Source: a virus
IMG/VR virus record: IMGVR_UViG_3300047369_000529
Span: 1-64,000 of that record
Reading direction: 5' to 3' (one strand)
Length of the DNA: 64,000 nucleotides
Shown: in pieces, positions 1 to 64,000 of the stretch
Numbering within the stretch: position 1 is the first letter of the stretch
Layout of the letters: every line of letters starts with the position of its first letter
Translations under genes and position numbers: made by a program
The notes under the pieces: model-generated
The model's input: the letters and a program-made list of their open reading frames with translations, nothing else
What the model was told of the DNA's origin: nothing
Database searches by the model: none

Positions 1-189
1 TTTTTTAGATATTGCGCCGCAAAAATTAAAATTTCATTAGGTCAAAAGCTAAGTATATTTGGGTTTGCATTACCTGGAAATATTGAAGTTAATGCCGATG
101 CAATTCAAGGCCTAGGTGAAGGAGAACTAGAGGCTGTGATTGAAGAAATAAAAACAGATGAGGGCACCGATTGGATGATGCACTCGTAA
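1..189 (+). CDS. Unknown protein, C-terminal 62 residues (cut by window start)
   Basis: An open frame runs from the first base to a TAA at 187-189 and gives a 62-residue C-terminal fragment. The fragment ends in an acidic stretch (GEGELEAVIEEIKTDEG) followed by a short tail, WMMHS. The upstream part, including the start codon, lies outside the window. It sits 16 nt before the gp25 gene, so by position it may be another baseplate or tail protein. The fragment shows no motif that identifies a family. The downstream leader has no other candidate start. Confidence 0.6.
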   Translation, partial: FFRYCAAKIKISLGQKLSIFGFALPGNIEVNADAIQGLGEGELEAVIEEIKTDEGTDWMMHS

Positions 190-205
190 TAGAATATATA
201 GTTAA

Positions 206-559
206 ATGGAGTTTTATATAAAAGCAAAAGGTGATCCCGGATTTAATCCTTCTACGTTAGAAATTAATTCTGATTTAGCTAGATTAATGACACAGATAGA
301 AACTGTTCTTTTTACAAGAAGAGGAGATGTTTTAGGTGAACCTGAATTTGGTGCAAATTTAGAAGATTACGTATACTCTTTAAGTTATAATGATTATTTA
401 CTTAAAAAGGTAGTTGCTGAACAAATTTATAAATATGTTCCCTTAGCTAGTAAATTTAACGTCACAGTAGATGTCGATTTCACAAAAGAAGTTGATAGAC
501 ACATGGTGTTTGTAGACATAAGAATTGATAATAGATATCAACTAGGTGTCTATGTATAA
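206..559 (+). CDS. 25: Baseplate wedge protein gp25-like
   Basis: The 117-residue product has the size and layout of T4 gp25, the small wedge protein that links the baseplate inner ring to the sheath. The segment RRGDVLGEPEFGANLEDYV corresponds to the conserved gp25 core, where a Pro-Glu-Phe-Gly turn follows the first helices, and a C-terminal beta region ends in YQLGVYV. T4 gp25 is about 132 residues, so this is nearly full length. The start ATG has only an A/T-rich leader. It lies directly before the gp6 gene; both products belong to the wedge, which supports the assignment. Expected location: virion baseplate. Confidence 0.85.
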   Translation: MEFYIKAKGDPGFNPSTLEINSDLARLMTQIETVLFTRRGDVLGEPEFGANLEDYVYSLSYNDYLLKKVVAEQIYKYVPLASKFNVTVDVDFTKEVDRHMVFVDIRIDNRYQLGVYV

Positions 560-576
560 TAAAACTAAAATTAAAA

Positions 577-2397
577 ATGGCAGATAATAAATTTTTATCG
601 ACATCCAGAATTAAAGCTGGTGAAATGATTGAAGACGTGAGATCCTATATTAGTAGGATATACGGGGAAGTACAAGGTGCTTTTACAACAGCTTCTCCCT
701 TTTCGCAGATTCTAGATGTCATTTCAGAAATAGGAAGATTAATATTCTTCTATATTGAAGATTCTACAGTAGAGCAAAACATATTAACAGCACAAAACCC
801 TGAATCCATTTATGGAATATCTAGGTTGGCTGGTCATGATGCATTTAGAGGAGCTGCCGCCGTTGGTGAAATAAAACTTAGATTAGGCGTTTCTAATTTA
901 GACGATATCACTGGAGATGCATTAAATATTCCAGCAAATGCTACTATAGAATGTAAAGATAACGGTCTTAAATATACTCTAAGAACTAGTAACGATCAAT
1001 TTAGATTAGAAAAATCAAATTCAAATTACATATATGCTCCCGTTGTTCAAGGTGAATATGAAACGCAAAAGCTTACTTCAACTGGAGAATCTTTTCAATC
1101 TTTTAACGTAATTACAAAATCAATGGTAGATCATAGCGATGTTAGAATAAAAGTTAACTCAGCGCTTTGGACAAAATACGATTCACTGTATGACATGAAG
1201 AAAAATACTCAAGGATATATTGTAAGAACGGGTATAACTGGAGGATTAGATCTTTATTTTGGAAATGGATCTTTTGGAGAAATTCCTGAAATGGGATCTA
1301 CAATAGAAGTAGAATATTTAAAAATTGAAGGAGCTATGGGTAATTTAAACGGAAGAGCAGACTTATCGTTTAAATTTAAGACAGAAGGAACAGATTCACT
1401 AGGAAATACACATGATCTAAATGAACTACTAGAATCTGAATTTACAGTAGCTCCTAAAATGGGAGCAAACCCTGAAGATATTGAATTAACAAAGCTGATT
1501 GCTCCATTACAATCACACTCATTTGTATTAGCAACACCAGATAACTATGAGCATTTTCTATCAAGATATGGTATGTTTTCATATTTAGACGCATATAATA
1601 CAACTGACGATGGATATTTAGATGATGATAATGTTATCTATCTATTTATGTTACCTAATACTCTTAAAAAGTTACAAAATAATAAAGACTACTTTTCTCT
1701 AGATACTTCTGAATTCTTTTTTACAGAAATAGAAAAAGAAGGTATTTTAGGATTATTAGAAAAATCAGGAAGACAGATGGTAACGACAGAAGTAAAAGTC
1801 GTGGATCCTAAACCCCAATTTTTTAGAATGGACATTAAAGTAAGATATTTTGAAGGGTATACTAAAGCAAATCTTGCTACTGAAATAAGATCTAAAGTTG
1901 CAGAATATTTAATTAATATAACTAGAAGAGACCGCCTTCCAAAATCAGATATAGTTGCCATAGTAGAAGCAATAGAAGGAATAGATTCTGTGAACGTAAA
2001 ATTTACTTCTGAAAAAGAAGAAACAGCTAGAAGATTAGGATATTATATTTCTGAGACAGTTACTGTTACACCTTCTACACCTGTGTTAAAAGACATAGGT
2101 AATGGTAAACAAAAAATGGTTTTCTTTAAAAGAAACGTAACTACTTCTCAAGTTAATTTTGAGCCTGGAGCTCCTTTACCCGAAAATGTAATTAACTTAG
2201 ATTCGTTTGGCGATATAATTTTAGAAAAAGAAGAGGTAGCATTATTCAGAGGAGGATGGCTAGATTCGGACGGATCAATGGTAGATGATTCTGTTAAAAC
2301 AGGTGAAAAGGCCGCGTTATCAATATACTTTGACGAACCAGCTGTTAAAAATACAATCTTTGCGAAGGTTCAAGCTAAAAATAGGAAAGCTATATAA
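577..2397 (+). CDS. 6: Baseplate wedge protein gp6-like (baseplate J family)
   Basis: The 606-residue product is close to T4 gp6 (660 residues), the wedge subunit that dimerises into the ring around the baseplate hub. The N-terminus has the helical start typical of the family (SYISRIYGEVQGAFTTASPF), followed by the stretch NPESIYGISRLAGHDAFRG, which matches the gp6/J-type signature in which early helices are followed by a glycine/alanine-rich turn. The segment SGRQMVTTEVKVVDPKPQFF, followed by a beta strand and helix, resembles the conserved baseplate J core. It follows gp25 by 17 nt and its stop overlaps the start of the next gene (TAATGG). Confidence 0.85.
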   Translation: MADNKFLSTSRIKAGEMIEDVRSYISRIYGEVQGAFTTASPFSQILDVISEIGRLIFFYIEDSTVEQNILTAQNPESIYGISRLAGHDAFRGAAAVGEIKLRLGVSNLDDITGDALNIPANATIECKDNGLKYTLRTSNDQFRLEKSNSNYIYAPVVQGEYETQKLTSTGESFQSFNVITKSMVDHSDVRIKVNSALWTKYDSLYDMKKNTQGYIVRTGITGGLDLYFGNGSFGEIPEMGSTIEVEYLKIEGAMGNLNGRADLSFKFKTEGTDSLGNTHDLNELLESEFTVAPKMGANPEDIELTKLIAPLQSHSFVLATPDNYEHFLSRYGMFSYLDAYNTTDDGYLDDDNVIYLFMLPNTLKKLQNNKDYFSLDTSEFFFTEIEKEGILGLLEKSGRQMVTTEVKVVDPKPQFFRMDIKVRYFEGYTKANLATEIRSKVAEYLINITRRDRLPKSDIVAIVEAIEGIDSVNVKFTSEKEETARRLGYYISETVTVTPSTPVLKDIGNGKQKMVFFKRNVTTSQVNFEPGAPLPENVINLDSFGDIILEKEEVALFRGGWLDSDGSMVDDSVKTGEKAALSIYFDEPAVKNTIFAKVQAKNRKAI

Positions 2398-2666
2398 TGG
2401 AATTATTTAACGGTCTTTTTAAAAGTAGAAAAAAAAGAATTTATTCTATTAGAGAAACAGTTTTTGATGATAGAAAAAATTTAGGAAACGATTATAGGAA
2501 AAACATGTTAAAAAATTCTATATCTAGCCATATATGGAGAAATAACCAAATGAATGATTTTGTAAATTTCGTTCAAGAGGTATTAGCAGATTGGGTTGAT
2601 TCTGTAAATTATTTAAAAATTTATAAGTCATACACAATGAAAAAGGACGATAAAAAAATTAGATAA
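2397..2666 (+). CDS. Small basic protein of unknown function in baseplate operon
   Basis: This 89-residue Lys/Arg-rich product begins on the A of the gp6 stop codon (1-nt overlap), which implies translational coupling. It starts MELFNGLFKSRKKRIYS and has a central helical part around VNFVQEVLADWVDSVNYL. No family is recognised. Its position between gp6 and the large gp7-like gene suggests a minor baseplate or assembly protein. In T4 the corresponding gene order has no small gene here, so this may be specific to this phage group. Only the position supports a structural role. Confidence 0.7.
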   Translation: MELFNGLFKSRKKRIYSIRETVFDDRKNLGNDYRKNMLKNSISSHIWRNNQMNDFVNFVQEVLADWVDSVNYLKIYKSYTMKKDDKKIR

Positions 2667-2668
2667 TA

Positions 2669-5446
2669 ATGTCATATCAAAATCTTAGATTTTTTGATAA
2701 TAATTCTAACGAATTAAATTTAGAATACGATAGTACGCTAGGATATTCTAAAGGTACTGTTTTTTTAAATGAAATATCAGCAGGCCTTTATGAGACTTTA
2801 AATCTATACGTATTAGAAGAAGTTAGGGATGAATTAGATAATGTGAGGTTTGTTCATCCTATTTCAGCAGACGCTAATAATAATACTATTAAATTTAAGT
2901 TTGTTTCCGAATATGGCGATAGTAAGGATATTTTTCTATACAGTGGTGTTATGAAAAATGGAGATTATGAGGTTAATGTAGATAATTTCCAAACTAGCGA
3001 AATGAGAGATAGTTCTTTCTATAATGGACTAGATTCTGAGGGATTTAAGGTAGTTCCTTTAAATGCAACTGCTTTACACCCCACTGCTTGTTTGGCTAAT
3101 ATAGCTTTAAGTTCTGAAATTGAAGGATTTCATATACGAAAGCTAGAAGTATTCGCAAACCAGGATGGTGTAGAAACCAAAATAGCCGAAATAAAAGTAT
3201 ACGGTGAAGTTGTTGCAGAAGACGAAAGGCTTAAAACTCTTTTAACAAATATGGCCCTTAATCTTGACGAAATGGATTATCTAATATTTAGAGATTCTGA
3301 CATTAAAGATTTAGGAGTAGATTATAAACTATTAAATGCAAAAAGAAAAGAGCTTTTACTACAGGCTTCAACTATAAAGCCATTTATAGGAACTTATAAA
3401 GCCCTATTGGGAATAATAGATTTTTTCGGATATAGCAATGTAAGCCTTAGAGAGTATTGGTTAAATATAAACGAAAAGGCAGAAGGTTTTGGAAAAATGA
3501 TCGTGGTGCCTGTTGCTAATCAAACTGAAGTAGGTTTCCTAGCAAAGAAAAGCAGAAATACTAATTTACCTAATTCTAATCAAAAGAAAACCTCTAGATT
3601 TTCTTTAGCGTATAGGTTAAATGTTCCTACTGGAAGGTTAAATGAATTTGATTTACCAGAGGTAGAAGAAATAACCGATTTTTCACCTGATGAAATATTA
3701 ATAAAATTATATGCTTTAAAGCGTAAATTACAAAGAGAGTATTTACCCCTTAATGCTAAGATAGTCGATATTACCGCTGAAGGAGATTATTTCGATAGCG
3801 TCAGTCAAAGAACATGGAACAATCAACACCAAATAAAAATTCAAAATGCAGGGCAAGATGTCCACTATGAAGTTTTTCCTGAAGTAAAATCTATTTATAT
3901 AGAAGATTTAAGAAAAGTTGATTATAGATTAGAAGGCCTAGGTCATGATATATTTTCTTTTTCAAAATCTATTAGAAACACAATAGAAGCTTCTATTAGA
4001 TCATTTTACACGGAATGGCATGATGAAGATATGTCTTCTTATAATACTATTGCCGGAATTCCCGTAGGAGCTCCTTTAATTTTATCAGGAACTTCTCTTA
4101 AAGACACATGGGACGATGCAAACTTTACTTATATAGATGCAAATGACACCGACGATGACGCAAATATTTTACACTCAAATGGACAATCAACTTTACAAGA
4201 TCCTTTTTTGACATGGGATGATTGGTGGAAAAGAAGTGTATATGAAATTGAATGGATTATCAAAGGTCCTAGAGGATATTCTAAAAGTGTGAGAGGACCG
4301 ATTGAAGACTGGTATACTTTACCATTAATATTACCATACATTGGTGAATATTCTATAGATGTTGCGTTTTGGGATTTATATAACGTTAGAAGTGTTAGTC
4401 ATAACGAAAAGATTAATGTTAAATCTAAAAATGTAGAAATATATGGAGTATATCAAAGGCTAACACCTGAGTTAGATTGGTCTAACTATAAATATCAATG
4501 GGATGAAGCCGGATCTTCTTGGGAATGGGGAAGAGAAAACCTAAACACAGTTGAAGAAAATATAGCAACATACTATTTAACATTAGATAGAGCTAATTAT
4601 CTAAATAGCGATGAAGACGGAAAAGAGTTTTCAATAGTTAGAAGATTTGCAGACTCAAATACTCCTACTGGATTTAATGAAACAACCGGACCATATCAAT
4701 GGAAAAAACTTAGAAAGCAGGTATGGAATGATGGACCTTCTATTAGTTGGGATCAAACGAGAGTAGGTCCGGACTTAAACTCTTCGTTTAAATTAGAAAT
4801 AAATGGAGCGATAAACGGTACTATTTCTGTTTCGCAAATAGACAATTTAACAGGTCTTGAAATAGTTGAAGAATATTCTCCTATTTCTACATATCCTACT
4901 TCTAATACTGATTTTTCTGCATGGGAAAATCTGAAAGAAGAATTAAATAATTTAAATCCTAATCAATGGCCTATCTTTACCAAGTTTAATTGGAACCCAG
5001 TATATGAAGATACAGATGGCAATATAACAAACAACTTTGATGGCGCCGATCTATGTAATTATATGTTAGTTGTTTCTAAGCAACCTAATCAATTATATGA
5101 TTTTTACAACGCGACAACAACCACGGGAAATATAGACCCTAGCAGCTTTGTTAAATATCAAACTTATAACCCTAGCTTTAACGATACCTACGTTATTGAT
5201 GACCACGGTGCTATTAATCTTCTTAATCATATGACGTTTTCATACGATTTAACTAAAATGCCAGGTGTAATTAATCAGAAATGGAGATTGATAAATAATA
5301 GTGTAAAAAAAGAAGATATATATTATGATAATCAGTGGCTGACATACTTATTTGACACGAAGGGAGAGTATAGTATTGAGCTAGAATTAACTGATATTAA
5401 CGGAAATAAAAACATAACAAGAAAAAACATCTTAACAATTAAATAA
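2669..5446 (+). CDS. Large baseplate wedge protein, probable gp7 equivalent
   Basis: The product has 925 residues, near the size of T4 gp7 (1032), and follows gp6 as gp7 does in T4; the assignment rests mainly on this synteny. Around residues 240-270 it has a helical segment with FIGTYKALLGIIDFFGYSN, typical of tail proteins that fold back on a core. The second half contains two beta-rich PKD-like units ending in GEYSIDVAFWDL and GEYSIELELTDINGN, a common fold for surface-exposed tail proteins. The start codon is 2 nt after the preceding stop. It could instead be a group-specific structural protein that replaces gp7. Confidence 0.5.
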   Translation: MSYQNLRFFDNNSNELNLEYDSTLGYSKGTVFLNEISAGLYETLNLYVLEEVRDELDNVRFVHPISADANNNTIKFKFVSEYGDSKDIFLYSGVMKNGDYEVNVDNFQTSEMRDSSFYNGLDSEGFKVVPLNATALHPTACLANIALSSEIEGFHIRKLEVFANQDGVETKIAEIKVYGEVVAEDERLKTLLTNMALNLDEMDYLIFRDSDIKDLGVDYKLLNAKRKELLLQASTIKPFIGTYKALLGIIDFFGYSNVSLREYWLNINEKAEGFGKMIVVPVANQTEVGFLAKKSRNTNLPNSNQKKTSRFSLAYRLNVPTGRLNEFDLPEVEEITDFSPDEILIKLYALKRKLQREYLPLNAKIVDITAEGDYFDSVSQRTWNNQHQIKIQNAGQDVHYEVFPEVKSIYIEDLRKVDYRLEGLGHDIFSFSKSIRNTIEASIRSFYTEWHDEDMSSYNTIAGIPVGAPLILSGTSLKDTWDDANFTYIDANDTDDDANILHSNGQSTLQDPFLTWDDWWKRSVYEIEWIIKGPRGYSKSVRGPIEDWYTLPLILPYIGEYSIDVAFWDLYNVRSVSHNEKINVKSKNVEIYGVYQRLTPELDWSNYKYQWDEAGSSWEWGRENLNTVEENIATYYLTLDRANYLNSDEDGKEFSIVRRFADSNTPTGFNETTGPYQWKKLRKQVWNDGPSISWDQTRVGPDLNSSFKLEINGAINGTISVSQIDNLTGLEIVEEYSPISTYPTSNTDFSAWENLKEELNNLNPNQWPIFTKFNWNPVYEDTDGNITNNFDGADLCNYMLVVSKQPNQLYDFYNATTTTGNIDPSSFVKYQTYNPSFNDTYVIDDHGAINLLNHMTFSYDLTKMPGVINQKWRLINNSVKKEDIYYDNQWLTYLFDTKGEYSIELELTDINGNKNITRKNILTIK

Positions 5447-5447
5447 A

Positions 5448-5996
5448 ATGGCAAGTATTACAACAATTTTAGGAACGCATAGCCTTTCTTCTTCTAGACT
5501 TACTATCAATAATAACTTTGATAATGTAAACGAAGAATTAGGTTTAATTGCAAACGTTCTAGACACGACAAACTCTACGTTAACTTTAACAGGTGCTGTT
5601 TCTGCGGGAACTCTTTCTTTAAATAACGGTTCTTTATCTACATTTAGTGTAACAGGATCTTCTCTTGAATCAGGAGTAGAATCCACATTTAAAGAGAACG
5701 TTATTTTAGAAAAATCTTTACAGGTTTCTTTCGCAGATACCGCTAATTTCCCCACAGCAACCCCTTCATTAGGTGCATATGAGTACACTGGTTCTGACCC
5801 TATTTCATTAGGTGCTTCTACTAGTGGACAATTATTAACAATTGCCGCTAATGTTGAGTTTACAATGGACTTAACAAGTGCACTAATTCACGGTGCAACA
5901 TCTATTACCGTTTTACAAGGTGGTAGTATTAGCTTAATGGGAGATAACAACGGAAAATGGTATATTGTAGGTTCTTATAACGCTACAATTGCTTAA
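5448..5996 (+). CDS. Small fibre-like structural protein
   Basis: The product has 182 residues rich in Ser, Thr, Gly, Asn and Leu, with alternating short beta strands (LTLTGAVSAGTLSLNNGS) like a trimeric fibre or decoration protein. Near the N-terminus, LTINNNFDNVNEELG matches an I-N-x-N-F motif that also precedes the collagen repeats in the two large fibres at 16624 and 20016, so these proteins may dock in a similar way. The C-terminal half (TVLQGGSISLMGDNNGKWYI) looks like a small beta-domain that ends a fibre. It starts 1 nt after the previous stop. The exact role is unknown. Confidence 0.6.
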   Translation: MASITTILGTHSLSSSRLTINNNFDNVNEELGLIANVLDTTNSTLTLTGAVSAGTLSLNNGSLSTFSVTGSSLESGVESTFKENVILEKSLQVSFADTANFPTATPSLGAYEYTGSDPISLGASTSGQLLTIAANVEFTMDLTSALIHGATSITVLQGGSISLMGDNNGKWYIVGSYNATIA

Positions 5997-6020
5997 TTAT
6001 AAAATAAAAAGTTTAATTAG

Positions 6021-8009
6021 ATGGCTACACCACTAATAAGGATTCCACAGGAACAGGGCGGTACGATGTATGCTTTTGCTAACGCAGCAAGAGATCTTAC
6101 TCGCGCCTATTATAATCCAGATATTAATTTTGAATTTTCTAAATTTGCGCTATTAGACTTGCCAGTATATGCAGATTCAATTCAAAGCGATCCGAATAAC
6201 CCTGATTATGTTGGACCTAACTATATCGAATATAATAGATTATTCGAAGGTGGAGGTGGTGAAAATGCTAGTTCTTATAACGATACGTTGCATGATGGAA
6301 ACGGTAACGTTCATTTTGCACAAACTTTTCAAAGCTATGCTTTGAATTTAGAGAATATGCTTTTAAACCCTGAAAGCAATGACGATTTTGACGACGTATT
6401 ATTTCAAAGTGATGCAGAAAAAATATTTTTTAAATATCTTTATCACATTAACGCGTTTAGAGTTAGAACCGCAACTTCCCAAGAGGTTTCTACGGGATAT
6501 TCTAGAATGATAGAATTAGACGATTCTCTTCAATCGGGTTCAGAATATAGTAAAGTCATCAAATATATTGGAAATATAGATGTAACCAATGATAAAAATT
6601 ATAAAGGTCAACAATACAATGAAATATTTGTAAACGTTCCTTCTTCAGTAGGATATACTCCTGAGGTTTTATTAACTTCTTCTCCTTTCAATACTAATAA
6701 TATTAAATTTACGCCAGGAGAAGCTTTATCTGGAAGATCTATAGATGATATACACCCGGATCCATATTTAAATCTTGAAACATATACCGATCAAGACGAT
6801 GGCACATATAATACGAATGTTAATGAAATACCTGGTTTTGGAATTGATTTTAATGCAAGTGCATATTCTAAAATAATTAATGATCCAAAGCTAAATACTA
6901 TATTAGATTATTCACAAAGAGGTGGAGATTTTAGATTCAATGCAATACTAGTTTATTATGATTTATATTCTAAGTCTAATAATGGAAATAAAGCAACGAA
7001 TTTATACGGTATAATATTATTAGATAATTGGAAAGAAGATACAACCAATGATGGATGGTATATTCCTGAGCTTACAAAATACAAACCTAACGAAGTTACA
7101 GGTCTTAATGGTAATGCATTTGCTCTTAAATTAAATTTAAAATTTAATTCTTCGCTAGACAATGTTGGTGTTGAAAAGAATGTCAATGATTATTCAACAT
7201 TCTCTATGGATATTTTCCTAGATACAACGTCTACATTAGAAAATGCAGCACAACTATTAAGAGACGCTAATAAAAGATATAATGCGATTGCAGAGAAGGT
7301 AGAAATGCTAGAGAGCTTTTTACTAAACTCAGAAAGTTTACAAGGATTAAATACTAGATTAGATTCGGTAGAAGCAGATTTAGAAAATGCTACATTAAAT
7401 TTCCAAGATGAAAGAACACTTTTAGATTTAATAACTAATACTAATTCTAGGTTAAACCAGGTGATATCTGGTGTAATTCCTGCGGAAATACAATATAACA
7501 CAGACGTATTAGAGTCGGGTAACACAGGAGTGTCCATTGATAAAACAGGAAACGGTAAAGTTAGAATAAATAATTCTAATTTTGGTTATAATTTAAGTCA
7601 GTCGTATGTTTATGATACTGTCTCTTCTATTAACGAAAGAGAGCTTAATTCAGATGGCCCTTTTTTACCTTCTGAATCTGGAACTAAAGCTGTTTGGCAA
7701 AGACTTAAAACTTTTGATAACTTAGTTAGAATTTATACAGACCAGAACGAGGACTTTGATTCTAATCTAAATATATACTTAGACGATACCGTGTCTTCTT
7801 GGAAAAAAGGACAGGTAGTCAGAGTAACTTTTAAAAATAAAATTAAAAATCTATCAACTAATTCTATTACACTATGGACAGATAAGAATAATGGATGGTC
7901 ACAAAAATTATCCATTCCATCATCATCTTTGATAAGTGATATTCCATACATAGAAATAATCTGTATAGATGAAGTAAATAAAACGTTTGAATACGATATT
8001 TTAAGATAA
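6021..8009 (+). CDS. Structural protein with central coiled coil (tail/baseplate)
   Basis: The 662-residue product belongs to the uninterrupted tail operon. The N-terminal 400 residues are Asn/Asp/Tyr-rich and probably beta-structured. Residues around 410-490 form a heptad-like helix (AAQLLRDANKRYNAIAEKV and LNTRLDSVEADLENA), suggesting a trimeric stalk. The C-terminal 120 residues are again beta-rich. This layout of head, stalk and tip resembles baseplate-attached fibre proteins such as T4 gp9-gp10, but I see no specific signature. The stop is followed after 1 nt by the next start. Confidence 0.55.
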   Translation: MATPLIRIPQEQGGTMYAFANAARDLTRAYYNPDINFEFSKFALLDLPVYADSIQSDPNNPDYVGPNYIEYNRLFEGGGGENASSYNDTLHDGNGNVHFAQTFQSYALNLENMLLNPESNDDFDDVLFQSDAEKIFFKYLYHINAFRVRTATSQEVSTGYSRMIELDDSLQSGSEYSKVIKYIGNIDVTNDKNYKGQQYNEIFVNVPSSVGYTPEVLLTSSPFNTNNIKFTPGEALSGRSIDDIHPDPYLNLETYTDQDDGTYNTNVNEIPGFGIDFNASAYSKIINDPKLNTILDYSQRGGDFRFNAILVYYDLYSKSNNGNKATNLYGIILLDNWKEDTTNDGWYIPELTKYKPNEVTGLNGNAFALKLNLKFNSSLDNVGVEKNVNDYSTFSMDIFLDTTSTLENAAQLLRDANKRYNAIAEKVEMLESFLLNSESLQGLNTRLDSVEADLENATLNFQDERTLLDLITNTNSRLNQVISGVIPAEIQYNTDVLESGNTGVSIDKTGNGKVRINNSNFGYNLSQSYVYDTVSSINERELNSDGPFLPSESGTKAVWQRLKTFDNLVRIYTDQNEDFDSNLNIYLDDTVSSWKKGQVVRVTFKNKIKNLSTNSITLWTDKNNGWSQKLSIPSSSLISDIPYIEIICIDEVNKTFEYDILR

Positions 8010-8010
8010 T

Positions 8011-11000
8011 ATGAGCGCTAGCAATTCTATATCACATCTACTTGAACAGTTTCTTGAATTAAACACTAATTCTTTAGAAACTTTTGAGCGTATCAATGAG
8101 GCTATTTCTACAGATAAAGAAACAGTTACAATTGATTTATTTGACAATCGCACTGGAGAAATGACAGCGATTCAAATTCCAGCGTTTGGATTTTTGAAAA
8201 GAGAAATTGAAAGAATTGATAAGAATTTAACGTCTATAAGTGGATTAGATACATCAAGCGCTAATGTAAGATTAAAGGATGGTTCTTATAGAAGAATACA
8301 TACTTCAAAGTTAAAAGGCCCCTCAGCCCCTATTACTAATTTAGCAACCCCTAAAGAATTTAACACTAAATTAAATGATTTCTTTGAGGATTTTTTAAAC
8401 CCATTATTAACTATTAATCTAGACGTAAAGGGTCAAATTCCAGTAGACACAGAAAGAGTTTATACAGAAAGATTTATTTTTGACAAAGATCATGTTTCTT
8501 CTACAGAGGCCTTTGATGAAATATTTAAAGGTCAAAACGATGTAAACTATTCTAAATTTATCTCTAAAATAAAAGAAGATGGATTAAAATATAGAATAGA
8601 TGCGGAAACGGTTGACATGCCAATTAGATCTATCCAATACAATGGAGAATTAGATGTATTAAAAGTAGAAAATGTACAGAAAACCCTATTAGTAGATGGA
8701 ATCACTCAAACTAAAACGGTTAAAGTATACACTTTAAATAAATTAACATATTCAGATTCTAATAAGGAGATGAAAGACACTGAATCTCTTAAAGTAGGAG
8801 ATTCACTGGTCGTGAATACAAAGGAATATAATACTAGATATAGGGTTTCTTCTATTGACTCTTCTACTTCTCAGGTAGAATTATCATTAATGGAAGGATA
8901 TGCACCTATAAAAATAGGAGCAAAAGCATTAAGAATTTATAAAGATATTGACGCATCAGTTTCAATAGACGTTAAAGTTGGGTTTGACGAAAGGCAAGTT
9001 GTCTTTGTAAAACCAATCGATCCTATTTCTAAAATACCTGCTACTGATTTTTCACCAGGTATTGCGTTTTATTCTAATGAATTAACTATTCAAAATGAGG
9101 ATGGCATAGTTACTACACTTGCAAAATATTATAAAGAAGAAGTTGCAGACTTTGGTCAATTTATCAAAGCTCTTAAAGTAGATTATATTCCACCAGCATC
9201 TGAAGGTCTTATTCCAGATTCGCCAGAAGTTGAAGTAGACAACTTTAAAGTTACTCAGATTAATAAGCATTTAACAGATAATGCTAGTGTTGAAAAAGTT
9301 AAGAAGATTAAGGCAGATAAAGTAAAAGCCAAAGAAGTAATTAAGAAATTAGACACTACTATTAAAAAGAAGAGAAAATTAATTGCTACTAAAAAGTTTT
9401 CTTCTAAGATTGAAAGAAATAGGGAAAAGAATGAATTAGTTTCTTTAGTAAGAGAAAAAGAGGCAGAAACAAAGGTATTTTCTTCAAGCGTTAGCGAAAT
9501 AAAGGCTATTGCGGAATCTAATGAATTACCAAAGGTAACTCCAAAATATAGAGTTAGAGGTTTTTGGTCTATTCCAGACGCTAAAAAAGTTGGTGATGAA
9601 ATTTCACAAGAAGTGGTTCAGTTCGTAGCAAGATATAGATACATTTCCGCTACTGGTAAAACTTCTGTAATAGAACAAATTAAATTTAATAAAAAGACTG
9701 CTGCTTTTTCAAACTGGGTTGAAGTTAAAGGACCTATTAGAAAAAGAGAAAAGCAAGCTGATGGAGGTTATAGATGGATTATAGAATCTGAAGAAGATTC
9801 ACAAGCTATTAATTTTAATTCTATTGATTTACCAATTCAACCTGGAGAAAAGATAGAATTAATGGTAAAATCTGTTTCTGAAGCTGGTTTTCCACAAACA
9901 CCAGTTGAATCAGAATGGTCTGAGATAATTACTATTCCATTCCCAGAAGGAGAAATAGCAACAGACGGAGCTAATACATTAGTTAATCAAAACGATTTAG
10001 ATAATGTTAAGGTAGAAATCAACGATGATTTAGAGTCTCAAGGATTATTTACTCACTTAGACGATGGATTTACTGCAGGAGATACTTATTACGCACACCA
10101 AGCTGATACTGTTGCTTCAGGATTTTTAACAGGAGAACAAACGCCCATTAGTGTATATGATAAACTATTAGAATTGCAAAATCAATTAGAAAGATTACAA
10201 GCACAGGTTTCTGGAGCAGTTGGTGAATTACAAGTTAAAATTATAGATGAAGACGGAGATGTTACTTTAGTTAAAAACAATTCTACTGCTAAAATATTCG
10301 CAGGATATTATGTAGATGATGCTCCTACAGGAGAAACTAAAGGCTATATAGTAACTAAAAACTTTAAGATAGAATTACATAATACCAAGGCATCCGATCT
10401 TGAATTATGTGCCAGAATAGTAGGAGACTTAAAACAGCCTGCATATATTTCTACTTCTGAACAAGAATTTGGATTAGGTATAATTGACCTAAGTACAGGA
10501 AATCTAAAGCCAGCTTCTGACGCGGCACCTGATTCAATGGTGTCAAACGATTCTTATTATACACAAGAAGCACGATACGATCAAGTACCTGTCGTTTATC
10601 AAAACTTAACAGGAGATGCGAATTCATACAATCATTTTGCAGATTCTCCAGATCAATCTACACAGTTAAATGGTCAATTTGTTTATTCCAGATTTAAAAA
10701 TCTAGCAAATAACGGTAATTTATATTCAACTACAAACCCTGACGCAGACGCAACAAGAAAGGCAAATTTAACAGGTGTAACAACCGCAGAATATGGATTA
10801 TCATACACGGTATCTGGTACTACTGGGATTCAAGATAGAACTCACTTAAGAGACTTCACTAATGCTTCTTTCACGGCTATTCATACCGGTCTAACTAGTG
10901 ATCTAGGTGGTAGTGATGATTTTATTTGGAATGGTACATTTAATGGTTTAGGTAATACTGGTGATTCACCTGATGTAGTTTCCATTTCACAATTAGGTGC

Positions 11001-11784
11001 ATCTGAATATGATAGTGGTCTTTTCTTATCAAAATTTCATCCACTAGTTCAAGACGCTACCGGAGATGAACAAAATTCCGGAATGAATTTAAGTGAAATT
11101 ATTTCAACAGGCGCAGTGTCAATGCCAAAATATGCGGTAAAAAGATCTAACGATCAGCTAGGAGGCAAATTACAAACGGCATATCAACCTCTTACGATTA
11201 CTTTTAGAGATGGTAGCGAATCTGGACCTAAAGATAATAGCGGTACAGTTATAGCTAGAAAATCTATTAAAAACTCATTTACAGAGGAAGACAAATATTT
11301 ATTAGGTGGTCTTTCTTGTGGATCTTTCTTATATCTTTCACCTATAAATCAAGAAAGTTTATCAGTAGATGGTCCTACAAAATATGGTAAAAAAATAGTA
11401 GAAGGTGGAAGCCAAAATGCGATTTCAGTAGATATGGTATTTCAGTATAGAATGACCGATTACTTTGGAAAGAACGCAACAGGTAAAGGTAGATTAGGTG
11501 GAATATATGGAAACACATTCTCAAACTTGACATATTCTAAGAAAATAGGACTAGACATCATAGATACTTATAAAAATGAGTTTAGGTTTGATGTTGAAGT
11601 ATACGCTAAATATAGAGCAGTTGGAACAAATAAGAACAGTATTAATAAAGTAATGCTTACTAAATACCGTGCTTCAGGAAGTGGAATAACTAACTGGTGG
11701 TGGAATAGAAGAAGATTCTTTACCGGTTACAATGACTTCTATTCATCTAGACTTTATGACTTTGACGCTCGCCCATTCAGGTAA
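8011..11784 (+). CDS. Very large structural protein with lysine-rich coiled coil and FN3-like segment
   Basis: The product has 1257 residues. It opens with a helical region (SISHLLEQFLELNTNSLETF), then beta-rich sequence. A Lys-rich coiled coil (VKKIKADKVKAKEVIKKLD and following) spans roughly residues 420-505. Next comes a stretch ending EWSEIITIPFPEG that resembles a fibronectin type III domain, and then a second short coiled coil (YDKLLELQNQLERLQAQV) near residue 720. The C-terminal 500 residues are Gly/Ser/Asn-rich, ending in aromatic WWWNRRRFF. It is probably a baseplate-peripheral or long tail protein. No T4 counterpart is recognised. Confidence 0.55.
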   Translation: MSASNSISHLLEQFLELNTNSLETFERINEAISTDKETVTIDLFDNRTGEMTAIQIPAFGFLKREIERIDKNLTSISGLDTSSANVRLKDGSYRRIHTSKLKGPSAPITNLATPKEFNTKLNDFFEDFLNPLLTINLDVKGQIPVDTERVYTERFIFDKDHVSSTEAFDEIFKGQNDVNYSKFISKIKEDGLKYRIDAETVDMPIRSIQYNGELDVLKVENVQKTLLVDGITQTKTVKVYTLNKLTYSDSNKEMKDTESLKVGDSLVVNTKEYNTRYRVSSIDSSTSQVELSLMEGYAPIKIGAKALRIYKDIDASVSIDVKVGFDERQVVFVKPIDPISKIPATDFSPGIAFYSNELTIQNEDGIVTTLAKYYKEEVADFGQFIKALKVDYIPPASEGLIPDSPEVEVDNFKVTQINKHLTDNASVEKVKKIKADKVKAKEVIKKLDTTIKKKRKLIATKKFSSKIERNREKNELVSLVREKEAETKVFSSSVSEIKAIAESNELPKVTPKYRVRGFWSIPDAKKVGDEISQEVVQFVARYRYISATGKTSVIEQIKFNKKTAAFSNWVEVKGPIRKREKQADGGYRWIIESEEDSQAINFNSIDLPIQPGEKIELMVKSVSEAGFPQTPVESEWSEIITIPFPEGEIATDGANTLVNQNDLDNVKVEINDDLESQGLFTHLDDGFTAGDTYYAHQADTVASGFLTGEQTPISVYDKLLELQNQLERLQAQVSGAVGELQVKIIDEDGDVTLVKNNSTAKIFAGYYVDDAPTGETKGYIVTKNFKIELHNTKASDLELCARIVGDLKQPAYISTSEQEFGLGIIDLSTGNLKPASDAAPDSMVSNDSYYTQEARYDQVPVVYQNLTGDANSYNHFADSPDQSTQLNGQFVYSRFKNLANNGNLYSTTNPDADATRKANLTGVTTAEYGLSYTVSGTTGIQDRTHLRDFTNASFTAIHTGLTSDLGGSDDFIWNGTFNGLGNTGDSPDVVSISQLGASEYDSGLFLSKFHPLVQDATGDEQNSGMNLSEIISTGAVSMPKYAVKRSNDQLGGKLQTAYQPLTITFRDGSESGPKDNSGTVIARKSIKNSFTEEDKYLLGGLSCGSFLYLSPINQESLSVDGPTKYGKKIVEGGSQNAISVDMVFQYRMTDYFGKNATGKGRLGGIYGNTFSNLTYSKKIGLDIIDTYKNEFRFDVEVYAKYRAVGTNKNSINKVMLTKYRASGSGITNWWWNRRRFFTGYNDFYSSRLYDFDARPFR

Positions 11785-11831
11785 TATCTCGCTGTAACGA
11801 AGCAAGATATATACTCTAACAAAAATAGAGT
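11784..11831 (+). other. Two tandem hairpins in the 57-nt gap between structural genes
   Basis: Between the genes ending at 11784 and starting at 11842, the RNA could form a stem ATATCT/AGATAT with inner GCT/AGC (11784-11810), followed by ACTCTA/TAGAGT around an A-rich loop (11813-11831). Neither hairpin has a strong U-tract after it, so they look less like terminators than like a processing or mRNA-stability element. There is no other obvious function. Confidence 0.35.
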
Positions 11832-11841
11832 CTATTCATAA

Positions 11842-14800
11842 ATGGCGAAAATTATTAACACAGCGGTAAAGAATAGTTTACATAAAAACAAATCATTTGC
11901 CTTATTAAGAACTAATCCAAAGCTTACGTCTAACGTAAAGCTAGTTACGGATTCTAATGAAGATATTTATTTGAGTTCAATAAAGGCGAGTAGAACTCTA
12001 TCTCAATCTGAATTTCAAAAATATCCTATATCTGACTCCGGTCAATATTGTAGGGATGTTTCTCAATTTTATGGAAGACTAAGTAAAGATGAAAGATATA
12101 GACTCGGAAGAGAGTTTACCGATTTAGGCGTATCTTCTGATTATTCTACACAATACGAGAATTTATATAATTATGGAGCTTCTTTTAACTTTACAAAGGT
12201 ATATGATGAGCAGTGTAGAATATTCGCTCCGATATGGTTAGAAGAAAGCGTTCCTGAAAAATTTGTTATTTACAGGGTTAAAGATGTTGATTTTAAAGAA
12301 AACATAGGGGAAGGTGTAGAAGGTCAAAATTCTAGAATTCAAGAAATGCTGTCAAATGCAACTCTTATTAAGACGTTTGATTTGACTAATAATTCAAAAT
12401 TAGGTAGATATTTAAATAGCCATATTAACGATCCTCTTCTTCCAAAGTCACACATAGATTTTAATTTCGAATTAGATGACCCTACGTATTTTAATGGTAT
12501 TGATGTAATGTTGGGTGGATTTATAGAAAAGTCTGACTATATTGACGACGATTATATAAAAGAAGATCTTCCAGAAATATTAGCAAATAACACTTTAACT
12601 ACGAGCTTTGAAAGAAATGGAATAATTTCACATAATGTTTTTAATTTAGAATTTTTATTTGATGATAATGATGCTAATGATTATGAAATTTACAGATATT
12701 TCGGATTATTCGTAGATGTTCATGAAGAAGGAAAGGTTTTAGTTAACTCGGTAAATACACACGGATATTTAAACTTAGATGGCTCTGTTGATAGCGATAA
12801 TTTACCTTCTCTTACGGATATTACACAGCCTATTTTAGGATGGGTAAAAGATTCTAATCAAAACTTTCATAATATATTAAATAGATTTAGAAAAACCAGG
12901 TTAAATGGTAATCAAATCCTTACTTCATATAGAGGTGATTCTTCTTTATTTGTAAATAAAGTAAAGAACCCTTTTAATACGCCTGTAATAAGTAAAGAAC
13001 CCTTTAACGGGTTTATCGAGCTAGATATAATTCAATCTCCTTCTCATAATGACAAAATATTTTTAGGAGACCTTTTAGAAATTAGTATAGAAAACTTTAA
13101 TTTAGGAGACTTTATTTTAATAGCAGATGAAAATCTACAAATAGGTACTTTTGAAGAAAATAGATATTCTGCACAGGGTAATACTTCTCAAATTGCAGCG
13201 GCATTAGCTGCAGCTATAAGGAATGCAGAAGTAATACCATATAAAGCCACGTCTATAAAAAACAAAGTTATTATAGACGATTATTCTCAGGGTAGAAATA
13301 AAAATACTACGGTTTTCGGAATACATTCTTCTAATCCGTATGTTTTTATTAATATGCAAAGCTCTACTAATGCTAATGAAATTTTTGAAAAAAAGTATAA
13401 TGAGTTTATCAGTGAAGGTGGAACCGTAACGGGAGGATTGTCTCTTGGAGATTATGAAATCTACACAATGATTGGAGGATGTGCTGTTTCACAAGGAATA
13501 CTTATATCTGAATTAGAAATAGGTAACGTTAGAATAGGAGATTATGTTAAAGAAAAAAACAAAGATGTTTTTGTAAAAATAATAGAAATAGTTAAAGACC
13601 CTTATTCTGATAATTATAGGGTTATTTTTGATAAGCCTGTTAATTTTTCGTCTGATTTAGATCTAATCTCTTATACTTTATATGAAACTCCATTTGGAAA
13701 GTTTTCTGCATATGATTTTAAAGATTTTAATTTTGATTTTTACGACACCTCAAACTCGGATACGTCTGCATTAGATTTAGAGAGCATTCAATATAAAAAT
13801 GATGAAGATAAATTTTCAGTTTCTAGTGCATATTCCGTTTCTGTATTAGAACCGAATCAAGGTAGTAATACATTTACAGGTCCTGATTGGGCTGTAATTA
13901 TTTCAGGAGGAAACTTTAGAGATTTTATTAAAAAAGGAGACTTTTTAAAATCATCTACCGATGGAGAATATGTACAGGTTAAAGAAGTTTTTTGGACGGG
14001 AGATTCTTATAACGTTACTAGAATATCTTTAGATGGTGAACCTTGGTCGGGTTACACTATACCTGTCGCCCAGATTAACGAAGACTCTGAAATTGTTTAT
14101 AGACCTGGAGATGATTCTTTAAATTCATTTAAATTTAAATCTTTGACTGGAGTCATTGCAGACGATGGTACTGAAAACGATGTTGATTCTAATGTAATCC
14201 AAAGTGAATATGACAGGTTAAATGAAAATAATTTAAAAGAAACTTCTATAAATTCTAGAATAATTCCAACAATATGTAAATTTTCGTTGAAGAATTCTAC
14301 AAATTCTAGAAATTTACCTTATATTTTAAATGTCAATGAGGCATTTGGTGTAAATAATTTATCTTCTGATATTTCTATTTTTTCTGATAGAGATCCTCAG
14401 AAATTAAACATGGAACATTTCTATTTGTTAAACATACCTTCATATTTAAAAAATGAAAACAGCATACCACTTATTAGAGATTATGTGGAAGTTGGAAATA
14501 CAAAAGGAACCTATGAATATCTTTCAGATTCATTTAAAGATACGTCCTTTGACTATTTTAGTTATTTTATGAATTATACAGGCGGTTTTGATTCTAATGA
14601 AAACTGGGTAAATGCAATTCCACACCAAATGTATACTATATTTGGAGAAGGAGATTCTATGAATTTTTCTTCAAGCGTATTTAAAGGTCTAAGATATGTA
14701 TATAAAGACAGAAAGGAATTTGAATTAGATGAACCTATTTCATTTACACCTTCTTCATCTGTTAATGGATATAAGATGTCTACTATATTGTGCTATCATA

Positions 14801-16620
14801 CGCCAGATGAAGACGCAAACCCAGCTGAAGAAGATATAAACGATGATGTTAAAATAGAAGTAATTAAAAACGATAAATTTAAAACAATATCTATTTTAAT
14901 TAACCTTAGAGTTTCTATAAATGATGTAAAAGAATTAGATAGATATTTGCTATACACTCTTGAAGATTTAAAAAGAGGTGACGAAGTAAAGAACACTAAA
15001 ATTCGTGGATTTTTAGAATTTGGAGGTACTTCTTCATGGGGAGACGGAACAGGTACTACAGAAATACAATCTTCTGCTCAATCAGTAGGTCTAGATGCAC
15101 CTAGATTCTCACAAGACATATTTAAAATAAATGAAGAATATTCATACATACTATTTGATGCTCCAGGGTATGGAATGTATGCACTTGAAGTTGTTTCGGT
15201 AATAGACGATAACAATATAATAGTTACTGATCAGGCATATAAATGGACGGTAGAAGGAGTTGATAAAAATATATCACTGCAACAACCTAGTATAATTCCT
15301 AACAATACACCCCTAGAATATGCAGGAGGCGGTGAAAGAGGATGGAACAACATTTTACAAGATATTACTTCCTATGGGCTTTCAAATAGAATAAACTCGA
15401 ATAGAGAAATTGATTATGTTACTGTTTCCGAATTAGGTGAAATTTCAAACAACGATTATGTTATTCATATAGAAGACGGTGTTGAATTTATAAAAACTTC
15501 AATATTGACTGTAGAAACTGATGATGATAAACCAAAGGCTTTTAAAATAAATAATAAGGAAATAGGATATGATTTAGTTGCGAGAGAAGATGGAGGTTAT
15601 TATACTACTTTAAAAAGAATGAATGGTTCATATGATCCATTGTTTAGAGATGTTATAACTTTTACATCTCCTTATGAAAAGTACAAATTCATAGACACCG
15701 ATCTTGTAAGTACATGGGAGAATACTAGCAGAAATCAATGGGCTCGAAGTGAAGAAAATGCATATCATGATTATATAAGATATAATAGATTTTCAGGAAT
15801 AAATTGCATGTTCTCTTCTAATTTAAAATTAAACGATAACTATGGTTTTATTAAAAATTTCTTTTTCCACAAGGTAAATGAAGAAGGAGGAACAGTTGTT
15901 AAATTAAGCCAAGAAACCGATAAATTACCACTATACCCTCTGATTGGAGAAATAGCAATAGATAAAAAGGATTTAAATTTATTTAAAAGTAAATACTCTA
16001 ATGATTATTACACTAGATCCTATGGAGGTTCTAGGTCGGTTCCAGTAAGTGGTACACTAAGTCCCATAGAAGAAAGATCATTCATGGCATCTACTATAAT
16101 GAAAGTTAAGAATGAATATAATATTTCTTCATATGACACTATTTATGTTTCATCTTTAACTGAACTGGATATAATTAGATATGATGAAAAAGAAAACGAA
16201 GGAGCATATTTCTTTGAAGATTCTCAAAAAATATACATAGATTTTTATGTAGCTGATTCTTTTATTAAAGAGCTAAAAGAGGATAAAATTACTTCTTATT
16301 ATAATAGATATGTAAAACCTAAATCTTCATTTGGAGATAAGACAACGCTAGAAGACGATGTAAATATTTACATTAGAGAAAACATTATTCCAAGATTTTT
16401 AATAGATTCTATAAAAATATATGGAAAGCAGATTGCTGGTTCTTCATCCGAGTTAAATAGTATTTCTGATGTAGAAGACATTTTTTCAGGAGGATATCTT
16501 GAATTGACTAATTTTGAAATTAGAAGTTTTGCGGAAAAGCCCCTGGACTTTAGATTAATATATAATAAAAAACCCGGATATTCCTATAAATTAAGAGTCC
16601 ATTCTAAAATAATTGCATAA
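11842..16620 (+). CDS. Giant tail/baseplate structural protein (1592 residues)
   Basis: This is the longest gene in the window. The product starts MAKIINTAVKNSLHKNKSF and has an early segment rich in Tyr and Asp (QYCRDVSQFYGRLSKDERYR). The rest alternates beta-rich parts with turn-rich Asn/Asp/Ser loops and carries no signal peptide or membrane segment. A single helix-prone Ala-rich patch occurs near residue 450 (QIAAALAAAIRNAEV). Size and operon position suggest a peripheral baseplate component or a baseplate-fibre adapter. No family is recognised. It follows the hairpin-containing gap at 11785-11841 and is 3 nt from the next gene. Confidence 0.55.
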   Translation: MAKIINTAVKNSLHKNKSFALLRTNPKLTSNVKLVTDSNEDIYLSSIKASRTLSQSEFQKYPISDSGQYCRDVSQFYGRLSKDERYRLGREFTDLGVSSDYSTQYENLYNYGASFNFTKVYDEQCRIFAPIWLEESVPEKFVIYRVKDVDFKENIGEGVEGQNSRIQEMLSNATLIKTFDLTNNSKLGRYLNSHINDPLLPKSHIDFNFELDDPTYFNGIDVMLGGFIEKSDYIDDDYIKEDLPEILANNTLTTSFERNGIISHNVFNLEFLFDDNDANDYEIYRYFGLFVDVHEEGKVLVNSVNTHGYLNLDGSVDSDNLPSLTDITQPILGWVKDSNQNFHNILNRFRKTRLNGNQILTSYRGDSSLFVNKVKNPFNTPVISKEPFNGFIELDIIQSPSHNDKIFLGDLLEISIENFNLGDFILIADENLQIGTFEENRYSAQGNTSQIAAALAAAIRNAEVIPYKATSIKNKVIIDDYSQGRNKNTTVFGIHSSNPYVFINMQSSTNANEIFEKKYNEFISEGGTVTGGLSLGDYEIYTMIGGCAVSQGILISELEIGNVRIGDYVKEKNKDVFVKIIEIVKDPYSDNYRVIFDKPVNFSSDLDLISYTLYETPFGKFSAYDFKDFNFDFYDTSNSDTSALDLESIQYKNDEDKFSVSSAYSVSVLEPNQGSNTFTGPDWAVIISGGNFRDFIKKGDFLKSSTDGEYVQVKEVFWTGDSYNVTRISLDGEPWSGYTIPVAQINEDSEIVYRPGDDSLNSFKFKSLTGVIADDGTENDVDSNVIQSEYDRLNENNLKETSINSRIIPTICKFSLKNSTNSRNLPYILNVNEAFGVNNLSSDISIFSDRDPQKLNMEHFYLLNIPSYLKNENSIPLIRDYVEVGNTKGTYEYLSDSFKDTSFDYFSYFMNYTGGFDSNENWVNAIPHQMYTIFGEGDSMNFSSSVFKGLRYVYKDRKEFELDEPISFTPSSSVNGYKMSTILCYHTPDEDANPAEEDINDDVKIEVIKNDKFKTISILINLRVSINDVKELDRYLLYTLEDLKRGDEVKNTKIRGFLEFGGTSSWGDGTGTTEIQSSAQSVGLDAPRFSQDIFKINEEYSYILFDAPGYGMYALEVVSVIDDNNIIVTDQAYKWTVEGVDKNISLQQPSIIPNNTPLEYAGGGERGWNNILQDITSYGLSNRINSNREIDYVTVSELGEISNNDYVIHIEDGVEFIKTSILTVETDDDKPKAFKINNKEIGYDLVAREDGGYYTTLKRMNGSYDPLFRDVITFTSPYEKYKFIDTDLVSTWENTSRNQWARSEENAYHDYIRYNRFSGINCMFSSNLKLNDNYGFIKNFFFHKVNEEGGTVVKLSQETDKLPLYPLIGEIAIDKKDLNLFKSKYSNDYYTRSYGGSRSVPVSGTLSPIEERSFMASTIMKVKNEYNISSYDTIYVSSLTELDIIRYDEKENEGAYFFEDSQKIYIDFYVADSFIKELKEDKITSYYNRYVKPKSSFGDKTTLEDDVNIYIRENIIPRFLIDSIKIYGKQIAGSSSELNSISDVEDIFSGGYLELTNFEIRSFAEKPLDFRLIYNKKPGYSYKLRVHSKIIA

Positions 16621-16623
16621 CAC

Positions 16624-19600
16624 ATGAACATAAGAATCAAAGAACTTTTTAAGAGTGATCTAGATCCTAACAGCAATGAATGGTGGTCAAAGGATAAAAT
16701 TGATAAAATAAATTTTAATTTTAACCTTCTTAGAAATGGAGGTCCATTGGGTCCATCTGGATTAGAAGGTCCTAATGGAGTTGAAGGGGATAAGGGTGAA
16801 ACGGGAACTGAAGGAAATCAAGGTCCATTTGGTTTTCAAGGAATTGTAGGTCCTTCGGCTGTTGGAAGCTGGAAAAGCACAATACTTAACGGCGTTGATG
16901 AAAATGGAAATAATTATTATCAAAAGGTAATTTGGCCATCTGTTCAAATCGGAGTTGCAGGTATGGCTATTCCCGTAATCGGTACCAATTCTAACTTAGA
17001 CGCCAATGGAGATTATCTAAGTCCATGGTATGGAACAACTGCAACAACCCCTATAAACCTTGCTGGCAATGGAGCCTTTAATGTTTTAACAAATGGAGCG
17101 GCTTCTATTCCATCACAGGGATGGTACTCTTCAGCATCATCTTTTTCATTAGATAGTGACGACAGTTCTCACTATTTTAATTTTGGAATAAATAATGTGT
17201 CTGATCCAATTCTTGGAACAGTGGCTAATTCTGTTTTCGAAATAAAGCCCAACGACGCCAGTTCCGGTTATAGATATGAAATAGACTTTCAAAGGAATAT
17301 TAATTTTAATTTTATTTCTAATTTTGGAAATATTAATACTTTAGGTGAAAACTCTGTAATAAATTATCCTTTATACGTAGATGCAACTCAACCTGGTAAA
17401 AAAGTAGAATTTGTAGTAGGAGGCTTAAAATTTAATCACCAAGCTAATTTAAATAATGTATTAAAATCAAATGATAATATAGGAACTGTTACTTGGGAAA
17501 ATGTTTCAAGTTTATTTTCAGTGTTACCTATAGGATCTATTGTTAAAATACCTTCTACTTCTTTTAATTCTTCTAATTTTTATACCGATAATGCAACTGT
17601 TACAGATTTAAGTACAGGTGGAACGACTAACATTAGAACGAACTTTGGAGCAGGTAGGCCAGATGGAATGTTTGGCGCATGGTATTTATGTAATGGTAGA
17701 AAATGGGGAGATGGCGGAATTATATCATATGATACCCCTAATTTAAATGGATTTCATTATACATTGGGAGTGTCATCTACGTCTAATCCCGGAAAAAGCA
17801 TATATGGAGGATCTGAAACTTCTCTTTCAACCGATACTAGCACAGGTGTTATTACACAGTCTCATCAATCAGGGTCTCAAAGCGGAAGATACCCGGGCAA
17901 TATTCAAAATAATTCCGGAGATGAAAAGCATATCGTATTTGGAGAACATGTTAGTATTATTTTTTTAGGCAGTTATGGATATGAATGGGGTAATTTAGAT
18001 TCTACAGCTGAAACAACAGACTTTTCAGCAGGGTACCATGAATATGTCGATTCCCCTGATCAAGATGGTTTTGATATTTCAGCAAGATATGCAGCTTCTC
18101 TTAATCCTGTAACGCGACAGTGGACTGCTGATATAAGCGGAGGTACTTCAATAGATACCTTTTGGCTAAGTGACGCTTCTTTTACAACCGATGGAACTAG
18201 CAATCCTTCATCTTCGACAGGTATTAGAGTTTATGAAAATGGAATTGAAGTTGATGACGGATGGTTTTTTAGAGAACATTCGGCAGTACCTGGCGGAATA
18301 GCAAGATATTATGAAAATGGCACAGGATTCACAGGTTTAAAACATGTGTTCGAACCCCAACAGAGTTGGATGTGGTATGGAGAAGGTCTATGGGATGTTG
18401 ACGGAAATTCAGTTGATATTTTTCAAACAACATATAATAATGAACCCGTTTCTCTAGCAACCATACAAAATAGTAATAATCCTGTTTTTGTTGAAATGCA
18501 TGTGTCTAGTGATTTTCAAGGAAATCCTACCGCTAATAGTCAAAATTCAAACACTAACGATCCTGATTTTACAGATTATGAGTCAAATTCTCATATATGG
18601 TCAGTTAATTCTTCTAATCAGATTGTAATTCCTACAACTGGATGGTGGAGAAGCGTTACATATACAGATGCCTTTACAGGTAGTTATAATATATCCATAC
18701 CTGCCGGTTATCAATTGACTTATAGAAAATATTGGAATAATTCAGACAACGAATTTAAAGGCGCTACGATTAAAGATAATTATATTCCTTACAATAGGAC
18801 ATGGCACCTAGCTAGTGGTGCAAATTCAAGTAGTGCAGCATGTGATACATCAGGAACAAATTCATTAACATTCTATGCTAGAGACGCCCATGGTACACTT
18901 GCAGGAAATGCAGTTAGTTTACCTTTTTCTAATTTTTCTGCTATAAATTTTAACTTTATTACAGATCAAATATACGTAAGAGGAGATGCATCTCATTCGT
19001 CTGGTACAACCTCCCTAGCTGACACGGGAAAACACCCTCTAGTCCTAGTAAAAGACGGTCCTATAATAGGGGAGCAACCAAACATAGTTATCGCTGATTC
19101 ACTTTCTTCAGAATATAGAGAAATTAATTCTAATTCTATGGCTCCTACTTTATCAGATTGTAGTGGAGGCTCCGGATTCGGCTCCGGCTATGTGTTTAAC
19201 TTCACAGATATTAATCCAGAATTTGGCGTCGGTAACGGTACCGTCGTTGCAGAATTTGAGTGGGATGGGCCTGGTTTGAGTACATCTAATTTTAGTTTAA
19301 CTAATCTACCTACAGGAGTTTCGGGTAGTATAGGCAGTGTAGATAATAGTAATGAAACGGTAAATGTTAATTTGACATCAAATACAAATAACGGAATAAA
19401 TCGCGATGTTACCCTTAGTCTTACAAATATTAACTATCAGATGTCACAGACCGGTACTACCTCTATTCAATTTAACTGGGGACCATGTCACGTAGAAGGA
19501 ACATTAATAACTATGTCAAACGGTAAATTTAAAAAAGTTGAAAACTTACAAATAGGAGACAGCTTATCTTCATATAAAATAGGTGGATTAAGAGAAAGTG

Positions 19601-19956
19601 GAGAATGGAGAAATTTTAAGGTAAATAAACTAATTAAAGAAGCCTCAACAGTTACAGTTGTAAACATAGTAAAAGGAACACATATATCATATATGGATAT
19701 TAATAAAGGTCTAACTAAAATAACGAGTGAACACCCTGTTTTGGTAAAACACAATAATATAATTCAATTTAAGCAGGCTGGTAAAATATCTTTAGGAGAA
19801 TTTATATATGTAAATGAAAAATGGACTAAGGTTTTCAGTAATGAATATGTAAAAAAGACATCTAATACTTATAGTATAGATGTTGAAGCAGATGATGTTT
19901 ATATAGCTGATGGTGTGCTTTGTCATAATCAGGAACAAGAACAGAAATATAACTAA
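16624..19956 (+). CDS. Collagen-like tail fibre with collar domain and C-terminal Hint (intein-like) domain
   Basis: The 1110-residue product has four parts. An N-terminal docking segment (KIDKINFNFNLLRNGG) is followed by about 13 Gly-X-Y collagen triplets (residues 40-79). A tail-collar-like region (FGAWYLCNGRKWGDGG) resembles short-tail-fibre tips, and long beta-rich sequence follows. Residues 955-1102 form a Hint domain: Cys955 opens it (CHVEGTLITMSNGKF), Thr1034-Ser-Glu-His1037-Pro is the block-B motif, and it closes with VYIADGVLCHN ending at Asn1102. Gln1103 follows instead of a Cys/Ser/Thr nucleophile, as in A-type bacterial intein-like domains, and only 8 residues remain. Known Hint chemistry predicts self-cleavage at Cys955 and/or after Asn1102. 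Confidence 0.75.
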   Translation: MNIRIKELFKSDLDPNSNEWWSKDKIDKINFNFNLLRNGGPLGPSGLEGPNGVEGDKGETGTEGNQGPFGFQGIVGPSAVGSWKSTILNGVDENGNNYYQKVIWPSVQIGVAGMAIPVIGTNSNLDANGDYLSPWYGTTATTPINLAGNGAFNVLTNGAASIPSQGWYSSASSFSLDSDDSSHYFNFGINNVSDPILGTVANSVFEIKPNDASSGYRYEIDFQRNINFNFISNFGNINTLGENSVINYPLYVDATQPGKKVEFVVGGLKFNHQANLNNVLKSNDNIGTVTWENVSSLFSVLPIGSIVKIPSTSFNSSNFYTDNATVTDLSTGGTTNIRTNFGAGRPDGMFGAWYLCNGRKWGDGGIISYDTPNLNGFHYTLGVSSTSNPGKSIYGGSETSLSTDTSTGVITQSHQSGSQSGRYPGNIQNNSGDEKHIVFGEHVSIIFLGSYGYEWGNLDSTAETTDFSAGYHEYVDSPDQDGFDISARYAASLNPVTRQWTADISGGTSIDTFWLSDASFTTDGTSNPSSSTGIRVYENGIEVDDGWFFREHSAVPGGIARYYENGTGFTGLKHVFEPQQSWMWYGEGLWDVDGNSVDIFQTTYNNEPVSLATIQNSNNPVFVEMHVSSDFQGNPTANSQNSNTNDPDFTDYESNSHIWSVNSSNQIVIPTTGWWRSVTYTDAFTGSYNISIPAGYQLTYRKYWNNSDNEFKGATIKDNYIPYNRTWHLASGANSSSAACDTSGTNSLTFYARDAHGTLAGNAVSLPFSNFSAINFNFITDQIYVRGDASHSSGTTSLADTGKHPLVLVKDGPIIGEQPNIVIADSLSSEYREINSNSMAPTLSDCSGGSGFGSGYVFNFTDINPEFGVGNGTVVAEFEWDGPGLSTSNFSLTNLPTGVSGSIGSVDNSNETVNVNLTSNTNNGINRDVTLSLTNINYQMSQTGTTSIQFNWGPCHVEGTLITMSNGKFKKVENLQIGDSLSSYKIGGLRESGEWRNFKVNKLIKEASTVTVVNIVKGTHISYMDINKGLTKITSEHPVLVKHNNIIQFKQAGKISLGEFIYVNEKWTKVFSNEYVKKTSNTYSIDVEADDVYIADGVLCHNQEQEQKYN

Positions 19957-20015
19957 TAATTATTAAGATATAGTACTAATACAGATATATAAACCATAAA
20001 TAATAAAAAGAAGTA

Positions 20016-23000
20016 ATGCCAATACCTATTAATTTAAAGCAGATTTTACAGTCAGATACTCAGCAAGAGAAACTAGATAAAATCAATTATAACTTTGATC
20101 AGCTTATTGCTAATGGAGGAGGACCTATGGGTGCTACTGGTTCAATTGGCGAAACCGGTGCACAGGGTGTTACTGGAGATCAAGGTGCACAAGGAACCCA
20201 AGGACCACAAGGAACCCAAGGACCTGCAGATACAAGTACTAATTCGCAATGGAAAGACGCTAGTACATGGGCAAATGGAAATCTTAATATAAAAACCATT
20301 ACGCCTATTAATAGCGAAGGTACACCCCAGGATAATCCCCCCACATCAGTACTTATAGGATTTGCTTCTAACGATCCAGAATATAACGAAAATATAAGCT
20401 TAAGTAATTTAGGAGGAGTTTTAAACATTAACAAAAACTCTAATTATTCATTTTCAAATATTAGGTTATTTTCTGAAAAAAATTACGATCAATATTTAGA
20501 TATTAATCTAGAAACTGATTCAGATACATCTACTAGTACTATAGAATTTAAGTTTAACTCTGCAGGAGGCACCGGAGAATTTAATTATTCAGCTGATAAA
20601 TTTAAAGTTAGTGATTTATCTGGAAATGAAATGATGTCGATTGACTATGCTAATGGAGTTTTATTTACAGGCACTCTAGTGGCTTCTAGTTCAGCTGAAT
20701 TCGTAGGAAGTATATTCAGAATCAATACGGCTGATCCTTCTAACCCTACTCCAAATGATCCTGTCGATGGTAAAATAGCAGTAGCTTTAGATTCAGATGG
20801 AACTATCGGTTTTAAAACTCCGGGAGAAATAGGAGCAGGTATACCAATAGGTACTATAGTCTCATTTTTAGATGAGGTGTATGAAAGCTCTTCTAATTTT
20901 GAACAGTCTCAAACAATATCTGATATGTCAGTTGACCCTACATTAATTCAGATAACAGTAGGGAGAGGAATTGCAGGAACAGACTACGAAGGATGGTATT
21001 TGTGTAATGGACAAACGTGGACAAATGGTACTGTATCATATACTGTACCTAATTTAAATTCATTTCAGTTTAATGTAGCGACTAACGCTGACTATATAGT
21101 TTCTCCACAAAATAGCGAAATACCTAATATTTTAGGAGGTGGTGAATTATCTATGACAAGTTCTAATAATAATATAAGTACTACGCTCGATACAGACACT
21201 ACTGACATTTGGTTAGAAACTAGTAATGACGAAAATAACACGGAGTATAAACTTTATAAAAATCCTCAATTAATATATTTAGGGGTAGCAGATTTATATT
21301 ATAATGTAACTGCTCCTCCACCTGTTAATATACAATTTATAACCAATGCTAAATTTATTACAGGCGAGTCAGCTCCTTCAGGAATTGCTGATTTAGGCAC
21401 TCTAAGAACAGCTGTTGAATCCTTTAAAATATCTCCTAGCCCTACAGGTACGTTTATAAACCCTAATAGCATAGGCCTAGAACCCAATAAACCTGCCTTA
21501 ATGCGCATTGAAGTAGCGGCTAAACCATATACAGGAGAACCGGGAGGCGGAGGTTTAAACAATACTAATAGCAATACGGGTGCATATAGTTGGTTTGTTA
21601 ATTGGAATGAAAGACTATATCCAGATAGTAGTAATTTAGCTAGTGGAGTTGGTATAGGTACATGGAATGATAAAGGAAATTATAACACTGCAACAACATA
21701 CAGCCAGGGAGATGTGTTCCATTACGGCGGACGTTGGTATACTTTAGCGAAGGGATTAAATTCATTTAATGAAGATCAAATGCAAGGGCTTCCCACAGAT
21801 GGTAGTTTTAATCCATATAATGCACGAGTTCAATCTTCATGGTCTAAGTTTAATAATACCACACAGAAGTATTTTTATAGCTTACCAGACGCATCTGACG
21901 ATTCTTCCTCTCTTTATAATCTAGCACCTTCTAATCATGGTGCATGGGTAAATGATCTTCCAGGTCAAGACGATATGTGCCCTACCGAAAAACAAGGCGC
22001 ATATCATCGCAGTATAACTAGCGATGCTCAGGGTAATACAACTGGACATGCATTCTACAATGCAGAAACTAACAGTTATGTATATCCTCCGCAAATGGTA
22101 GCCAGTTCCGGAGATAGTCTTACTAGTTCTAAAGGAGCATACACACAGCCCTTTCAAATACTGATAGATCCTGTGAGTAATGGTGGAACTTCTCAAGTAG
22201 CATTTCAAATATTACCCGTTGTAAATAGTTTTAATATTGCTGAAATACAATCGTTATACCCATCTTTAAATATAGATTCTAGCCACTTAGTACAGTATGT
22301 AGATCCTTACACTTATACTGAAACCTTAGACTGGTGGACAGAACAGGATGTTCAACATACTGTACCTGGCGCTAATGTTGTTTATACATGGGCCTTAAAC
22401 GGAAATTATGATGTTTTAGGAACTAACAATGGGATGACGGCATGGAATTCAGTTCATTCATGGAGACCGTATCAACAGGATACAGATTTTAGAAGATATG
22501 AAAAAGTAATAATGACGGTTTTATTAGAACCTGATGTTGTCAATGATATACTTAGCATAGATCCTTCTCAACAAATAAAAGTAAGGTTTGGACACTATGA
22601 TGATGATTCAGGTACTGGCAGTGATACCATTCCTTCTAATTTTCAGCCACTAGGTAAATCAAACAGTAATGCGTTGGATGAATTCGATCCGAATGACGGT
22701 TTCGAAGGTTCATATAATTATAATCTTACGACCACTAATTCTACTTTTAGCGTAAGTGATTTTAATGTTGGAGCAGGAAACGGAAGTGATACAGTATATT
22801 ACACTATATCAGGTAATCCGGGAACTCCGATAGTGGAAACACCTCATACTAGTTTAATCATTACACCTAACGCACCAGATTCAAGTGGAAATGGATCTAT
22901 AACAATAGAGTCAGATATGGCTTGTTCCCCAATTGCTCTGGGCCTGACCGGCCAGTCGTTTACTATCCGACATCCTAATAGCAGTAGTACTTCACTTACA

Positions 23001-23237
23001 TATACAGGAAACATAACACCTGAACAGTGCCCAGTAGTACAAACTAGAACTCATACGTTCACTAACTTAAATCTCTATGTAGGCGGCGGAGGCAGCTACA
23101 CTGATTCAGGTGGAAATCAACAATCATTCATTTTAGCAGGCGGCGCCCAAAGAAGCTTCTGTGCAGAGGTGGGTAGTACATCTACGTATCCCCCGGGTCA
23201 GATAACTACGTCAATCGGCAATACAATATGTTACTAA
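20016..23237 (+). CDS. Collagen-like tail fibre with collar domain (paralogue without Hint domain)
   Basis: This 1073-residue fibre is a paralogue of the preceding one. Its N-terminus (LDKINYNFDQLIANGGG) aligns with the same docking segment, and about 12 Gly-X-Y triplets follow (residues 33-68). A collar-like motif DYEGWYLCNGQTWTNG then matches the neighbour's FGAWYLCNGRKWGDGG. The remaining 700 residues are Ser/Thr/Asn/Gly-rich and end SIGNTICY, without any Hint domain. The 59-nt leader contains no Shine-Dalgarno sequence. It is probably a receptor-binding or short tail fibre; two versions with divergent distal parts suggest alternative or hetero-fibres. Confidence 0.7.
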   Translation: MPIPINLKQILQSDTQQEKLDKINYNFDQLIANGGGPMGATGSIGETGAQGVTGDQGAQGTQGPQGTQGPADTSTNSQWKDASTWANGNLNIKTITPINSEGTPQDNPPTSVLIGFASNDPEYNENISLSNLGGVLNINKNSNYSFSNIRLFSEKNYDQYLDINLETDSDTSTSTIEFKFNSAGGTGEFNYSADKFKVSDLSGNEMMSIDYANGVLFTGTLVASSSAEFVGSIFRINTADPSNPTPNDPVDGKIAVALDSDGTIGFKTPGEIGAGIPIGTIVSFLDEVYESSSNFEQSQTISDMSVDPTLIQITVGRGIAGTDYEGWYLCNGQTWTNGTVSYTVPNLNSFQFNVATNADYIVSPQNSEIPNILGGGELSMTSSNNNISTTLDTDTTDIWLETSNDENNTEYKLYKNPQLIYLGVADLYYNVTAPPPVNIQFITNAKFITGESAPSGIADLGTLRTAVESFKISPSPTGTFINPNSIGLEPNKPALMRIEVAAKPYTGEPGGGGLNNTNSNTGAYSWFVNWNERLYPDSSNLASGVGIGTWNDKGNYNTATTYSQGDVFHYGGRWYTLAKGLNSFNEDQMQGLPTDGSFNPYNARVQSSWSKFNNTTQKYFYSLPDASDDSSSLYNLAPSNHGAWVNDLPGQDDMCPTEKQGAYHRSITSDAQGNTTGHAFYNAETNSYVYPPQMVASSGDSLTSSKGAYTQPFQILIDPVSNGGTSQVAFQILPVVNSFNIAEIQSLYPSLNIDSSHLVQYVDPYTYTETLDWWTEQDVQHTVPGANVVYTWALNGNYDVLGTNNGMTAWNSVHSWRPYQQDTDFRRYEKVIMTVLLEPDVVNDILSIDPSQQIKVRFGHYDDDSGTGSDTIPSNFQPLGKSNSNALDEFDPNDGFEGSYNYNLTTTNSTFSVSDFNVGAGNGSDTVYYTISGNPGTPIVETPHTSLIITPNAPDSSGNGSITIESDMACSPIALGLTGQSFTIRHPNSSSTSLTYTGNITPEQCPVVQTRTHTFTNLNLYVGGGGSYTDSGGNQQSFILAGGAQRSFCAEVGSTSTYPPGQITTSIGNTICY
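20190..20225 (+). repeat. Two 18-bp direct repeats in the collagen-like coding region
   Basis: The unit CAAGGAACCCAAGGACC(A/T) occurs twice in tandem (20190-20207 and 20208-20225, 17 of 18 bases the same). It encodes Gly-Thr-Gln-Gly-Pro repeats. In-frame tandem units like this let collagen stalks change length by slippage. Confidence 0.8.
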
Positions 23238-23241
23238 TGAT

Positions 23242-24048
23242 ATGAAAAGTATAACAAGTACATATAAACTATATAAAAATGCAATTCTTTTTGGAGGACT
23301 AGCAATTCTAATATTTTGTCTTTTACAACAGTGTAATTCTAATCAAAATTTGAAAAGAGAAATTCAGCAAATTCAAAAGGTATCTGATAGAAATTTAAAT
23401 AATTATAAGGCCTTGCAAGATACTATTGTATTAGAGAAAAACAAAAACAAAGATTTGGTTTCAAGCATAAGATCATTTGAGTATGATGTTAATACTCTAT
23501 CTGAAAAAAATAAAAACCTTATAAAAGAATATAATAGGCAATTAAATATTAATACAGAATTAGAAAACGTAAATAGTCTTTTGTCAACTACGATTAATGT
23601 AAAAGATTCTATTATAAATGCAAGCGGAGCAGTTACAGTCGTAGAAGACACTATTAAAATTAATGTAGCTGACGAAAATAAATTTGATAAATATAACTGG
23701 AGAAGGTTTGATGGTCAAATATCACTTTTAAGAGATAGCGGACAATATAGTCTTTTTTCTTCCCGATTTAATATTGAACAGGGAATTGGATTGAGTGCAG
23801 CTATTATAACAGATAACGGGTATGATAGACTTAAAATAAGTACACCGTACGAAGGTATAACTTTTACTAATATTGAGAATATTAATTTAGTAAACGATAG
23901 ATTAAATAAAAAATATGAAAAAAGGGCAGGATGGTCAATAGGTGTTGGATTCCAATATGGACTTAACCTTAATAATAACCAGGTAATTAGTACTGGTCCT
24001 TCAATAGGATTAGGTATTTATTGGTCACCTAAATTCCTTAGATTCTAA
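23242..24048 (+). CDS. Membrane-anchored coiled-coil protein, possible spanin-like
   Basis: The 268-residue product has a basic N-terminus, one membrane segment (about residues 13-28, ILFGGLAILIFCLL) and then a long coiled coil to about residue 118 (LKREIQQIQKVSDRNLNNY and following). A beta-rich C-terminal domain ends in WSIGVGFQYGLNLNNN and IGLGIYWSPKFLRF, resembling an outer-membrane strand with a terminal Phe. An inner-membrane anchor, a periplasmic coiled coil and an outer-membrane-like tail would suit a spanin that links both membranes at lysis. It follows the fibre genes by 4 nt. The spanin reading is inference; a tail-associated membrane protein is also possible. Confidence 0.45.
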   Translation: MKSITSTYKLYKNAILFGGLAILIFCLLQQCNSNQNLKREIQQIQKVSDRNLNNYKALQDTIVLEKNKNKDLVSSIRSFEYDVNTLSEKNKNLIKEYNRQLNINTELENVNSLLSTTINVKDSIINASGAVTVVEDTIKINVADENKFDKYNWRRFDGQISLLRDSGQYSLFSSRFNIEQGIGLSAAIITDNGYDRLKISTPYEGITFTNIENINLVNDRLNKKYEKRAGWSIGVGFQYGLNLNNNQVISTGPSIGLGIYWSPKFLRF

Positions 24049-24062
24049 AAAAATAAATAAAC

Positions 24063-26120
24063 ATGGCACAATCATCAAAATTTTTAAGACTTGACGATGA
24101 CATCCTAATGGAGTTCATGTATCACGATCAACATGTTGATTATGTTGATGATGCAAGAATAGAGAACGACGATAATGGAAGTCAGTTTAAGTTTTTAAAC
24201 ACTGAAGTAAATAATCCATCTGCTTCTAGGTTTTTAATTCATGAACTTGGATCTGACGTTGTAAATTTTAGCGTAAAGGTAATAAATGGATATGTTTACA
24301 TCAATGATTTTGCCTCTAGACAGCTAGTATTAAAAAACGGAAAAACATATAAATTTGATTTATCAGATGCTTCTATTGATAACATTGCTGGATTTTCAAT
24401 AAACGGTTCAACTACACAATTAATAGGAAGTACATATATTTATACCCCAGGGTTAAATGGTAAATTTGAATATACTTATCAAAACCTATCAGGAGAAATA
24501 ATAAATGGAGGAGAAATAAATGTAGGTAATAGAGCTAATCCTTTATTTGCTGAACCAGAACAAGAAACTGGCAATAGTATCAAAACAGCAACAGGTGAAG
24601 TGGGAAGATATTATGCAGTACCTTCTTCCTTTGACGGAAAATGGGGATTATTAAAGAATGACTTAGCGTATTTAGATAGTTCTGAATGGAATGGAACAGA
24701 TTCTAGCCTTTCAAATGTAAGCGACACAATAGTGGATGCAGTCTATTATGATACAATACGATTACACTTAAAAACTGGATTTTCATTCGGAGCTAGAGGA
24801 AAAGAAGGTTTCATGTTTCAAGTAAAAGTTAAGAGACAAAACGGAACAGAAAATTATTTTACCTCTATTGTATATTTAAATCATTCTAACTTTGAAATTA
24901 GTAATCCTAATTCCTTTGTACTAGGAGATACTTCATACTCTAAATACATTCAGATTAAAATTCCTTCGTTAATTCACATGGAGGATAGTACGAAGAATGA
25001 AGATTTTAATGAAGCTTTTTTTGGAACAGGCGTAGATTCTATTTTAGATGGCACAAATTACGACATTAGTTTAAAACTAATAAATTCAATCACTGAAGAA
25101 GCTGGTATAGAATATATTAACGTAGAAGACACAATAGACGTAACTGTTGCTAGAGAAGATGAATACTTAGATTTAGCCGCGAATATAGAAGAGGTAGAAG
25201 ACATGGACTATTTTCAAGTCTATGGAACTAAGGATGGATCAAGACAAGGTTTTGAGAATTATATAAACACTAGATTACAAACCACTAGTGATGATATAAT
25301 TATTTTTCATGACATAGAAGTTAGCGAACAAATAGGTTTAGACTTTTTAGATACTTCATTTATGACATTTACTCAAACCGCAAATTATGAAGCTACTATC
25401 CCTTTCAGACCTATTATATTTAATGCAAATATCGCTAGTGCGTTTTTTATAAGACACACTATGAGAATTTATAACGAAACTGATAATACACAAATTATTA
25501 AAGTTTCTACTATGACTTCTACAAATACCAAAAAGTACGGTACTAGGATGGAAAAAATAAACCTTAGAAACGTAGATCCCACTATAATATACAATAAGCT
25601 TCCTAATACCACTGTGAATAGAGAGCTTAACCAATTTGTGAACTCTATAAGACCTACGGTAGGAGAGACTAAATATGTTCCTGTCGCTTTAGAAACATAT
25701 AATATAAGTGCATCTACTTCTAATGTCAATACGGATTCAACTGAGTCGGAAGAATTAGATAAGATAAAATTCTATGGAAAAGGAAAAACTACTTTAAAAT
25801 TATCTAAAGTTTCAGATAATTTTATAAAGTTTAATATGGTGCAAAGTTCTAAAGAAGGTAATAAAGCAGTATCTCTTGTAAGTGCTGAAAATATAATTTT
25901 AGTTATAAAAAGTGGGAAAACAGAACAAAGAATAGCTCATGACCCTTCATTTCCAAATATAGATTTAGGGCTAGGAGAAGTATTTTTTAAAGTTCCAAGA
26001 TCTACTGCAGTAAGATTTGATCAAGCAGACACTAATAAATTTTCAGATAAGTTTTATATTAACATAAAGAACGGAGAAACTGAATCCCTGCTTTATTACG
26101 GAAAAGTAAATATTATATAA
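24063..26120 (+). CDS. Structural protein of unknown role
   Basis: The 685-residue product begins MAQSSKFLRLDDDILMEFMY and is beta-rich with few helices and no membrane segment. Its second half contains DYFQVYGTKDGSRQGFENYI and ends with GETESLLYYGKVNII. It belongs to the tail operon, with its stop overlapping the start of a tube-like gene (TAATG). No family is recognised. The product is probably a tail, baseplate or neck component. The preceding 14-nt gap is A/T only, with no ribosome-binding site. Confidence 0.55.
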   Translation: MAQSSKFLRLDDDILMEFMYHDQHVDYVDDARIENDDNGSQFKFLNTEVNNPSASRFLIHELGSDVVNFSVKVINGYVYINDFASRQLVLKNGKTYKFDLSDASIDNIAGFSINGSTTQLIGSTYIYTPGLNGKFEYTYQNLSGEIINGGEINVGNRANPLFAEPEQETGNSIKTATGEVGRYYAVPSSFDGKWGLLKNDLAYLDSSEWNGTDSSLSNVSDTIVDAVYYDTIRLHLKTGFSFGARGKEGFMFQVKVKRQNGTENYFTSIVYLNHSNFEISNPNSFVLGDTSYSKYIQIKIPSLIHMEDSTKNEDFNEAFFGTGVDSILDGTNYDISLKLINSITEEAGIEYINVEDTIDVTVAREDEYLDLAANIEEVEDMDYFQVYGTKDGSRQGFENYINTRLQTTSDDIIIFHDIEVSEQIGLDFLDTSFMTFTQTANYEATIPFRPIIFNANIASAFFIRHTMRIYNETDNTQIIKVSTMTSTNTKKYGTRMEKINLRNVDPTIIYNKLPNTTVNRELNQFVNSIRPTVGETKYVPVALETYNISASTSNVNTDSTESEELDKIKFYGKGKTTLKLSKVSDNFIKFNMVQSSKEGNKAVSLVSAENIILVIKSGKTEQRIAHDPSFPNIDLGLGEVFFKVPRSTAVRFDQADTNKFSDKFYINIKNGETESLLYYGKVNII

Positions 26121-26680
26121 TGATTTTAAACAGTAGAAATAATCTATTTAATTTTAAATTCCCTAGAACCTTCGTACCAAAGGAAGTTAGAGATAAGTAT
26201 ATACCATACTTAAATAAAATGCCAGGAAATTTAATAAGTGAACCTATTGATTTTGTAAACTATTCAATACAAGGTTTGTCAATGCCAGGTATAAATTTTG
26301 ATCCTATACAACAATCCCCTAACGATGGAACTATAACGTATCATAGGGGTTCTATTCCAATACAGAATACTGTTGAAAGACAATTTTCAATAGAATTACA
26401 ATTACTTGACGGTTATATTAACTATTGGATAATGCAAGACACTTTATTATATTACTACTCAAAGGAAAATAGAGATCCATTTATCAACGATTTAAAACTA
26501 CAAATATTAGATTCAGAAGGAATACATGTGATGAGTGCGGTATTTGAAAAACCAATTTTAAATTCTATTAGTGAATTGGAACTAAGTATGTCAAGCAATG
26601 TTGCAGATTTTTCTACGTTTACTTTAAATTTTTATTACAATAAGTTTAACATTATCTTAGAAATAGACGAAGATATATAA
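26120..26680 (+). CDS. Probable tail-tube-fold protein
   Basis: The 186-residue product has an early NLFNFKFPRTFVP segment. Later segments are FSIELQLLDGYINYWIMQD and ENRDPFINDLKLQILDSEG, and a final beta hairpin (STFTLNFYYNKFNIILE). This order, with strand-rich ends, a central helix, then strands carrying alternating hydrophobics, resembles the tube fold shared by T4 gp19, gp48 and gp54. It shares 1 nt with the previous gene. It may be a tube initiator or baseplate-tube protein rather than the main tube protein, which normally lies beside the sheath gene. The assignment is tentative. Confidence 0.4.
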   Translation: MILNSRNNLFNFKFPRTFVPKEVRDKYIPYLNKMPGNLISEPIDFVNYSIQGLSMPGINFDPIQQSPNDGTITYHRGSIPIQNTVERQFSIELQLLDGYINYWIMQDTLLYYYSKENRDPFINDLKLQILDSEGIHVMSAVFEKPILNSISELELSMSSNVADFSTFTLNFYYNKFNIILEIDEDI

Positions 26681-26702
26681 CCTAATAATTATAACAAGTA
26701 AC

Positions 26703-27071
26703 ATGAAAACATTTTTTGAATATTTAGACGATAAAAACGTAACACAAGATGAGATCCAAATATTACAGGAATCTTTACAATCTGAATGGACTGATGAGTT
26801 AGAAGAAAAGGTGGATGCGGCTTTAGAAGAGTTCACTAAACAATACGCCAATGAAGACGGAACATTTGATTTTGAAAGATTTAATGAAGAAATTACAAAT
26901 GAAGGTTTCTTGGGTTCTATTTTTGGTGGACTTACTGGTTTTGCTTTAGGTAAAACAATAGGTAAGACGGTTGCTAAAGTGTTAGGAATTCAAAAAGGTA
27001 TATTTTACGATTTATTAACTTCAAGATTAGTTGGTGCTGGATTAGGCGCTGCTATCGGAAAACAATTTTAA
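26703..27071 (+). CDS. Small protein with capsid-targeting-like N-terminus and glycine-zipper C-terminus
   Basis: The product has 122 residues. It begins MKTFFEYLDD, close to the T4 internal-protein targeting sequence MKTYQEFIAE. Acidic helices follow up to about residue 66. The remaining C-terminal part, from GFLGSIFGGLTGFALG, is a Gly-xxx-Gly-rich hydrophobic region ending GAGLGAAIGKQF. A cut after ILQE23 or after TNE just before this region would release a membrane-active-looking peptide. This layout, with an acidic propeptide followed by a glycine zipper, suggests a virion-packaged membrane-interacting peptide. The function is inference. Confidence 0.6.
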   Translation: MKTFFEYLDDKNVTQDEIQILQESLQSEWTDELEEKVDAALEEFTKQYANEDGTFDFERFNEEITNEGFLGSIFGGLTGFALGKTIGKTVAKVLGIQKGIFYDLLTSRLVGAGLGAAIGKQF

Positions 27072-27072
27072 T

Positions 27073-27741
27073 TTGAATTACGTTTCAGTAGATTTTTCTT
27101 TAAACTCTCCAGGGATATGCATATATCAGGAAGACACCAATAAGTATCATTTTATTTCATATATAAAAGAAGGCCAAGGCACTAAGAAAGAAAGAGCATG
27201 GCAAGAAGATATATCTCATTTAAAGGGAGTTACCCTTATTAATCAACCCGACTGGGGAAAACATGGTGCAGATTATTCAAGCGTTGAATTAGCAAAGATA
27301 AAAAGGTATGCTAAAACCGCAGATGACATTATTAATTTAATAACGGGTATTACAAAAACAAAGAAGCAGTATATTATTTCCTTCGAAGGAACTTCTTTTG
27401 GTTCAAAGATGGGAACTAATAATATTATAGATATGGCTGCAGGCGCAGCAATACTTAAAGAAAGAATGCTAAGTCAACTTGAAATATTAGACATTCAAAC
27501 CATTGCTCCCACTACAATTAAGAAACACGCTGGAAAAGGAAACATGAATAAGTCTCAATTATGGGATGCCTTCTTAAGTAATGTATTAAGAGATCAAGTT
27601 CTAGCAGAACACTCTCTTTTAGATTTTTGTGTGAAGGAAATTGGACCTTCTAAAAAAATACCAAAACCCTTTGACGATTTAGTTGATGCATACTTTTTAA
27701 CTCATTTTGTTAGAGCAAAGATGTCGACCACTGAAGATTAG
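27073..27741 (+). CDS. RuvC-like Holliday-junction resolvase / RNase H-fold nuclease
   Basis: The 222-residue product carries the spaced acidic residues of RuvC-type nucleases. Asp7 lies in YVSVDFSLNSPG, Glu105 in YIISFEGTSFG, and Asp201/Asp202/Asp205 in PFDDLVDAYFLTHF. These positions suit a two-metal RNase H-fold active site. The gene starts with TTG, 1 nt after the previous stop; no in-frame ATG exists upstream before the stop, and the Asp7 strand needs this start. In T4 junction resolution is done by gp49 (endonuclease VII), so a RuvC-like enzyme is probably the local replacement. It could also process recombination or packaging branches. Confidence 0.65.
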   Translation: MNYVSVDFSLNSPGICIYQEDTNKYHFISYIKEGQGTKKERAWQEDISHLKGVTLINQPDWGKHGADYSSVELAKIKRYAKTADDIINLITGITKTKKQYIISFEGTSFGSKMGTNNIIDMAAGAAILKERMLSQLEILDIQTIAPTTIKKHAGKGNMNKSQLWDAFLSNVLRDQVLAEHSLLDFCVKEIGPSKKIPKPFDDLVDAYFLTHFVRAKMSTTED

Positions 27742-27820
27742 ATTTACCACTGAGGCTTAAAGGCTTAAGTTATACTTACTTTCTCCCATAAAGTTTCATA
27801 ATTTAAAAGATATATAAAAC

Positions 27821-28012
27821 ATGAGTAAAGAAAATAACATTCCACCTGTTTATTTACTAAAGCTTAAAGAAATTTTAAGCGATATGGTAAATCAAAATAG
27901 AATATCTGAAAATGAAATGGTAGATATTTTAAGAAAAGCTGGTTTGGCAAGGCTTCCAAATTCATCTTCTAAGTGGATTGACGAAACAGGCGCTACGTAT
28001 TCTGATTCATAA
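27821..28012 (+). CDS. Small protein of unknown function
   Basis: The 63-residue product starts MSKENNIPPVYLLKLKEILS and ends WIDETGATYSDS. Its middle (NRISENEMVDILRKAGLARL) could form two or three helices, like a small helix-turn-helix or a protein-protein adapter. Nothing identifies a family. The 79-nt upstream gap has a short direct repeat (AGGCTTAA, AGGCTTAAG) and an A/T-rich leader. The 132-nt gap after it separates it from gp32. Confidence 0.6.
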   Translation: MSKENNIPPVYLLKLKEILSDMVNQNRISENEMVDILRKAGLARLPNSSSKWIDETGATYSDS

Positions 28013-28144
28013 CTCATCCCCCTACCCCCACAATACGAATATATAGATTAGTTATTTATGTGAAACCTTTTTGGAATCTCGTATATAACTATTGAAAGTT
28101 TTTTAAGATTAAAGACATTAACGTAAATTAAAGTAATTAAAGAC

Positions 28145-29092
28145 ATGGCAGATTTTGACATTTTTAACCTCAGCGTCTCAGACGTTGAAACTCATGAAAC
28201 AAAGAGCTCAAGCTCTACAAATGAGATCTACAAACCATCCGCAGACGATGGTAAAGACGGAACTTACAAAGCACTTATTCGTTTTGTTCCAAACCCAACA
28301 AACCCTAGAAATTCATTAGTTAAAAAGTATGTACACTGGCTAACTGACGCTAACGGCGATGGAAGACTTATTGATTCACCTTCAACTGTAGGAGATAAGT
28401 GTCCAATTGCAGACGCATTCTTCAAACTTCGTAAGAGTGATTCAGCAGTAGACCGTAAAATGAGCGACAAGCTTAAGCGTAGAGAACAGTATTACTCTCT
28501 TATTAAAGTAGTGAAAGATCCTCAAAACCCCGAATTAGAAGGAACTTACAAAGTATTTAAATTCGGTTACAAAATTAAAGAAAAAATCGAGGAAGAAACT
28601 AAGCCTGCATTTGGAGAACCAACTCAGATTTATGACCTATTTGAAGGAAAGAACTTTGAACTTATTATTACTCGCCAGGGTGAATATAATAACTATGATA
28701 AGTCTAAATTCTCAGCAACTAGATCAGCGATTGCAGTAGATGGTAAACCTGCAGAAAGAAATCAAGAAGCTATGACAGCTATTAAGTCTGAATTAGATTC
28801 TGCACCTTCATTAGATCCTTACGGATATAAAAAGTGGGATGCTGAAACTCTTGATTTTGTTAACGGTATTTTAAGACAATACCTTAACCCAGGTTCTTCG
28901 ATAGACTCAGTTATTTCTTCTCCAAAACCTACTGCTAAAAAAGCAGCGGTTAAAGAGGCAGTTACAGCAGGAAACGATGCAGATTTTGAATTTCCAGAAT
29001 CAATGACATCTAAGCCTACTAAAGCTGAAGCATCTACTTCTACATCGGATAGTGATGATCTTGATTCTTTCTTAGATGAAATCGGAATCTAA
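28145..29092 (+). CDS. 32: Single-stranded DNA-binding protein gp32-like
   Basis: The 315-residue product covers ssDNA during replication and recombination. A basic/aromatic core is present (YKALIRFVPNPTNPRN, KYVHWLTD, KRREQYYSLIKVVKDPQNPE and FKFGYKIKEKIEE), matching the order of conserved segments in T4 gp32. The C-terminus is an acidic tail, SDSDDLDSFLDEIGI, which in T4 contacts other replisome proteins. T4 gp32 binds zinc with one His and three Cys; here only one Cys is seen in that region (KCPIAD), so zinc is probably absent. The last 17 nt overlap the primase start. The leader of 132 nt (28013-28144) has no clear promoter or operator. Confidence 0.85.
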   Translation: MADFDIFNLSVSDVETHETKSSSSTNEIYKPSADDGKDGTYKALIRFVPNPTNPRNSLVKKYVHWLTDANGDGRLIDSPSTVGDKCPIADAFFKLRKSDSAVDRKMSDKLKRREQYYSLIKVVKDPQNPELEGTYKVFKFGYKIKEKIEEETKPAFGEPTQIYDLFEGKNFELIITRQGEYNNYDKSKFSATRSAIAVDGKPAERNQEAMTAIKSELDSAPSLDPYGYKKWDAETLDFVNGILRQYLNPGSSIDSVISSPKPTAKKAAVKEAVTAGNDADFEFPESMTSKPTKAEASTSTSDSDDLDSFLDEIGI

Positions 29093-30155
29093 AATCACAG
29101 AAGATTTAAAGCAAAAGGTCAGAAGTTTAGTTAAACAAGTTTGTGTAAAAGAACATTCTGATCCTAACAAGCACATGATTAAGGAAATGCCAGGTCGTTT
29201 AAACCTGGCATGCCCTTATTGTGGAGATTCACATAGTGAGACGCATAAAAAAAGAGGTAATTTATATTGGGCGACATTACAATTTCACTGTTTTAATTGC
29301 GGTCAGCACTCTGATCTTTATGGGTTTTTAAAAGATCACCATCTAAAATTTAAAGATACTCAAGATTCTATTACAATCATTGAGTATATTAAGGAACACA
29401 AGGTATCTGTGAACGAAGTTGACACCCTTCAGCACGGCGTGTTTAAAACCCTATATGATTTATCTCCTACTAGAAAAGAATTAAAGGAAGCTTTTAAGCT
29501 TGTAGAAATAGAACCAGGCGATCCTGCATTCTTTTATTTAAAGAATAGATTTCTACATAAAAAATTAAATAACTTCCTATATTCACCTAGAGATAAAAGA
29601 ATATTGGTTTTAAATCTTGCGCCTGAAGGAAAGATAATAGGATTCCAGAGCAGGTCTCTTAGAAAATCTAAGAATTCAAGGTATTTAACCTATGATATAG
29701 AAAAAATATATCAAGAAATGAATAAGGAAATTCCACTAGAAGAAGAGCAGCTTATTTCAGCTAAGAAATTATCTACTCTCTTTGGAATTATGACAGTTAA
29801 TTTTCAAATGCCTTGTACTGTGTTTGAAGGACCTTTAGATTCTCTATTTATGCCCAACTCTATTGCGTTGGCATCTGTTACTAGATCCACTGACGAATTA
29901 GATGAAATACCCACAATAAGATACATGTTTGATAATGACGAAGCAGGTAAAAATAAAATGATGCAAAAGCTTAAAAGAGGAAAACAAGTGTTTACATGGG
30001 ATAAATTTATGTCAGAAACAAAGATGGATAAATATCCTAGCAGTATTAAGGATCTTAACGATCTTGTAATTGCTGCATGGAAAACAAAAAACAAATGCCT
30101 ATCAAATATAGATAAGTATTTTAGTGATTCACGACTAGATGCTTATTATTTATGA
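29076..30155 (+). CDS. 61: DNA primase gp61-like (zinc finger plus Toprim)
   Basis: The 359-residue product synthesises RNA primers for lagging-strand replication. Cys46/Cys49 (ACPYCGDS) and Cys72/Cys75 (FHCFNCGQ) form a CHC2-like zinc ribbon. The second half is a Toprim domain: the motif VFEGPLDSLF supplies the catalytic Glu and YMFDNDEAG the Asp pair. T4 gp61 is 342 residues, so the length is normal. It overlaps gp32 by 17 nt and the next small gene by 4 nt (ATGA). The partner helicase gp41 is encoded at 60292. Confidence 0.85.
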   Translation: MKSESKITEDLKQKVRSLVKQVCVKEHSDPNKHMIKEMPGRLNLACPYCGDSHSETHKKRGNLYWATLQFHCFNCGQHSDLYGFLKDHHLKFKDTQDSITIIEYIKEHKVSVNEVDTLQHGVFKTLYDLSPTRKELKEAFKLVEIEPGDPAFFYLKNRFLHKKLNNFLYSPRDKRILVLNLAPEGKIIGFQSRSLRKSKNSRYLTYDIEKIYQEMNKEIPLEEEQLISAKKLSTLFGIMTVNFQMPCTVFEGPLDSLFMPNSIALASVTRSTDELDEIPTIRYMFDNDEAGKNKMMQKLKRGKQVFTWDKFMSETKMDKYPSSIKDLNDLVIAAWKTKNKCLSNIDKYFSDSRLDAYYL

Positions 30156-30358
30156 TAGACTATATTAATATGGTAAACGACGAACTTGACAAATTCGAAG
30201 AAGATGGTAAAAGACATAAAAATCTTAAAATGATTTTAGGGTTTGATTCTACCGACGTTAACCATAAAGAAAAAGAAATTAAAATCACTCCTAAATTTAA
30301 AAAGAAATTTAAAAGTGAAGTATATGTGAAAAGAAATTCTAATAATTCATTATTTTAA
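30152..30358 (+). CDS. Small basic protein with sliding-clamp-type C-terminal tail
   Basis: The 68-residue product is charged and Lys-rich (HKEKEIKITPKFKKKFKSEV) and ends SNNSLF. The same final Ser-Leu-Phe ends the polymerase C-terminal fragment (STSLF) and the alpha-glucosyltransferase (TNSLF); T4 clamp-binding proteins end in similar hydrophobic tails. It could therefore be a clamp-binding factor such as a reduced gp33-like late-transcription coactivator, though T4 gp33 is larger (112 residues). The start overlaps the primase stop (ATGA). The function is inference. Confidence 0.55.
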   Translation: MIDYINMVNDELDKFEEDGKRHKNLKMILGFDSTDVNHKEKEIKITPKFKKKFKSEVYVKRNSNNSLF

Positions 30359-30369
30359 TATAATACAAT

Positions 30370-30804
30370 ATGACAGAACAATCTAATAAATCTAAGATTG
30401 TCCAACTCGACGAATATCTAGCAAACCAAAGATCAGAATGGACTTCTAAAATTAAGGAATTAACCGAAAATTTAAAAGAAGGAATTAACCTGGAAGAAGT
30501 TAGCTCATATACATTGAGTTATAGGCAGATTTTAGTTGAAAACCTTGCAACTATAGGAGGTAAAATAAGAACACAAAAAGGAACTGTCGATAAGATGTAT
30601 AAACAAAAATGGATTGAATATTATAAGTTTGATTATAAGATTACGGATAAACAAAGAGAAAGGTTTATTGAAGCGGATCTTTCAGACGACAAGCAAATTT
30701 TGGATTTACTTGAAAGCCAAAAGGCCTTCATCGAAGGTTCAGTAAAAACTCTTGATAATATGGGCTTTGCAATAAAGAATCGCCTTGATATTTCAAGATT
30801 GTAA
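30370..30804 (+). CDS. uvsY: Recombination mediator UvsY-like
   Basis: The 144-residue product matches T4 UvsY (137 residues), which loads UvsX recombinase on gp32-covered ssDNA. The C-terminal region (DKQILDLLESQKAFIEGSVK, then LDNMGFAIKNRLDISR) parallels the T4 end, where a helix is followed by a Gly-Phe-Ala-Ile-Lys motif. The central KGTVDKMYKQKWIEYYKFDYK is consistent with the helical core. It lies beside uvsW, as in T4-like phages where uvsY and uvsW neighbour each other. The leader is A/T-rich (TATAATACAAT) with no ribosome-binding site. Confidence 0.75.
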   Translation: MTEQSNKSKIVQLDEYLANQRSEWTSKIKELTENLKEGINLEEVSSYTLSYRQILVENLATIGGKIRTQKGTVDKMYKQKWIEYYKFDYKITDKQRERFIEADLSDDKQILDLLESQKAFIEGSVKTLDNMGFAIKNRLDISRL

Positions 30805-30822
30805 AAAAAGGTTAAATGAAAA

Positions 30823-32331
30823 TTGATTTTAACTCTAACGGAAGACAATCAGTTTCTTAGAATAGACGAAGCTGAGGAATTAGAATTAGAGCAGATTAAA
30901 ATATCTTTAACTAAAAGAATTGATAGTTGGAGATTTAATCCTCTAGTTAAAAAAGGAATATGGGACGGATATGTTTCATATATTAAAGACGATAAGTGGA
31001 TTCCTGCTGGTCTTTGGAGATATGTTATGCTCATATGTAAGGAGTATAAGTTTGACCTAAAACTCAATGGAATTCAAAGACTTTTTGATAGAAACATAAA
31101 TGCAGAATCCTTTGAAGAATGGGCTTTAGAATTTTTTAAGGGTAGTAAATTTACGCCAAGAGACTATCAGGTAGAAACATCATTTAACATTCTTAAATTT
31201 AGAAGGTGCTTAGCTGAATTAGCGACTTCAGCCGGAAAAACACTTATTAGTTTTTTAACAGTCGCATACATGTTAGAAAAAGAAAAAGCAGAAAAGATAT
31301 TATTTATAGTTCCTAATGTTTCTTTAGTCGTACAGGCTCACGAAGATTTTCATGAATACAATAATAAGAATAGAATAAAACTAAAAATACAACAGATATA
31401 CGCAGGTCAAAAAATAAAGTCAGATCGAAATGTAGTAATAGGTACATATCAATCTCTAGTTAAAAAATCCAAAGAATACTTTCAACAATTCGATGCAGTT
31501 ATTGTAGATGAAACACACAAAGCAAAGTCCAATTCTATTAAGACGATATTACAAAAATGTACTAACGCAAAATATAAGTATGGTTTATCAGGTACAATTC
31601 CTAAAGATGGATCTTTGGACAAGTTAACGTTAATGAGTCAGACAGGTCCAGTAATCAGCGAAGTAAAAGCAAACTTTTTACAAAGAGAAGGACATATTGC
31701 AAAATGCAAAGTAAAGGTTATTGAAATGGATTATGCTCCTGAAGCAAGCAAAAAGGCATTCGAAGAATTAGCATTTAACAAGTATGATAGAAAAGATGTT
31801 TTTCAATTAGAACAAAACTATATAATTAATTCTTTTGGTAGATTAAACTTTATATGTAGCGTTATAGGAAGAGTTCCTAAGAATTCATTGGTGTTATTTC
31901 ATAGAATTGAACACGGTAAAAAAATATACGAACATCTAAGGCAAAACACTGACAAAAGAGTCTATTATGTAGACGGTGGAACAGATAAAGATATTAGAGA
32001 AGAATATAAAAAGAAAATGGAAGCAGGTGACGAGGTAGTTATCGTCGCGAGTTATGGTACTTTCTCAACGGGTATATCAATTAAGAAAATACATAACATT
32101 TTCTTTACAGAATCTTTTAAGTCCGAGGTAATCATCAGACAGTCTATAGGTAGAGGTCTAAGACAGCATGAATCAAAAGAGGCAGTATTAATAGTTGATT
32201 TTGTAGATGACATTAGAACTGACGAATGGGACAATTATCTATATAAACATAGCAAGGCTAGACAGAAAATATATAAACAAGAGAAATTTGAGTATAGTAT
32301 TAAGAAAGTCAAATTTGAAGGAGATATATAG
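30823..32331 (+). CDS. uvsW: UvsW-type superfamily 2 DNA/RNA helicase
   Basis: The 502-residue product unwinds branched DNA and R-loops and helps switch T4 from origin- to recombination-dependent replication. The N-terminal domain includes SWRFNPLVKKGIWDGYVS, matching T4 UvsW. Helicase motifs follow in order: ATSAGKT (134-140, Walker A), DETH (229-232), SGT (motif III) and QSIGRGLRQ (motif VI). T4 UvsW has 503 residues, so it is full length. The start is TTG: an upstream ATG at 30816 is in another frame and soon meets a stop, and an in-frame TGA lies just before the TTG. Confidence 0.88.
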   Translation: MILTLTEDNQFLRIDEAEELELEQIKISLTKRIDSWRFNPLVKKGIWDGYVSYIKDDKWIPAGLWRYVMLICKEYKFDLKLNGIQRLFDRNINAESFEEWALEFFKGSKFTPRDYQVETSFNILKFRRCLAELATSAGKTLISFLTVAYMLEKEKAEKILFIVPNVSLVVQAHEDFHEYNNKNRIKLKIQQIYAGQKIKSDRNVVIGTYQSLVKKSKEYFQQFDAVIVDETHKAKSNSIKTILQKCTNAKYKYGLSGTIPKDGSLDKLTLMSQTGPVISEVKANFLQREGHIAKCKVKVIEMDYAPEASKKAFEELAFNKYDRKDVFQLEQNYIINSFGRLNFICSVIGRVPKNSLVLFHRIEHGKKIYEHLRQNTDKRVYYVDGGTDKDIREEYKKKMEAGDEVVIVASYGTFSTGISIKKIHNIFFTESFKSEVIIRQSIGRGLRQHESKEAVLIVDFVDDIRTDEWDNYLYKHSKARQKIYKQEKFEYSIKKVKFEGDI

Positions 32332-32363
32332 AATAACGAAACAAAATTAAATTTTATAATAAA

Positions 32364-33941
32364 ATGGCAGAAATCAATAAAATTTCTTCTTTTAAGTCTT
32401 TTACTGAGATCAGAAAACAAGAGAACGCTAATAAACTTAGAGAAGAAAATAATTTAAAAAGACAAGAGGCTGTTGGTAAAATAGCCACTATATTAGATGA
32501 ACTAGGACTAACTTCTTTTGAAGGTTTAGAAGAAGATCAAAAAGAAACAATCATCTCAAAAATATTTGGAGACGTTTCTGAAGAAGAACTTGCAGAAATT
32601 GAGGTTGAAGTTGAAAAAGAAGTTGAAGAAACGGAAGAGTCGGAAGAGCAAGTTTCAGAAGCCTTAGATATTAGATATAAGAGAGATGCTAAAAAGGTAG
32701 TAACTCAATTTAAAAAGATTTTTGCAGAGTTAGGAAGTCTAACAGCAGATAAAGTAACTTATTTAGGAGCTATTAAATATTTATATAATGAAGCTCTAAC
32801 TGATGCTAACTTTCATTCAGCGAGATCAGCTACTGAAAAAATTATTAAAGGTAGATTAAACAGTATTTCAGTTTCTCCTGAATCTTTAGGAAAACATGCA
32901 ATTATCGTTGGTGCAAAAAACATTATGAAAATTCTAGATGAATATTATTCTAGAATTTCAAATGCAGCGGGATGGTCAGGTCCTGGAATTGCTGAAGGAA
33001 CAGCAATGTATTTAGAATCTATTGGTGAAGGTTCAACCGCTGAAAAATTATTAGTAGGTTTTAATGCAGCTAATGAGAGCGTTGAATACCAATTATCAGA
33101 AGAAGAAATATCATTAAAGGAGTCTAACCTTATTTTTGAAGCAACCGTTACAATGGACGCTATGAATCCTAAAGATAAAGATTTCTTAAAATTCTTAAAG
33201 AAGAATAGCGTTAAAATTATCGATATGGTAAAATCAGGACCAACTGGTCACCCTGAAATTACTATGCAGGGTAAAAGAGAGGATTTAGAAGCGGTATTAG
33301 CAGATGGAGAATTAGGATGGGATGATGCAGGTTTAGCAGACTATATTGAAGAGTCAGCTACAATCGTTCTTAATGAAGGAACTAGAGGCCAATTTGGTAA
33401 AATAGACAGAAAGGGAAATATTACTTCAGTTTATACTCACTACGATTCTTACCCAGAAAATATGTTACCTATTATTAAATCAACATTTAAAAGCGGTAAG
33501 AATGTAGATTTCGTTCTTAAGAATGGAGACAATTCAGGTCTAGATAAAGACATTAAGAAAATTAATTTCTACGGCGGAGATTCTAATTTAATGACAGGTA
33601 ATATTAAGAGCATTAATGATTATATTAAAAACGCAAATTACGAAGCTGGTGCAGAATTCGTTTATTTATGGGATGAAAAATCTAAAAAATGGATGATGGC
33701 AGACATTTATGCAGAAACTGGATTAGTTCCAGCATTTGAATCTGTAGTTAACGAATCAGAAGCTGAAAATATCTTACAAGATCTTTTAGACGAAAGAGGA
33801 GGAGACATGGGAGAATTACATGGCATGGAAATGGAAGATGCTTTAGATACAGTTGAATCTTATGGACATAAAGGTTCTAAAGCAAAAAAGATTGCACAAG
33901 AATTAGTTTCACTATGTAACGAATCCGTGGCTACTAACTAA
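32364..33941 (+). CDS. Modular internal virion polyprotein (candidate)
   Basis: The 525-residue product begins with a helix containing SSFKSFTEIRKQEN, similar to capsid-targeting tags. It is very acidic around residues 60-98. It contains several prohead-protease-like sites: VSE99-A, IFE259-A, LNE338-G and VNE464-S. These divide it into modules of about 75-160 residues. The module at about residues 272-332 (LKKNSVK then GKREDLEAVLAD) is homologous to one in the protein at 41213 (LKKNKVK then GKRKDIEKVLAD). No enzyme signature is seen. It follows uvsW by 32 nt, with TATAATAAA just before the ATG. Packaging and cleavage are inferred from T4 internal proteins. Confidence 0.6.
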   Translation: MAEINKISSFKSFTEIRKQENANKLREENNLKRQEAVGKIATILDELGLTSFEGLEEDQKETIISKIFGDVSEEELAEIEVEVEKEVEETEESEEQVSEALDIRYKRDAKKVVTQFKKIFAELGSLTADKVTYLGAIKYLYNEALTDANFHSARSATEKIIKGRLNSISVSPESLGKHAIIVGAKNIMKILDEYYSRISNAAGWSGPGIAEGTAMYLESIGEGSTAEKLLVGFNAANESVEYQLSEEEISLKESNLIFEATVTMDAMNPKDKDFLKFLKKNSVKIIDMVKSGPTGHPEITMQGKREDLEAVLADGELGWDDAGLADYIEESATIVLNEGTRGQFGKIDRKGNITSVYTHYDSYPENMLPIIKSTFKSGKNVDFVLKNGDNSGLDKDIKKINFYGGDSNLMTGNIKSINDYIKNANYEAGAEFVYLWDEKSKKWMMADIYAETGLVPAFESVVNESEAENILQDLLDERGGDMGELHGMEMEDALDTVESYGHKGSKAKKIAQELVSLCNESVATN

Positions 33942-33953
33942 ACATACAATAAC

Positions 33954-34157
33954 ATGAAAAAATTAATTGAATTTATTAAAAAGGCATTTAATGCAGTTAA
34001 GACCTGGGTTGTTGCAAACGGAGTTGAAGGTGTTTTAGGCCTTATCGCTGGACTTGCCCTATGGGCGTTTGGCTATAAAATCTATGCTGGATTTGCATTT
34101 GGCGTATTTGCAACTCGTAACTGGGACCTATTTAAATCCTGGGTAAAAGGATTATAA
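33954..34157 (+). CDS. Small two-segment membrane protein
   Basis: The 67-residue product begins with an amphipathic basic helix (MKKLIEFIKKAFNAVKTW) and then has two hydrophobic segments, GVLGLIAGLALWAFG and IYAGFAFGVFA, joined by a short turn. It ends with an aromatic/basic tail, FKSWVKGL. This could be a holin-like pore, or an injected or structural membrane protein, given its place between internal virion proteins. No protease-like site is present. Size and topology fit class II holins, but no lysin is adjacent. Confidence 0.55.
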   Translation: MKKLIEFIKKAFNAVKTWVVANGVEGVLGLIAGLALWAFGYKIYAGFAFGVFATRNWDLFKSWVKGL

Positions 34158-34162
34158 ATTAA

Positions 34163-34195
34163 AAAAAAAATTGGCTTATAATTTTTCTAGGTCGA
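34163..34195 (+). terminator. Weak possible terminator or hairpin
   Basis: An A-rich arm, AAAAATT (34166-34172), can pair with AATTTTT (34180-34186) around GGCTTAT, giving an A/U-only stem. It is followed by a second T-run near 34196. The stem is weak, so termination would be partial at most. It separates the small membrane-protein gene from the ligase-like gene. Confidence 0.3.
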
Positions 34196-34221
34196 TTTTT
34201 TTAATTATATTAGTAATATAA

Positions 34222-35595
34222 ATGAAACTAGATAACAACTTCGTAGACTTTATTCAGCATCATGCAGATATGCAAGGTATGACTAGAGAAGAATATGTTG
34301 CTCATTTCTTATCAGAAAGATACGATAATAAAATTTTAACATTTGACGAATTTATCGTTGAGAAGTTTTCTAATCTACAAGAAGCTTTAATCTTAGAAGG
34401 CGGTGCTGCAGGGCATATGTCACATCCATTTGATGAGAAAGATTTAACGTTTGCAGATTTTAAAACAATAGTAAAATCAGGTCTTCAAGGAGAATTAAAC
34501 TTTGAAGAAGTTGCAACAGAAAAAACAGACGGCCAAAATTTATTTGCCACCGTAAGAAACGGAGTTACTCTATTTTCTAGAAATAAAGGCCAATTAATTA
34601 GCCCAGTCGATTTAGACGGGATTATAAAAATGTTTGAAGAGCATGAAGTTCCTTTAGTAAGAGAAACATATGTGTTTGCTGCTAAAGACCTAAATGAAGC
34701 TCTTCCAAAGATGAAGGATCAGTCTATATTTAATGAAGGTAAGAACTTTATTAATATGGAATTAATTTACTCTAAGAATCCTAATGTTATTTATTATGAA
34801 AGAGATGTTTTACAATTCCACGATATTAAGGAAACTGATGGAAATGGAAATATTATTGGAGAGCAAAAAATAGCAGGAGAGCTTGTTTCCGCATTAAAAG
34901 AAGTTGATGCTGATGTTCAAAAAACATTTACAATAATTCCCCCTCAAATATTAAAATTAGGAAAAGATATTGATTTTGAAAAAAATCATGCTAAATTTAT
35001 AAAACAAATTGAAGCACTAAGAGATCGTTATAATCTAACAGATAGTGACGAGGTTTCTAGGTATCATGAAATGTGGTGGAGAGAAACTATCGATGAAAAT
35101 TTCCCTAATCTACAACAAGACTATAAAGAAGGTTTATTATTAAGATGGGCCTATGGAGATAAGAAAACTCTTAACATGAGAAGTCTTGCAAAGGAAATAG
35201 GAAAAGATGAAGCAGCGGCGGTTAAGAAATTCGACAAAGAAGATGTTAAAAAGAAATATAAAGAAAACATTAGACCTTTCGAAGATTTATTTTTAGAATT
35301 AGGGTCTATAATTCTTAAAAATGCGTCCAATTTTGTAGCAGCTAATCCTGACAAAGAAATGCAAAGATTGCATAATCAGATTAGAACAGAGGCTGATAAA
35401 ATTAAGAAAGGCGGAAGCGTTGCTCAGATCGAAAAGGTAATGAAAGAATTAGAGAGATTAGATAGAATTGGTGGAGTAGAATCTATTATACCAACCGAAG
35501 GGATAGTTTTCGTATATAAAGGAAAAACTATGAAATTAACGGGTACATTTGCCGCTATTAATCAATTAATGGGCGTTATAAAGTACGGAAGATAA
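34222..35595 (+). CDS. Polynucleotide-ligase-like nucleotidyltransferase with capsid-targeting-like leader
   Basis: The 457-residue product has a leader (residues 1-59) with ILTFDEFIVE and three protease-like sites: IVE47, LQE54-A and ILE59-G. A covalent nucleotidyltransferase domain follows. Lys101 lies in EKTDGQNLF (motif I, Lys-x-Asp-Gly), a Ser-Arg-Asn-Lys-Gly motif resembles motif Ia, FINMELIYSK suits motif III, EGIVF at residue 426 suits motif IV, and KTMKLTG suits motif V. A helical insertion of some 200 residues separates motifs III and IV. The family includes ATP-dependent DNA and RNA ligases and capping enzymes; I cannot tell DNA from RNA substrate. Packaging in the head is inferred. 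Confidence 0.65.
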   Translation: MKLDNNFVDFIQHHADMQGMTREEYVAHFLSERYDNKILTFDEFIVEKFSNLQEALILEGGAAGHMSHPFDEKDLTFADFKTIVKSGLQGELNFEEVATEKTDGQNLFATVRNGVTLFSRNKGQLISPVDLDGIIKMFEEHEVPLVRETYVFAAKDLNEALPKMKDQSIFNEGKNFINMELIYSKNPNVIYYERDVLQFHDIKETDGNGNIIGEQKIAGELVSALKEVDADVQKTFTIIPPQILKLGKDIDFEKNHAKFIKQIEALRDRYNLTDSDEVSRYHEMWWRETIDENFPNLQQDYKEGLLLRWAYGDKKTLNMRSLAKEIGKDEAAAVKKFDKEDVKKKYKENIRPFEDLFLELGSIILKNASNFVAANPDKEMQRLHNQIRTEADKIKKGGSVAQIEKVMKELERLDRIGGVESIIPTEGIVFVYKGKTMKLTGTFAAINQLMGVIKYGR

Positions 35596-35605
35596 ATAAT
35601 AAGAT

Positions 35606-37480
35606 ATGGCACTTAAAAAAATAAGACAAGTATTTCAAGAAACTAACATTAATGCATTTCAGGATCTTCTGAAAAATAGAATTTTAGTTACTGAAAAAAT
35701 ACAAGGTTCATCTTTTCACGTAAGAAGAAACGTAGAAAGGTTTGAATATTTTAAATCTGGAGATATTCGTATGAATATGATAGATAGAACTATCGTAGGA
35801 CTATACGAAACAGGGGTTAAACATATTCAAAGTTTAGATCCTTCAATTAAAGAAGAAATGCCAACGGATTGGAAATTTGGATTTGAATATCTTCCTGAAT
35901 TAGAAATATCACAATACAAATATACTAAACTTCCTAAGAATAATTTAATATTAACACATATACAAACGTTATCTGAGTCAGGTAAAGTTAAAAAAACTAT
36001 TTATGACCCTTCTGTTTTAAACAAATGGGCAAAAAAATTAGAAGTTCAAGGACCTAGCATAGTATTTGATGGAACTTTAAATCAAAATCAAAAAACAGAA
36101 TTAATAAATCTTTTATCTATGTCAGATAAAGAATTTGTAGAGTCGTTTGACTATGATAGATCTACGGATTTTAAAACTTCATTTACACAGAAAATAATAA
36201 AGATTTTTAATCCAAATCAAACTTCACCAATATTGAATGAAGATTTTGAGGTTGAGATTGATGGTCTAATAATTTCATTTATAGACGGAAAGAAAGTAAA
36301 ATCTTTTAAATTAGAAGACTTTACTAGAAACAACGAGAGCAACTCTAAGGAATCTAGTCACATGTATCAGATTACTATAGCTGATCTAATCGAATATCTT
36401 TCTTCATTTGACATGAACTCTGTTCAACTAAACGAAGAAACAGCAGATCTTAGGTACATTGAATTAATGTCCGTTATATTTAATAAATATGTAAATGAAA
36501 ATTCTACTAAATTTATAGGAGTTAACTTTGAATCAGCCGACTTTGCAAGCCATAGCGTATTTAAACTAAATAGTAAATACATTAAAAACGAAACCACACT
36601 TTCTTTAGTGGAAAACGAAATACTTTCAGAATTATTTAAAATAACGCTCGGATCTTTTAGAAAAAAGAGAAATAAAGAAAGCGATATTCTAAATAAAGAA
36701 ATGATAGAGCATTTAAATAATATAGTAGAAGAAATAGATAAAAAGATATTCGTTGAAAACACCGACGAAAATTCAATATATGACTTTAACAATTTTATAT
36801 TACATAACAAAGTAAAGACTAGTGTTAATTTAAATGAAGCGCTTAAGGTAGATCATCCTGAACAAGGAGGAGAATTAGTAAATATGTTTGTTGGTAGATT
36901 CCAACCATTTACACTTGGACATGCTAAAGTATTAGAAACTATACACAAAGAAAATGGATATCCTGTTGTAGTATTATTAGTCAAAGCAAAGAATAAGAAA
37001 AAAGAAGACGCTTTTAAAAGACCTTATGATGAAAAAACGCAACTTAAGATGTTTAAGGCGGTTCAAAAACAATATCCATTCCTAAAAGAAATTTTTGTAA
37101 TTCCAACAGGAGGTATTGATACTATGTTCAATGCAATGAGACCTAAATATGAACCTGTATTATGGGGAACAGGAAGTGATAGAATGAAAACTTACGGATT
37201 CCAAGTAAATAAAGATTCTTATAGAGAAGATCTTGGAGTTAGAAGCGACTTTAGATTATTTGAAATTCCAAGAACAGATGATAATATTTCAGCGACTCAG
37301 GTTAGAAACGCAATGCTAGACGGAGATGAAGGATTATTTAAGTCAACAACACCCAAAGCATTACATAAAATGTATGGCGAACTTAAGAAAAAATTAGAAG
37401 ATTCAGTAGGTACTTCAGAATCAAATGAAGTTGCTGAATCATTATTAACATTTAAACAATTTTTAGAAAACAATGGATAG
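35606..37480 (+). CDS. Fusion of RNA-ligase-like domain and NMN-adenylyltransferase-like domain
   Basis: The 624-residue product has two enzyme-like parts. At the N-terminus Lys31 in VTEKIQGSSFHV resembles the Rnl2-type motif I, DWKFGFEYLPEL suits motif III, and Glu217 (EIDGLIISF) with KKVKSFKLED suits motifs IV-V. After a middle helical part, residues 430-439 (GRFQPFTLGH) and 561-567 (ISATQVR) are the signature motifs of NMN/nicotinate adenylyltransferases of the HxGH superfamily. Sites LNE277-E and LNE411-A separate the parts, so they may be released individually. It ends ESLLTFKQFLENNG, resembling a targeting tag at the C-terminus. Joint action in RNA repair or NAD synthesis is speculation. 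Confidence 0.7.
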   Translation: MALKKIRQVFQETNINAFQDLLKNRILVTEKIQGSSFHVRRNVERFEYFKSGDIRMNMIDRTIVGLYETGVKHIQSLDPSIKEEMPTDWKFGFEYLPELEISQYKYTKLPKNNLILTHIQTLSESGKVKKTIYDPSVLNKWAKKLEVQGPSIVFDGTLNQNQKTELINLLSMSDKEFVESFDYDRSTDFKTSFTQKIIKIFNPNQTSPILNEDFEVEIDGLIISFIDGKKVKSFKLEDFTRNNESNSKESSHMYQITIADLIEYLSSFDMNSVQLNEETADLRYIELMSVIFNKYVNENSTKFIGVNFESADFASHSVFKLNSKYIKNETTLSLVENEILSELFKITLGSFRKKRNKESDILNKEMIEHLNNIVEEIDKKIFVENTDENSIYDFNNFILHNKVKTSVNLNEALKVDHPEQGGELVNMFVGRFQPFTLGHAKVLETIHKENGYPVVVLLVKAKNKKKEDAFKRPYDEKTQLKMFKAVQKQYPFLKEIFVIPTGGIDTMFNAMRPKYEPVLWGTGSDRMKTYGFQVNKDSYREDLGVRSDFRLFEIPRTDDNISATQVRNAMLDGDEGLFKSTTPKALHKMYGELKKKLEDSVGTSESNEVAESLLTFKQFLENNG

Positions 37481-38552
37481 GTACGATTTTGAAAGAGCAC
37501 TACATAGTGCTGCAAAAACCAATGCTGAAAATGAAGCGTTAATTATAGAATCCTATATTGGAGTTGCAACGACCGGAAGTAAATCTGCCCAACAGAATTT
37601 ATTTAATTCAATTAATAGAACATTTAAAAAGAATAAGTGTCCATGGCAAGGTGTTAAGTTTACTTCAACACAGGATGTTAAACAACAACCTGATGGTAGG
37701 TTATGGCTTTCTAAAATGGATGACGATACATTCGGAGTAGTTTTTCAATATTTAATGTTAAATAAAAGCGAAGCAAACGAATTGTTTAATATTGGAAGAG
37801 ACGATAATGGAATTGGTGCTGGAGAAATAATGCTAGCGTATATTGTAGAAAATATAAAAATAGGTGGAGGTGCGGCCGATACTGACTTAGAATTATATAA
37901 TGAAAGGTGGTCACCAATTAAACCACCCCTTGGTAAATGTGAGTTAAAAGAAGCTCAAATGTCAAAGGGCATGTTACAAAATTGGAGAACAGGTGCAAAA
38001 CACCAGGGAATTAATAGTACTTATGTACCGAAGTTAACGGCATTATATGACGCAGTAAAATATAATATTGAAGAAATCAACCCGGACGGAGATGGTAAAG
38101 ATATGGCTGCCGGTGGAGGTTGGATAAATGAATGGGGAACTGTAGGTGGAAAAAGATTTAAGCATATTCAAAATTTAACTAAGACAGATATTCAGGCCCT
38201 TTCTTCTAGTGAAAGAGATTTTAAAATAGGTCCTGGAGATAAAGATAACGGCGCATTAGTAATTAAATTTAATGACGTAGAATTAGGAAAGCTAAGTGAC
38301 TCTAAAACTGCAGAAAAAATTAAAAGTATAATAGAGACTGAGCCTTCCGTTAGAACATTTACTGAAATACAAGACGATGTAATTTCAGCAGTAGGAGATA
38401 TACCTACTCCATTCCTTTTTATAGAGTCTAAAGATCATGAAATAGTAGCTTTTCACTATTACAAGAAATTACCTGGAAAAACTAGCGAATTACAAATATA
38501 TTCTATTACACAAGGTAAATTTAAATATAAAATAAAGCCTAACCGAGTTTAA
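37473..38552 (+). CDS. Unknown protein with a possible PD-(D/E)XK nuclease core
   Basis: The 359-residue product overlaps the previous gene by 8 nt. Early IIE26-S resembles a protease site. Residues 115-160 carry GAGE118, then Asp136/Asp138 (AADTDLEL) and CELKE, where Glu157-x-Lys159 could be the Glu-x-Lys pair of a PD-(D/E)XK nuclease. The spacing is plausible but other core strands are not obvious. The C-terminal third, ending GKFKYKIKPNRV, looks beta-rich and basic. It lies inside the internal-protein block, so a co-injected DNA nuclease is one option. Without homologues the nuclease call is weak. Confidence 0.4.
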   Translation: MDRYDFERALHSAAKTNAENEALIIESYIGVATTGSKSAQQNLFNSINRTFKKNKCPWQGVKFTSTQDVKQQPDGRLWLSKMDDDTFGVVFQYLMLNKSEANELFNIGRDDNGIGAGEIMLAYIVENIKIGGGAADTDLELYNERWSPIKPPLGKCELKEAQMSKGMLQNWRTGAKHQGINSTYVPKLTALYDAVKYNIEEINPDGDGKDMAAGGGWINEWGTVGGKRFKHIQNLTKTDIQALSSSERDFKIGPGDKDNGALVIKFNDVELGKLSDSKTAEKIKSIIETEPSVRTFTEIQDDVISAVGDIPTPFLFIESKDHEIVAFHYYKKLPGKTSELQIYSITQGKFKYKIKPNRV

Positions 38553-38572
38553 ATAAACAAATACAAATAAAA

Positions 38573-41200
38573 ATGAGCACTAAAAAAACATTTGAAAGCT
38601 TTGTAAATTCAATGAATGAAAACGTTGATTTATATAAAGTATATAAAAGAGTTTCTGGAAAATACTCTTTAAGAAAACCTTCTTATTGGGGAGATCTATT
38701 TAATCAAAGAGCTTCTATCCCGTTAAAAGAATTAAGTAAATATTCTTCTGAATTAGATTCATTAGAAGTCTATACTACTAAAGAATTAGGATGTCATCCA
38801 GATTATCCTATGCAATCAAATTTTAAGGTTCAAGTTCCTCAAGTATTCGTACTATATTGTAATACTGAAAGGGGCGAATTAGGAGAGTATTATGGAATGT
38901 CAATTCTTGTAAATACTGAAGGTGCAACATATCCAAGATATGCATGTGGTATGCCAGATTTCGAACCAGAACTTCATAACTTTGCAAATGGAATTCCTGA
39001 AAGCTATTTAAATATTGTAACAACAGGTGCTCAAATGTTACATGAAAAAATGATAGCTGAAGGTCAATTCTCATGGATGACACAAGATACTGGAGATCAG
39101 ATTGGTTCAGAACCTCAAAATAAAATAGACGTTTACATGTACGACAACCAGGGTAATTCTTGGAAAGAAAGAGACTATGAAGGCTATGGAGAATTTGGCG
39201 GTATGGATTACTATGACTTAGTTGCAACTATGAACGGATATACTGAAGAAGACGTTAAAACAATGAAAGGTTCATTTAAAGAATTAAGACAACTTGGTAT
39301 CGATTTAGCGTTTGGTAAAATAAAAACTAAAGATAAAAAGCGCAAAACTCTTTTTCCAGCTTTAGTCACAGATCCTAGGTATAATTGGAAAAGACATGAT
39401 TTTACTCAAGAAGCAGAATCAGATCCAAACCAATCATGGTATCAAGAGCCTGAGTATGACGATTATGAAGATGAATATGATGATTTCTACAATGAAAAAG
39501 AAATCAAGGGTAAAGCTGCCGGCAACTCTATAAAGATGGCACCAGCAGGTAGAACTATTGAAATCAATGGTATCACTTACACATGCCTTGGTAAAGGTAA
39601 GTGGGAAGGACCTGATGGCGAAAAAGTAAATTGGATTGAAGTTTCTGCTATGGCATCAGCATTAGGAAACAAGAAAGTTGTATATGAATATGATGGCTAT
39701 GAGTCAGTAGTTACTGAAGCTAAAGGAGATTTAAAAGTAGGAGATAAGGGTATAGATTATAATGATAATGTTGTAAAAATAATTGCTATTGGTAATTTTA
39801 AGAAAATTGCTAAAATGTTTAAGAAAGAAATGAAAGCAGACGCAGCTGATTGGGGCTACGAAGAAGGAGCTGGAGATTTCTATCTTGCTAAAAACATAGA
39901 AGCGACTGAAGGTAATGTTGGAGATTTAGCAATTTATCCAGTAAAATACGACATGGCTAACTACTGGGGTTTAGATAAACTAGATGAATCATCAGTTACT
40001 GAAAACTATGAAGTTATTTATAGCGACGGCGTAAGTGCTATGAAAAAGTTTAGAAGCGAGAAACAAGCACTAGACTTTATGAAGAAAACTATCTCTTCTA
40101 ATAAAAAACTAAGAGATATTGCAGTTTACAAACCAGGAATGTATTCAACTACTCAAACTGAACTAGTTGTTAAATTCTGGGGAGATGGTTCTTATTTAGA
40201 TAACGTTTCTAAAAAAGATAAAGATTTAGCTTCTAAAAAACTAGAAGAATCTACCTTAAATGAAGCTCGTTCTATTAACAAGATTTCAAAGGAGTTTGGA
40301 GAAACGGTTAATAAAATGAAAGATATAGTTAAAGTATATGTTGCTGCTGAAGAAGGAAGTGATGAAAAATCAAAATTAAGACAACAATTAATTGATTTAA
40401 CAGCAAAGAAAAAGTCTTTAACTAAAGAATTAGACGACGCCGTAGCTGGAAAAAACAAAGATGTAAAATTAGTTATAACAGAAGGTGTAATGTCAAATAT
40501 TCATTTGATGGCATCCGATTCTAAAAACTGGGATGATTTCTTAAAAAAGTTTAAGAAAGATTATAAGAAAGTATTTCAAAATACACCTGACTTTATGGAT
40601 TGGTTATATGGCATGTATAAGGATATGGCTCCTTTAAAAGCAGGCGAAAAAGTAGAAGAAAAATATAACAAGAAAAAGTTATTAAAAGCAATTAAGAATA
40701 AAGACGACATGTTTATTCAGTTAGGAGATGGTACTGAACTAATAGTTTATAACCCGGATTCTAATAATGACGACAATGCAGAAATGTGGCACGATGATGT
40801 GGTATTTGCGATCGATCAAGACGGAGAAGAACATGAGGTTAAATACTCAGATATTGCAGGTATTGGTGAATCTGTAGTTTCTGAATCTAAAATTCAAATA
40901 AAAAGAAAGTATACAGACAAGCATCCAGCAAAAACAGCTGGAAGATCTGCAAGGGTTAGAAACGCAATGATAGAAGCTCTTTCGGATGGAATATTAACAG
41001 AAGAAGAATTCAATAATATTTTAAAAGAAAAATCTATTGACAGTAAAAGATGGATGAGAAGAAATTCTAGATTTTTTATGGTAAGTGAAGAAGGAATCAA
41101 GCTTTCTAAATATGGAAAAAGAATTTTTAAAGAAATTACGAATAAGCAAGTAGTTAACTTAACTCTAGAATCTTTTATAAAGGATATATACAATAAATAA
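38573..41200 (+). CDS. Large modular internal virion polyprotein (candidate)
   Basis: The 875-residue product begins STKKTFESFVNSMNE, like a capsid-targeting tag. It holds a series of protease-like linkers: VTE382-A (ESVVTEA), VTE477-N, LNE564-A, ITE637-G and VSE771-S (ESVVSES). These give an N-terminal part of some 365 residues and modules of about 70-135 residues. The module after 382 begins LKVGDKGI, like the SH3-type openings in the proteins at 41213 and 44120. The last module is basic (IQIKRKYTDKHPAKTAGRSA) and could bind nucleic acid. Cleavage and packaging are inferred from the T4 consensus. Confidence 0.6.
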   Translation: MSTKKTFESFVNSMNENVDLYKVYKRVSGKYSLRKPSYWGDLFNQRASIPLKELSKYSSELDSLEVYTTKELGCHPDYPMQSNFKVQVPQVFVLYCNTERGELGEYYGMSILVNTEGATYPRYACGMPDFEPELHNFANGIPESYLNIVTTGAQMLHEKMIAEGQFSWMTQDTGDQIGSEPQNKIDVYMYDNQGNSWKERDYEGYGEFGGMDYYDLVATMNGYTEEDVKTMKGSFKELRQLGIDLAFGKIKTKDKKRKTLFPALVTDPRYNWKRHDFTQEAESDPNQSWYQEPEYDDYEDEYDDFYNEKEIKGKAAGNSIKMAPAGRTIEINGITYTCLGKGKWEGPDGEKVNWIEVSAMASALGNKKVVYEYDGYESVVTEAKGDLKVGDKGIDYNDNVVKIIAIGNFKKIAKMFKKEMKADAADWGYEEGAGDFYLAKNIEATEGNVGDLAIYPVKYDMANYWGLDKLDESSVTENYEVIYSDGVSAMKKFRSEKQALDFMKKTISSNKKLRDIAVYKPGMYSTTQTELVVKFWGDGSYLDNVSKKDKDLASKKLEESTLNEARSINKISKEFGETVNKMKDIVKVYVAAEEGSDEKSKLRQQLIDLTAKKKSLTKELDDAVAGKNKDVKLVITEGVMSNIHLMASDSKNWDDFLKKFKKDYKKVFQNTPDFMDWLYGMYKDMAPLKAGEKVEEKYNKKKLLKAIKNKDDMFIQLGDGTELIVYNPDSNNDDNAEMWHDDVVFAIDQDGEEHEVKYSDIAGIGESVVSESKIQIKRKYTDKHPAKTAGRSARVRNAMIEALSDGILTEEEFNNILKEKSIDSKRWMRRNSRFFMVSEEGIKLSKYGKRIFKEITNKQVVNLTLESFIKDIYNK

Positions 41201-41212
41201 AAACTATAGAAA

Positions 41213-43042
41213 ATGAAACTATATACTAACTTCGATAATTTTATCAATGAAGCAAAGGTTATGAAGCAGAAAGATACTGCTAAAATAGCACAAAAATTAG
41301 CATCGGCTCTTTCAAAGGCAGATGGCAAAGAATTTACAATTTCTAAAGATTCATTAGATGCTGGAGGATGGGATCTAGATATGGATGGAGAAGAATTCGC
41401 AGGTGGAACTTATTTTATTGGAGATGCTGGAGAAATAGTAAACGCAGCAACAAGTAATGACGTATATGGTCACATGGACGACAGTGAAGCTGAATTAGTT
41501 AAAAAGATTAAAAAGGGTAAATTTGCAAAATACAGAGCAACTGAATCAGTAGTTAACGAAGCATCTCTTTCGGGTGTAGAATTTGGAAACGATGACGACA
41601 TTCACCCAACTAAATTTAAACCTTTAACTACATCTTTAAAGAAGAATAAAGTTAAAATGGAAGTTGAAAAAGAAGAAGGTTACCATGGCTACCCAGAAGT
41701 TAAATTAACGGGTAAAAGAAAGGACATCGAAAAGGTTTTAGCTGATGTATGGGGACCAGACTCAATCTCTGACTATGAAGATTATTTTGAATCCAAAGTT
41801 AATGAAGCTAGATTTAAAAAAGGACAATACATTAAAGCCACTGCCGATAGCGATGATTTTGATGGAGATGTTTACGATGTAACTAACGACGTAGATGGTA
41901 GTACGATTTACAAAGATTCATCATTCGAAATTTATGGAATTAATAGAAATGAAGTTATTCTTTGGAGTGACGAGGATGAAGTAGAATACTCAATAGATCC
42001 GGATGATCTTAAACATTTTGTTAAAGAATCATTAGATATTGAACTTAATGAAGCTCTTAAGTCTTCTAAACTAAGAAACTTAATAGACATAAGACAGGGT
42101 GGTAAGCAACTAATGCAGGGTATATATGGTCTTGCTAAAGTAGCATTAGATAAAGTAACCGACGACATGGTTATCACTAATTCAAATCCAGTTGAAGTTT
42201 ATAAGAAAGCAAAAACATACGGAAATGTATTAGTATTTTGGATTTCTAGAAACGAAAAGGAAAATCCTTACACACCTAGAAATAGTTATGGTGGAAAAGA
42301 TATTATTCCAGGAAATACCTTATTAGCAGTCTCAAATGGTAAAAACGAAATGTTTGACAATCATGCTGCATATACTAGAGAGTATGTGGATGGAAAACAA
42401 AGAAGTAAAACTACAAGATCTTTAAAGAATAGAGGAAGATACCCTGGTTCTAAAGACACTGTTGGGGTAGATAAATCTCATAGTACATGGAGTGGAACAG
42501 GCTTAGGAAATATTAAAAGAATCGCAGAGGTTTCAGACGAATGTTACATTATTAATTTAGACGCTGTTAGAGATAGACTTTCTACAAGTAATAAAGTATC
42601 GCAAAGATTTTCTCAAAAAGCCGATGCTACCGCTTTTGATAATCCAAAAGATATTAAACAAGCAAACATCACTAAATATCAATCAATTTTAGCACAAAGA
42701 GCAGATAATCCAGATAAAATAGACAAACAAGTTAAAGAAATTATTGAAGATGCTCATCAATTCTTAATGGCCGGTTTAGCTAAAAAAGAAATGGGAGACT
42801 ATAATGAATTATCAATAGGAAAAGATCCTAAAGGAAGAGATATTAAACCTAGAGATTTAACCAATTATATTTCAAATATATTGTCAGATTATCAAGGATA
42901 TGTTTCGGCATACGTTAATGCAAAAACTGAAGAAGAAAAATATGGAACTTCAAGCGATTGGTATAAAAGAGATGCTAAACGTAAAGCTCTAGAGCTTAAG
43001 CAGCGAATGGCTAAATGGGATAACAAGAACATAGTTTGGTAA
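41213..43042 (+). CDS. Modular internal virion polyprotein (candidate)
   Basis: The 609-residue product begins LYTNFDNFINE13-A, the clearest match here to the T4 capsid-targeting sequence with its cleavage point. Further sites are VNE116-A (ESVVNEA), VNE198-A and LNE280-A. Module 117-198 is homologous to a module in the protein at 32364. Module 199-280 begins FKKGQYIKA, an SH3-like opening. The remaining C-terminal domain of some 330 residues (from ALKSSKLRNLIDI) has no recognised motif, and its large size suggests an effector or enzyme. The gene starts 12 nt after the previous one. Confidence 0.62.
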   Translation: MKLYTNFDNFINEAKVMKQKDTAKIAQKLASALSKADGKEFTISKDSLDAGGWDLDMDGEEFAGGTYFIGDAGEIVNAATSNDVYGHMDDSEAELVKKIKKGKFAKYRATESVVNEASLSGVEFGNDDDIHPTKFKPLTTSLKKNKVKMEVEKEEGYHGYPEVKLTGKRKDIEKVLADVWGPDSISDYEDYFESKVNEARFKKGQYIKATADSDDFDGDVYDVTNDVDGSTIYKDSSFEIYGINRNEVILWSDEDEVEYSIDPDDLKHFVKESLDIELNEALKSSKLRNLIDIRQGGKQLMQGIYGLAKVALDKVTDDMVITNSNPVEVYKKAKTYGNVLVFWISRNEKENPYTPRNSYGGKDIIPGNTLLAVSNGKNEMFDNHAAYTREYVDGKQRSKTTRSLKNRGRYPGSKDTVGVDKSHSTWSGTGLGNIKRIAEVSDECYIINLDAVRDRLSTSNKVSQRFSQKADATAFDNPKDIKQANITKYQSILAQRADNPDKIDKQVKEIIEDAHQFLMAGLAKKEMGDYNELSIGKDPKGRDIKPRDLTNYISNILSDYQGYVSAYVNAKTEEEKYGTSSDWYKRDAKRKALELKQRMAKWDNKNIVW

Positions 43043-43059
43043 AATAAGACTTAAAAATT

Positions 43060-43782
43060 ATGAATAATAAAATAGAAGAAAAATTTAAGTGGGAAACTAC
43101 TGGCGACAAGGATGATAGAGAGTTCTTAACAGGTTTAGTTCAAAGAACTAAATTAATTTACGGAGATATTAAACCTGCTAAATACGATCTTAACGACTTT
43201 GATAAAGACTTAGATAAATTATTAAAGAAATTTGTAAAAGATTCTGATTCTTTTTTTAAGGCAAAGGACGATAGAGACTATGGAGCTAGTAATAAAATAC
43301 ATGCAGATTGGATGAAAGCTGCTCAAAAAGCATTTAAACATGTTACTACAAATACTGCATGGAGAGGTCAATTAAATACATTCACTAGAAATTTATCAAC
43401 TATTTGGCAAGTTCACATGGAAGCAGAGGCTGGAAGAACAGGAAACAGAGGCTATAAAGTTCATAAGAGACAAGCCTTTCAAAAACAGTTTGAACAAGTA
43501 AAATTGTATGAACAGTTTATTAACGAAAGATTTAACGCTAGAAAAGTAAAGAAAGAACTAGAAGGTTTTGGCTTTAAGAACGTTGATGCTAGTGGAAACG
43601 AAATTTCAGTTGAAACGGGCTCTTATGAAAATCCATTTGGTTCAGAACAGAGTTACACTTTCTTTTGGAATGGTGAAACAGTCTGGTGTGAATCAGAAGA
43701 AGCTGAAACAGAATGGATGGGAGAAGTAACTACTGCAGAACAATTTGCAGAAACTATGGAAACAGCAGAAGGCTGGTCATAA
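43060..43782 (+). CDS. Internal-protein-like gene with mid-protein targeting/cleavage motif
   Basis: The 240-residue product has a helical N-terminal half (DLNDFDKDLDKLLKKFVKDS) and then QVKLYEQFINE156-R in the middle. This motif is identical over 11 residues to the N-terminus of the next gene product. The part after it (GFGFKNVDASGNEISVETGS and on) is a small acidic beta-domain. The internal tag suggests fusion of a helical protein with a complete tag-plus-cargo unit. Function unknown; a virion location is inferred. Confidence 0.6.
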   Translation: MNNKIEEKFKWETTGDKDDREFLTGLVQRTKLIYGDIKPAKYDLNDFDKDLDKLLKKFVKDSDSFFKAKDDRDYGASNKIHADWMKAAQKAFKHVTTNTAWRGQLNTFTRNLSTIWQVHMEAEAGRTGNRGYKVHKRQAFQKQFEQVKLYEQFINERFNARKVKKELEGFGFKNVDASGNEISVETGSYENPFGSEQSYTFFWNGETVWCESEEAETEWMGEVTTAEQFAETMETAEGWS

Positions 43783-43798
43783 TTAAAAAACAAGAACT

Positions 43799-44116
43799 AT
43801 GAAACAAGTAAAACTATATGAGCAATTTATAAATGAATCAGCAATTGATACTTTAGCTACTGAAATTGATGATGCTAAAGTTTATGATGCTGTTTCGGAT
43901 GGAGGTTCTGTTGACGCAAGATCTACTAAAAAAACATGGGACGATGGTGTTCCAGTTTTAAAGTATATTGCTAGAGCTCCAAAAAAATCTGTTAAATTAC
44001 CTAAGAAATTTAAAGTAGTAGACGACACTAAATATGGATGGTGGTATTTACAAGTATCAGGAGTATGGTATGGAATCGAACAAGATGATTATGGAACTCC
44101 ACCATTTGAATATTAA
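43799..44116 (+). CDS. Small internal-protein-like gene
   Basis: The 105-residue product starts with MKQVKLYEQFINE13-S, a capsid-targeting-like tag followed by a protease-like site. The remaining 92 residues would be the packaged cargo. They hold a basic segment (ARAPKKSVKLPKKFKVV) and an aromatic end (WWYLQVSGVWYGIEQ). It looks like the simplest member of the family, with one tag and one domain. Cargo function unknown. Confidence 0.62.
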   Translation: MKQVKLYEQFINESAIDTLATEIDDAKVYDAVSDGGSVDARSTKKTWDDGVPVLKYIARAPKKSVKLPKKFKVVDDTKYGWWYLQVSGVWYGIEQDDYGTPPFEY

Positions 44117-44119
44117 GAT

Positions 44120-46126
44120 ATGGAATTAAACGAAAACGAAAACTTATCACTTGGCGATATGGCCGGAATGGGAGAAGTCTCTTTACCATCTGAAACATCA
44201 GTTGGATCAGGGGATATTCCAGCCGGAAAAGGAGATGCCGAAGAAGAGTATAAGAAGAAGAGAAATAAAAAGAAACAACGCGAAATGAAAAACATTATAT
44301 CATTTGAATCTTTCGGATCACTTGATGAAGGTAAAACAATATCTTCTTCTAAAATATCTATGATGGGTGCAAGAGTTCTTAATAAAATTAGCATCGGTAC
44401 CATATTTGATACAGAAGATGGAAACTATGAAATTACGGATTATGGCCGACAGGCAAATGCATTTAAAGAATTTGAAGCAGAACATAATGGTAAAAAAGTA
44501 AAGGTAAAATTAACTGCAATGTATGGTGTTAAGTTAGAAGTAACTGACGATGTACGCAGCGCTAGATTTAATAAAGAAGTAAAGCTAAATTCTATTATTT
44601 TAGAATCGGTTAATGAAGGTAAGTTTGACGGTATTGCAGATTTAGTAAAATCTTTACATTTCGAAATGGATCCTAAAACCGCAGAAGAAAAGAAAATCGA
44701 ACTAGGTAAAAGACAAGGTGAAGTTTCAAGAAGAAAGCAAATTGAAGGTGGTGAATATTCACTAAGAAGATTTAGAAAAGAGATTAAATACGATGAGACC
44801 GGAGAAGATCTTGGTGTATTTAAACCCGGTAGCTATATGGCTGCTACTTCTATATTAGGCGATGGTCCACATAAGAAAGCCGTTAAGAAAGTAAGATGGA
44901 ATAGAAAGAAATACGATCAATGGATTGAAGATATGGCAGCTAACGATGGTTGGAAGAATGCATTCGATATGGCACAAAATGCTAAACACGAACCAGGTCT
45001 ATTACAATGGGCTAAGAAAGAATTTAGAGGTGAAGACGTAATGCAAAGAATTCAATGGGATATTGAAGGTTACGCAGAATCAGTAGTTACTGAATCTATT
45101 AGTAAATCTACTAAAATACATTGTATCGCAACACCAGCTCCTAAGTCAATGCTTAAGGATGAGTTAGAAGAATTATTCGGAGATGATTATAGAAATATAG
45201 TTACAGAAGTTCAAGACGATGAAGGTTATGAATCAGTGTTAGTATTTAATCTTACTAAAAGAGACATTAAATTAATAGAAGATAATATTGGAGATGTATT
45301 AATCTGGGAATATTCAATTAAACCAGGTAAATTAATTAATGAATCAGTAGTTAACGAAGCTGAAAAGTATATCACTGATAAATTTAAAGTAGGTGATAAA
45401 ATTAAAACTAATTTTGGTGAATGGGAAGTAATTGAAACTGATTATGCACCTAAAAAGAGTTTTATAGCACCTTTTATATTTAAAGGAAAGAATATAGAAA
45501 GAGTAAACATACCTAATCCACCTAAAACTAACAAGAATGCGGTAGGTTACAAAGTAACAGACGGTGCTAAATATCCAACTATTGGTTTCTTATATCAATA
45601 TAAAGATATTACTAAACTTGCAACAGTTGGCGTTGATGAATCAATAGTTACTGAAGCTGAAAGTGTAAAGGTAGGAGAATATATTAAAACTCAATACGGT
45701 TATTTCTATAAAAGAGTCGACGGTAAAGTTGGAGGACAAGAAGCTTTCGTTGAAATAAAGAAAGGAAAAGAAGGAAAGAGAAAAACAAGTATTCATGATA
45801 CAGTTAGCTTTGAAATAGTTGATAAAGATGCTGCATTCGAATCATTGGTTACCGAAAAGAAACACGATAGAGAAGATACTATAAAATTCATAAAGAAATA
45901 CATGAGATTCGTAAAAACCACTGAAGAATTTAATGGTTCTCAGGGTGGTATATGGGTTTCAGGTGAAGATGGAGATGAATATAAAGGAGTAACAATCTAT
46001 GATTACTATACGTCTGGTAAATCATATGAATTAGGTGTAAATATAAAGTGGGAAAAAGAGTTAAATGAAAGAGGATGGTACAGCGAATGGTATGATGCAG
46101 GAACTGTAATGATCTGGGAAATATAA
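44120..46126 (+). CDS. Modular internal virion polyprotein with multiple protease-like linkers (candidate)
   Basis: The product has 668 residues from the first ATG. Residue 56 (ATG at 44285) would give MKNIISFESFGSLDE-G, a targeting-like tag ending at a protease-like site (Glu70), so the true start may be internal. Further sites are VNE166-G, VTE325-S, VNE413-A, VTE512-A and VTE579-K, mostly in E-S-V/I-V-T/N-E form. Two modules, after 413 and after 512, open with FKVGDKIKTNFG and VKVGEYIKTQYG, related SH3-like folds. The block ends at a strong terminator (46156). It is the most finely divided member of the set. Confidence 0.62.
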   Translation: MELNENENLSLGDMAGMGEVSLPSETSVGSGDIPAGKGDAEEEYKKKRNKKKQREMKNIISFESFGSLDEGKTISSSKISMMGARVLNKISIGTIFDTEDGNYEITDYGRQANAFKEFEAEHNGKKVKVKLTAMYGVKLEVTDDVRSARFNKEVKLNSIILESVNEGKFDGIADLVKSLHFEMDPKTAEEKKIELGKRQGEVSRRKQIEGGEYSLRRFRKEIKYDETGEDLGVFKPGSYMAATSILGDGPHKKAVKKVRWNRKKYDQWIEDMAANDGWKNAFDMAQNAKHEPGLLQWAKKEFRGEDVMQRIQWDIEGYAESVVTESISKSTKIHCIATPAPKSMLKDELEELFGDDYRNIVTEVQDDEGYESVLVFNLTKRDIKLIEDNIGDVLIWEYSIKPGKLINESVVNEAEKYITDKFKVGDKIKTNFGEWEVIETDYAPKKSFIAPFIFKGKNIERVNIPNPPKTNKNAVGYKVTDGAKYPTIGFLYQYKDITKLATVGVDESIVTEAESVKVGEYIKTQYGYFYKRVDGKVGGQEAFVEIKKGKEGKRKTSIHDTVSFEIVDKDAAFESLVTEKKHDREDTIKFIKKYMRFVKTTEEFNGSQGGIWVSGEDGDEYKGVTIYDYYTSGKSYELGVNIKWEKELNERGWYSEWYDAGTVMIWEI

Positions 46127-46143
46127 CTCTACTCATTAGTTTT

Positions 46144-46172
46144 AAACAATTTTAGAATGCTTTGTATAACTA
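46144..46172 (+). promoter_or_regulatory. Candidate phage promoter upstream of mgsA (variant motif)
   Basis: AAACAA (46144) is followed after 14 nt by GTATAACTA, matching the motif AAACAA-N14-GTA(T/G)(A/T)A(T/C)(A/T)A seen at five other sites. It lies 24 nt before the mgsA start and overlaps the terminator at 46156-46185. This is the least certain of the six sites because two positions differ and the hairpin shares its bases. Confidence 0.4.
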
Positions 46173-46185
46173 CAAAGCATTTTTT
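46156..46185 (+). terminator. Rho-independent terminator after the internal-protein block
   Basis: An 11-bp perfect stem, AATGCTTTGTA/TACAAAGCATT, closes a TAAC loop and is followed directly by a T-run. It should end transcription of the virion-protein block before mgsA. On the opposite strand the preceding bases are less U-rich, so a one-way terminator is most likely. Confidence 0.85.
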
Positions 46186-46196
46186 ATTTATATAGT

Positions 46197-46589
46197 ATGG
46201 ACAAGATGAGATTCGCATTAATTGCGCATGATAACAAAAAAGCAGACATGGTAGCTTTTGTTTCTAAAAGACTTGATTTTTTTAATAATGAAGCTGTTGA
46301 TATTATTACCACAGGAACTACGGGTAAGAAGGTAAAGCACGCCGGAATCAATAGAGTTACCACTGTTCAAAGTGGGCCTTTAGGAGGAGATGCCGAAATA
46401 GCTGCCATGGTGGTGAGAGGTGAGGTTACTGGCGTGATATTCATGAGAGATCCCCTGGATAAACATCCACATGATGTAGATATTTCAATGTTAATGAGGT
46501 TATGTGACGTCCACGATGTCCCCTTGGCTACTAATTATAAAACGGCTAGCATCTTAATTAAATGGTATCGTTCTAAATATAAAATATAA
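46197..46589 (+). CDS. mgsA: Methylglyoxal synthase
   Basis: The 130-residue product is a methylglyoxal synthase, which converts dihydroxyacetone phosphate to methylglyoxal and phosphate. His11-Asp12 (ALIAHDNKK), the phosphate site TTGTTG, Asp65 in SGPLGGD, Asp85 in RDPLDKHPHD, His92 and Asp95 keep the spacing of the E. coli enzyme (Asp71, Asp91, His98, Asp101). E. coli MgsA is 152 residues; the missing part is C-terminal, as in short forms. The phage gene stands between the virion block and sugar-nucleotide genes. It may redirect triose-phosphate flow during infection; this role is inference. Confidence 0.9.
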   Translation: MDKMRFALIAHDNKKADMVAFVSKRLDFFNNEAVDIITTGTTGKKVKHAGINRVTTVQSGPLGGDAEIAAMVVRGEVTGVIFMRDPLDKHPHDVDISMLMRLCDVHDVPLATNYKTASILIKWYRSKYKI

Positions 46590-46616
46590 ACAATTTTTAA
46601 TTTAGCAGTATAATAA
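46588..46616 (+). promoter_or_regulatory. Candidate phage promoter upstream of 46622
   Basis: AAACAA (46588) with GTATAATAA (46608) 14 nt later is a perfect copy of the repeated motif. The ATG at 46622 follows only 5 nt after it, so if this is a promoter the mRNA could be nearly leaderless. The site would serve the sugar-nucleotide operon 46622-48486. Confidence 0.55.
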
Positions 46617-46621
46617 ACAAT

Positions 46622-46867
46622 ATGGATAACATTATCTTCAGGCCCGGAAATTATAAAACATGGTCAATTAAAGCGATAGAGAAAATCGAAGCTGTCATTG
46701 ATTCGTGTGTCACCTTCGATCATCTAGATTCTGCTAAAAAATTAGTTGATCAGTTTTCTATTATTACAGCACTTGAGCAAGATGATGAAAAATCTATTGA
46801 AATAATTATTCACCAATTGTGGCTTAGAATTAAGTTACAAGAAAATAAAATAAATGGATCAAAATAA
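46622..46867 (+). CDS. Small protein of unknown function
   Basis: The 81-residue product starts MDNIIFRPGNYKTW and is mostly helical after that (AIEKIEAVIDSCVTFDHLDS and on to LWLRIKLQENKINGSK). No motif is recognised. Its end overlaps the start of the cytidylyltransferase-like gene by 14 nt, suggesting co-translation. It might regulate or pair with that enzyme, but nothing in the sequence shows it. Confidence 0.6.
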   Translation: MDNIIFRPGNYKTWSIKAIEKIEAVIDSCVTFDHLDSAKKLVDQFSIITALEQDDEKSIEIIIHQLWLRIKLQENKINGSK

Positions 46868-47348
46868 AGGTAAAATAGGATTTACAGCAGGGAACTTCGA
46901 TCTTCTCCATCCTGGGTATATTTACACATTTGAAACAGCAAAAGAACACTGTGATTACTTTATGGTATTTCTACAAAGAGATCCATCTGAAACTAGATAT
47001 ACTAAATATAAACCAGTAATTCCTCTTTATGAAAGATATAAAACTTTAATGGCGATTAAATACGTAGACGAGGTGGTTACGTATCAAACAGAAGAAGACC
47101 TTTTAAACTTAATCGAGTTTTATAAACCAGACGTAAGAATTTTAGGAGACGATTATATTGGTAAAAGATTCACTGGAGATCATATGCCAATCGAGGTTAT
47201 TTATACAACTAGGTCTCATAATTGGTCAACAACCAGAATTAAAGATTTAATAACTAAGCAAACCATCTTACAGAATCCTTCTATTATAGAAGAAAACGTA
47301 AAGTCATTAACAGCTGACGAAGCGGCTAAAATAATTAATAACAAATGA
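46854..47348 (+). CDS. Cytidylyltransferase-like nucleotidyltransferase
   Basis: The 164-residue product has the hallmarks of small nucleotidyltransferases of the HxGH superfamily: GFTAGNFDLLHPGYIY near the N-terminus (HxGH replaced by His-Pro-Gly-Tyr) and NWSTTRIKDL near residue 125, the second nucleotide-binding motif. Related enzymes make CDP-glycerol, CDP-ethanolamine or ADP-heptose. The altered HxGH makes substrate and activity uncertain. It overlaps rmlB-like downstream (ATGA), so both probably act in one sugar/alcohol-phosphate pathway. Confidence 0.7.
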   Translation: MDQNKGKIGFTAGNFDLLHPGYIYTFETAKEHCDYFMVFLQRDPSETRYTKYKPVIPLYERYKTLMAIKYVDEVVTYQTEEDLLNLIEFYKPDVRILGDDYIGKRFTGDHMPIEVIYTTRSHNWSTTRIKDLITKQTILQNPSIIEENVKSLTADEAAKIINNK

Positions 47349-48274
47349 GAATAATAGTAACTGGTGGATTTGGATTTATAGGATCTGAATTTGTAAACAC
47401 GATTAGTAGAAAAAACCCAACAGCAGAAATTGTAGTAGTTGATAAAATGACTTATGCTGCAAACCCAAAGAATGTTAAAACCGGAATAGCTTTAATTAAA
47501 AAAGATATATGTGATGTGACACCCCGTGACTTAGGAGAATATGATTACATGGTACATTTTGCAGCTGAGAGCCACGTAGATAATTCTATAAAAGACGGAA
47601 GACCTTTTGTTAGAACAAACGTAGAGGGAACCTTTAATCTATTAGAATGTGCAAGACAAAATAAAAACCTTAAAAAATTTATTCATATCTCTACGGATGA
47701 AGTTTACGGAGATATGGACGATATTAGTAAGGACGTATTAGCGGATGAAGAATTTCCACTAGTAGCATCTTCTTATTATTCGGCGACAAAGGCATCATCT
47801 GATATGCTAGTCCTTTCAGCAAACAGAACATTTGATCTTCCATATATTATTACGAGAACATGTAATAATTACGGTGCTCATCAACATAAAGAAAAATTTA
47901 TCCCAACCATTATGAGATCCATTAAAGAAGGAAAGAAAATTCCAGTATATGGAGATGGAAAGCAAGTTAGAGAATGGATGGACGTAACAGACAATACGTT
48001 AGTTATTTATAACTTAATGATGTCAGATAGAATTAACGAAGTATTTAATATCGGTTCTGAAGAAAGATACACTAATTTAGAGGTTATTGAAATGATCGGA
48101 AAAATTATGGGTAGAACTCCAGAATATGAATTTGTTCCGGATAGACTTGGGCACGATAGAAGATACGCGCTTAATAGCTCAAAGGTAAATGCTATTTTAG
48201 GAGAAATGATTCCTCTTTCCTTTGAAGAATTTTTAAAAGAAGAAACTATTAAATTATTAGAAACTCAATTATGA
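47345..48274 (+). CDS. rmlB: dTDP-glucose 4,6-dehydratase-like enzyme (extended SDR)
   Basis: The 309-residue product is an NAD-dependent extended short-chain dehydrogenase. The Rossmann motif TGGFGFIGS is at residues 6-14, AAESHVDNSI is typical of RmlB, and the catalytic set is Thr-Asp-Glu (ISTDEVYG) plus Tyr-xxx-Lys (YYSATKAS). RTCNNYGAHQHKEKFIP is the nucleotide-sugar segment of dTDP-glucose dehydratases. The product would be dTDP-4-keto-6-deoxyglucose, a precursor of rare sugars; related dehydratases use UDP- or CDP-sugars, so the nucleotide is not certain. Neighbouring cytidylyltransferase and glucosyltransferase genes suggest a glycan or DNA modification role. Confidence 0.8.
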   Translation: MRIIVTGGFGFIGSEFVNTISRKNPTAEIVVVDKMTYAANPKNVKTGIALIKKDICDVTPRDLGEYDYMVHFAAESHVDNSIKDGRPFVRTNVEGTFNLLECARQNKNLKKFIHISTDEVYGDMDDISKDVLADEEFPLVASSYYSATKASSDMLVLSANRTFDLPYIITRTCNNYGAHQHKEKFIPTIMRSIKEGKKIPVYGDGKQVREWMDVTDNTLVIYNLMMSDRINEVFNIGSEERYTNLEVIEMIGKIMGRTPEYEFVPDRLGHDRRYALNSSKVNAILGEMIPLSFEEFLKEETIKLLETQL

Positions 48275-48486
48275 ATGCAAAATTAATCGAAATGCTAAGA
48301 GCAGACGCTCTAGCACAAAAAGCAAAAGCACTTTTAACTTTAGACCTTTTAGGTAATAAAGGATCGGGTATTGGAGACCACTCTACTAAAGACTTTTATG
48401 AAAATGCAGATGAGGCGTTAACTATGCTAGTCGATGCAGATGATAAATTAGAAGCTTTAGATAAGTATTTTCCACAGGACTTATAA
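48271..48486 (+). CDS. Small acidic protein of unknown function
   Basis: The 71-residue product overlaps the preceding gene (ATGA). It is helical and Ala/Leu/Asp-rich (LRADALAQKAKALLTLDLLG and MLVDADDKLEALDKYFPQDL). No family is recognised. It closes the sugar operon, directly before a terminator. Confidence 0.6.
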   Translation: MNAKLIEMLRADALAQKAKALLTLDLLGNKGSGIGDHSTKDFYENADEALTMLVDADDKLEALDKYFPQDL

Positions 48487-48513
48487 AAATGCACTTTTTT
48501 TGAAAAAAAACAG

Positions 48514-48542
48514 CCCGGGATTTTTTTATCTCGGGTTTTTTT
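48514..48542 (+). terminator. Rho-independent terminator after the sugar operon
   Basis: The stem CCCGGGA/TCTCGGG (7 bp with one G-U pair) encloses a T-rich loop and is followed by seven T residues; an A-run precedes it, so it may act in both directions. It separates the sugar genes from the gene at 48576. Confidence 0.85.
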
Positions 48543-48575
48543 GTTATATTTATAGAGTAATAATTAATTAAAGAT

Positions 48576-48953
48576 ATGCCTTACATAACAAAAGAACAAG
48601 TTTCAGAAAAAAGAAAGCAACTTAAAAAAGCCCTGCCACAGTATAAATTATCTATTACCACTGAACATTACAGTGGAATCAAGGTCGCAATTATGAATGG
48701 ACCAACTGACTTTGGCACTGAATATACACAACTAAGTCCTTATAGAAATTATAGAGAAGAAAGATACAACTCAGATACGGGAGAATGGGAAAGCCAGCCC
48801 GTAATTGCAGATGTAATGGAGGTTATTATGCCTATTCTAAACGAAGGAATGGGAGAAGGATTTGAAGACAGTGATTATGGTCACGTTCCTGACTATTACA
48901 CATGGGTTCAAATAGGTAAGTGGGATAAAAATTACGAAGTAAAAATAAAATAA
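48576..48953 (+). CDS. Protein of unknown function (125 residues)
   Basis: The product begins YITKEQVSEKRKQLKKALPQ and ends VQIGKWDKNYEVKIK. It shows alternating basic helix and beta strands (YKLSITTEHYSGIKVAIMNG) without a known motif. A similar layout is seen in phage and plasmid proteins of unknown function with a helix-strand-strand opening, but I cannot name a family. It has a 90-nt upstream region containing the terminator and an A/T-rich leader. Confidence 0.6.
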   Translation: MPYITKEQVSEKRKQLKKALPQYKLSITTEHYSGIKVAIMNGPTDFGTEYTQLSPYRNYREERYNSDTGEWESQPVIADVMEVIMPILNEGMGEGFEDSDYGHVPDYYTWVQIGKWDKNYEVKIK

Positions 48954-48955
48954 GA

Positions 48956-49423
48956 ATGAAAGATATTCTAGAAGTTGTAAAATTAAAATTAGAATTAGAA
49001 GAAAAAGCAAAGAAAGTTTTTGAGCAAACTAATGCTAACATCATGGGAGCGGCCACTGAAGAAATCATAGCAAGGTGGTTGACAAAAATAAAAGGAACAC
49101 AATATCTTTGTATAGGAGGAAATCAAAAAGGATACGATGTCACCTGTGAAAAATTTAAAGATACGTACGAAGTTAAACATACTAATACAACCGTTTCTGC
49201 GTATCACTATGGAAACTTAGAAAGTAAAGATGCCAAACATATCGTGTTTGTTAAATGGGAATATGGTTCTCTTTTAAATGCAGAATACGCATATATATTT
49301 CCAAATAAGGTTGTTAAAGAAAATTTAAATAAGAGAGGTAAATTCACAATGTCTAATTTACATAAAACATCTCATCTCGCAGAAGACATTACAACTAGCC
49401 TAAATAATTTTATATCTAATTAA
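48956..49423 (+). CDS. PD-(D/E)XK-like nuclease (small)
   Basis: The 155-residue product has a helical start (LKLELEEKAKKVFEQ), then GAATEE with Glu35/Glu36. After about 25 residues comes KGYDVTCEKFKDTYEVKHT, where Asp61 and Glu72-x-Lys74 form a PD-(D/E)XK catalytic core at normal spacing. This fold occurs in restriction, repair and Holliday-junction enzymes. The size suits a homodimeric endonuclease. It lies 2 nt after the previous gene. The target is unknown; degrading unmodified host DNA would fit the glucosyltransferase nearby. Confidence 0.5.
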   Translation: MKDILEVVKLKLELEEKAKKVFEQTNANIMGAATEEIIARWLTKIKGTQYLCIGGNQKGYDVTCEKFKDTYEVKHTNTTVSAYHYGNLESKDAKHIVFVKWEYGSLLNAEYAYIFPNKVVKENLNKRGKFTMSNLHKTSHLAEDITTSLNNFISN

Positions 49424-49424
49424 A

Positions 49425-49592
49425 ATGAATAAAGAAATAATTTTAAAAATCATAGAAAGTTCGTTAGAAGAAATTAAGTTTTCTGATCCTGATCATGAAA
49501 CACAGTTTGCATATAATGAAGGAGCAGAAGACGTTGCCATAAAGATAGAAGAAAAATTAGAAGAACTATCCGTAAACAAAACACATATATAG
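49425..49592 (+). CDS. Small acidic protein (55 residues)
   Basis: An ATG directly after the previous stop opens a 55-codon frame to TAG at 49590. The product starts MNKEIILKIIESSLEEIKFS and is acidic and helical, with NEGAEDVAIKIEEKLEEL near the end. It fills what would otherwise be a 190-nt gap, and codon use resembles its neighbours. Function unknown. Confidence 0.55.
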   Translation: MNKEIILKIIESSLEEIKFSDPDHETQFAYNEGAEDVAIKIEEKLEELSVNKTHI

Positions 49593-49602
49593 AGTATAAT
49601 AA
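49574..49602 (+). promoter_or_regulatory. Candidate phage promoter upstream of 49617
   Basis: AAACAA (49574) with GTATAATAA (49594) at N14 spacing is a perfect match to the repeated motif. It overlaps the end of the preceding 55-residue gene and lies 14 nt before the ATG at 49617. Confidence 0.55.
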
Positions 49603-49616
49603 CTAAACACATTCTT

Positions 49617-49883
49617 ATGAAAAGTATTCTCGAAGAAGCAAATGAAATTGTAAATAACAGAAGTGAAGAAGCGGACCGTAATTATGGTCCTTTTTCAGAA
49701 GGCATGGACAGAGCAGCTTTAATCTTTAAGGGCATGACAGGTCATGATGTAACAGGTGCAGATATGTTTAAGGCACTAGTTGCACTTAAATTTTCAAGAG
49801 AAAGTTACAATCATAAGAGAGACAATCTCTTAGATGCGGTTGCATATATTCAAGGTTTAGATAACTATGTAAATAATAAATAA
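49617..49883 (+). CDS. DUF6378-like small phage protein
   Basis: The 88-residue helical product has a layout seen in many phage proteins: EANEIVNNRSEEADRNYGPF, then FKALVALKFSRESYNHKRDN and LLDAVAYIQGLDNY. The pattern (R-N-Y-G, then a Lys-aa-Ser-Arg helix, then N/D-L-xD-AxxY) is that of DUF6378, sometimes linked to nucleotide-binding helical folds like MazG. A role in nucleotide metabolism is therefore possible but not shown. Confidence 0.6.
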   Translation: MKSILEEANEIVNNRSEEADRNYGPFSEGMDRAALIFKGMTGHDVTGADMFKALVALKFSRESYNHKRDNLLDAVAYIQGLDNYVNNK

Positions 49884-49884
49884 T

Positions 49885-50238
49885 ATGAAAGTTCAGGTAA
49901 GAAGAACAGAGTATCGTTACATTGCAGAGGCAACTCCAATTGTAACTTTAGAAACTGAAAAATTTCCAAATTTTAAAGGAACGACTGAAGAAGAGTTTGT
50001 AGAATATCTCGCAGAGAATTATTGGGATTTAGAAGGAATGGATGAACTTGTAGGTTCAGATATTGGAGTAACTGACGAAGAAACGCACGAAGCCCTGGCA
50101 GATTTGGTATATTCAGAAATGGACATATATTCTGACTCTTCTGAAAAAGGATATGAAGGAGAAATACAGATAGGAGAAGAAGATGAATCTTGGAGAAAGC
50201 ATGGAGGATTTAATATAAAACACGGATCACAAATATGA
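49885..50238 (+). CDS. Acidic protein of unknown function
   Basis: The 117-residue product is very acidic, with KFPNFKGTTEEEFVEYLAEN and SYGEIQ-type strands later. It begins with a beta strand (MKVQVRRTEYRYIAEATPIV). No family is recognised. Its last bases overlap the start of the alpha-glucosyltransferase gene (ATGA), so expression is probably coupled. Confidence 0.6.
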   Translation: MKVQVRRTEYRYIAEATPIVTLETEKFPNFKGTTEEEFVEYLAENYWDLEGMDELVGSDIGVTDEETHEALADLVYSEMDIYSDSSEKGYEGEIQIGEEDESWRKHGGFNIKHGSQI

Positions 50239-51458
50239 AAATAGCACTAGTATTAGCAAAAGGAGTCGAAGGCTGTGGACTCACAAGACACACAATCGAA
50301 TTTTATAATTGGCTTATTAAAGAAGGTCATGATGCAACCATTTATGCAGCTATCGAAAAAAGATGGCCTCGTCATAAAATGACAGACATCGTAGCAACTG
50401 AATTCAAAAGAAAAGATATCCCTAATATCGCAAAAGAACTTGAAAAAAATGATGTAGTTTATTACACATCATATCCACACAAATCAGTTGGAGATGAGTT
50501 TAACGAAGACTTTATCGAACACTGTATTTATGGTCTTGAAAATCCTATTAAAATAGGAAATTGCCTTGACCACAATACTGCAAATCTTGCAAAGAATTAT
50601 AAATATTGGGAGATTATGAAATCCATGGATGCAATGTTTAATTATTCAGCAAGATCTAATTTTGCAAATAAATTAAGAGAACATGCACCTGACACGCCTC
50701 TCATCGAAATGAATCTTAATCCCTATGACTATGATGCTTGGAATCATGTTGTAGTTCCAGTTGAAGAGCAAGAAAGAAGAACTACTTATTTTGGTAGATT
50801 TGCAGGATTTAAAGATCCTTTTAGAATGTTCGATATTATGGAATTAATGAAAGATCATAATTTTGTAACAGAATGTAGAGGAGTTGAAAGATCAATGGGA
50901 GCTCTTCCTATGTTTCTTCAAGAAGATAGAAAAACTTTAAGACCAGACATCTTTGAAGTAAACGAAAAAAAGAATCCAATTACATATCCACAGGAGACTA
51001 ATAAACTATACATTCACGGACCTTATAATCTAGCTGAAGGAATGGGAGAACTAGGAAAATCAATGTTTGGTGCAGAGTTCTTTAATCTTCCTGAAAGACT
51101 TTACGGTTCTATGATAGAATATGCAATGTGCGAGGTAATCGCAGCAGGAACTATTCCTCTTTTCGATAAACACTGGGGAGAACATGTAATTCACAGAACA
51201 GAAGGAGTTCCGTTTATTCAATTAGAAGATTTTGCAATCTTTGTAGATAGAGATAACATCGAAGCCTCTATTCCGTTGATGTTAGAATTAGCAAACGATC
51301 ATGAAAGAAGAGATAAGTTCAGAAAAAACTCACTAAGATTGGCTAAATTACATAACGCCCCAGAAGTTGTTAACACTGATCTCTTCGAAGCTATTAACAA
51401 TGTTAATAAAAGATCTGTAGAAAAACCAGTAGAATTAAAAACAAATTCATTGTTTTAA
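50235..51458 (+). CDS. agt: DNA alpha-glucosyltransferase-like enzyme (T4 AGT homologue)
   Basis: The 407-residue product resembles T4 AGT (400 residues), which moves glucose from UDP-glucose to hydroxymethylcytosine in DNA. The start MKIALVLAKGVEGCGLTRHT parallels AGT MRICIFMARGLEGCGVTKFS; TTYFGRFAGFKDPFRMFDI matches the AGT segment around GRTTTWKGFYQMFDF, and AMCEVIAAGTIPLFDKHWGE matches its donor-site segment. The C-terminus TNSLF resembles clamp-binding tails; T4 AGT is known to interact with the gp45 clamp. No hydroxymethylase is in the window, so the acceptor base and sugar are unknown. Confidence 0.75.
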   Translation: MKIALVLAKGVEGCGLTRHTIEFYNWLIKEGHDATIYAAIEKRWPRHKMTDIVATEFKRKDIPNIAKELEKNDVVYYTSYPHKSVGDEFNEDFIEHCIYGLENPIKIGNCLDHNTANLAKNYKYWEIMKSMDAMFNYSARSNFANKLREHAPDTPLIEMNLNPYDYDAWNHVVVPVEEQERRTTYFGRFAGFKDPFRMFDIMELMKDHNFVTECRGVERSMGALPMFLQEDRKTLRPDIFEVNEKKNPITYPQETNKLYIHGPYNLAEGMGELGKSMFGAEFFNLPERLYGSMIEYAMCEVIAAGTIPLFDKHWGEHVIHRTEGVPFIQLEDFAIFVDRDNIEASIPLMLELANDHERRDKFRKNSLRLAKLHNAPEVVNTDLFEAINNVNKRSVEKPVELKTNSLF

Positions 51459-51467
51459 GTATTATAA
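51439..51467 (+). promoter_or_regulatory. Candidate phage promoter upstream of 51483
   Basis: AAACAA (51439) is followed after 14 nt by GTATTATAA (51459), fitting the repeated motif with one or two changes; a second TATAATAA lies 3 nt further on. It overlaps the end of agt and lies 15 nt before the ATG of the pyrophosphatase gene. Confidence 0.45.
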
Positions 51468-51482
51468 TAAAGTAGCGAAAAA

Positions 51483-51950
51483 ATGGCAAACATAGACAAC
51501 GAATGCAAAGACTTAGAAGTTAAAGACTTCTATGCAGAATCTACCACCCACCTGGCAGATATTATGGAAAACCAAAAGAAAATGCAAGAGCAGACTTACG
51601 GTTTTAATTTTGAAAACATGACACTTAGGGAAGTTATGAATTTTTGGCACTGTAACACGCATGCAGTTATTGATGAAATTCATGAAATGACAGATGCCTT
51701 AGGAGGTATTAAAGACGGCAGCGGAAATGCTATCTGGAAATATTGGAAAAAAGATTTTACAAAATTTGATAATCTTAAAGTTTCAGATCTTTCTGAAAAT
51801 GATAAGAAAGAACTATATATGGAATGGGTAGATATTCTACACTTCTTTATTAATTATGCGGCATCAATTGGCCTCGATGCTAAAACAGCATACAACTATT
51901 ATTTCGCAAAAGCAGAAGAAAATGTTCAACGTCAAAAAAGAGGCTATTAA
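51483..51950 (+). CDS. All-alpha dUTP/dCTP pyrophosphatase-like protein
   Basis: The 155-residue product is an all-alpha NTP pyrophosphatase. It has the metal-site helices VIDEIHEMTDALGG and MEWVDILHFFINYAASIGL, followed by AYNYYFAKAEENVQRQKRGY, the layout of dimeric dUTPases. T4 gp56 (dCTPase-dUTPase) belongs to the same superfamily and excludes normal cytosine from phage DNA. Beside agt, a dCTP/dUTP-hydrolysing role is attractive. The preferred nucleotide cannot be read from sequence. Its stop overlaps the polymerase start by 1 nt. Confidence 0.7.
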   Translation: MANIDNECKDLEVKDFYAESTTHLADIMENQKKMQEQTYGFNFENMTLREVMNFWHCNTHAVIDEIHEMTDALGGIKDGSGNAIWKYWKKDFTKFDNLKVSDLSENDKKELYMEWVDILHFFINYAASIGLDAKTAYNYYFAKAEENVQRQKRGY

Positions 51951-53347
51951 TGATATTAGACATTGAACAAAGAGACAAGGATGTAATTATATCATATTAC
52001 GACACCGAGGGTAAAGTAGCTTTTAAACAATATCCAGTTCAGCAATATCAAAATTGGTATGTATGTGACGGTAAAGATAGAGGTAGAAGTTTAGACCATA
52101 AAAACTGGGACGGAAGATCAGTGAAGCTTGGTAACGCAAGAAGATACAATAAATTTTCTTTAACTTATTTCCTAGACTCTTTACCTGAAAAAGATAAAGA
52201 AGAAATTTTTGCATATAATATGCCTAAAACATATTTTGTCGATATTGAGACAGAAATTGTTGATGGTTTTCCAAAAGCAGAAGAAGCAAAAAGTAGAATT
52301 CTATCTTTTTCTATTATCACACCTGATCATAAAGCAATTGTTCTTGGATTAGAAGATATGTCTTCTTCTAATATTCAAAAGATTGAAGAAGATACTAATA
52401 ACTATTTTAAGAACTTTGATCAAGATTGGGAATTTAGGTATCATAAGTTTGAAACTGAATATGATATGGTCTACACCTTCTTAATGAAATTTCTACCTAA
52501 GTTTCCAATGATGACAGGCTGGAACTTTATTAACTATGACTGGCAATATATTGTAAACAGATGTAAAAGACTTCAAATAGATGTTGCAGAAGTTTCTATG
52601 ACTCAATCTTTAGATAGAAATGATAGTAGGCCTTTACATATTGGAATCTTAGATTACATGCAACTTTATGATAAGTATGATAGATCTGTAAAGGTAAAGG
52701 AATCTAATGCACTTGATTATGTAGCAGGACAAGTTCTAAATGTAAATAAGATTAAGTTTACAGGTTCACTCCAAGACCTTTACAGAGATGATTTTACTAA
52801 ATACATTTATTATAATGTAGTTGACTCGGTTCTTGTATATTATATCGATCAACAATTAAAGTCAATGGAAGTTCTATTAACTCTTGCAAACATTACAAAA
52901 ATGCCTCTCTATAAAGCTGCATCTCCGGTTGCTGTAACAGAATCATTGATTGCAAGAAAACTTTCAGAAGAAGGTAAAAGAATTGGCTCAGAATCTAAAG
53001 AAGATGGAGAAAAGAATGGACAATACGCTGGGGCTTTTGTAAAAGAACCCATCACAGGGTATTATGAAGGTGTAAGTGCATTTGACTTTGCTTCTCTATA
53101 TCCTTCTATTATGAGACAATTTAATATTTCACCAGATTCCTTTATAGAAAAAATAGATTCTAGTGAGATAAAAGAAAGAAGAAATGACAAAGAAGTTATT
53201 GTATGTGAGAACGGAGTTGTATACAAGCAAGAAACTTCAATGTTAAAAAAAATATTAGCAGATCTATATGATCAGCGTAAAGCATATAAGAATACCTCTT
53301 ATGAGTATTTTACAAAAGCTGATAAACTTAGAAAAAGATTAAGTTAA
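51950..53347 (+). CDS. 43: DNA polymerase family B, N-terminal fragment (exonuclease and motif A)
   Basis: The 465-residue product carries the N-terminal and 3'-5' exonuclease domains of a T4 gp43-type polymerase: Asp98/Glu100 in YFVDIETE (Exo I), GWNFINYDWQYI (Exo II) and YYNVVDSVLVYY (Exo III). Palm motif A follows with Asp379 in FDFASLYPSIMRQF. It stops after RKAYKNTSYEYFTKADKLRK, in the first fingers helix. Motifs B and C are missing and are encoded at 57256. It ends with a true stop, not a frameshift, and the downstream fragment is 3.9 kb away. The two products must presumably associate to polymerise DNA. Confidence 0.92.
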   Translation: MILDIEQRDKDVIISYYDTEGKVAFKQYPVQQYQNWYVCDGKDRGRSLDHKNWDGRSVKLGNARRYNKFSLTYFLDSLPEKDKEEIFAYNMPKTYFVDIETEIVDGFPKAEEAKSRILSFSIITPDHKAIVLGLEDMSSSNIQKIEEDTNNYFKNFDQDWEFRYHKFETEYDMVYTFLMKFLPKFPMMTGWNFINYDWQYIVNRCKRLQIDVAEVSMTQSLDRNDSRPLHIGILDYMQLYDKYDRSVKVKESNALDYVAGQVLNVNKIKFTGSLQDLYRDDFTKYIYYNVVDSVLVYYIDQQLKSMEVLLTLANITKMPLYKAASPVAVTESLIARKLSEEGKRIGSESKEDGEKNGQYAGAFVKEPITGYYEGVSAFDFASLYPSIMRQFNISPDSFIEKIDSSEIKERRNDKEVIVCENGVVYKQETSMLKKILADLYDQRKAYKNTSYEYFTKADKLRKRLS

Positions 53348-53409
53348 TCTTTTTCTCTCAGGATGGTAGTTAACATATGTACTCGAATATATAACACCTA
53401 TCAACCCGA

Positions 53410-53438
53410 GACCAACTGTCAACAGTGTGGTCTTTTTT
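53410..53438 (+). terminator. Rho-independent terminator after polymerase N-terminal fragment
   Basis: GACCA-ACTG pairs with CAGT-(G)-TGGTC around a TCAA loop, followed by six T residues. It lies in the 133-nt gap between the polymerase fragment and nrdB and would end upstream transcription. The rest of the gap (53348-53409 and 53439-53480) shows only a small hairpin, AGAC/GTCT. Confidence 0.8.
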
Positions 53439-53480
53439 AGACTTAGGTCTATTGTGTAAAAAATTAAGAAAACGTAAATT

Positions 53481-54485
53481 ATGAATCCATCAATTTTTAA
53501 AGAAAGAGTAGAATTTAAGCCTTTTGAATATCCAATATACTATACAGAAGGATGGTTAAAACAGGCACAGGCATTTTGGTTACATACCGAAATTTCAATG
53601 CAAGGAGATGTAAAGGATTGGAATGAGAATCTTTCTCCTTCTGAAAAAAACTTAGTTGGTAATATTCTTTTGGGGTTTGCACAAACTGAATGTGCAGTTT
53701 CTGATTATTGGACCAATATGGTCACAGACTGGTTTCCTAAACATGAAATTAGACAAATGGCTATGATGTTCGGTTCACAAGAAACTATACATGCAACTGC
53801 ATATTCTTATTTAAACGAAACTTTAGGATTAGATGACTTTTCAGGATTTTTACATGAACCTTCTACTGCCGAAAGATTTGAGTTCTTAATGAATACCACT
53901 TCTGAATATAAGCACAATGATCTTGAACATAACTCAGAGGCAAGGAAAGAAGTTGCTAGATCTTTAGCTATTTTTTCAGCATTTGCAGAAGGAGTAGCTC
54001 TTTACTCTTCTTTCGCAGTCCTTTATTCCTTTCAAATGAGAAACCTTCTTAAAGGTATTGGCCAACAAATGAAGTGGTCAGTAAGAGACGAATCTTTACA
54101 CTCAAAGATGGGATGCCAATTATTTAATCACATGTGCGAAGAATATCCTACACTAAGAGATGAGATAGAAATGGAAGTTAAAGAGGCAGCAAGGCTTATG
54201 ATAGATATGGAAATGCAATTTATTAATAAGATGTTTGAAATGGGAGATCTTGAAAACCTAAAAGCTTCCGACTTAAAGGAATTTATTAAGAAAAGAGGTA
54301 ACGAAAAGCTTGCAGAATTAGGTTATTCTTCCGTGTTTGAATATAATAAAGAAGCCGCTTCTGAATTAGATTGGTTTTATCACCTCACTGGAGGACACAC
54401 GCATACTGACTTTTTTGCAATTAGGCCAACTGATTATTCTAAAGCAGGAGAAGATGAAAATTGGGATGAAGATGATTTATTTTAA
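53481..54485 (+). CDS. nrdB: Ribonucleotide reductase class I small subunit
   Basis: The 334-residue product holds the di-metal centre that generates the radical for making deoxynucleotides. Ligands by spacing to E. coli NrdB are Glu70 (AQTECAVSD), Glu101 and His104 (QETIHATAY), Glu170 (AFAEGVALY), Glu204 and His207 (DESLHSK). The radical Tyr is Tyr108. The first ligand is Glu where E. coli has Asp84. The C-terminus DEDDLF would bind NrdA. The gene precedes nrdA by 18 nt. Placement inside the split polymerase locus is unusual. Confidence 0.93.
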   Translation: MNPSIFKERVEFKPFEYPIYYTEGWLKQAQAFWLHTEISMQGDVKDWNENLSPSEKNLVGNILLGFAQTECAVSDYWTNMVTDWFPKHEIRQMAMMFGSQETIHATAYSYLNETLGLDDFSGFLHEPSTAERFEFLMNTTSEYKHNDLEHNSEARKEVARSLAIFSAFAEGVALYSSFAVLYSFQMRNLLKGIGQQMKWSVRDESLHSKMGCQLFNHMCEEYPTLRDEIEMEVKEAARLMIDMEMQFINKMFEMGDLENLKASDLKEFIKKRGNEKLAELGYSSVFEYNKEAASELDWFYHLTGGHTHTDFFAIRPTDYSKAGEDENWDEDDLF

Positions 54486-54503
54486 AAGATAATATAAATA
54501 AAG

Positions 54504-56351
54504 ATGATTAGAAATTATAATGATGCTCCAAGTCCGGAGTATAACGAAAAGGGAAAAGAAAGAAATTGCGGAGAATCAGAAGGATGGAAGCTAGGAATAG
54601 ATTTTCCAGTATGGGCAAACACAGAAGTATATGTTAAAACTGTATCTAAAGGTTATCTTTTAGAAGGAGAAACTCCAAAGGACGCATATTGGAGAGTTTC
54701 AACAACAGTGGCACATAGGTTAGGAAAACCAGAATTAGCAAGTAAATTTTTCGACTATATGTGGAAAGGATGGTTAAATCTTGCAACTCCAGTTTTTTCA
54801 AACACAGGTTCAGAAAGAGGTCTTCCAATTTCATGTTTCGGGATAGACGTTGCTGATTCAATTCACGATATAGGTTCAAAGAATTTAGAATTAATGTTAC
54901 TTGCTAAACATGGAGGTGGTGTTGGCATCGGAGTAAATCAAATAAGACCGGCAGGGGCAACTATTACAGGAAACGGAACCTCAGACGGAGTAGTTCCATT
55001 TATAAAAATTTACGATTCTACTATTTTAGCAACTAATCAAGGTTCAGTAAGAAGAGGTGCAGCATCAGTTAATATAGATATAGAACATGATGATTTTTGG
55101 GAATGGTTAGAGGTTAGAGAACCTAAGGGTGACGTAAACAGACAATGTTTAAACGTACATCAGTGTATTGTAGTATCTGATGGGTTTATGCAAAAGATCG
55201 AGGCTGGAGATAAAGAAGCTCGTAAAAGATGGGCCGCTGTGATTAGAAAAAGAAGAGCAACGGGAGAACCTTATATAATGTTTAAGGGTAATATCAATAG
55301 AATGAATCCCGATGCATATAAACAAAATGGTTTAAAGGTTTATATGACTAACATCTGTTCTGAGATTACTTTACACACTGATGAAAATCATTCATTCGTA
55401 TGTTGCCTATCTTCTGTGAATCTTAAGAAATACGATGAGTGGAAAGATACTGATTTAATTTATACAGCAACATACTTTTTAGATGGAGTACTTCAAGAAT
55501 TTATTCACAGGGCAAAATACATGAGAGGGTTTGAAAATGCAGTTAGATCCGCAGAAAAGGGAAGAGCATTAGGCCTTGGAGTCTTAGGATGGCATACATA
55601 TTTACAAGATAGAAATATTCCATTTGACTCATTATCTGCACAATTTGAAACTAGAAAAATATTTTCACAAATTAAAGTAGAAAGTGAAAGAGCAAGTAGA
55701 GATTTAGCTACAGAATTTGGAGAACCGCTATGGTGTGTAGGAACTGGAATGAGAAACACTCACCTAAGAGCAATCGCCCCTACAGTTTCTAATTCTAAAT
55801 TAGCAGGCAACGTTTCTCCAGGTATAGAGCCATGGGCCGCAAATGTATTTACTGAACAAACAGCAAAGGGAACTTTTATTAGAAAGAATCCTGCACTTGA
55901 AGACATGCTAACTAAGATTAAACAAAATAAGAAAAGTGTATGGGATAAAATATTAGAAGATGGAGGTTCTGTTCAAGGAGTTGATATATTAGATGAATAT
56001 TGGGTAAAAGAAGGAAGTAACGATGCTCCAATCAGACAGACTGCCTATGACAAATTAACTGATCATGAAAAAGATCTTTATATTTCAGTTAAAGATGTGT
56101 TTAGAACATTTAAGGAAATTAATCAGATGGAATTAGTAAAACAGGCGGGAGTTAGACAGCAATATGTAGATCAAGCAGTTTCTTTAAACTTGGCATTTCC
56201 TACTCAAGCAGAACCTAAGTATATTAACCAGGTTCATTTAGAAGCTTACAAACAGGGAATAAAAACACTCTATTATATGAGAACTGAATCAGTATTAAGA
56301 GGAGATATTGCGCAGCGAGCGATGGATGATTGTTTAGCATGTGACGGATAA
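54504..56351 (+). CDS. nrdA: Ribonucleotide reductase class I large subunit, without ATP cone
   Basis: The 615-residue product reduces ribonucleoside diphosphates with NrdB. The catalytic residues are present: Cys in GLPISCFG, Asn-Ile-Cys-Ser-Glu (NICSEI), Cys-Cys in FVCCLSSVNL, and the C-terminal CLACDG pair that shuttles electrons. T4 and E. coli NrdA are over 750 residues; here the N-terminal ATP-cone domain, which controls overall activity by dATP, is missing, so inhibition by dATP is probably lost. It starts MIRNYNDAPSPEYN after an A/T-rich leader and is followed by a hairpin-rich terminator. Confidence 0.93.
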   Translation: MIRNYNDAPSPEYNEKGKERNCGESEGWKLGIDFPVWANTEVYVKTVSKGYLLEGETPKDAYWRVSTTVAHRLGKPELASKFFDYMWKGWLNLATPVFSNTGSERGLPISCFGIDVADSIHDIGSKNLELMLLAKHGGGVGIGVNQIRPAGATITGNGTSDGVVPFIKIYDSTILATNQGSVRRGAASVNIDIEHDDFWEWLEVREPKGDVNRQCLNVHQCIVVSDGFMQKIEAGDKEARKRWAAVIRKRRATGEPYIMFKGNINRMNPDAYKQNGLKVYMTNICSEITLHTDENHSFVCCLSSVNLKKYDEWKDTDLIYTATYFLDGVLQEFIHRAKYMRGFENAVRSAEKGRALGLGVLGWHTYLQDRNIPFDSLSAQFETRKIFSQIKVESERASRDLATEFGEPLWCVGTGMRNTHLRAIAPTVSNSKLAGNVSPGIEPWAANVFTEQTAKGTFIRKNPALEDMLTKIKQNKKSVWDKILEDGGSVQGVDILDEYWVKEGSNDAPIRQTAYDKLTDHEKDLYISVKDVFRTFKEINQMELVKQAGVRQQYVDQAVSLNLAFPTQAEPKYINQVHLEAYKQGIKTLYYMRTESVLRGDIAQRAMDDCLACDG

Positions 56352-56355
56352 AGGT

Positions 56356-56396
56356 GTGGTTTGAAGACCACGTCTTAGGGCCGAGATAGTTCTCGG
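56356..56396 (+). other. Two hairpins preceding the nrdA terminator
   Basis: GTGGT/ACCAC (56356-56371, loop TTGAAG) and CCGAG/CTCGG (56381-56396, loop ATAGTT) are small perfect hairpins just after the nrdA stop. With the terminator at 56403 they make three stems in a row. They may protect the 3' end of the nrd mRNA, or be the remnant of a structured element at this junction. Confidence 0.45.
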
Positions 56397-56402
56397 ATTT
56401 TA

Positions 56403-56439
56403 GAAGCCAGGAGTTCGCTACTTCCTGGCTTCGTTTTTT
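56403..56439 (+). terminator. Rho-independent terminator after nrdA
   Basis: A perfect 10-bp stem, GAAGCCAGGA/TCCTGGCTTC, encloses GTTCGCTACT and is followed by G and six T residues. It is the strongest terminator in the window by stem length and G+C content. Confidence 0.9.
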
Positions 56440-56443
56440 ACTG

Positions 56444-56472
56444 AAACAATTTATGATTTTTGTGTAGAATAA
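56444..56472 (+). promoter_or_regulatory. Candidate phage promoter upstream of the clamp gene
   Basis: AAACAA (56444) with GTAGAATAA (56464) at N14 spacing matches the repeated motif. It lies directly after the terminator and 24 nt before the clamp ATG, so it would restart transcription of the clamp, polymerase C-terminal and later genes. Confidence 0.55.
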
Positions 56473-56496
56473 TAAACAAATAAAAATTATACATTC

Positions 56497-57252
56497 ATGA
56501 AAATTTCAATCAGTAAGGTCGATTCAAACAACTTCATCGGCTTCGTAAATAGACTTAAAGTAATTGATTCTTTTGTCTATTTTAAATTAAAGGATGGCGT
56601 AGTACAAGCATCAGCTTACTTGCCACAAAGAGATGCAGTTAAGCATCACAGAATGCCAATTGCCCAAGTATTTCAATTAGAAGACGATGCTATTAAAACA
56701 GAAAAAGAATTAAAGATAGCATTCTTTGACGCTTCCAAAATTACAGATGCATTTAAGCAGTTTGACTATGACGCAATTTCTGCAGAAATAGAATTTGTAG
56801 AAAACGAAGAAGATTGTGTAGCAACTACATTTAAAATCTTTAATGACGAATTAGAAATCACATTAGCATGTTCTGAGCCATCATTAGGATATAAAGACCT
56901 TACGGATTCTCAAATTCAAGGCATTTTTAACACTGAAGCGTCTACTTTCAAGTTTGACTTAGACTATACTTCACTTGCCAAAGTGAGAAACTTATTCTCA
57001 TTAGATAAAGAAGAAACATTCTCAATCAATGCAAATGGAAATGGAGTTAAATTATTAGGTAAAACTTATAATATGCTAGTAACACCTGATTATGATGGTG
57101 ATTCAGGAACTAATGTAACTCTTTTCAAAAAATACCTAAATCTTTTAGATAAAGAAGATTATACGGCGCATGTCTTAGACAATAGAGTTGTTCTAAGATC
57201 TAATGACTCTGAAACCCTATTAACTATTGCAACTTGTCAAACTGCGGAGTAA
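56497..57252 (+). CDS. 45: Sliding clamp gp45-like
   Basis: The 251-residue product begins KISISKVDSNNFIGFVNRLK and is made of alternating strands and helices with two similar halves, ending ESLLTIATC-type strands (NDSETLLTIATCQTAE), as in DNA clamps. T4 gp45 is 228 residues and trimeric. Identity is not obvious by eye; the call depends on fold-like pattern, size and position directly before the polymerase C-terminal fragment (3-nt gap). The clamp would tether the split polymerase and, as in T4, support late transcription. Confidence 0.65.
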   Translation: MKISISKVDSNNFIGFVNRLKVIDSFVYFKLKDGVVQASAYLPQRDAVKHHRMPIAQVFQLEDDAIKTEKELKIAFFDASKITDAFKQFDYDAISAEIEFVENEEDCVATTFKIFNDELEITLACSEPSLGYKDLTDSQIQGIFNTEASTFKFDLDYTSLAKVRNLFSLDKEETFSINANGNGVKLLGKTYNMLVTPDYDGDSGTNVTLFKKYLNLLDKEDYTAHVLDNRVVLRSNDSETLLTIATCQTAE

Positions 57253-57255
57253 TAG

Positions 57256-58452
57256 ATGGATATAAACACACTGATTAACAAGCCCGAAGATGACCTTACT
57301 AGGGATGAAATGCAAATCTTGGCGGACCATTATCAAACAATGTCCGCCAAGTATACTGCATACGAGCAAGCTGTAAAAGTAACGCTTAACTCTATCTATG
57401 GCGCATTTGGTAATAAGTGGTTCCACTTCTTCAATATTGATATTGCTGAATCAATTACACTTCAAGGTCAAAATGCAATCTTATATTCTGAAAAGATTTT
57501 AAATAAGTATTTTCAAGAGTTTTGGCCGAAAGATAGTAAGGTTCATGAACACTTTAGCATTTCTATTAAAAATAAACTTGTAAGACCTTCTGTAGTTTAT
57601 ATCGATACAGATTCATGTTACGTGCAGTTTGAAGAAATGTACGAATCTATTGAATGGTACGGTGAACAGATGCCTATTGATAAATTCATCATGGAACTAT
57701 ATAATTTTAGACTTAAAGATTATATTACAGGTGCCATGAAAAAATACGCAGAAGCCACGAACACAGATAACTTCTTGTTTTTCGAATTAGAAACTATAGC
57801 GTATTCTGGAATTTGGTTAGCTAAGAAAAAGTATTTACAGGATATTGCATGGGAAGATAAATTAGAAATAGATGACAGATACCCTTCTCTTAAGAAAATT
57901 AAGACAATCGGATTTGATACTATTCAGTCTTCCACTCCTACACTTGCGAGAAAGCATTTAACCGAAGCTCTCAAATTAATTCTTTCTGAGAAACCAACCG
58001 CTGACATGTTAAGTAGATTAGTTTCTTTTTTGAAAACTGCAAAGAAAGAGTTTAAAATGGCTAACGTTGACGAAATATCTTTTAATAAAAGAACAAATAA
58101 CATTGAAAAATATATCGTAGACGACACCATAGAATTTCAATATGGATTAAAATGTCCTCCAAATGTTAAAGCAGCAGGATTTTATAATTTCTTAATGAAT
58201 CAGAATCCTAAGTATAAGAACAAGTATAAAATGATAGGTAATGGTGAAAAACTAAAACTATATCATTGTAACCATAATGTATGTGAAATGTATGCATATC
58301 AGCCGGGTGCTCATCCGTATGAGATTGCTCCACAAGTAGATTATGAAACTCAATTTGAAAAATCTGTAATAGATCCGATTAATAGAGTTTTAACTTCAGT
58401 GGGTCTTCAAAGACTAAATAGAAACTTAATTTACTCTACGTCATTATTCTAA
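57256..58452 (+). CDS. 43: DNA polymerase family B, C-terminal fragment (motifs B and C, thumb)
   Basis: The 398-residue product starts just before the second fingers helix and carries motif B, KVTLNSIYG (41-49), and motif C, YIDTDSCY (Asp117/Asp119). LAKKKYLQD suits the KKRY motif, followed by the thumb. It ends NRNLIYSTSLF, a clamp-binding type tail as in T4 gp43. About 30 N-terminal residues (DINTLINKPEDDLTRDEMQI) would connect to the N-terminal fragment at 51950-53347. Together they make some 860 residues, near T4 gp43 (898), so almost nothing is lost at the break. No intein motifs are present at either end. Confidence 0.92.
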   Translation: MDINTLINKPEDDLTRDEMQILADHYQTMSAKYTAYEQAVKVTLNSIYGAFGNKWFHFFNIDIAESITLQGQNAILYSEKILNKYFQEFWPKDSKVHEHFSISIKNKLVRPSVVYIDTDSCYVQFEEMYESIEWYGEQMPIDKFIMELYNFRLKDYITGAMKKYAEATNTDNFLFFELETIAYSGIWLAKKKYLQDIAWEDKLEIDDRYPSLKKIKTIGFDTIQSSTPTLARKHLTEALKLILSEKPTADMLSRLVSFLKTAKKEFKMANVDEISFNKRTNNIEKYIVDDTIEFQYGLKCPPNVKAAGFYNFLMNQNPKYKNKYKMIGNGEKLKLYHCNHNVCEMYAYQPGAHPYEIAPQVDYETQFEKSVIDPINRVLTSVGLQRLNRNLIYSTSLF

Positions 58453-58463
58453 AAATAAACAAA

Positions 58464-58649
58464 ATGAATTTTAAAAGTAAAATAATAGAATTAGTAAAAA
58501 CAAACCCCAATAATTACGAACTAGGGGATAAGATTAGAAAACTAATTTGGCCGGAAGTTATCAAAGAACTTGAAGCAGATAAAAAAGATAAAAATCAAAT
58601 TAGTATATTTGACGAAATAAAAGAAAGAGAAAATGCTAGATCCAACTAA
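58464..58649 (+). CDS. Small charged protein of unknown function
   Basis: The 61-residue product starts MNFKSKIIELVKTNPNNYE and ends EIKERENARSN; it is helical and Lys/Glu-rich. Its last 17 nt overlap the next gene. No family recognised. The position between polymerase and UvsX suggests a replication accessory role. Confidence 0.6.
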   Translation: MNFKSKIIELVKTNPNNYELGDKIRKLIWPEVIKELEADKKDKNQISIFDEIKERENARSN

Positions 58650-58821
58650 ACTTAATGAAGAACAACAAGCCTTTGTTGTAAAATATAAAGTTATTTACGA
58701 TAAGTTAATTTCTCTACAAGATAAAATGGATTCTTTAAAGAAAGAATCCGATGTTCTAATAAAAGAACTCGAAACATTAAGAAAACAAGAAAAAAAATTA
58801 TTCAAAGATGGCAAAAAATAA
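58633..58821 (+). CDS. Small coiled-coil protein
   Basis: The 62-residue product is a nearly continuous coiled coil (VIYDKLISLQDKMDSLKKES and VLIKELETLRKQEKKLF). It overlaps both neighbours (17 nt and 14 nt), implying tight coupling with uvsX. Function unknown; it may be an adapter for the replisome or recombinase. Confidence 0.6.
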   Translation: MLDPTKLNEEQQAFVVKYKVIYDKLISLQDKMDSLKKESDVLIKELETLRKQEKKLFKDGKK

Positions 58822-59917
58822 AGATTTTACATTTGACGATTTAAATAGCGAATTAGCTAATATAAATCCTTTAGGTTCTATTATGGAAAGTTCCAACTTT
58901 TCAGAAGTAACAGATTGGATTCACACAGGAAACTACCACTTAAACGCATGCGTATCAGGTTCATTGTTTAAGGGATGGCCCAATAATAGATCATCTTCTA
59001 TTGCAGGTCCTTCAGGAACTGGTAAAACCTTTTTAATGCTAAACACTGTAAGAGAAGCTATTGATAAAGGTTATAGCGTAATTTACTATGACTCAGAAGC
59101 AGCAGTTGATAAAGAGCAAATGGAAAAGTTCGGAATTGATACTTCTAAGGTAAATTATCAACCAACTAACACTGTTCAAGATTTTAGAACTTCTGTAACT
59201 ACGATTACTAAGAAAATGCAAGAAGCTAAAAGAGCCGGTGGAGAAGTTCCTAAGGTAATGATTATTTTAGATTCAGCCGGTAACCTAGCAACTGCGAAAG
59301 AAATAGCAGATGCAGCGAGCGGTTCTGATAAATCAGATATGACTAGATCTAAGGTTTTAAAATCTATCTTTAGAATTATAATGACCCCATTAGCAGATCT
59401 TAAAATACCTTTCTTATTTACAAACCACACATACCAATCTCAATCCTTTATTCCAATGCAAATCGCAGGAGGTGGAACAGGACCACAGTATGCAGCATCA
59501 ATTGTATTGATGTTAAATAAGGCGCAATTAAAAGACGGAGCAGAAAAGGTAGGTATCATAGTTACTGCTAAGCCAGATAAAAATAGATTTGCAAAACCAC
59601 ATCCTATTAAGTTTCACTTAAACTTTACAGAAGGTATGAATCCTTATGTTGGATTAGAACAATACGCAACATGGGATATATGTGGAATCACAAGAGGAAA
59701 TATCGTAAAAGGAGAAAAGATTCCAAAGGCAACGGCAAGAACATGGATATGTAAACACCTAGACCATACAGTTGCAAACAAAGATTTCTTTTCAGATCTA
59801 GTATTTACGCAAGAAGTCTTAGAGCAAATTGAAGCTCACATTCAACCAATATTTAACTACAATACTGAGATTTCTCAAATCGATGTTGAAGAAATGTTAG
59901 AAGACAGTGAAGCATAA
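58808..59917 (+). CDS. uvsX: RecA-like recombinase UvsX
   Basis: The 369-residue product forms filaments on ssDNA for strand exchange and recombination-dependent replication. Walker A is GPSGTGKT (67-74), Walker B ends at Asp155 (KVMIILDSAGN), and AGGGTGPQYAASIVLML is the L2-type segment before the core ends. T4 UvsX has 391 residues. Partners UvsY (30370), gp32 (28145) and UvsW (30823) are in the window. Its stop overlaps the next gene by 1 nt. Confidence 0.92.
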   Translation: MAKNKDFTFDDLNSELANINPLGSIMESSNFSEVTDWIHTGNYHLNACVSGSLFKGWPNNRSSSIAGPSGTGKTFLMLNTVREAIDKGYSVIYYDSEAAVDKEQMEKFGIDTSKVNYQPTNTVQDFRTSVTTITKKMQEAKRAGGEVPKVMIILDSAGNLATAKEIADAASGSDKSDMTRSKVLKSIFRIIMTPLADLKIPFLFTNHTYQSQSFIPMQIAGGGTGPQYAASIVLMLNKAQLKDGAEKVGIIVTAKPDKNRFAKPHPIKFHLNFTEGMNPYVGLEQYATWDICGITRGNIVKGEKIPKATARTWICKHLDHTVANKDFFSDLVFTQEVLEQIEAHIQPIFNYNTEISQIDVEEMLEDSEA

Positions 59918-60228
59918 TGGAGTTAAATATAAACAAGATAGATGAGGATAAGTTGCCTATAAAATATGTATTAGGTATTCAAGAAGAGCTCGAATCTTTT
60001 CCAGATGCATTTGACATATTACATATATTTATTACAAGGGCGGTAAGGCAACCTGATAGACAAAAGGCAAGTTTTACTAAACATGCTCTTAAAAAATATT
60101 TTGCAAAAGGAAAAGACGAGAATATAGAAAAAGGATTAGAAGAAGCAATAGGAATGGGTCTTATAGAACAGACCAATGAAAACGAAGGAAAGGAAGCATA
60201 TAAAATAAAAATAAATCCTTTCCTATAA
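59917..60228 (+). CDS. Small protein of unknown function, possible helicase accessory
   Basis: The 103-residue product is helical with a short C-terminal strand pair (GLEEAIGMGLIEQTNENEGK then AYKIKINPFL), a pattern like a winged helix. It starts on the last base of uvsX and precedes the gp41 helicase gene. In T4 the helicase loader gp59 is larger (217 residues), so any loader role is only a positional guess. Confidence 0.55.
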   Translation: MELNINKIDEDKLPIKYVLGIQEELESFPDAFDILHIFITRAVRQPDRQKASFTKHALKKYFAKGKDENIEKGLEEAIGMGLIEQTNENEGKEAYKIKINPFL

Positions 60229-60246
60229 TGATTATCCAAATCAAAA

Positions 60247-60275
60247 AAACAAAAAAAGAATTAACAGTAGAATAA
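60247..60275 (+). promoter_or_regulatory. Candidate phage promoter upstream of gp41
   Basis: AAACAA (60247) with GTAGAATAA (60267) at N14 spacing matches the repeated motif. It lies 16 nt before the gp41 ATG in a 63-nt A-rich gap. Because the gap is A-rich, the AAACAA half is less informative here. Confidence 0.5.
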
Positions 60276-60291
60276 CTATAAAAAAACAAAT

Positions 60292-61605
60292 ATGAAGTTT
60301 GGACCCGATTTTGAAAAAATATTCTTTAAGTTATCTCTACAAAAACCTAAATATTTAGGCAATATTAAGAGAGGATTTTATACCTCTGAAGATATAGACT
60401 TAATTCATTTTTTAACCACTAAATTCTACGATAAGTTTCACGAAACTCCAACTAATGAGCAAATGAAACTACTTATCAAAAATGATAAGATAGCTGGAAA
60501 AGTAGAAGAATCAATAGTAGATATAGTATATGACGTAGACCTAGATCAATATGATGAAGAATGGTTAACTTCTACTGCAGAAGCATGGATAAAATGGCGT
60601 AATTTTGATAACACTCTTATCGATACAATAGAGTATATCAAAACTACCGAAGTAACACCGGATAATGCAGACTCGATCATCTCTAAGGTTAAAACTTTAA
60701 TTAATGATAGAAACTCAATCGTATTTAATTCTGATCTTGGATTAGACTTCTTTAAACCCGAAGACCACTCTTTTGAAGATGCTGAAAAGGTTTCCACAGG
60801 ATATAATTTTTTAGATAGAGCCCTTAACGGAGGATACGATAAAGATGGATCTTTAGTAGTTTATGTAGGTGAACAGAACATCGGTAAATCGATTTATCTT
60901 GCAAATGATGCAGCAAACTTTGTTAAGATGGGAACTAACACTGCAGTTATAACAGCGGAAATGTCAGCTCCTAAATTTATGAAAAGAATAGGTTCTAATT
61001 TATTAGGAATTGATATATCTGATTACGAAGAAAAATCTAAGAACGCAGATTTAATTAAAAGAAAGTTAGAAACAGTAGGAGACGGATTTACCCCACCTGG
61101 TCAATTATTTGTTAAACAATTTCCAACTTCACAGGCGACGGTCCCAGATATTGAAGCCTATTTAAAACAAATTGAAGAAGAAAGAAAAATAAAATTAGGA
61201 GCAGTTGTTATTGACTACATCAACATTCTTTCTAATTTTAGAAATCCTAATTCTGAAAATACCTATTTAAAGATCAAGCAGATAGCAGAAGATCTTAGAG
61301 CAATGGGCGTAAGAAACGGTTGGTTAATCGTAACGGCTACTCAAATTACAAGAAACGGATATAACTCTAGTGATATCACAATGACAGACGTTGCAGAATC
61401 AGCTGGTCTTTCACATACAGCAGATATCATGTTAGGTATTATTCAAGATGATATCATGAGAGCTAGCTACGAGTATTGGCTCAAAATACTCAAAATAAGA
61501 GACGGTGAAGGTAGAGGTTCTAAATGTAAATTAGGCATTAACTATAATTACATGAGGCTTACTGAAACTGACGAAGTTACTAATTCTAATATACACAGTT
61601 TATAA
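60292..61605 (+). CDS. 41: Replicative helicase gp41-like (DnaB superfamily)
   Basis: The 437-residue product is the replicative helicase that works with primase gp61. The N-terminal helical domain ends near residue 145. The RecA-like core has Walker A GEQNIGKS (193-200), ITAEMSAPKFMKR (H1a, Glu), Walker B at Asp308 (VVIDYIN), TATQITRNG (H3, Gln) and KILKIRDGEGRGSKC (arginine finger region). T4 gp41 has 475 residues. The next gene starts 1 nt after it. Confidence 0.92.
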   Translation: MKFGPDFEKIFFKLSLQKPKYLGNIKRGFYTSEDIDLIHFLTTKFYDKFHETPTNEQMKLLIKNDKIAGKVEESIVDIVYDVDLDQYDEEWLTSTAEAWIKWRNFDNTLIDTIEYIKTTEVTPDNADSIISKVKTLINDRNSIVFNSDLGLDFFKPEDHSFEDAEKVSTGYNFLDRALNGGYDKDGSLVVYVGEQNIGKSIYLANDAANFVKMGTNTAVITAEMSAPKFMKRIGSNLLGIDISDYEEKSKNADLIKRKLETVGDGFTPPGQLFVKQFPTSQATVPDIEAYLKQIEEERKIKLGAVVIDYINILSNFRNPNSENTYLKIKQIAEDLRAMGVRNGWLIVTATQITRNGYNSSDITMTDVAESAGLSHTADIMLGIIQDDIMRASYEYWLKILKIRDGEGRGSKCKLGINYNYMRLTETDEVTNSNIHSL

Positions 61606-61606
61606 T

Positions 61607-62053
61607 ATGAGAACAAAAAGAGATAAAATATTTGACAATACTTTCGAAGATGGTGGTGACTTTGAGTTAAACGGATCGATTTCATTTAATCTTAATCCAC
61701 AGTACACTGATAATAGGGATGAAGAAGAAAAAATAGAAAGCGAGCAAATTAGAAATAAAATTCACGAACTAATTACTAATTCTAGATTTAAAAAATTTAA
61801 TGAAATAGATGAATTTCAACAAATAACTAAATTAAGAAAATTAGATATTAATGAAGTTTACGGGTTTATGTATGATGAGCTACACGACAGATATTCTATA
61901 ATTGATCTTTTTTCAGAATTATGTGACTACTTTAACATTAATCCAACCAAATTCTATTCTTCATTAAGTAACAAATATAAAGAAGACCTCATTCAAGAAC
62001 TTGATAAAAAGACTAACGTCCTACAAAGAAAGAATATAAATAAACTTTTTTAA
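61607..62053 (+). CDS. Protein of unknown function between helicase and gp47
   Basis: The 148-residue product starts MRTKRDKIFDNTFEDGGDFE and becomes helical after residue 40 (IRNKIHELITNSRFKKFNEI). LFSELCDYFNINPTKFYSSL resembles part of a helical binding domain. It ends NINKLF. No family is recognised. The operon position suggests a replication or recombination accessory, or a transcription factor of T4 middle/late type. Confidence 0.55.
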   Translation: MRTKRDKIFDNTFEDGGDFELNGSISFNLNPQYTDNRDEEEKIESEQIRNKIHELITNSRFKKFNEIDEFQQITKLRKLDINEVYGFMYDELHDRYSIIDLFSELCDYFNINPTKFYSSLSNKYKEDLIQELDKKTNVLQRKNINKLF

Positions 62054-62055
62054 TT

Positions 62056-63171
62056 ATGATTGAGCCTAAGGTATTAGAGAAACCAGTAAATAGAATCTGG
62101 ATTCTCGGAGACATGCACCTTGGAGTTCGTTCTAATTCTCTTGAATGGTTAGAAATTCAAAAGGATTTTTACGAAAACCAATTTATTCCAACTTTAAAAA
62201 GAGATGTTAAACCCGGGGATATTTTAGTTCAGGTTGGAGATGCATTCGATAATAGACAAAGTATAAATCTAAGAGTTCTTCACTATGCAGTAGATCTTTT
62301 CGAAAGATTAGGTGAAATTTTACCCGTTCATGTTATATGCGGTAATCATGATATATGGGCTAAAAAATCAAATGAAGTAAGTTCTATTGATTCTTTAAAA
62401 TGGATTCCAAACGTAGCAGTATATAAAGAACCCAAGGAATTTAATTGGGGTGGAAAGAAAGTTTTATTAATGCCGTGGAGAAGAGATTCTGCACATGAGG
62501 CAGAAACCCTAGCGCAGTTCCCTAATTCTCAAATTGTATTTTGCCATTCAGAGGTTTCGGGAGTTTCTTTAAATTCTAAAGTAAAAAATCACCACGGAAC
62601 AGATACAGTTTCATATAAGAATTATGATGCCGTTTATTCTGGACATATTCATTATAGACAAACTAAAGGAAAATTAAGATTAGTAGGAACACCGTATGAA
62701 TTAACACGCTCTGATTCTGGCAATACAAAGGGATTTGATATGGTTGATCTAGGAACAATGGAAGAGACTTTCTATGAGAATACTATATCACCAAAGTTTG
62801 TAAAATACTATCTCACAGGTCTTTACAATGTTCCTCTAGGTGAATTTAAAGATAAGATTAGAAATAACTTCGTAGATTTATACGTTCCTTCTAACATTGC
62901 AACTACAAGTGCACTTTCTAGATTAATAAACAAAATACAAAAAATAGGTAGAAAAATAGAACCTAACATATATGAGCAAGATTCTTTCTTAGATAAAGAT
63001 TTGTATGATATGGATGAAATAGAAGATCTCTATAAAAATTACAATATCTTGCACCTATGTAACACATACGTTGATGGTTTACCACATGATGACGAAACAA
63101 GAGAAAGAGTCAAAGAAAGTTTAAAGAACCTACACGATAAGTGTGCATATAATTATGACAACGAAGTATGA
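62056..63171 (+). CDS. 47: Recombination nuclease subunit gp47 (Mre11/SbcD-like)
   Basis: The 371-residue product is the nuclease subunit of the gp46-gp47 complex that resects DNA ends. The phosphoesterase motifs appear in order: GDMHLG (Asp19, His21), GDAFDN (61-66), GNHD (96-99), FCHSEV and SGHIHYRQ. T4 gp47 is 339 residues. Its stop overlaps the gp46 start (ATGA), as expected for subunits made together. Confidence 0.93.
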   Translation: MIEPKVLEKPVNRIWILGDMHLGVRSNSLEWLEIQKDFYENQFIPTLKRDVKPGDILVQVGDAFDNRQSINLRVLHYAVDLFERLGEILPVHVICGNHDIWAKKSNEVSSIDSLKWIPNVAVYKEPKEFNWGGKKVLLMPWRRDSAHEAETLAQFPNSQIVFCHSEVSGVSLNSKVKNHHGTDTVSYKNYDAVYSGHIHYRQTKGKLRLVGTPYELTRSDSGNTKGFDMVDLGTMEETFYENTISPKFVKYYLTGLYNVPLGEFKDKIRNNFVDLYVPSNIATTSALSRLINKIQKIGRKIEPNIYEQDSFLDKDLYDMDEIEDLYKNYNILHLCNTYVDGLPHDDETRERVKESLKNLHDKCAYNYDNEV

Positions 63172-64000
63172 AGATTAAGTCTATAGAATTTAAAAATTTT
63201 GCATCTTATGGAAACTCTATTCAAAAAATAGAGTTTGAAGATAATAAGGCAGAATTACTTTTAACACTTGGAAAGAATGGCGAAGGTAAAACTACAATCG
63301 CGAATGCGATAGTATATGCCCTGTATGGAAAAGTAGAAGGTGTTAAAATGGCAGATCTTCCCAATAGAATCAATAAAGAATTATGGGTAAGAATAGAACT
63401 TTATTGCAAAGGGACTAAGGTAGAGATTGAAAGAGGTTTAATGCCAAATAGATTTAAGGTTCTTTTAAATGGTGTAGAATTTGATAAAGCGGGTAAAAAG
63501 TCAGTTCAAGATTATTTAGAAGAAGAAATATTTGGAATTCCATACCATGTATTTAAAAATATAATTATTCTATCTGTAAATGATTTTAAGTCTTTTTTAA
63601 CCATGACAAATCATGACAAAAGACAGATCATAGATAAAATGTTCGGTTTCTCTATTCTTAACGATATGCAAAAGCAAATTAAAGAAGAAAGAAGAGACCT
63701 TAAAATAGAATTAGATTCTTATGAAAAAGAACTAAATCAGCTTAGTGAAAATATCGTCTCAGTTAATATGAAGTTAAATCAGTTATTAGCAGAGGCAGAT
63801 ACTAAGAATAAAGAAGAAATAGAAGCTTTAAAAGAAAGCTTAAAAAGATATGACGCTAATAGGATTAAATTAGAAGAAGCAAGTTCTAAAGTTTCTGAAA
63901 AAATATCAAGCAATCAAGAAACTCTTCAAGAAAAACAATCTAATTATTCAAAGCTAAAATATGAATTAGACGAATTGAAGAAAAAACTAGCGTTATATGA
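63168..64000 (+). CDS. 46: Recombination ATPase gp46 (Rad50/SbcC-like), cut by window end
   Basis: The first 277 residues of the ATPase partner of gp47 are visible. It starts MKIKSIEFKNFASYGNSIQ, has Walker A GKNGEGKTT (35-43) and FKSFLTMTNHDKRQIIDKMF, then enters the long coiled coil (from about residue 170). The C-terminal ATPase half lies beyond 64000. The start overlaps the gp47 stop by 4 nt. T4 gp46 has 560 residues. Confidence 0.92.
   Translation, partial: MKIKSIEFKNFASYGNSIQKIEFEDNKAELLLTLGKNGEGKTTIANAIVYALYGKVEGVKMADLPNRINKELWVRIELYCKGTKVEIERGLMPNRFKVLLNGVEFDKAGKKSVQDYLEEEIFGIPYHVFKNIIILSVNDFKSFLTMTNHDKRQIIDKMFGFSILNDMQKQIKEERRDLKIELDSYEKELNQLSENIVSVNMKLNQLLAEADTKNKEEIEALKESLKRYDANRIKLEEASSKVSEKISSNQETLQEKQSNYSKLKYELDELKKKLALY

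Follow-up and report, generated by a model that had tools for sequence, protein, structure and literature searches.

We find that a T4-like virus carries a gene for methylglyoxal synthase (mgsA), and that relatives of this gene are widespread among uncultured aquatic phages. The gene lies in a 64,000-nucleotide stretch (the window, meaning the whole of the DNA analyzed here) that belongs to a 79-kb IMG/VR virus record (79,082 bases). Its 130–amino acid open reading frame (ORF) matches Pfam MGS (5.5e-13; 49.3 bits, cut-off 24.1) and the NCBIfam methylglyoxal synthase equivalog PRK05234 (149 bits, cut-off 84), and scores narrowly below the cut-off of TIGR00160 (140.8 bits, cut-off 146.9). In a PDB sequence search, the best matches were all MgsA, headed by 8u2v (1.3e-33). 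The AlphaFold model of the protein (predicted, pLDDT 88) adopts the MGS fold; Foldseek aligns it with MgsA of B. subtilis (1.2e-13, TM 0.85), of E. coli (1b93, TM 0.84), and of Thermus and Borrelia, with TM about 0.85 throughout, as for the entries 6f2c and 1b93. Pfam, PRK05234, the PDB matches, and the predicted fold thus bear out the sequence-only reading, which had named the ORF a methylglyoxal synthase. By its sequence it appears to be a bona fide MgsA, and we infer that it is catalytically active.

The active site is intact. In E. coli numbering, the window protein has H19, D20, K23, T45, G46, T47, T48, and S65, and it also keeps G66, D71, D91, H98, D101, R107, and V111. The numbering is that of the E. 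coli sequence; the PDB matches agree independently. All catalytic residues had been said to be present with E. coli spacing, and this holds apart from the interval from K23 to T45, which is two residues longer. Across 80 aligned phage copies, the catalytic Asp71, Asp101, and His98 and the phosphate-binding H19, K23, T45 to T48, and G66 are retained, the sole exception being T47 (79 of 80). The R107 and V111 positions, which are linked to the control of MgsA by dihydroxyacetone phosphate (DHAP) activation and phosphate inhibition, are invariant in the aligned phage copies. Phage mgsA is under strong purifying selection, with dN/dS between 0.035 and 0.15 for all informative pairs but one (0.29). 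The intact active site and this selection argue for catalysis.

Bacterial MgsA (EC 4.2.3.3; PRK05234/TIGR00160) and the phage protein have sequence, fold, and catalytic residues in common, and in length the latter falls with the short enzymes of B. subtilis and Thermus. It differs in being phage-encoded, in belonging to a phage-majority lineage, and in missing the C-terminal tail that carries R150 in E. coli, a tail also missing from its aquatic Bacteroidota relatives.

Features of the mgsA region, with positions in the window
Feature	Position	Strand	Evidence or remark
Terminator-like hairpin and promoter-like element	46140..46196	+	hairpin 46154-46183, 13 bp, followed by T residues
-35-like TTTAAA	46141-46146	+	18-nt spacer to the -10-like box
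-10-like TATAAC	46165-46170	+	inside the hairpin loop
mgsA, methylglyoxal synthase (MgsA)	46197..46589	+	130 aa; alternative start M4 at 46206
81-aa protein, no family	46622..46867	+	no Pfam or PHROG match; synteny
Cytidylyltransferase-like nucleotidyltransferase (TagD/HldE-C type)	46854..47348	+	Pfam CTP_transf_like 6.2e-14; PDB 1coz 5e-15
RmlB-like nucleotide-sugar 4,6-dehydratase	47345..48274	+	TIGR01181 318 bits, below cut-off 365
71-aa phage protein	48271..48486	+	phrog_1811
DNA alpha-glucosyltransferase (T4 AGT family)	50235..51458	+	Pfam AGT 5.5e-17; phrog_2888 8e-66; PDB 1xv5 5e-24

At least 361 stretches in IMG/VR encode relatives of mgsA; a stricter query gave 197. The contigs concerned reach 297 kb, and 11 of the 27 examined have a match to T4 Gp23 over the cut-off. 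PHROGs has no family for phage MgsA, and the viral structure library BFVD gave no phage MgsA match at E <= 0.001. Among the 50,697 isolated-phage records of INPHARED there were 22 weak matches, all below 60% identity. We rejected these as isolated-phage mgsA; the three that were inspected stand among bacterial chromosomal genes. Reading names from sequence, we take the neighbors in MT835478 to be MinD- and FtsW-like, and those in OR846810, a “Listeria phage” record, to be dapB-, cca-, and panB/panC-like; the surroundings in MT835682 are likewise bacterial-looking. Because of these chromosomal neighbors, all three records are probably bacterial DNA deposited as phage. The expectation that mgsA is uncommon in phages is therefore right for isolated-phage records and catalogs and wrong for uncultured aquatic phages.

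Viral mgsA has been listed before. In Lake Baikal viromes it occurs on a viral scaffold, under propanoate metabolism, and the scaffold, assigned to a Cr30-like virotype, accounts for as much as 8.8% of the reads of a sample (PMC8066274). In viruses of deep-sea brine pools it is listed under methane metabolism (PMC11252502). The portions of these two reports available to us list the gene without an analysis of its residues, phylogeny, context, or prevalence. On methylglyoxal in phage infection, the literature found, as far as its accessible text goes, comprises papers on honey or biofilms and general bacterial papers. The widespread occurrence of mgsA in phages is thus newly documented here, while the enzyme family and the class of auxiliary metabolic genes were already known.

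The best cellular relatives of the window MgsA are enzymes of aquatic Bacteroidota (60 to 69% identity), with lower identity to those of Flavobacterium (about 52%) and to Parabacteroides-type enzymes (about 46%). Several of the Bacteroidota genes lie in chromosomal contexts, beside what we presume from their sequences to be ridA, bamA, uppS, glyA, and efp/sucD. In a maximum-likelihood tree the phage copies are nested within the aquatic Bacteroidota MgsA clade, where they form one near-coherent, phage-majority lineage. That tree placed three long-branched cellular rows (L082, L088, and L092) among the phage rows, and these are possibly back-transfers. A single phage acquisition is disfavored, at a borderline level only: constraining all phage copies to one clade gave a p-AU of 0.042, with one long row removed and a Flavobacteriales MAG contig (L100) treated as phage because its neighbors look phage-like. 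The tree topologies would fit a single acquisition or a small number of them, perhaps followed by transfer back to cells. As a separate observation, the Flavobacterium chromosomes in our set (L106 to L122) have two MGS genes in tandem. In the second of these, the conserved T48 and S65-G66-P67 positions have apparently been lost, which suggests a noncatalytic or altered paralog.

In PHROGs searches the window encodes a single-stranded DNA–binding protein, a primase, a UvsW-type helicase, nrdA and nrdB, a split family-B DNA polymerase, and a DnaB-like helicase. At the 64- to 79-kb end of the record, we recognize from translations what we take to be a portal, a prohead protease/scaffold, a gp23-like capsid protein, and clamp-loader proteins; Pfam Gp23 is confirmed in three near relatives (G007, G012, and G015). 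With these T4-like hallmark genes on the record or its near relatives, mgsA is a host-derived gene on a genuine phage genome, that is, an auxiliary metabolic gene. By DNA polymerase and helicase, the closest records are huge metagenomic phages (LR756500, 46 to 56%), and Lak phages and Sphingomonas phage PAU are more distant. As its nearest records are only 46 to 56% identical, the virus represents an undescribed T4-like lineage in that phage collection. Its hosts are probably uncultured aquatic bacteria of the Bacteroidota, judging from the mgsA tree.

The genomic contexts of phage mgsA are varied. Among 25 dereplicated representatives we find 25 different pairs of flanking genes (23 families upstream, 22 downstream), and selection therefore appears to act on mgsA as a single gene. 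None of the neighbors is a constant partner: an IMP dehydrogenase-like gene is near mgsA in 5 of the 25 (L037, L049, L055, L062, and L063) and a cytidylyltransferase-like gene in 6. Loss from close relatives, which the sequence-only reading had held would count against it, takes the form of patchiness. When contigs are grouped by relatedness of their DNA polymerases, 15 of the 16 in the window lineage carry mgsA, the exception being a 25-kb fragment, versus only 2 of 34 contigs whose polymerase is 78 to 83% identical. Even contigs of 77 to 236 kb in the latter set are missing the gene, although these have no completeness estimates and may be fragments. Its absence from most of these relatives suggests that mgsA is dispensable in sister lineages.

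A terminator-like hairpin (z = -3.9) stands directly 5′ of mgsA, and the genes 3′ of it are closely spaced or overlapping. In relatives with or without mgsA, the stem is altered in sequence yet still pairs, and the TATAA loop and a TTKAAACA box are kept. This element, with TTTAAA or TTGAAA 18 nt upstream, precedes mgsA in L007 and L248. The same element precedes the 81-aa gene in L242, L244, L245, and L249, all without mgsA; in relatives that lack mgsA, the 81-aa gene is the conserved first gene of the operon. Thus, mgsA looks inserted as, or lost from, the first place of an existing operon. The hairpin, TATAA, and -35 combination occurs once in the window against a mean of 0.07 in simulated sequence (-35 match included), a count that is descriptive because the pattern was defined after being seen; that relatives conserve the element weighs more. 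Overall, terminator-like sites were no more frequent in the region than in shuffled sequence. The element is a possible combined terminator and promoter, probably ending the upstream genes and starting the mgsA operon.

Our preferred reading, held tentatively and at somewhat less than even confidence, is that mgsA is a stand-alone auxiliary metabolic gene from aquatic Bacteroidota whose product converts DHAP to methylglyoxal and phosphate, relieving triose phosphate and returning phosphate. The phage lineage would have taken the gene from these bacteria and kept it, expressing it from the head of an operon that follows the terminator/promoter-like element. MgsA would then turn host DHAP into methylglyoxal and inorganic phosphate during infection. 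This drain would relieve a build-up of triose phosphate, the released phosphate would supply nucleotide and DNA synthesis as phosphate in the infected cell falls, and host glyoxalase or reductase enzymes would dispose of the methylglyoxal. A specific partnership with the neighboring sugar-nucleotide genes would not be involved. For the E. coli enzyme, DHAP is an activator and free phosphate a strong inhibitor (PMC13010800). By analogy, an infected, phosphate-drained cell is where a phosphate-inhibited MgsA would run. We find PhoH in 10 of the 27 mgsA contigs; PhoH is common in such phages anyway, and the genomes give no reason to prefer phosphate supply to other uses of MgsA. Members of PF00903 (glyoxalase), PF01965 (DJ-1/glyoxalase-III-type), and PF00248 (aldo-keto reductase) were absent from all 27 mgsA contigs in a search in which most control genomes score. 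We therefore reject a co-inherited detoxification pathway of these kinds, which would leave methylglyoxal to host enzymes.

The toxicity of methylglyoxal and its reaction with guanine would burden a phage during replication, which counts against the DHAP-drain reading, as does the absence of mgsA from most relatives with a 78 to 83% identical polymerase. Another possibility, which we consider less probable, is that the bypass serves as a carbon and redox overflow to lactate or pyruvate, uncoupling glycolysis from ATP and phosphate, so that phosphate release is incidental. It has the same support as the DHAP drain, from which sequence data cannot separate it, and E. coli is described as having a route that leads from triose to pyruvate by way of methylglyoxal (PMC13010800); the overflow would, however, need a host glyoxalase and D-lactate dehydrogenase. 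Methylglyoxal could also be the weapon itself, glycating host proteins and DNA to shut down the host or to exclude competing phages from superinfection. An intact active site and the lack of detoxification genes of the three tested families in the 27 contigs are in keeping with this use, which we nevertheless regard as unlikely: phage DNA and proteins would be modified too, the closest kin of the enzyme is ordinary Bacteroidota MgsA, and the gene run that mgsA heads in the window goes on to genes of the replication type (pol, nrdAB), not to late structural ones. Slightly more doubtful still is the idea of a distinct viral MgsA lineage that uses methylglyoxal as an infection agent, whether for host glycation, competitor exclusion, or as a DNA-hypermodification reagent. 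The sequence-only reading had named relief of sugar-phosphate stress, a carbon shift, and toxic methylglyoxal as candidate roles. We favor draining triose phosphate with return of phosphate; carbon overflow comes a close second and deliberate methylglyoxal toxicity third.

The sequence-only reading had correctly placed cytidylyltransferase and RmlB-like genes after mgsA, as the Pfam, NCBIfam, and PDB matches agree (PDB matches of the RmlB-like protein are dTDP-glucose 4,6-dehydratases, about 1e-68; the cytidylyltransferase-like protein scores below the cut-offs of TIGR02199 and TIGR01518). It had further seen in them a sign of control of a phage glycan pathway, which we take to mean that mgsA would regulate or feed a glycan or sugar-nucleotide pathway formed with them. 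The tight, operon-like spacing of mgsA and cassette in the window lineage and in L248 speaks for such a link, as does the cytidylyltransferase-like gene near mgsA in a minority of representatives. The two are nonetheless separable. In L243, L249, and L250 the cassette of 81-aa, cytidylyltransferase, and RmlB genes is kept at the same place without mgsA, and mgsA is mostly found without the cassette, both sugar genes lying within 6 kb of it at only 1 of the 25 dereplicated loci. Moreover, an RmlA-type NTP_transferase (PF00483) was not found in any of 14 related records. We therefore reject mgsA as a member of a glycan operon, and consider the proposed link very improbable. Because it adjoins a DNA alpha-glucosyltransferase in the window lineage, the cassette more plausibly serves DNA modification, and it is this glucosyltransferase that the sugar-nucleotide genes more probably supply. 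We give least credence of all to the idea that the MGS-fold protein has lost catalysis or taken on another function, for instance ligand sensing as in the MGS domain of carbamoyl-phosphate synthetase. MGS folds are regulatory elsewhere (carbamoyl-phosphate synthetase is among the structure matches) and the TIGR00160 score is slightly low, but the catalytic residues persist across the phage copies and PRK05234 is well above its cut-off.

In five relatives (L242 and L244 to L247), the sugar and glucosyltransferase cassette is replaced by HMUDK_hel (PF18723) and inositol-1-phosphate synthase (PF01658) genes. The replacement also includes what we take, from sequence reading only, to be an FkbM-like methyltransferase gene and a ~475-aa TROVE-like protein. 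Taken with the glucosyltransferase, these replacements suggest that the locus is a variable one for DNA modification, which either gained mgsA by insertion or lost it. Near relatives have a divergent gene of the thymidylate synthase superfamily, which would be compatible with hydroxymethylcytosine synthesis.

Cyanophages carry auxiliary genes of carbon metabolism, such as talC, zwf, gnd, and CP12. Like these, mgsA is a single host-derived gene that is proposed to redirect central carbon flow in infection; unlike these, it encodes the reaction from DHAP to methylglyoxal and phosphate, and the host phylum is probably different. Phage mgsA thus adds this central-carbon reaction to the host reactions carried by phages. 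Uncultured aquatic phages commonly have the gene, although isolate genomes, PHROGs, and the viral structure library do not. Should the enzyme prove active, it would route phosphate and carbon in phages of aquatic Bacteroidota, a group important in polysaccharide degradation.

Two further features of the window concern other genes. The family-B DNA polymerase is split in two (51950-53347 and 57256-58452); nrdB, nrdA, and an ORF of 251 aa separate the parts. Upstream of mgsA, the proteins of three long ORFs (875, 609, and 668 aa; 38573-46126) start with F-x-x-F-[ILV]-x-E-like leaders (MKLYTNFDNFINEA, MKHIKLFEQFVGEA), which are reminiscent of T4 capsid-targeting sequences and are also found on many small ORFs in relatives (L242). 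The long ORFs contain two to four internal copies of ES-x-V-[NT]-E, and we regard their products as candidates for modular polyproteins of internal proteins that the prohead protease would cleave. The 668-aa gene of L003 is missing almost exactly the stretch between the ES-x-V-[NT]-E copies at aa 320 and 507.
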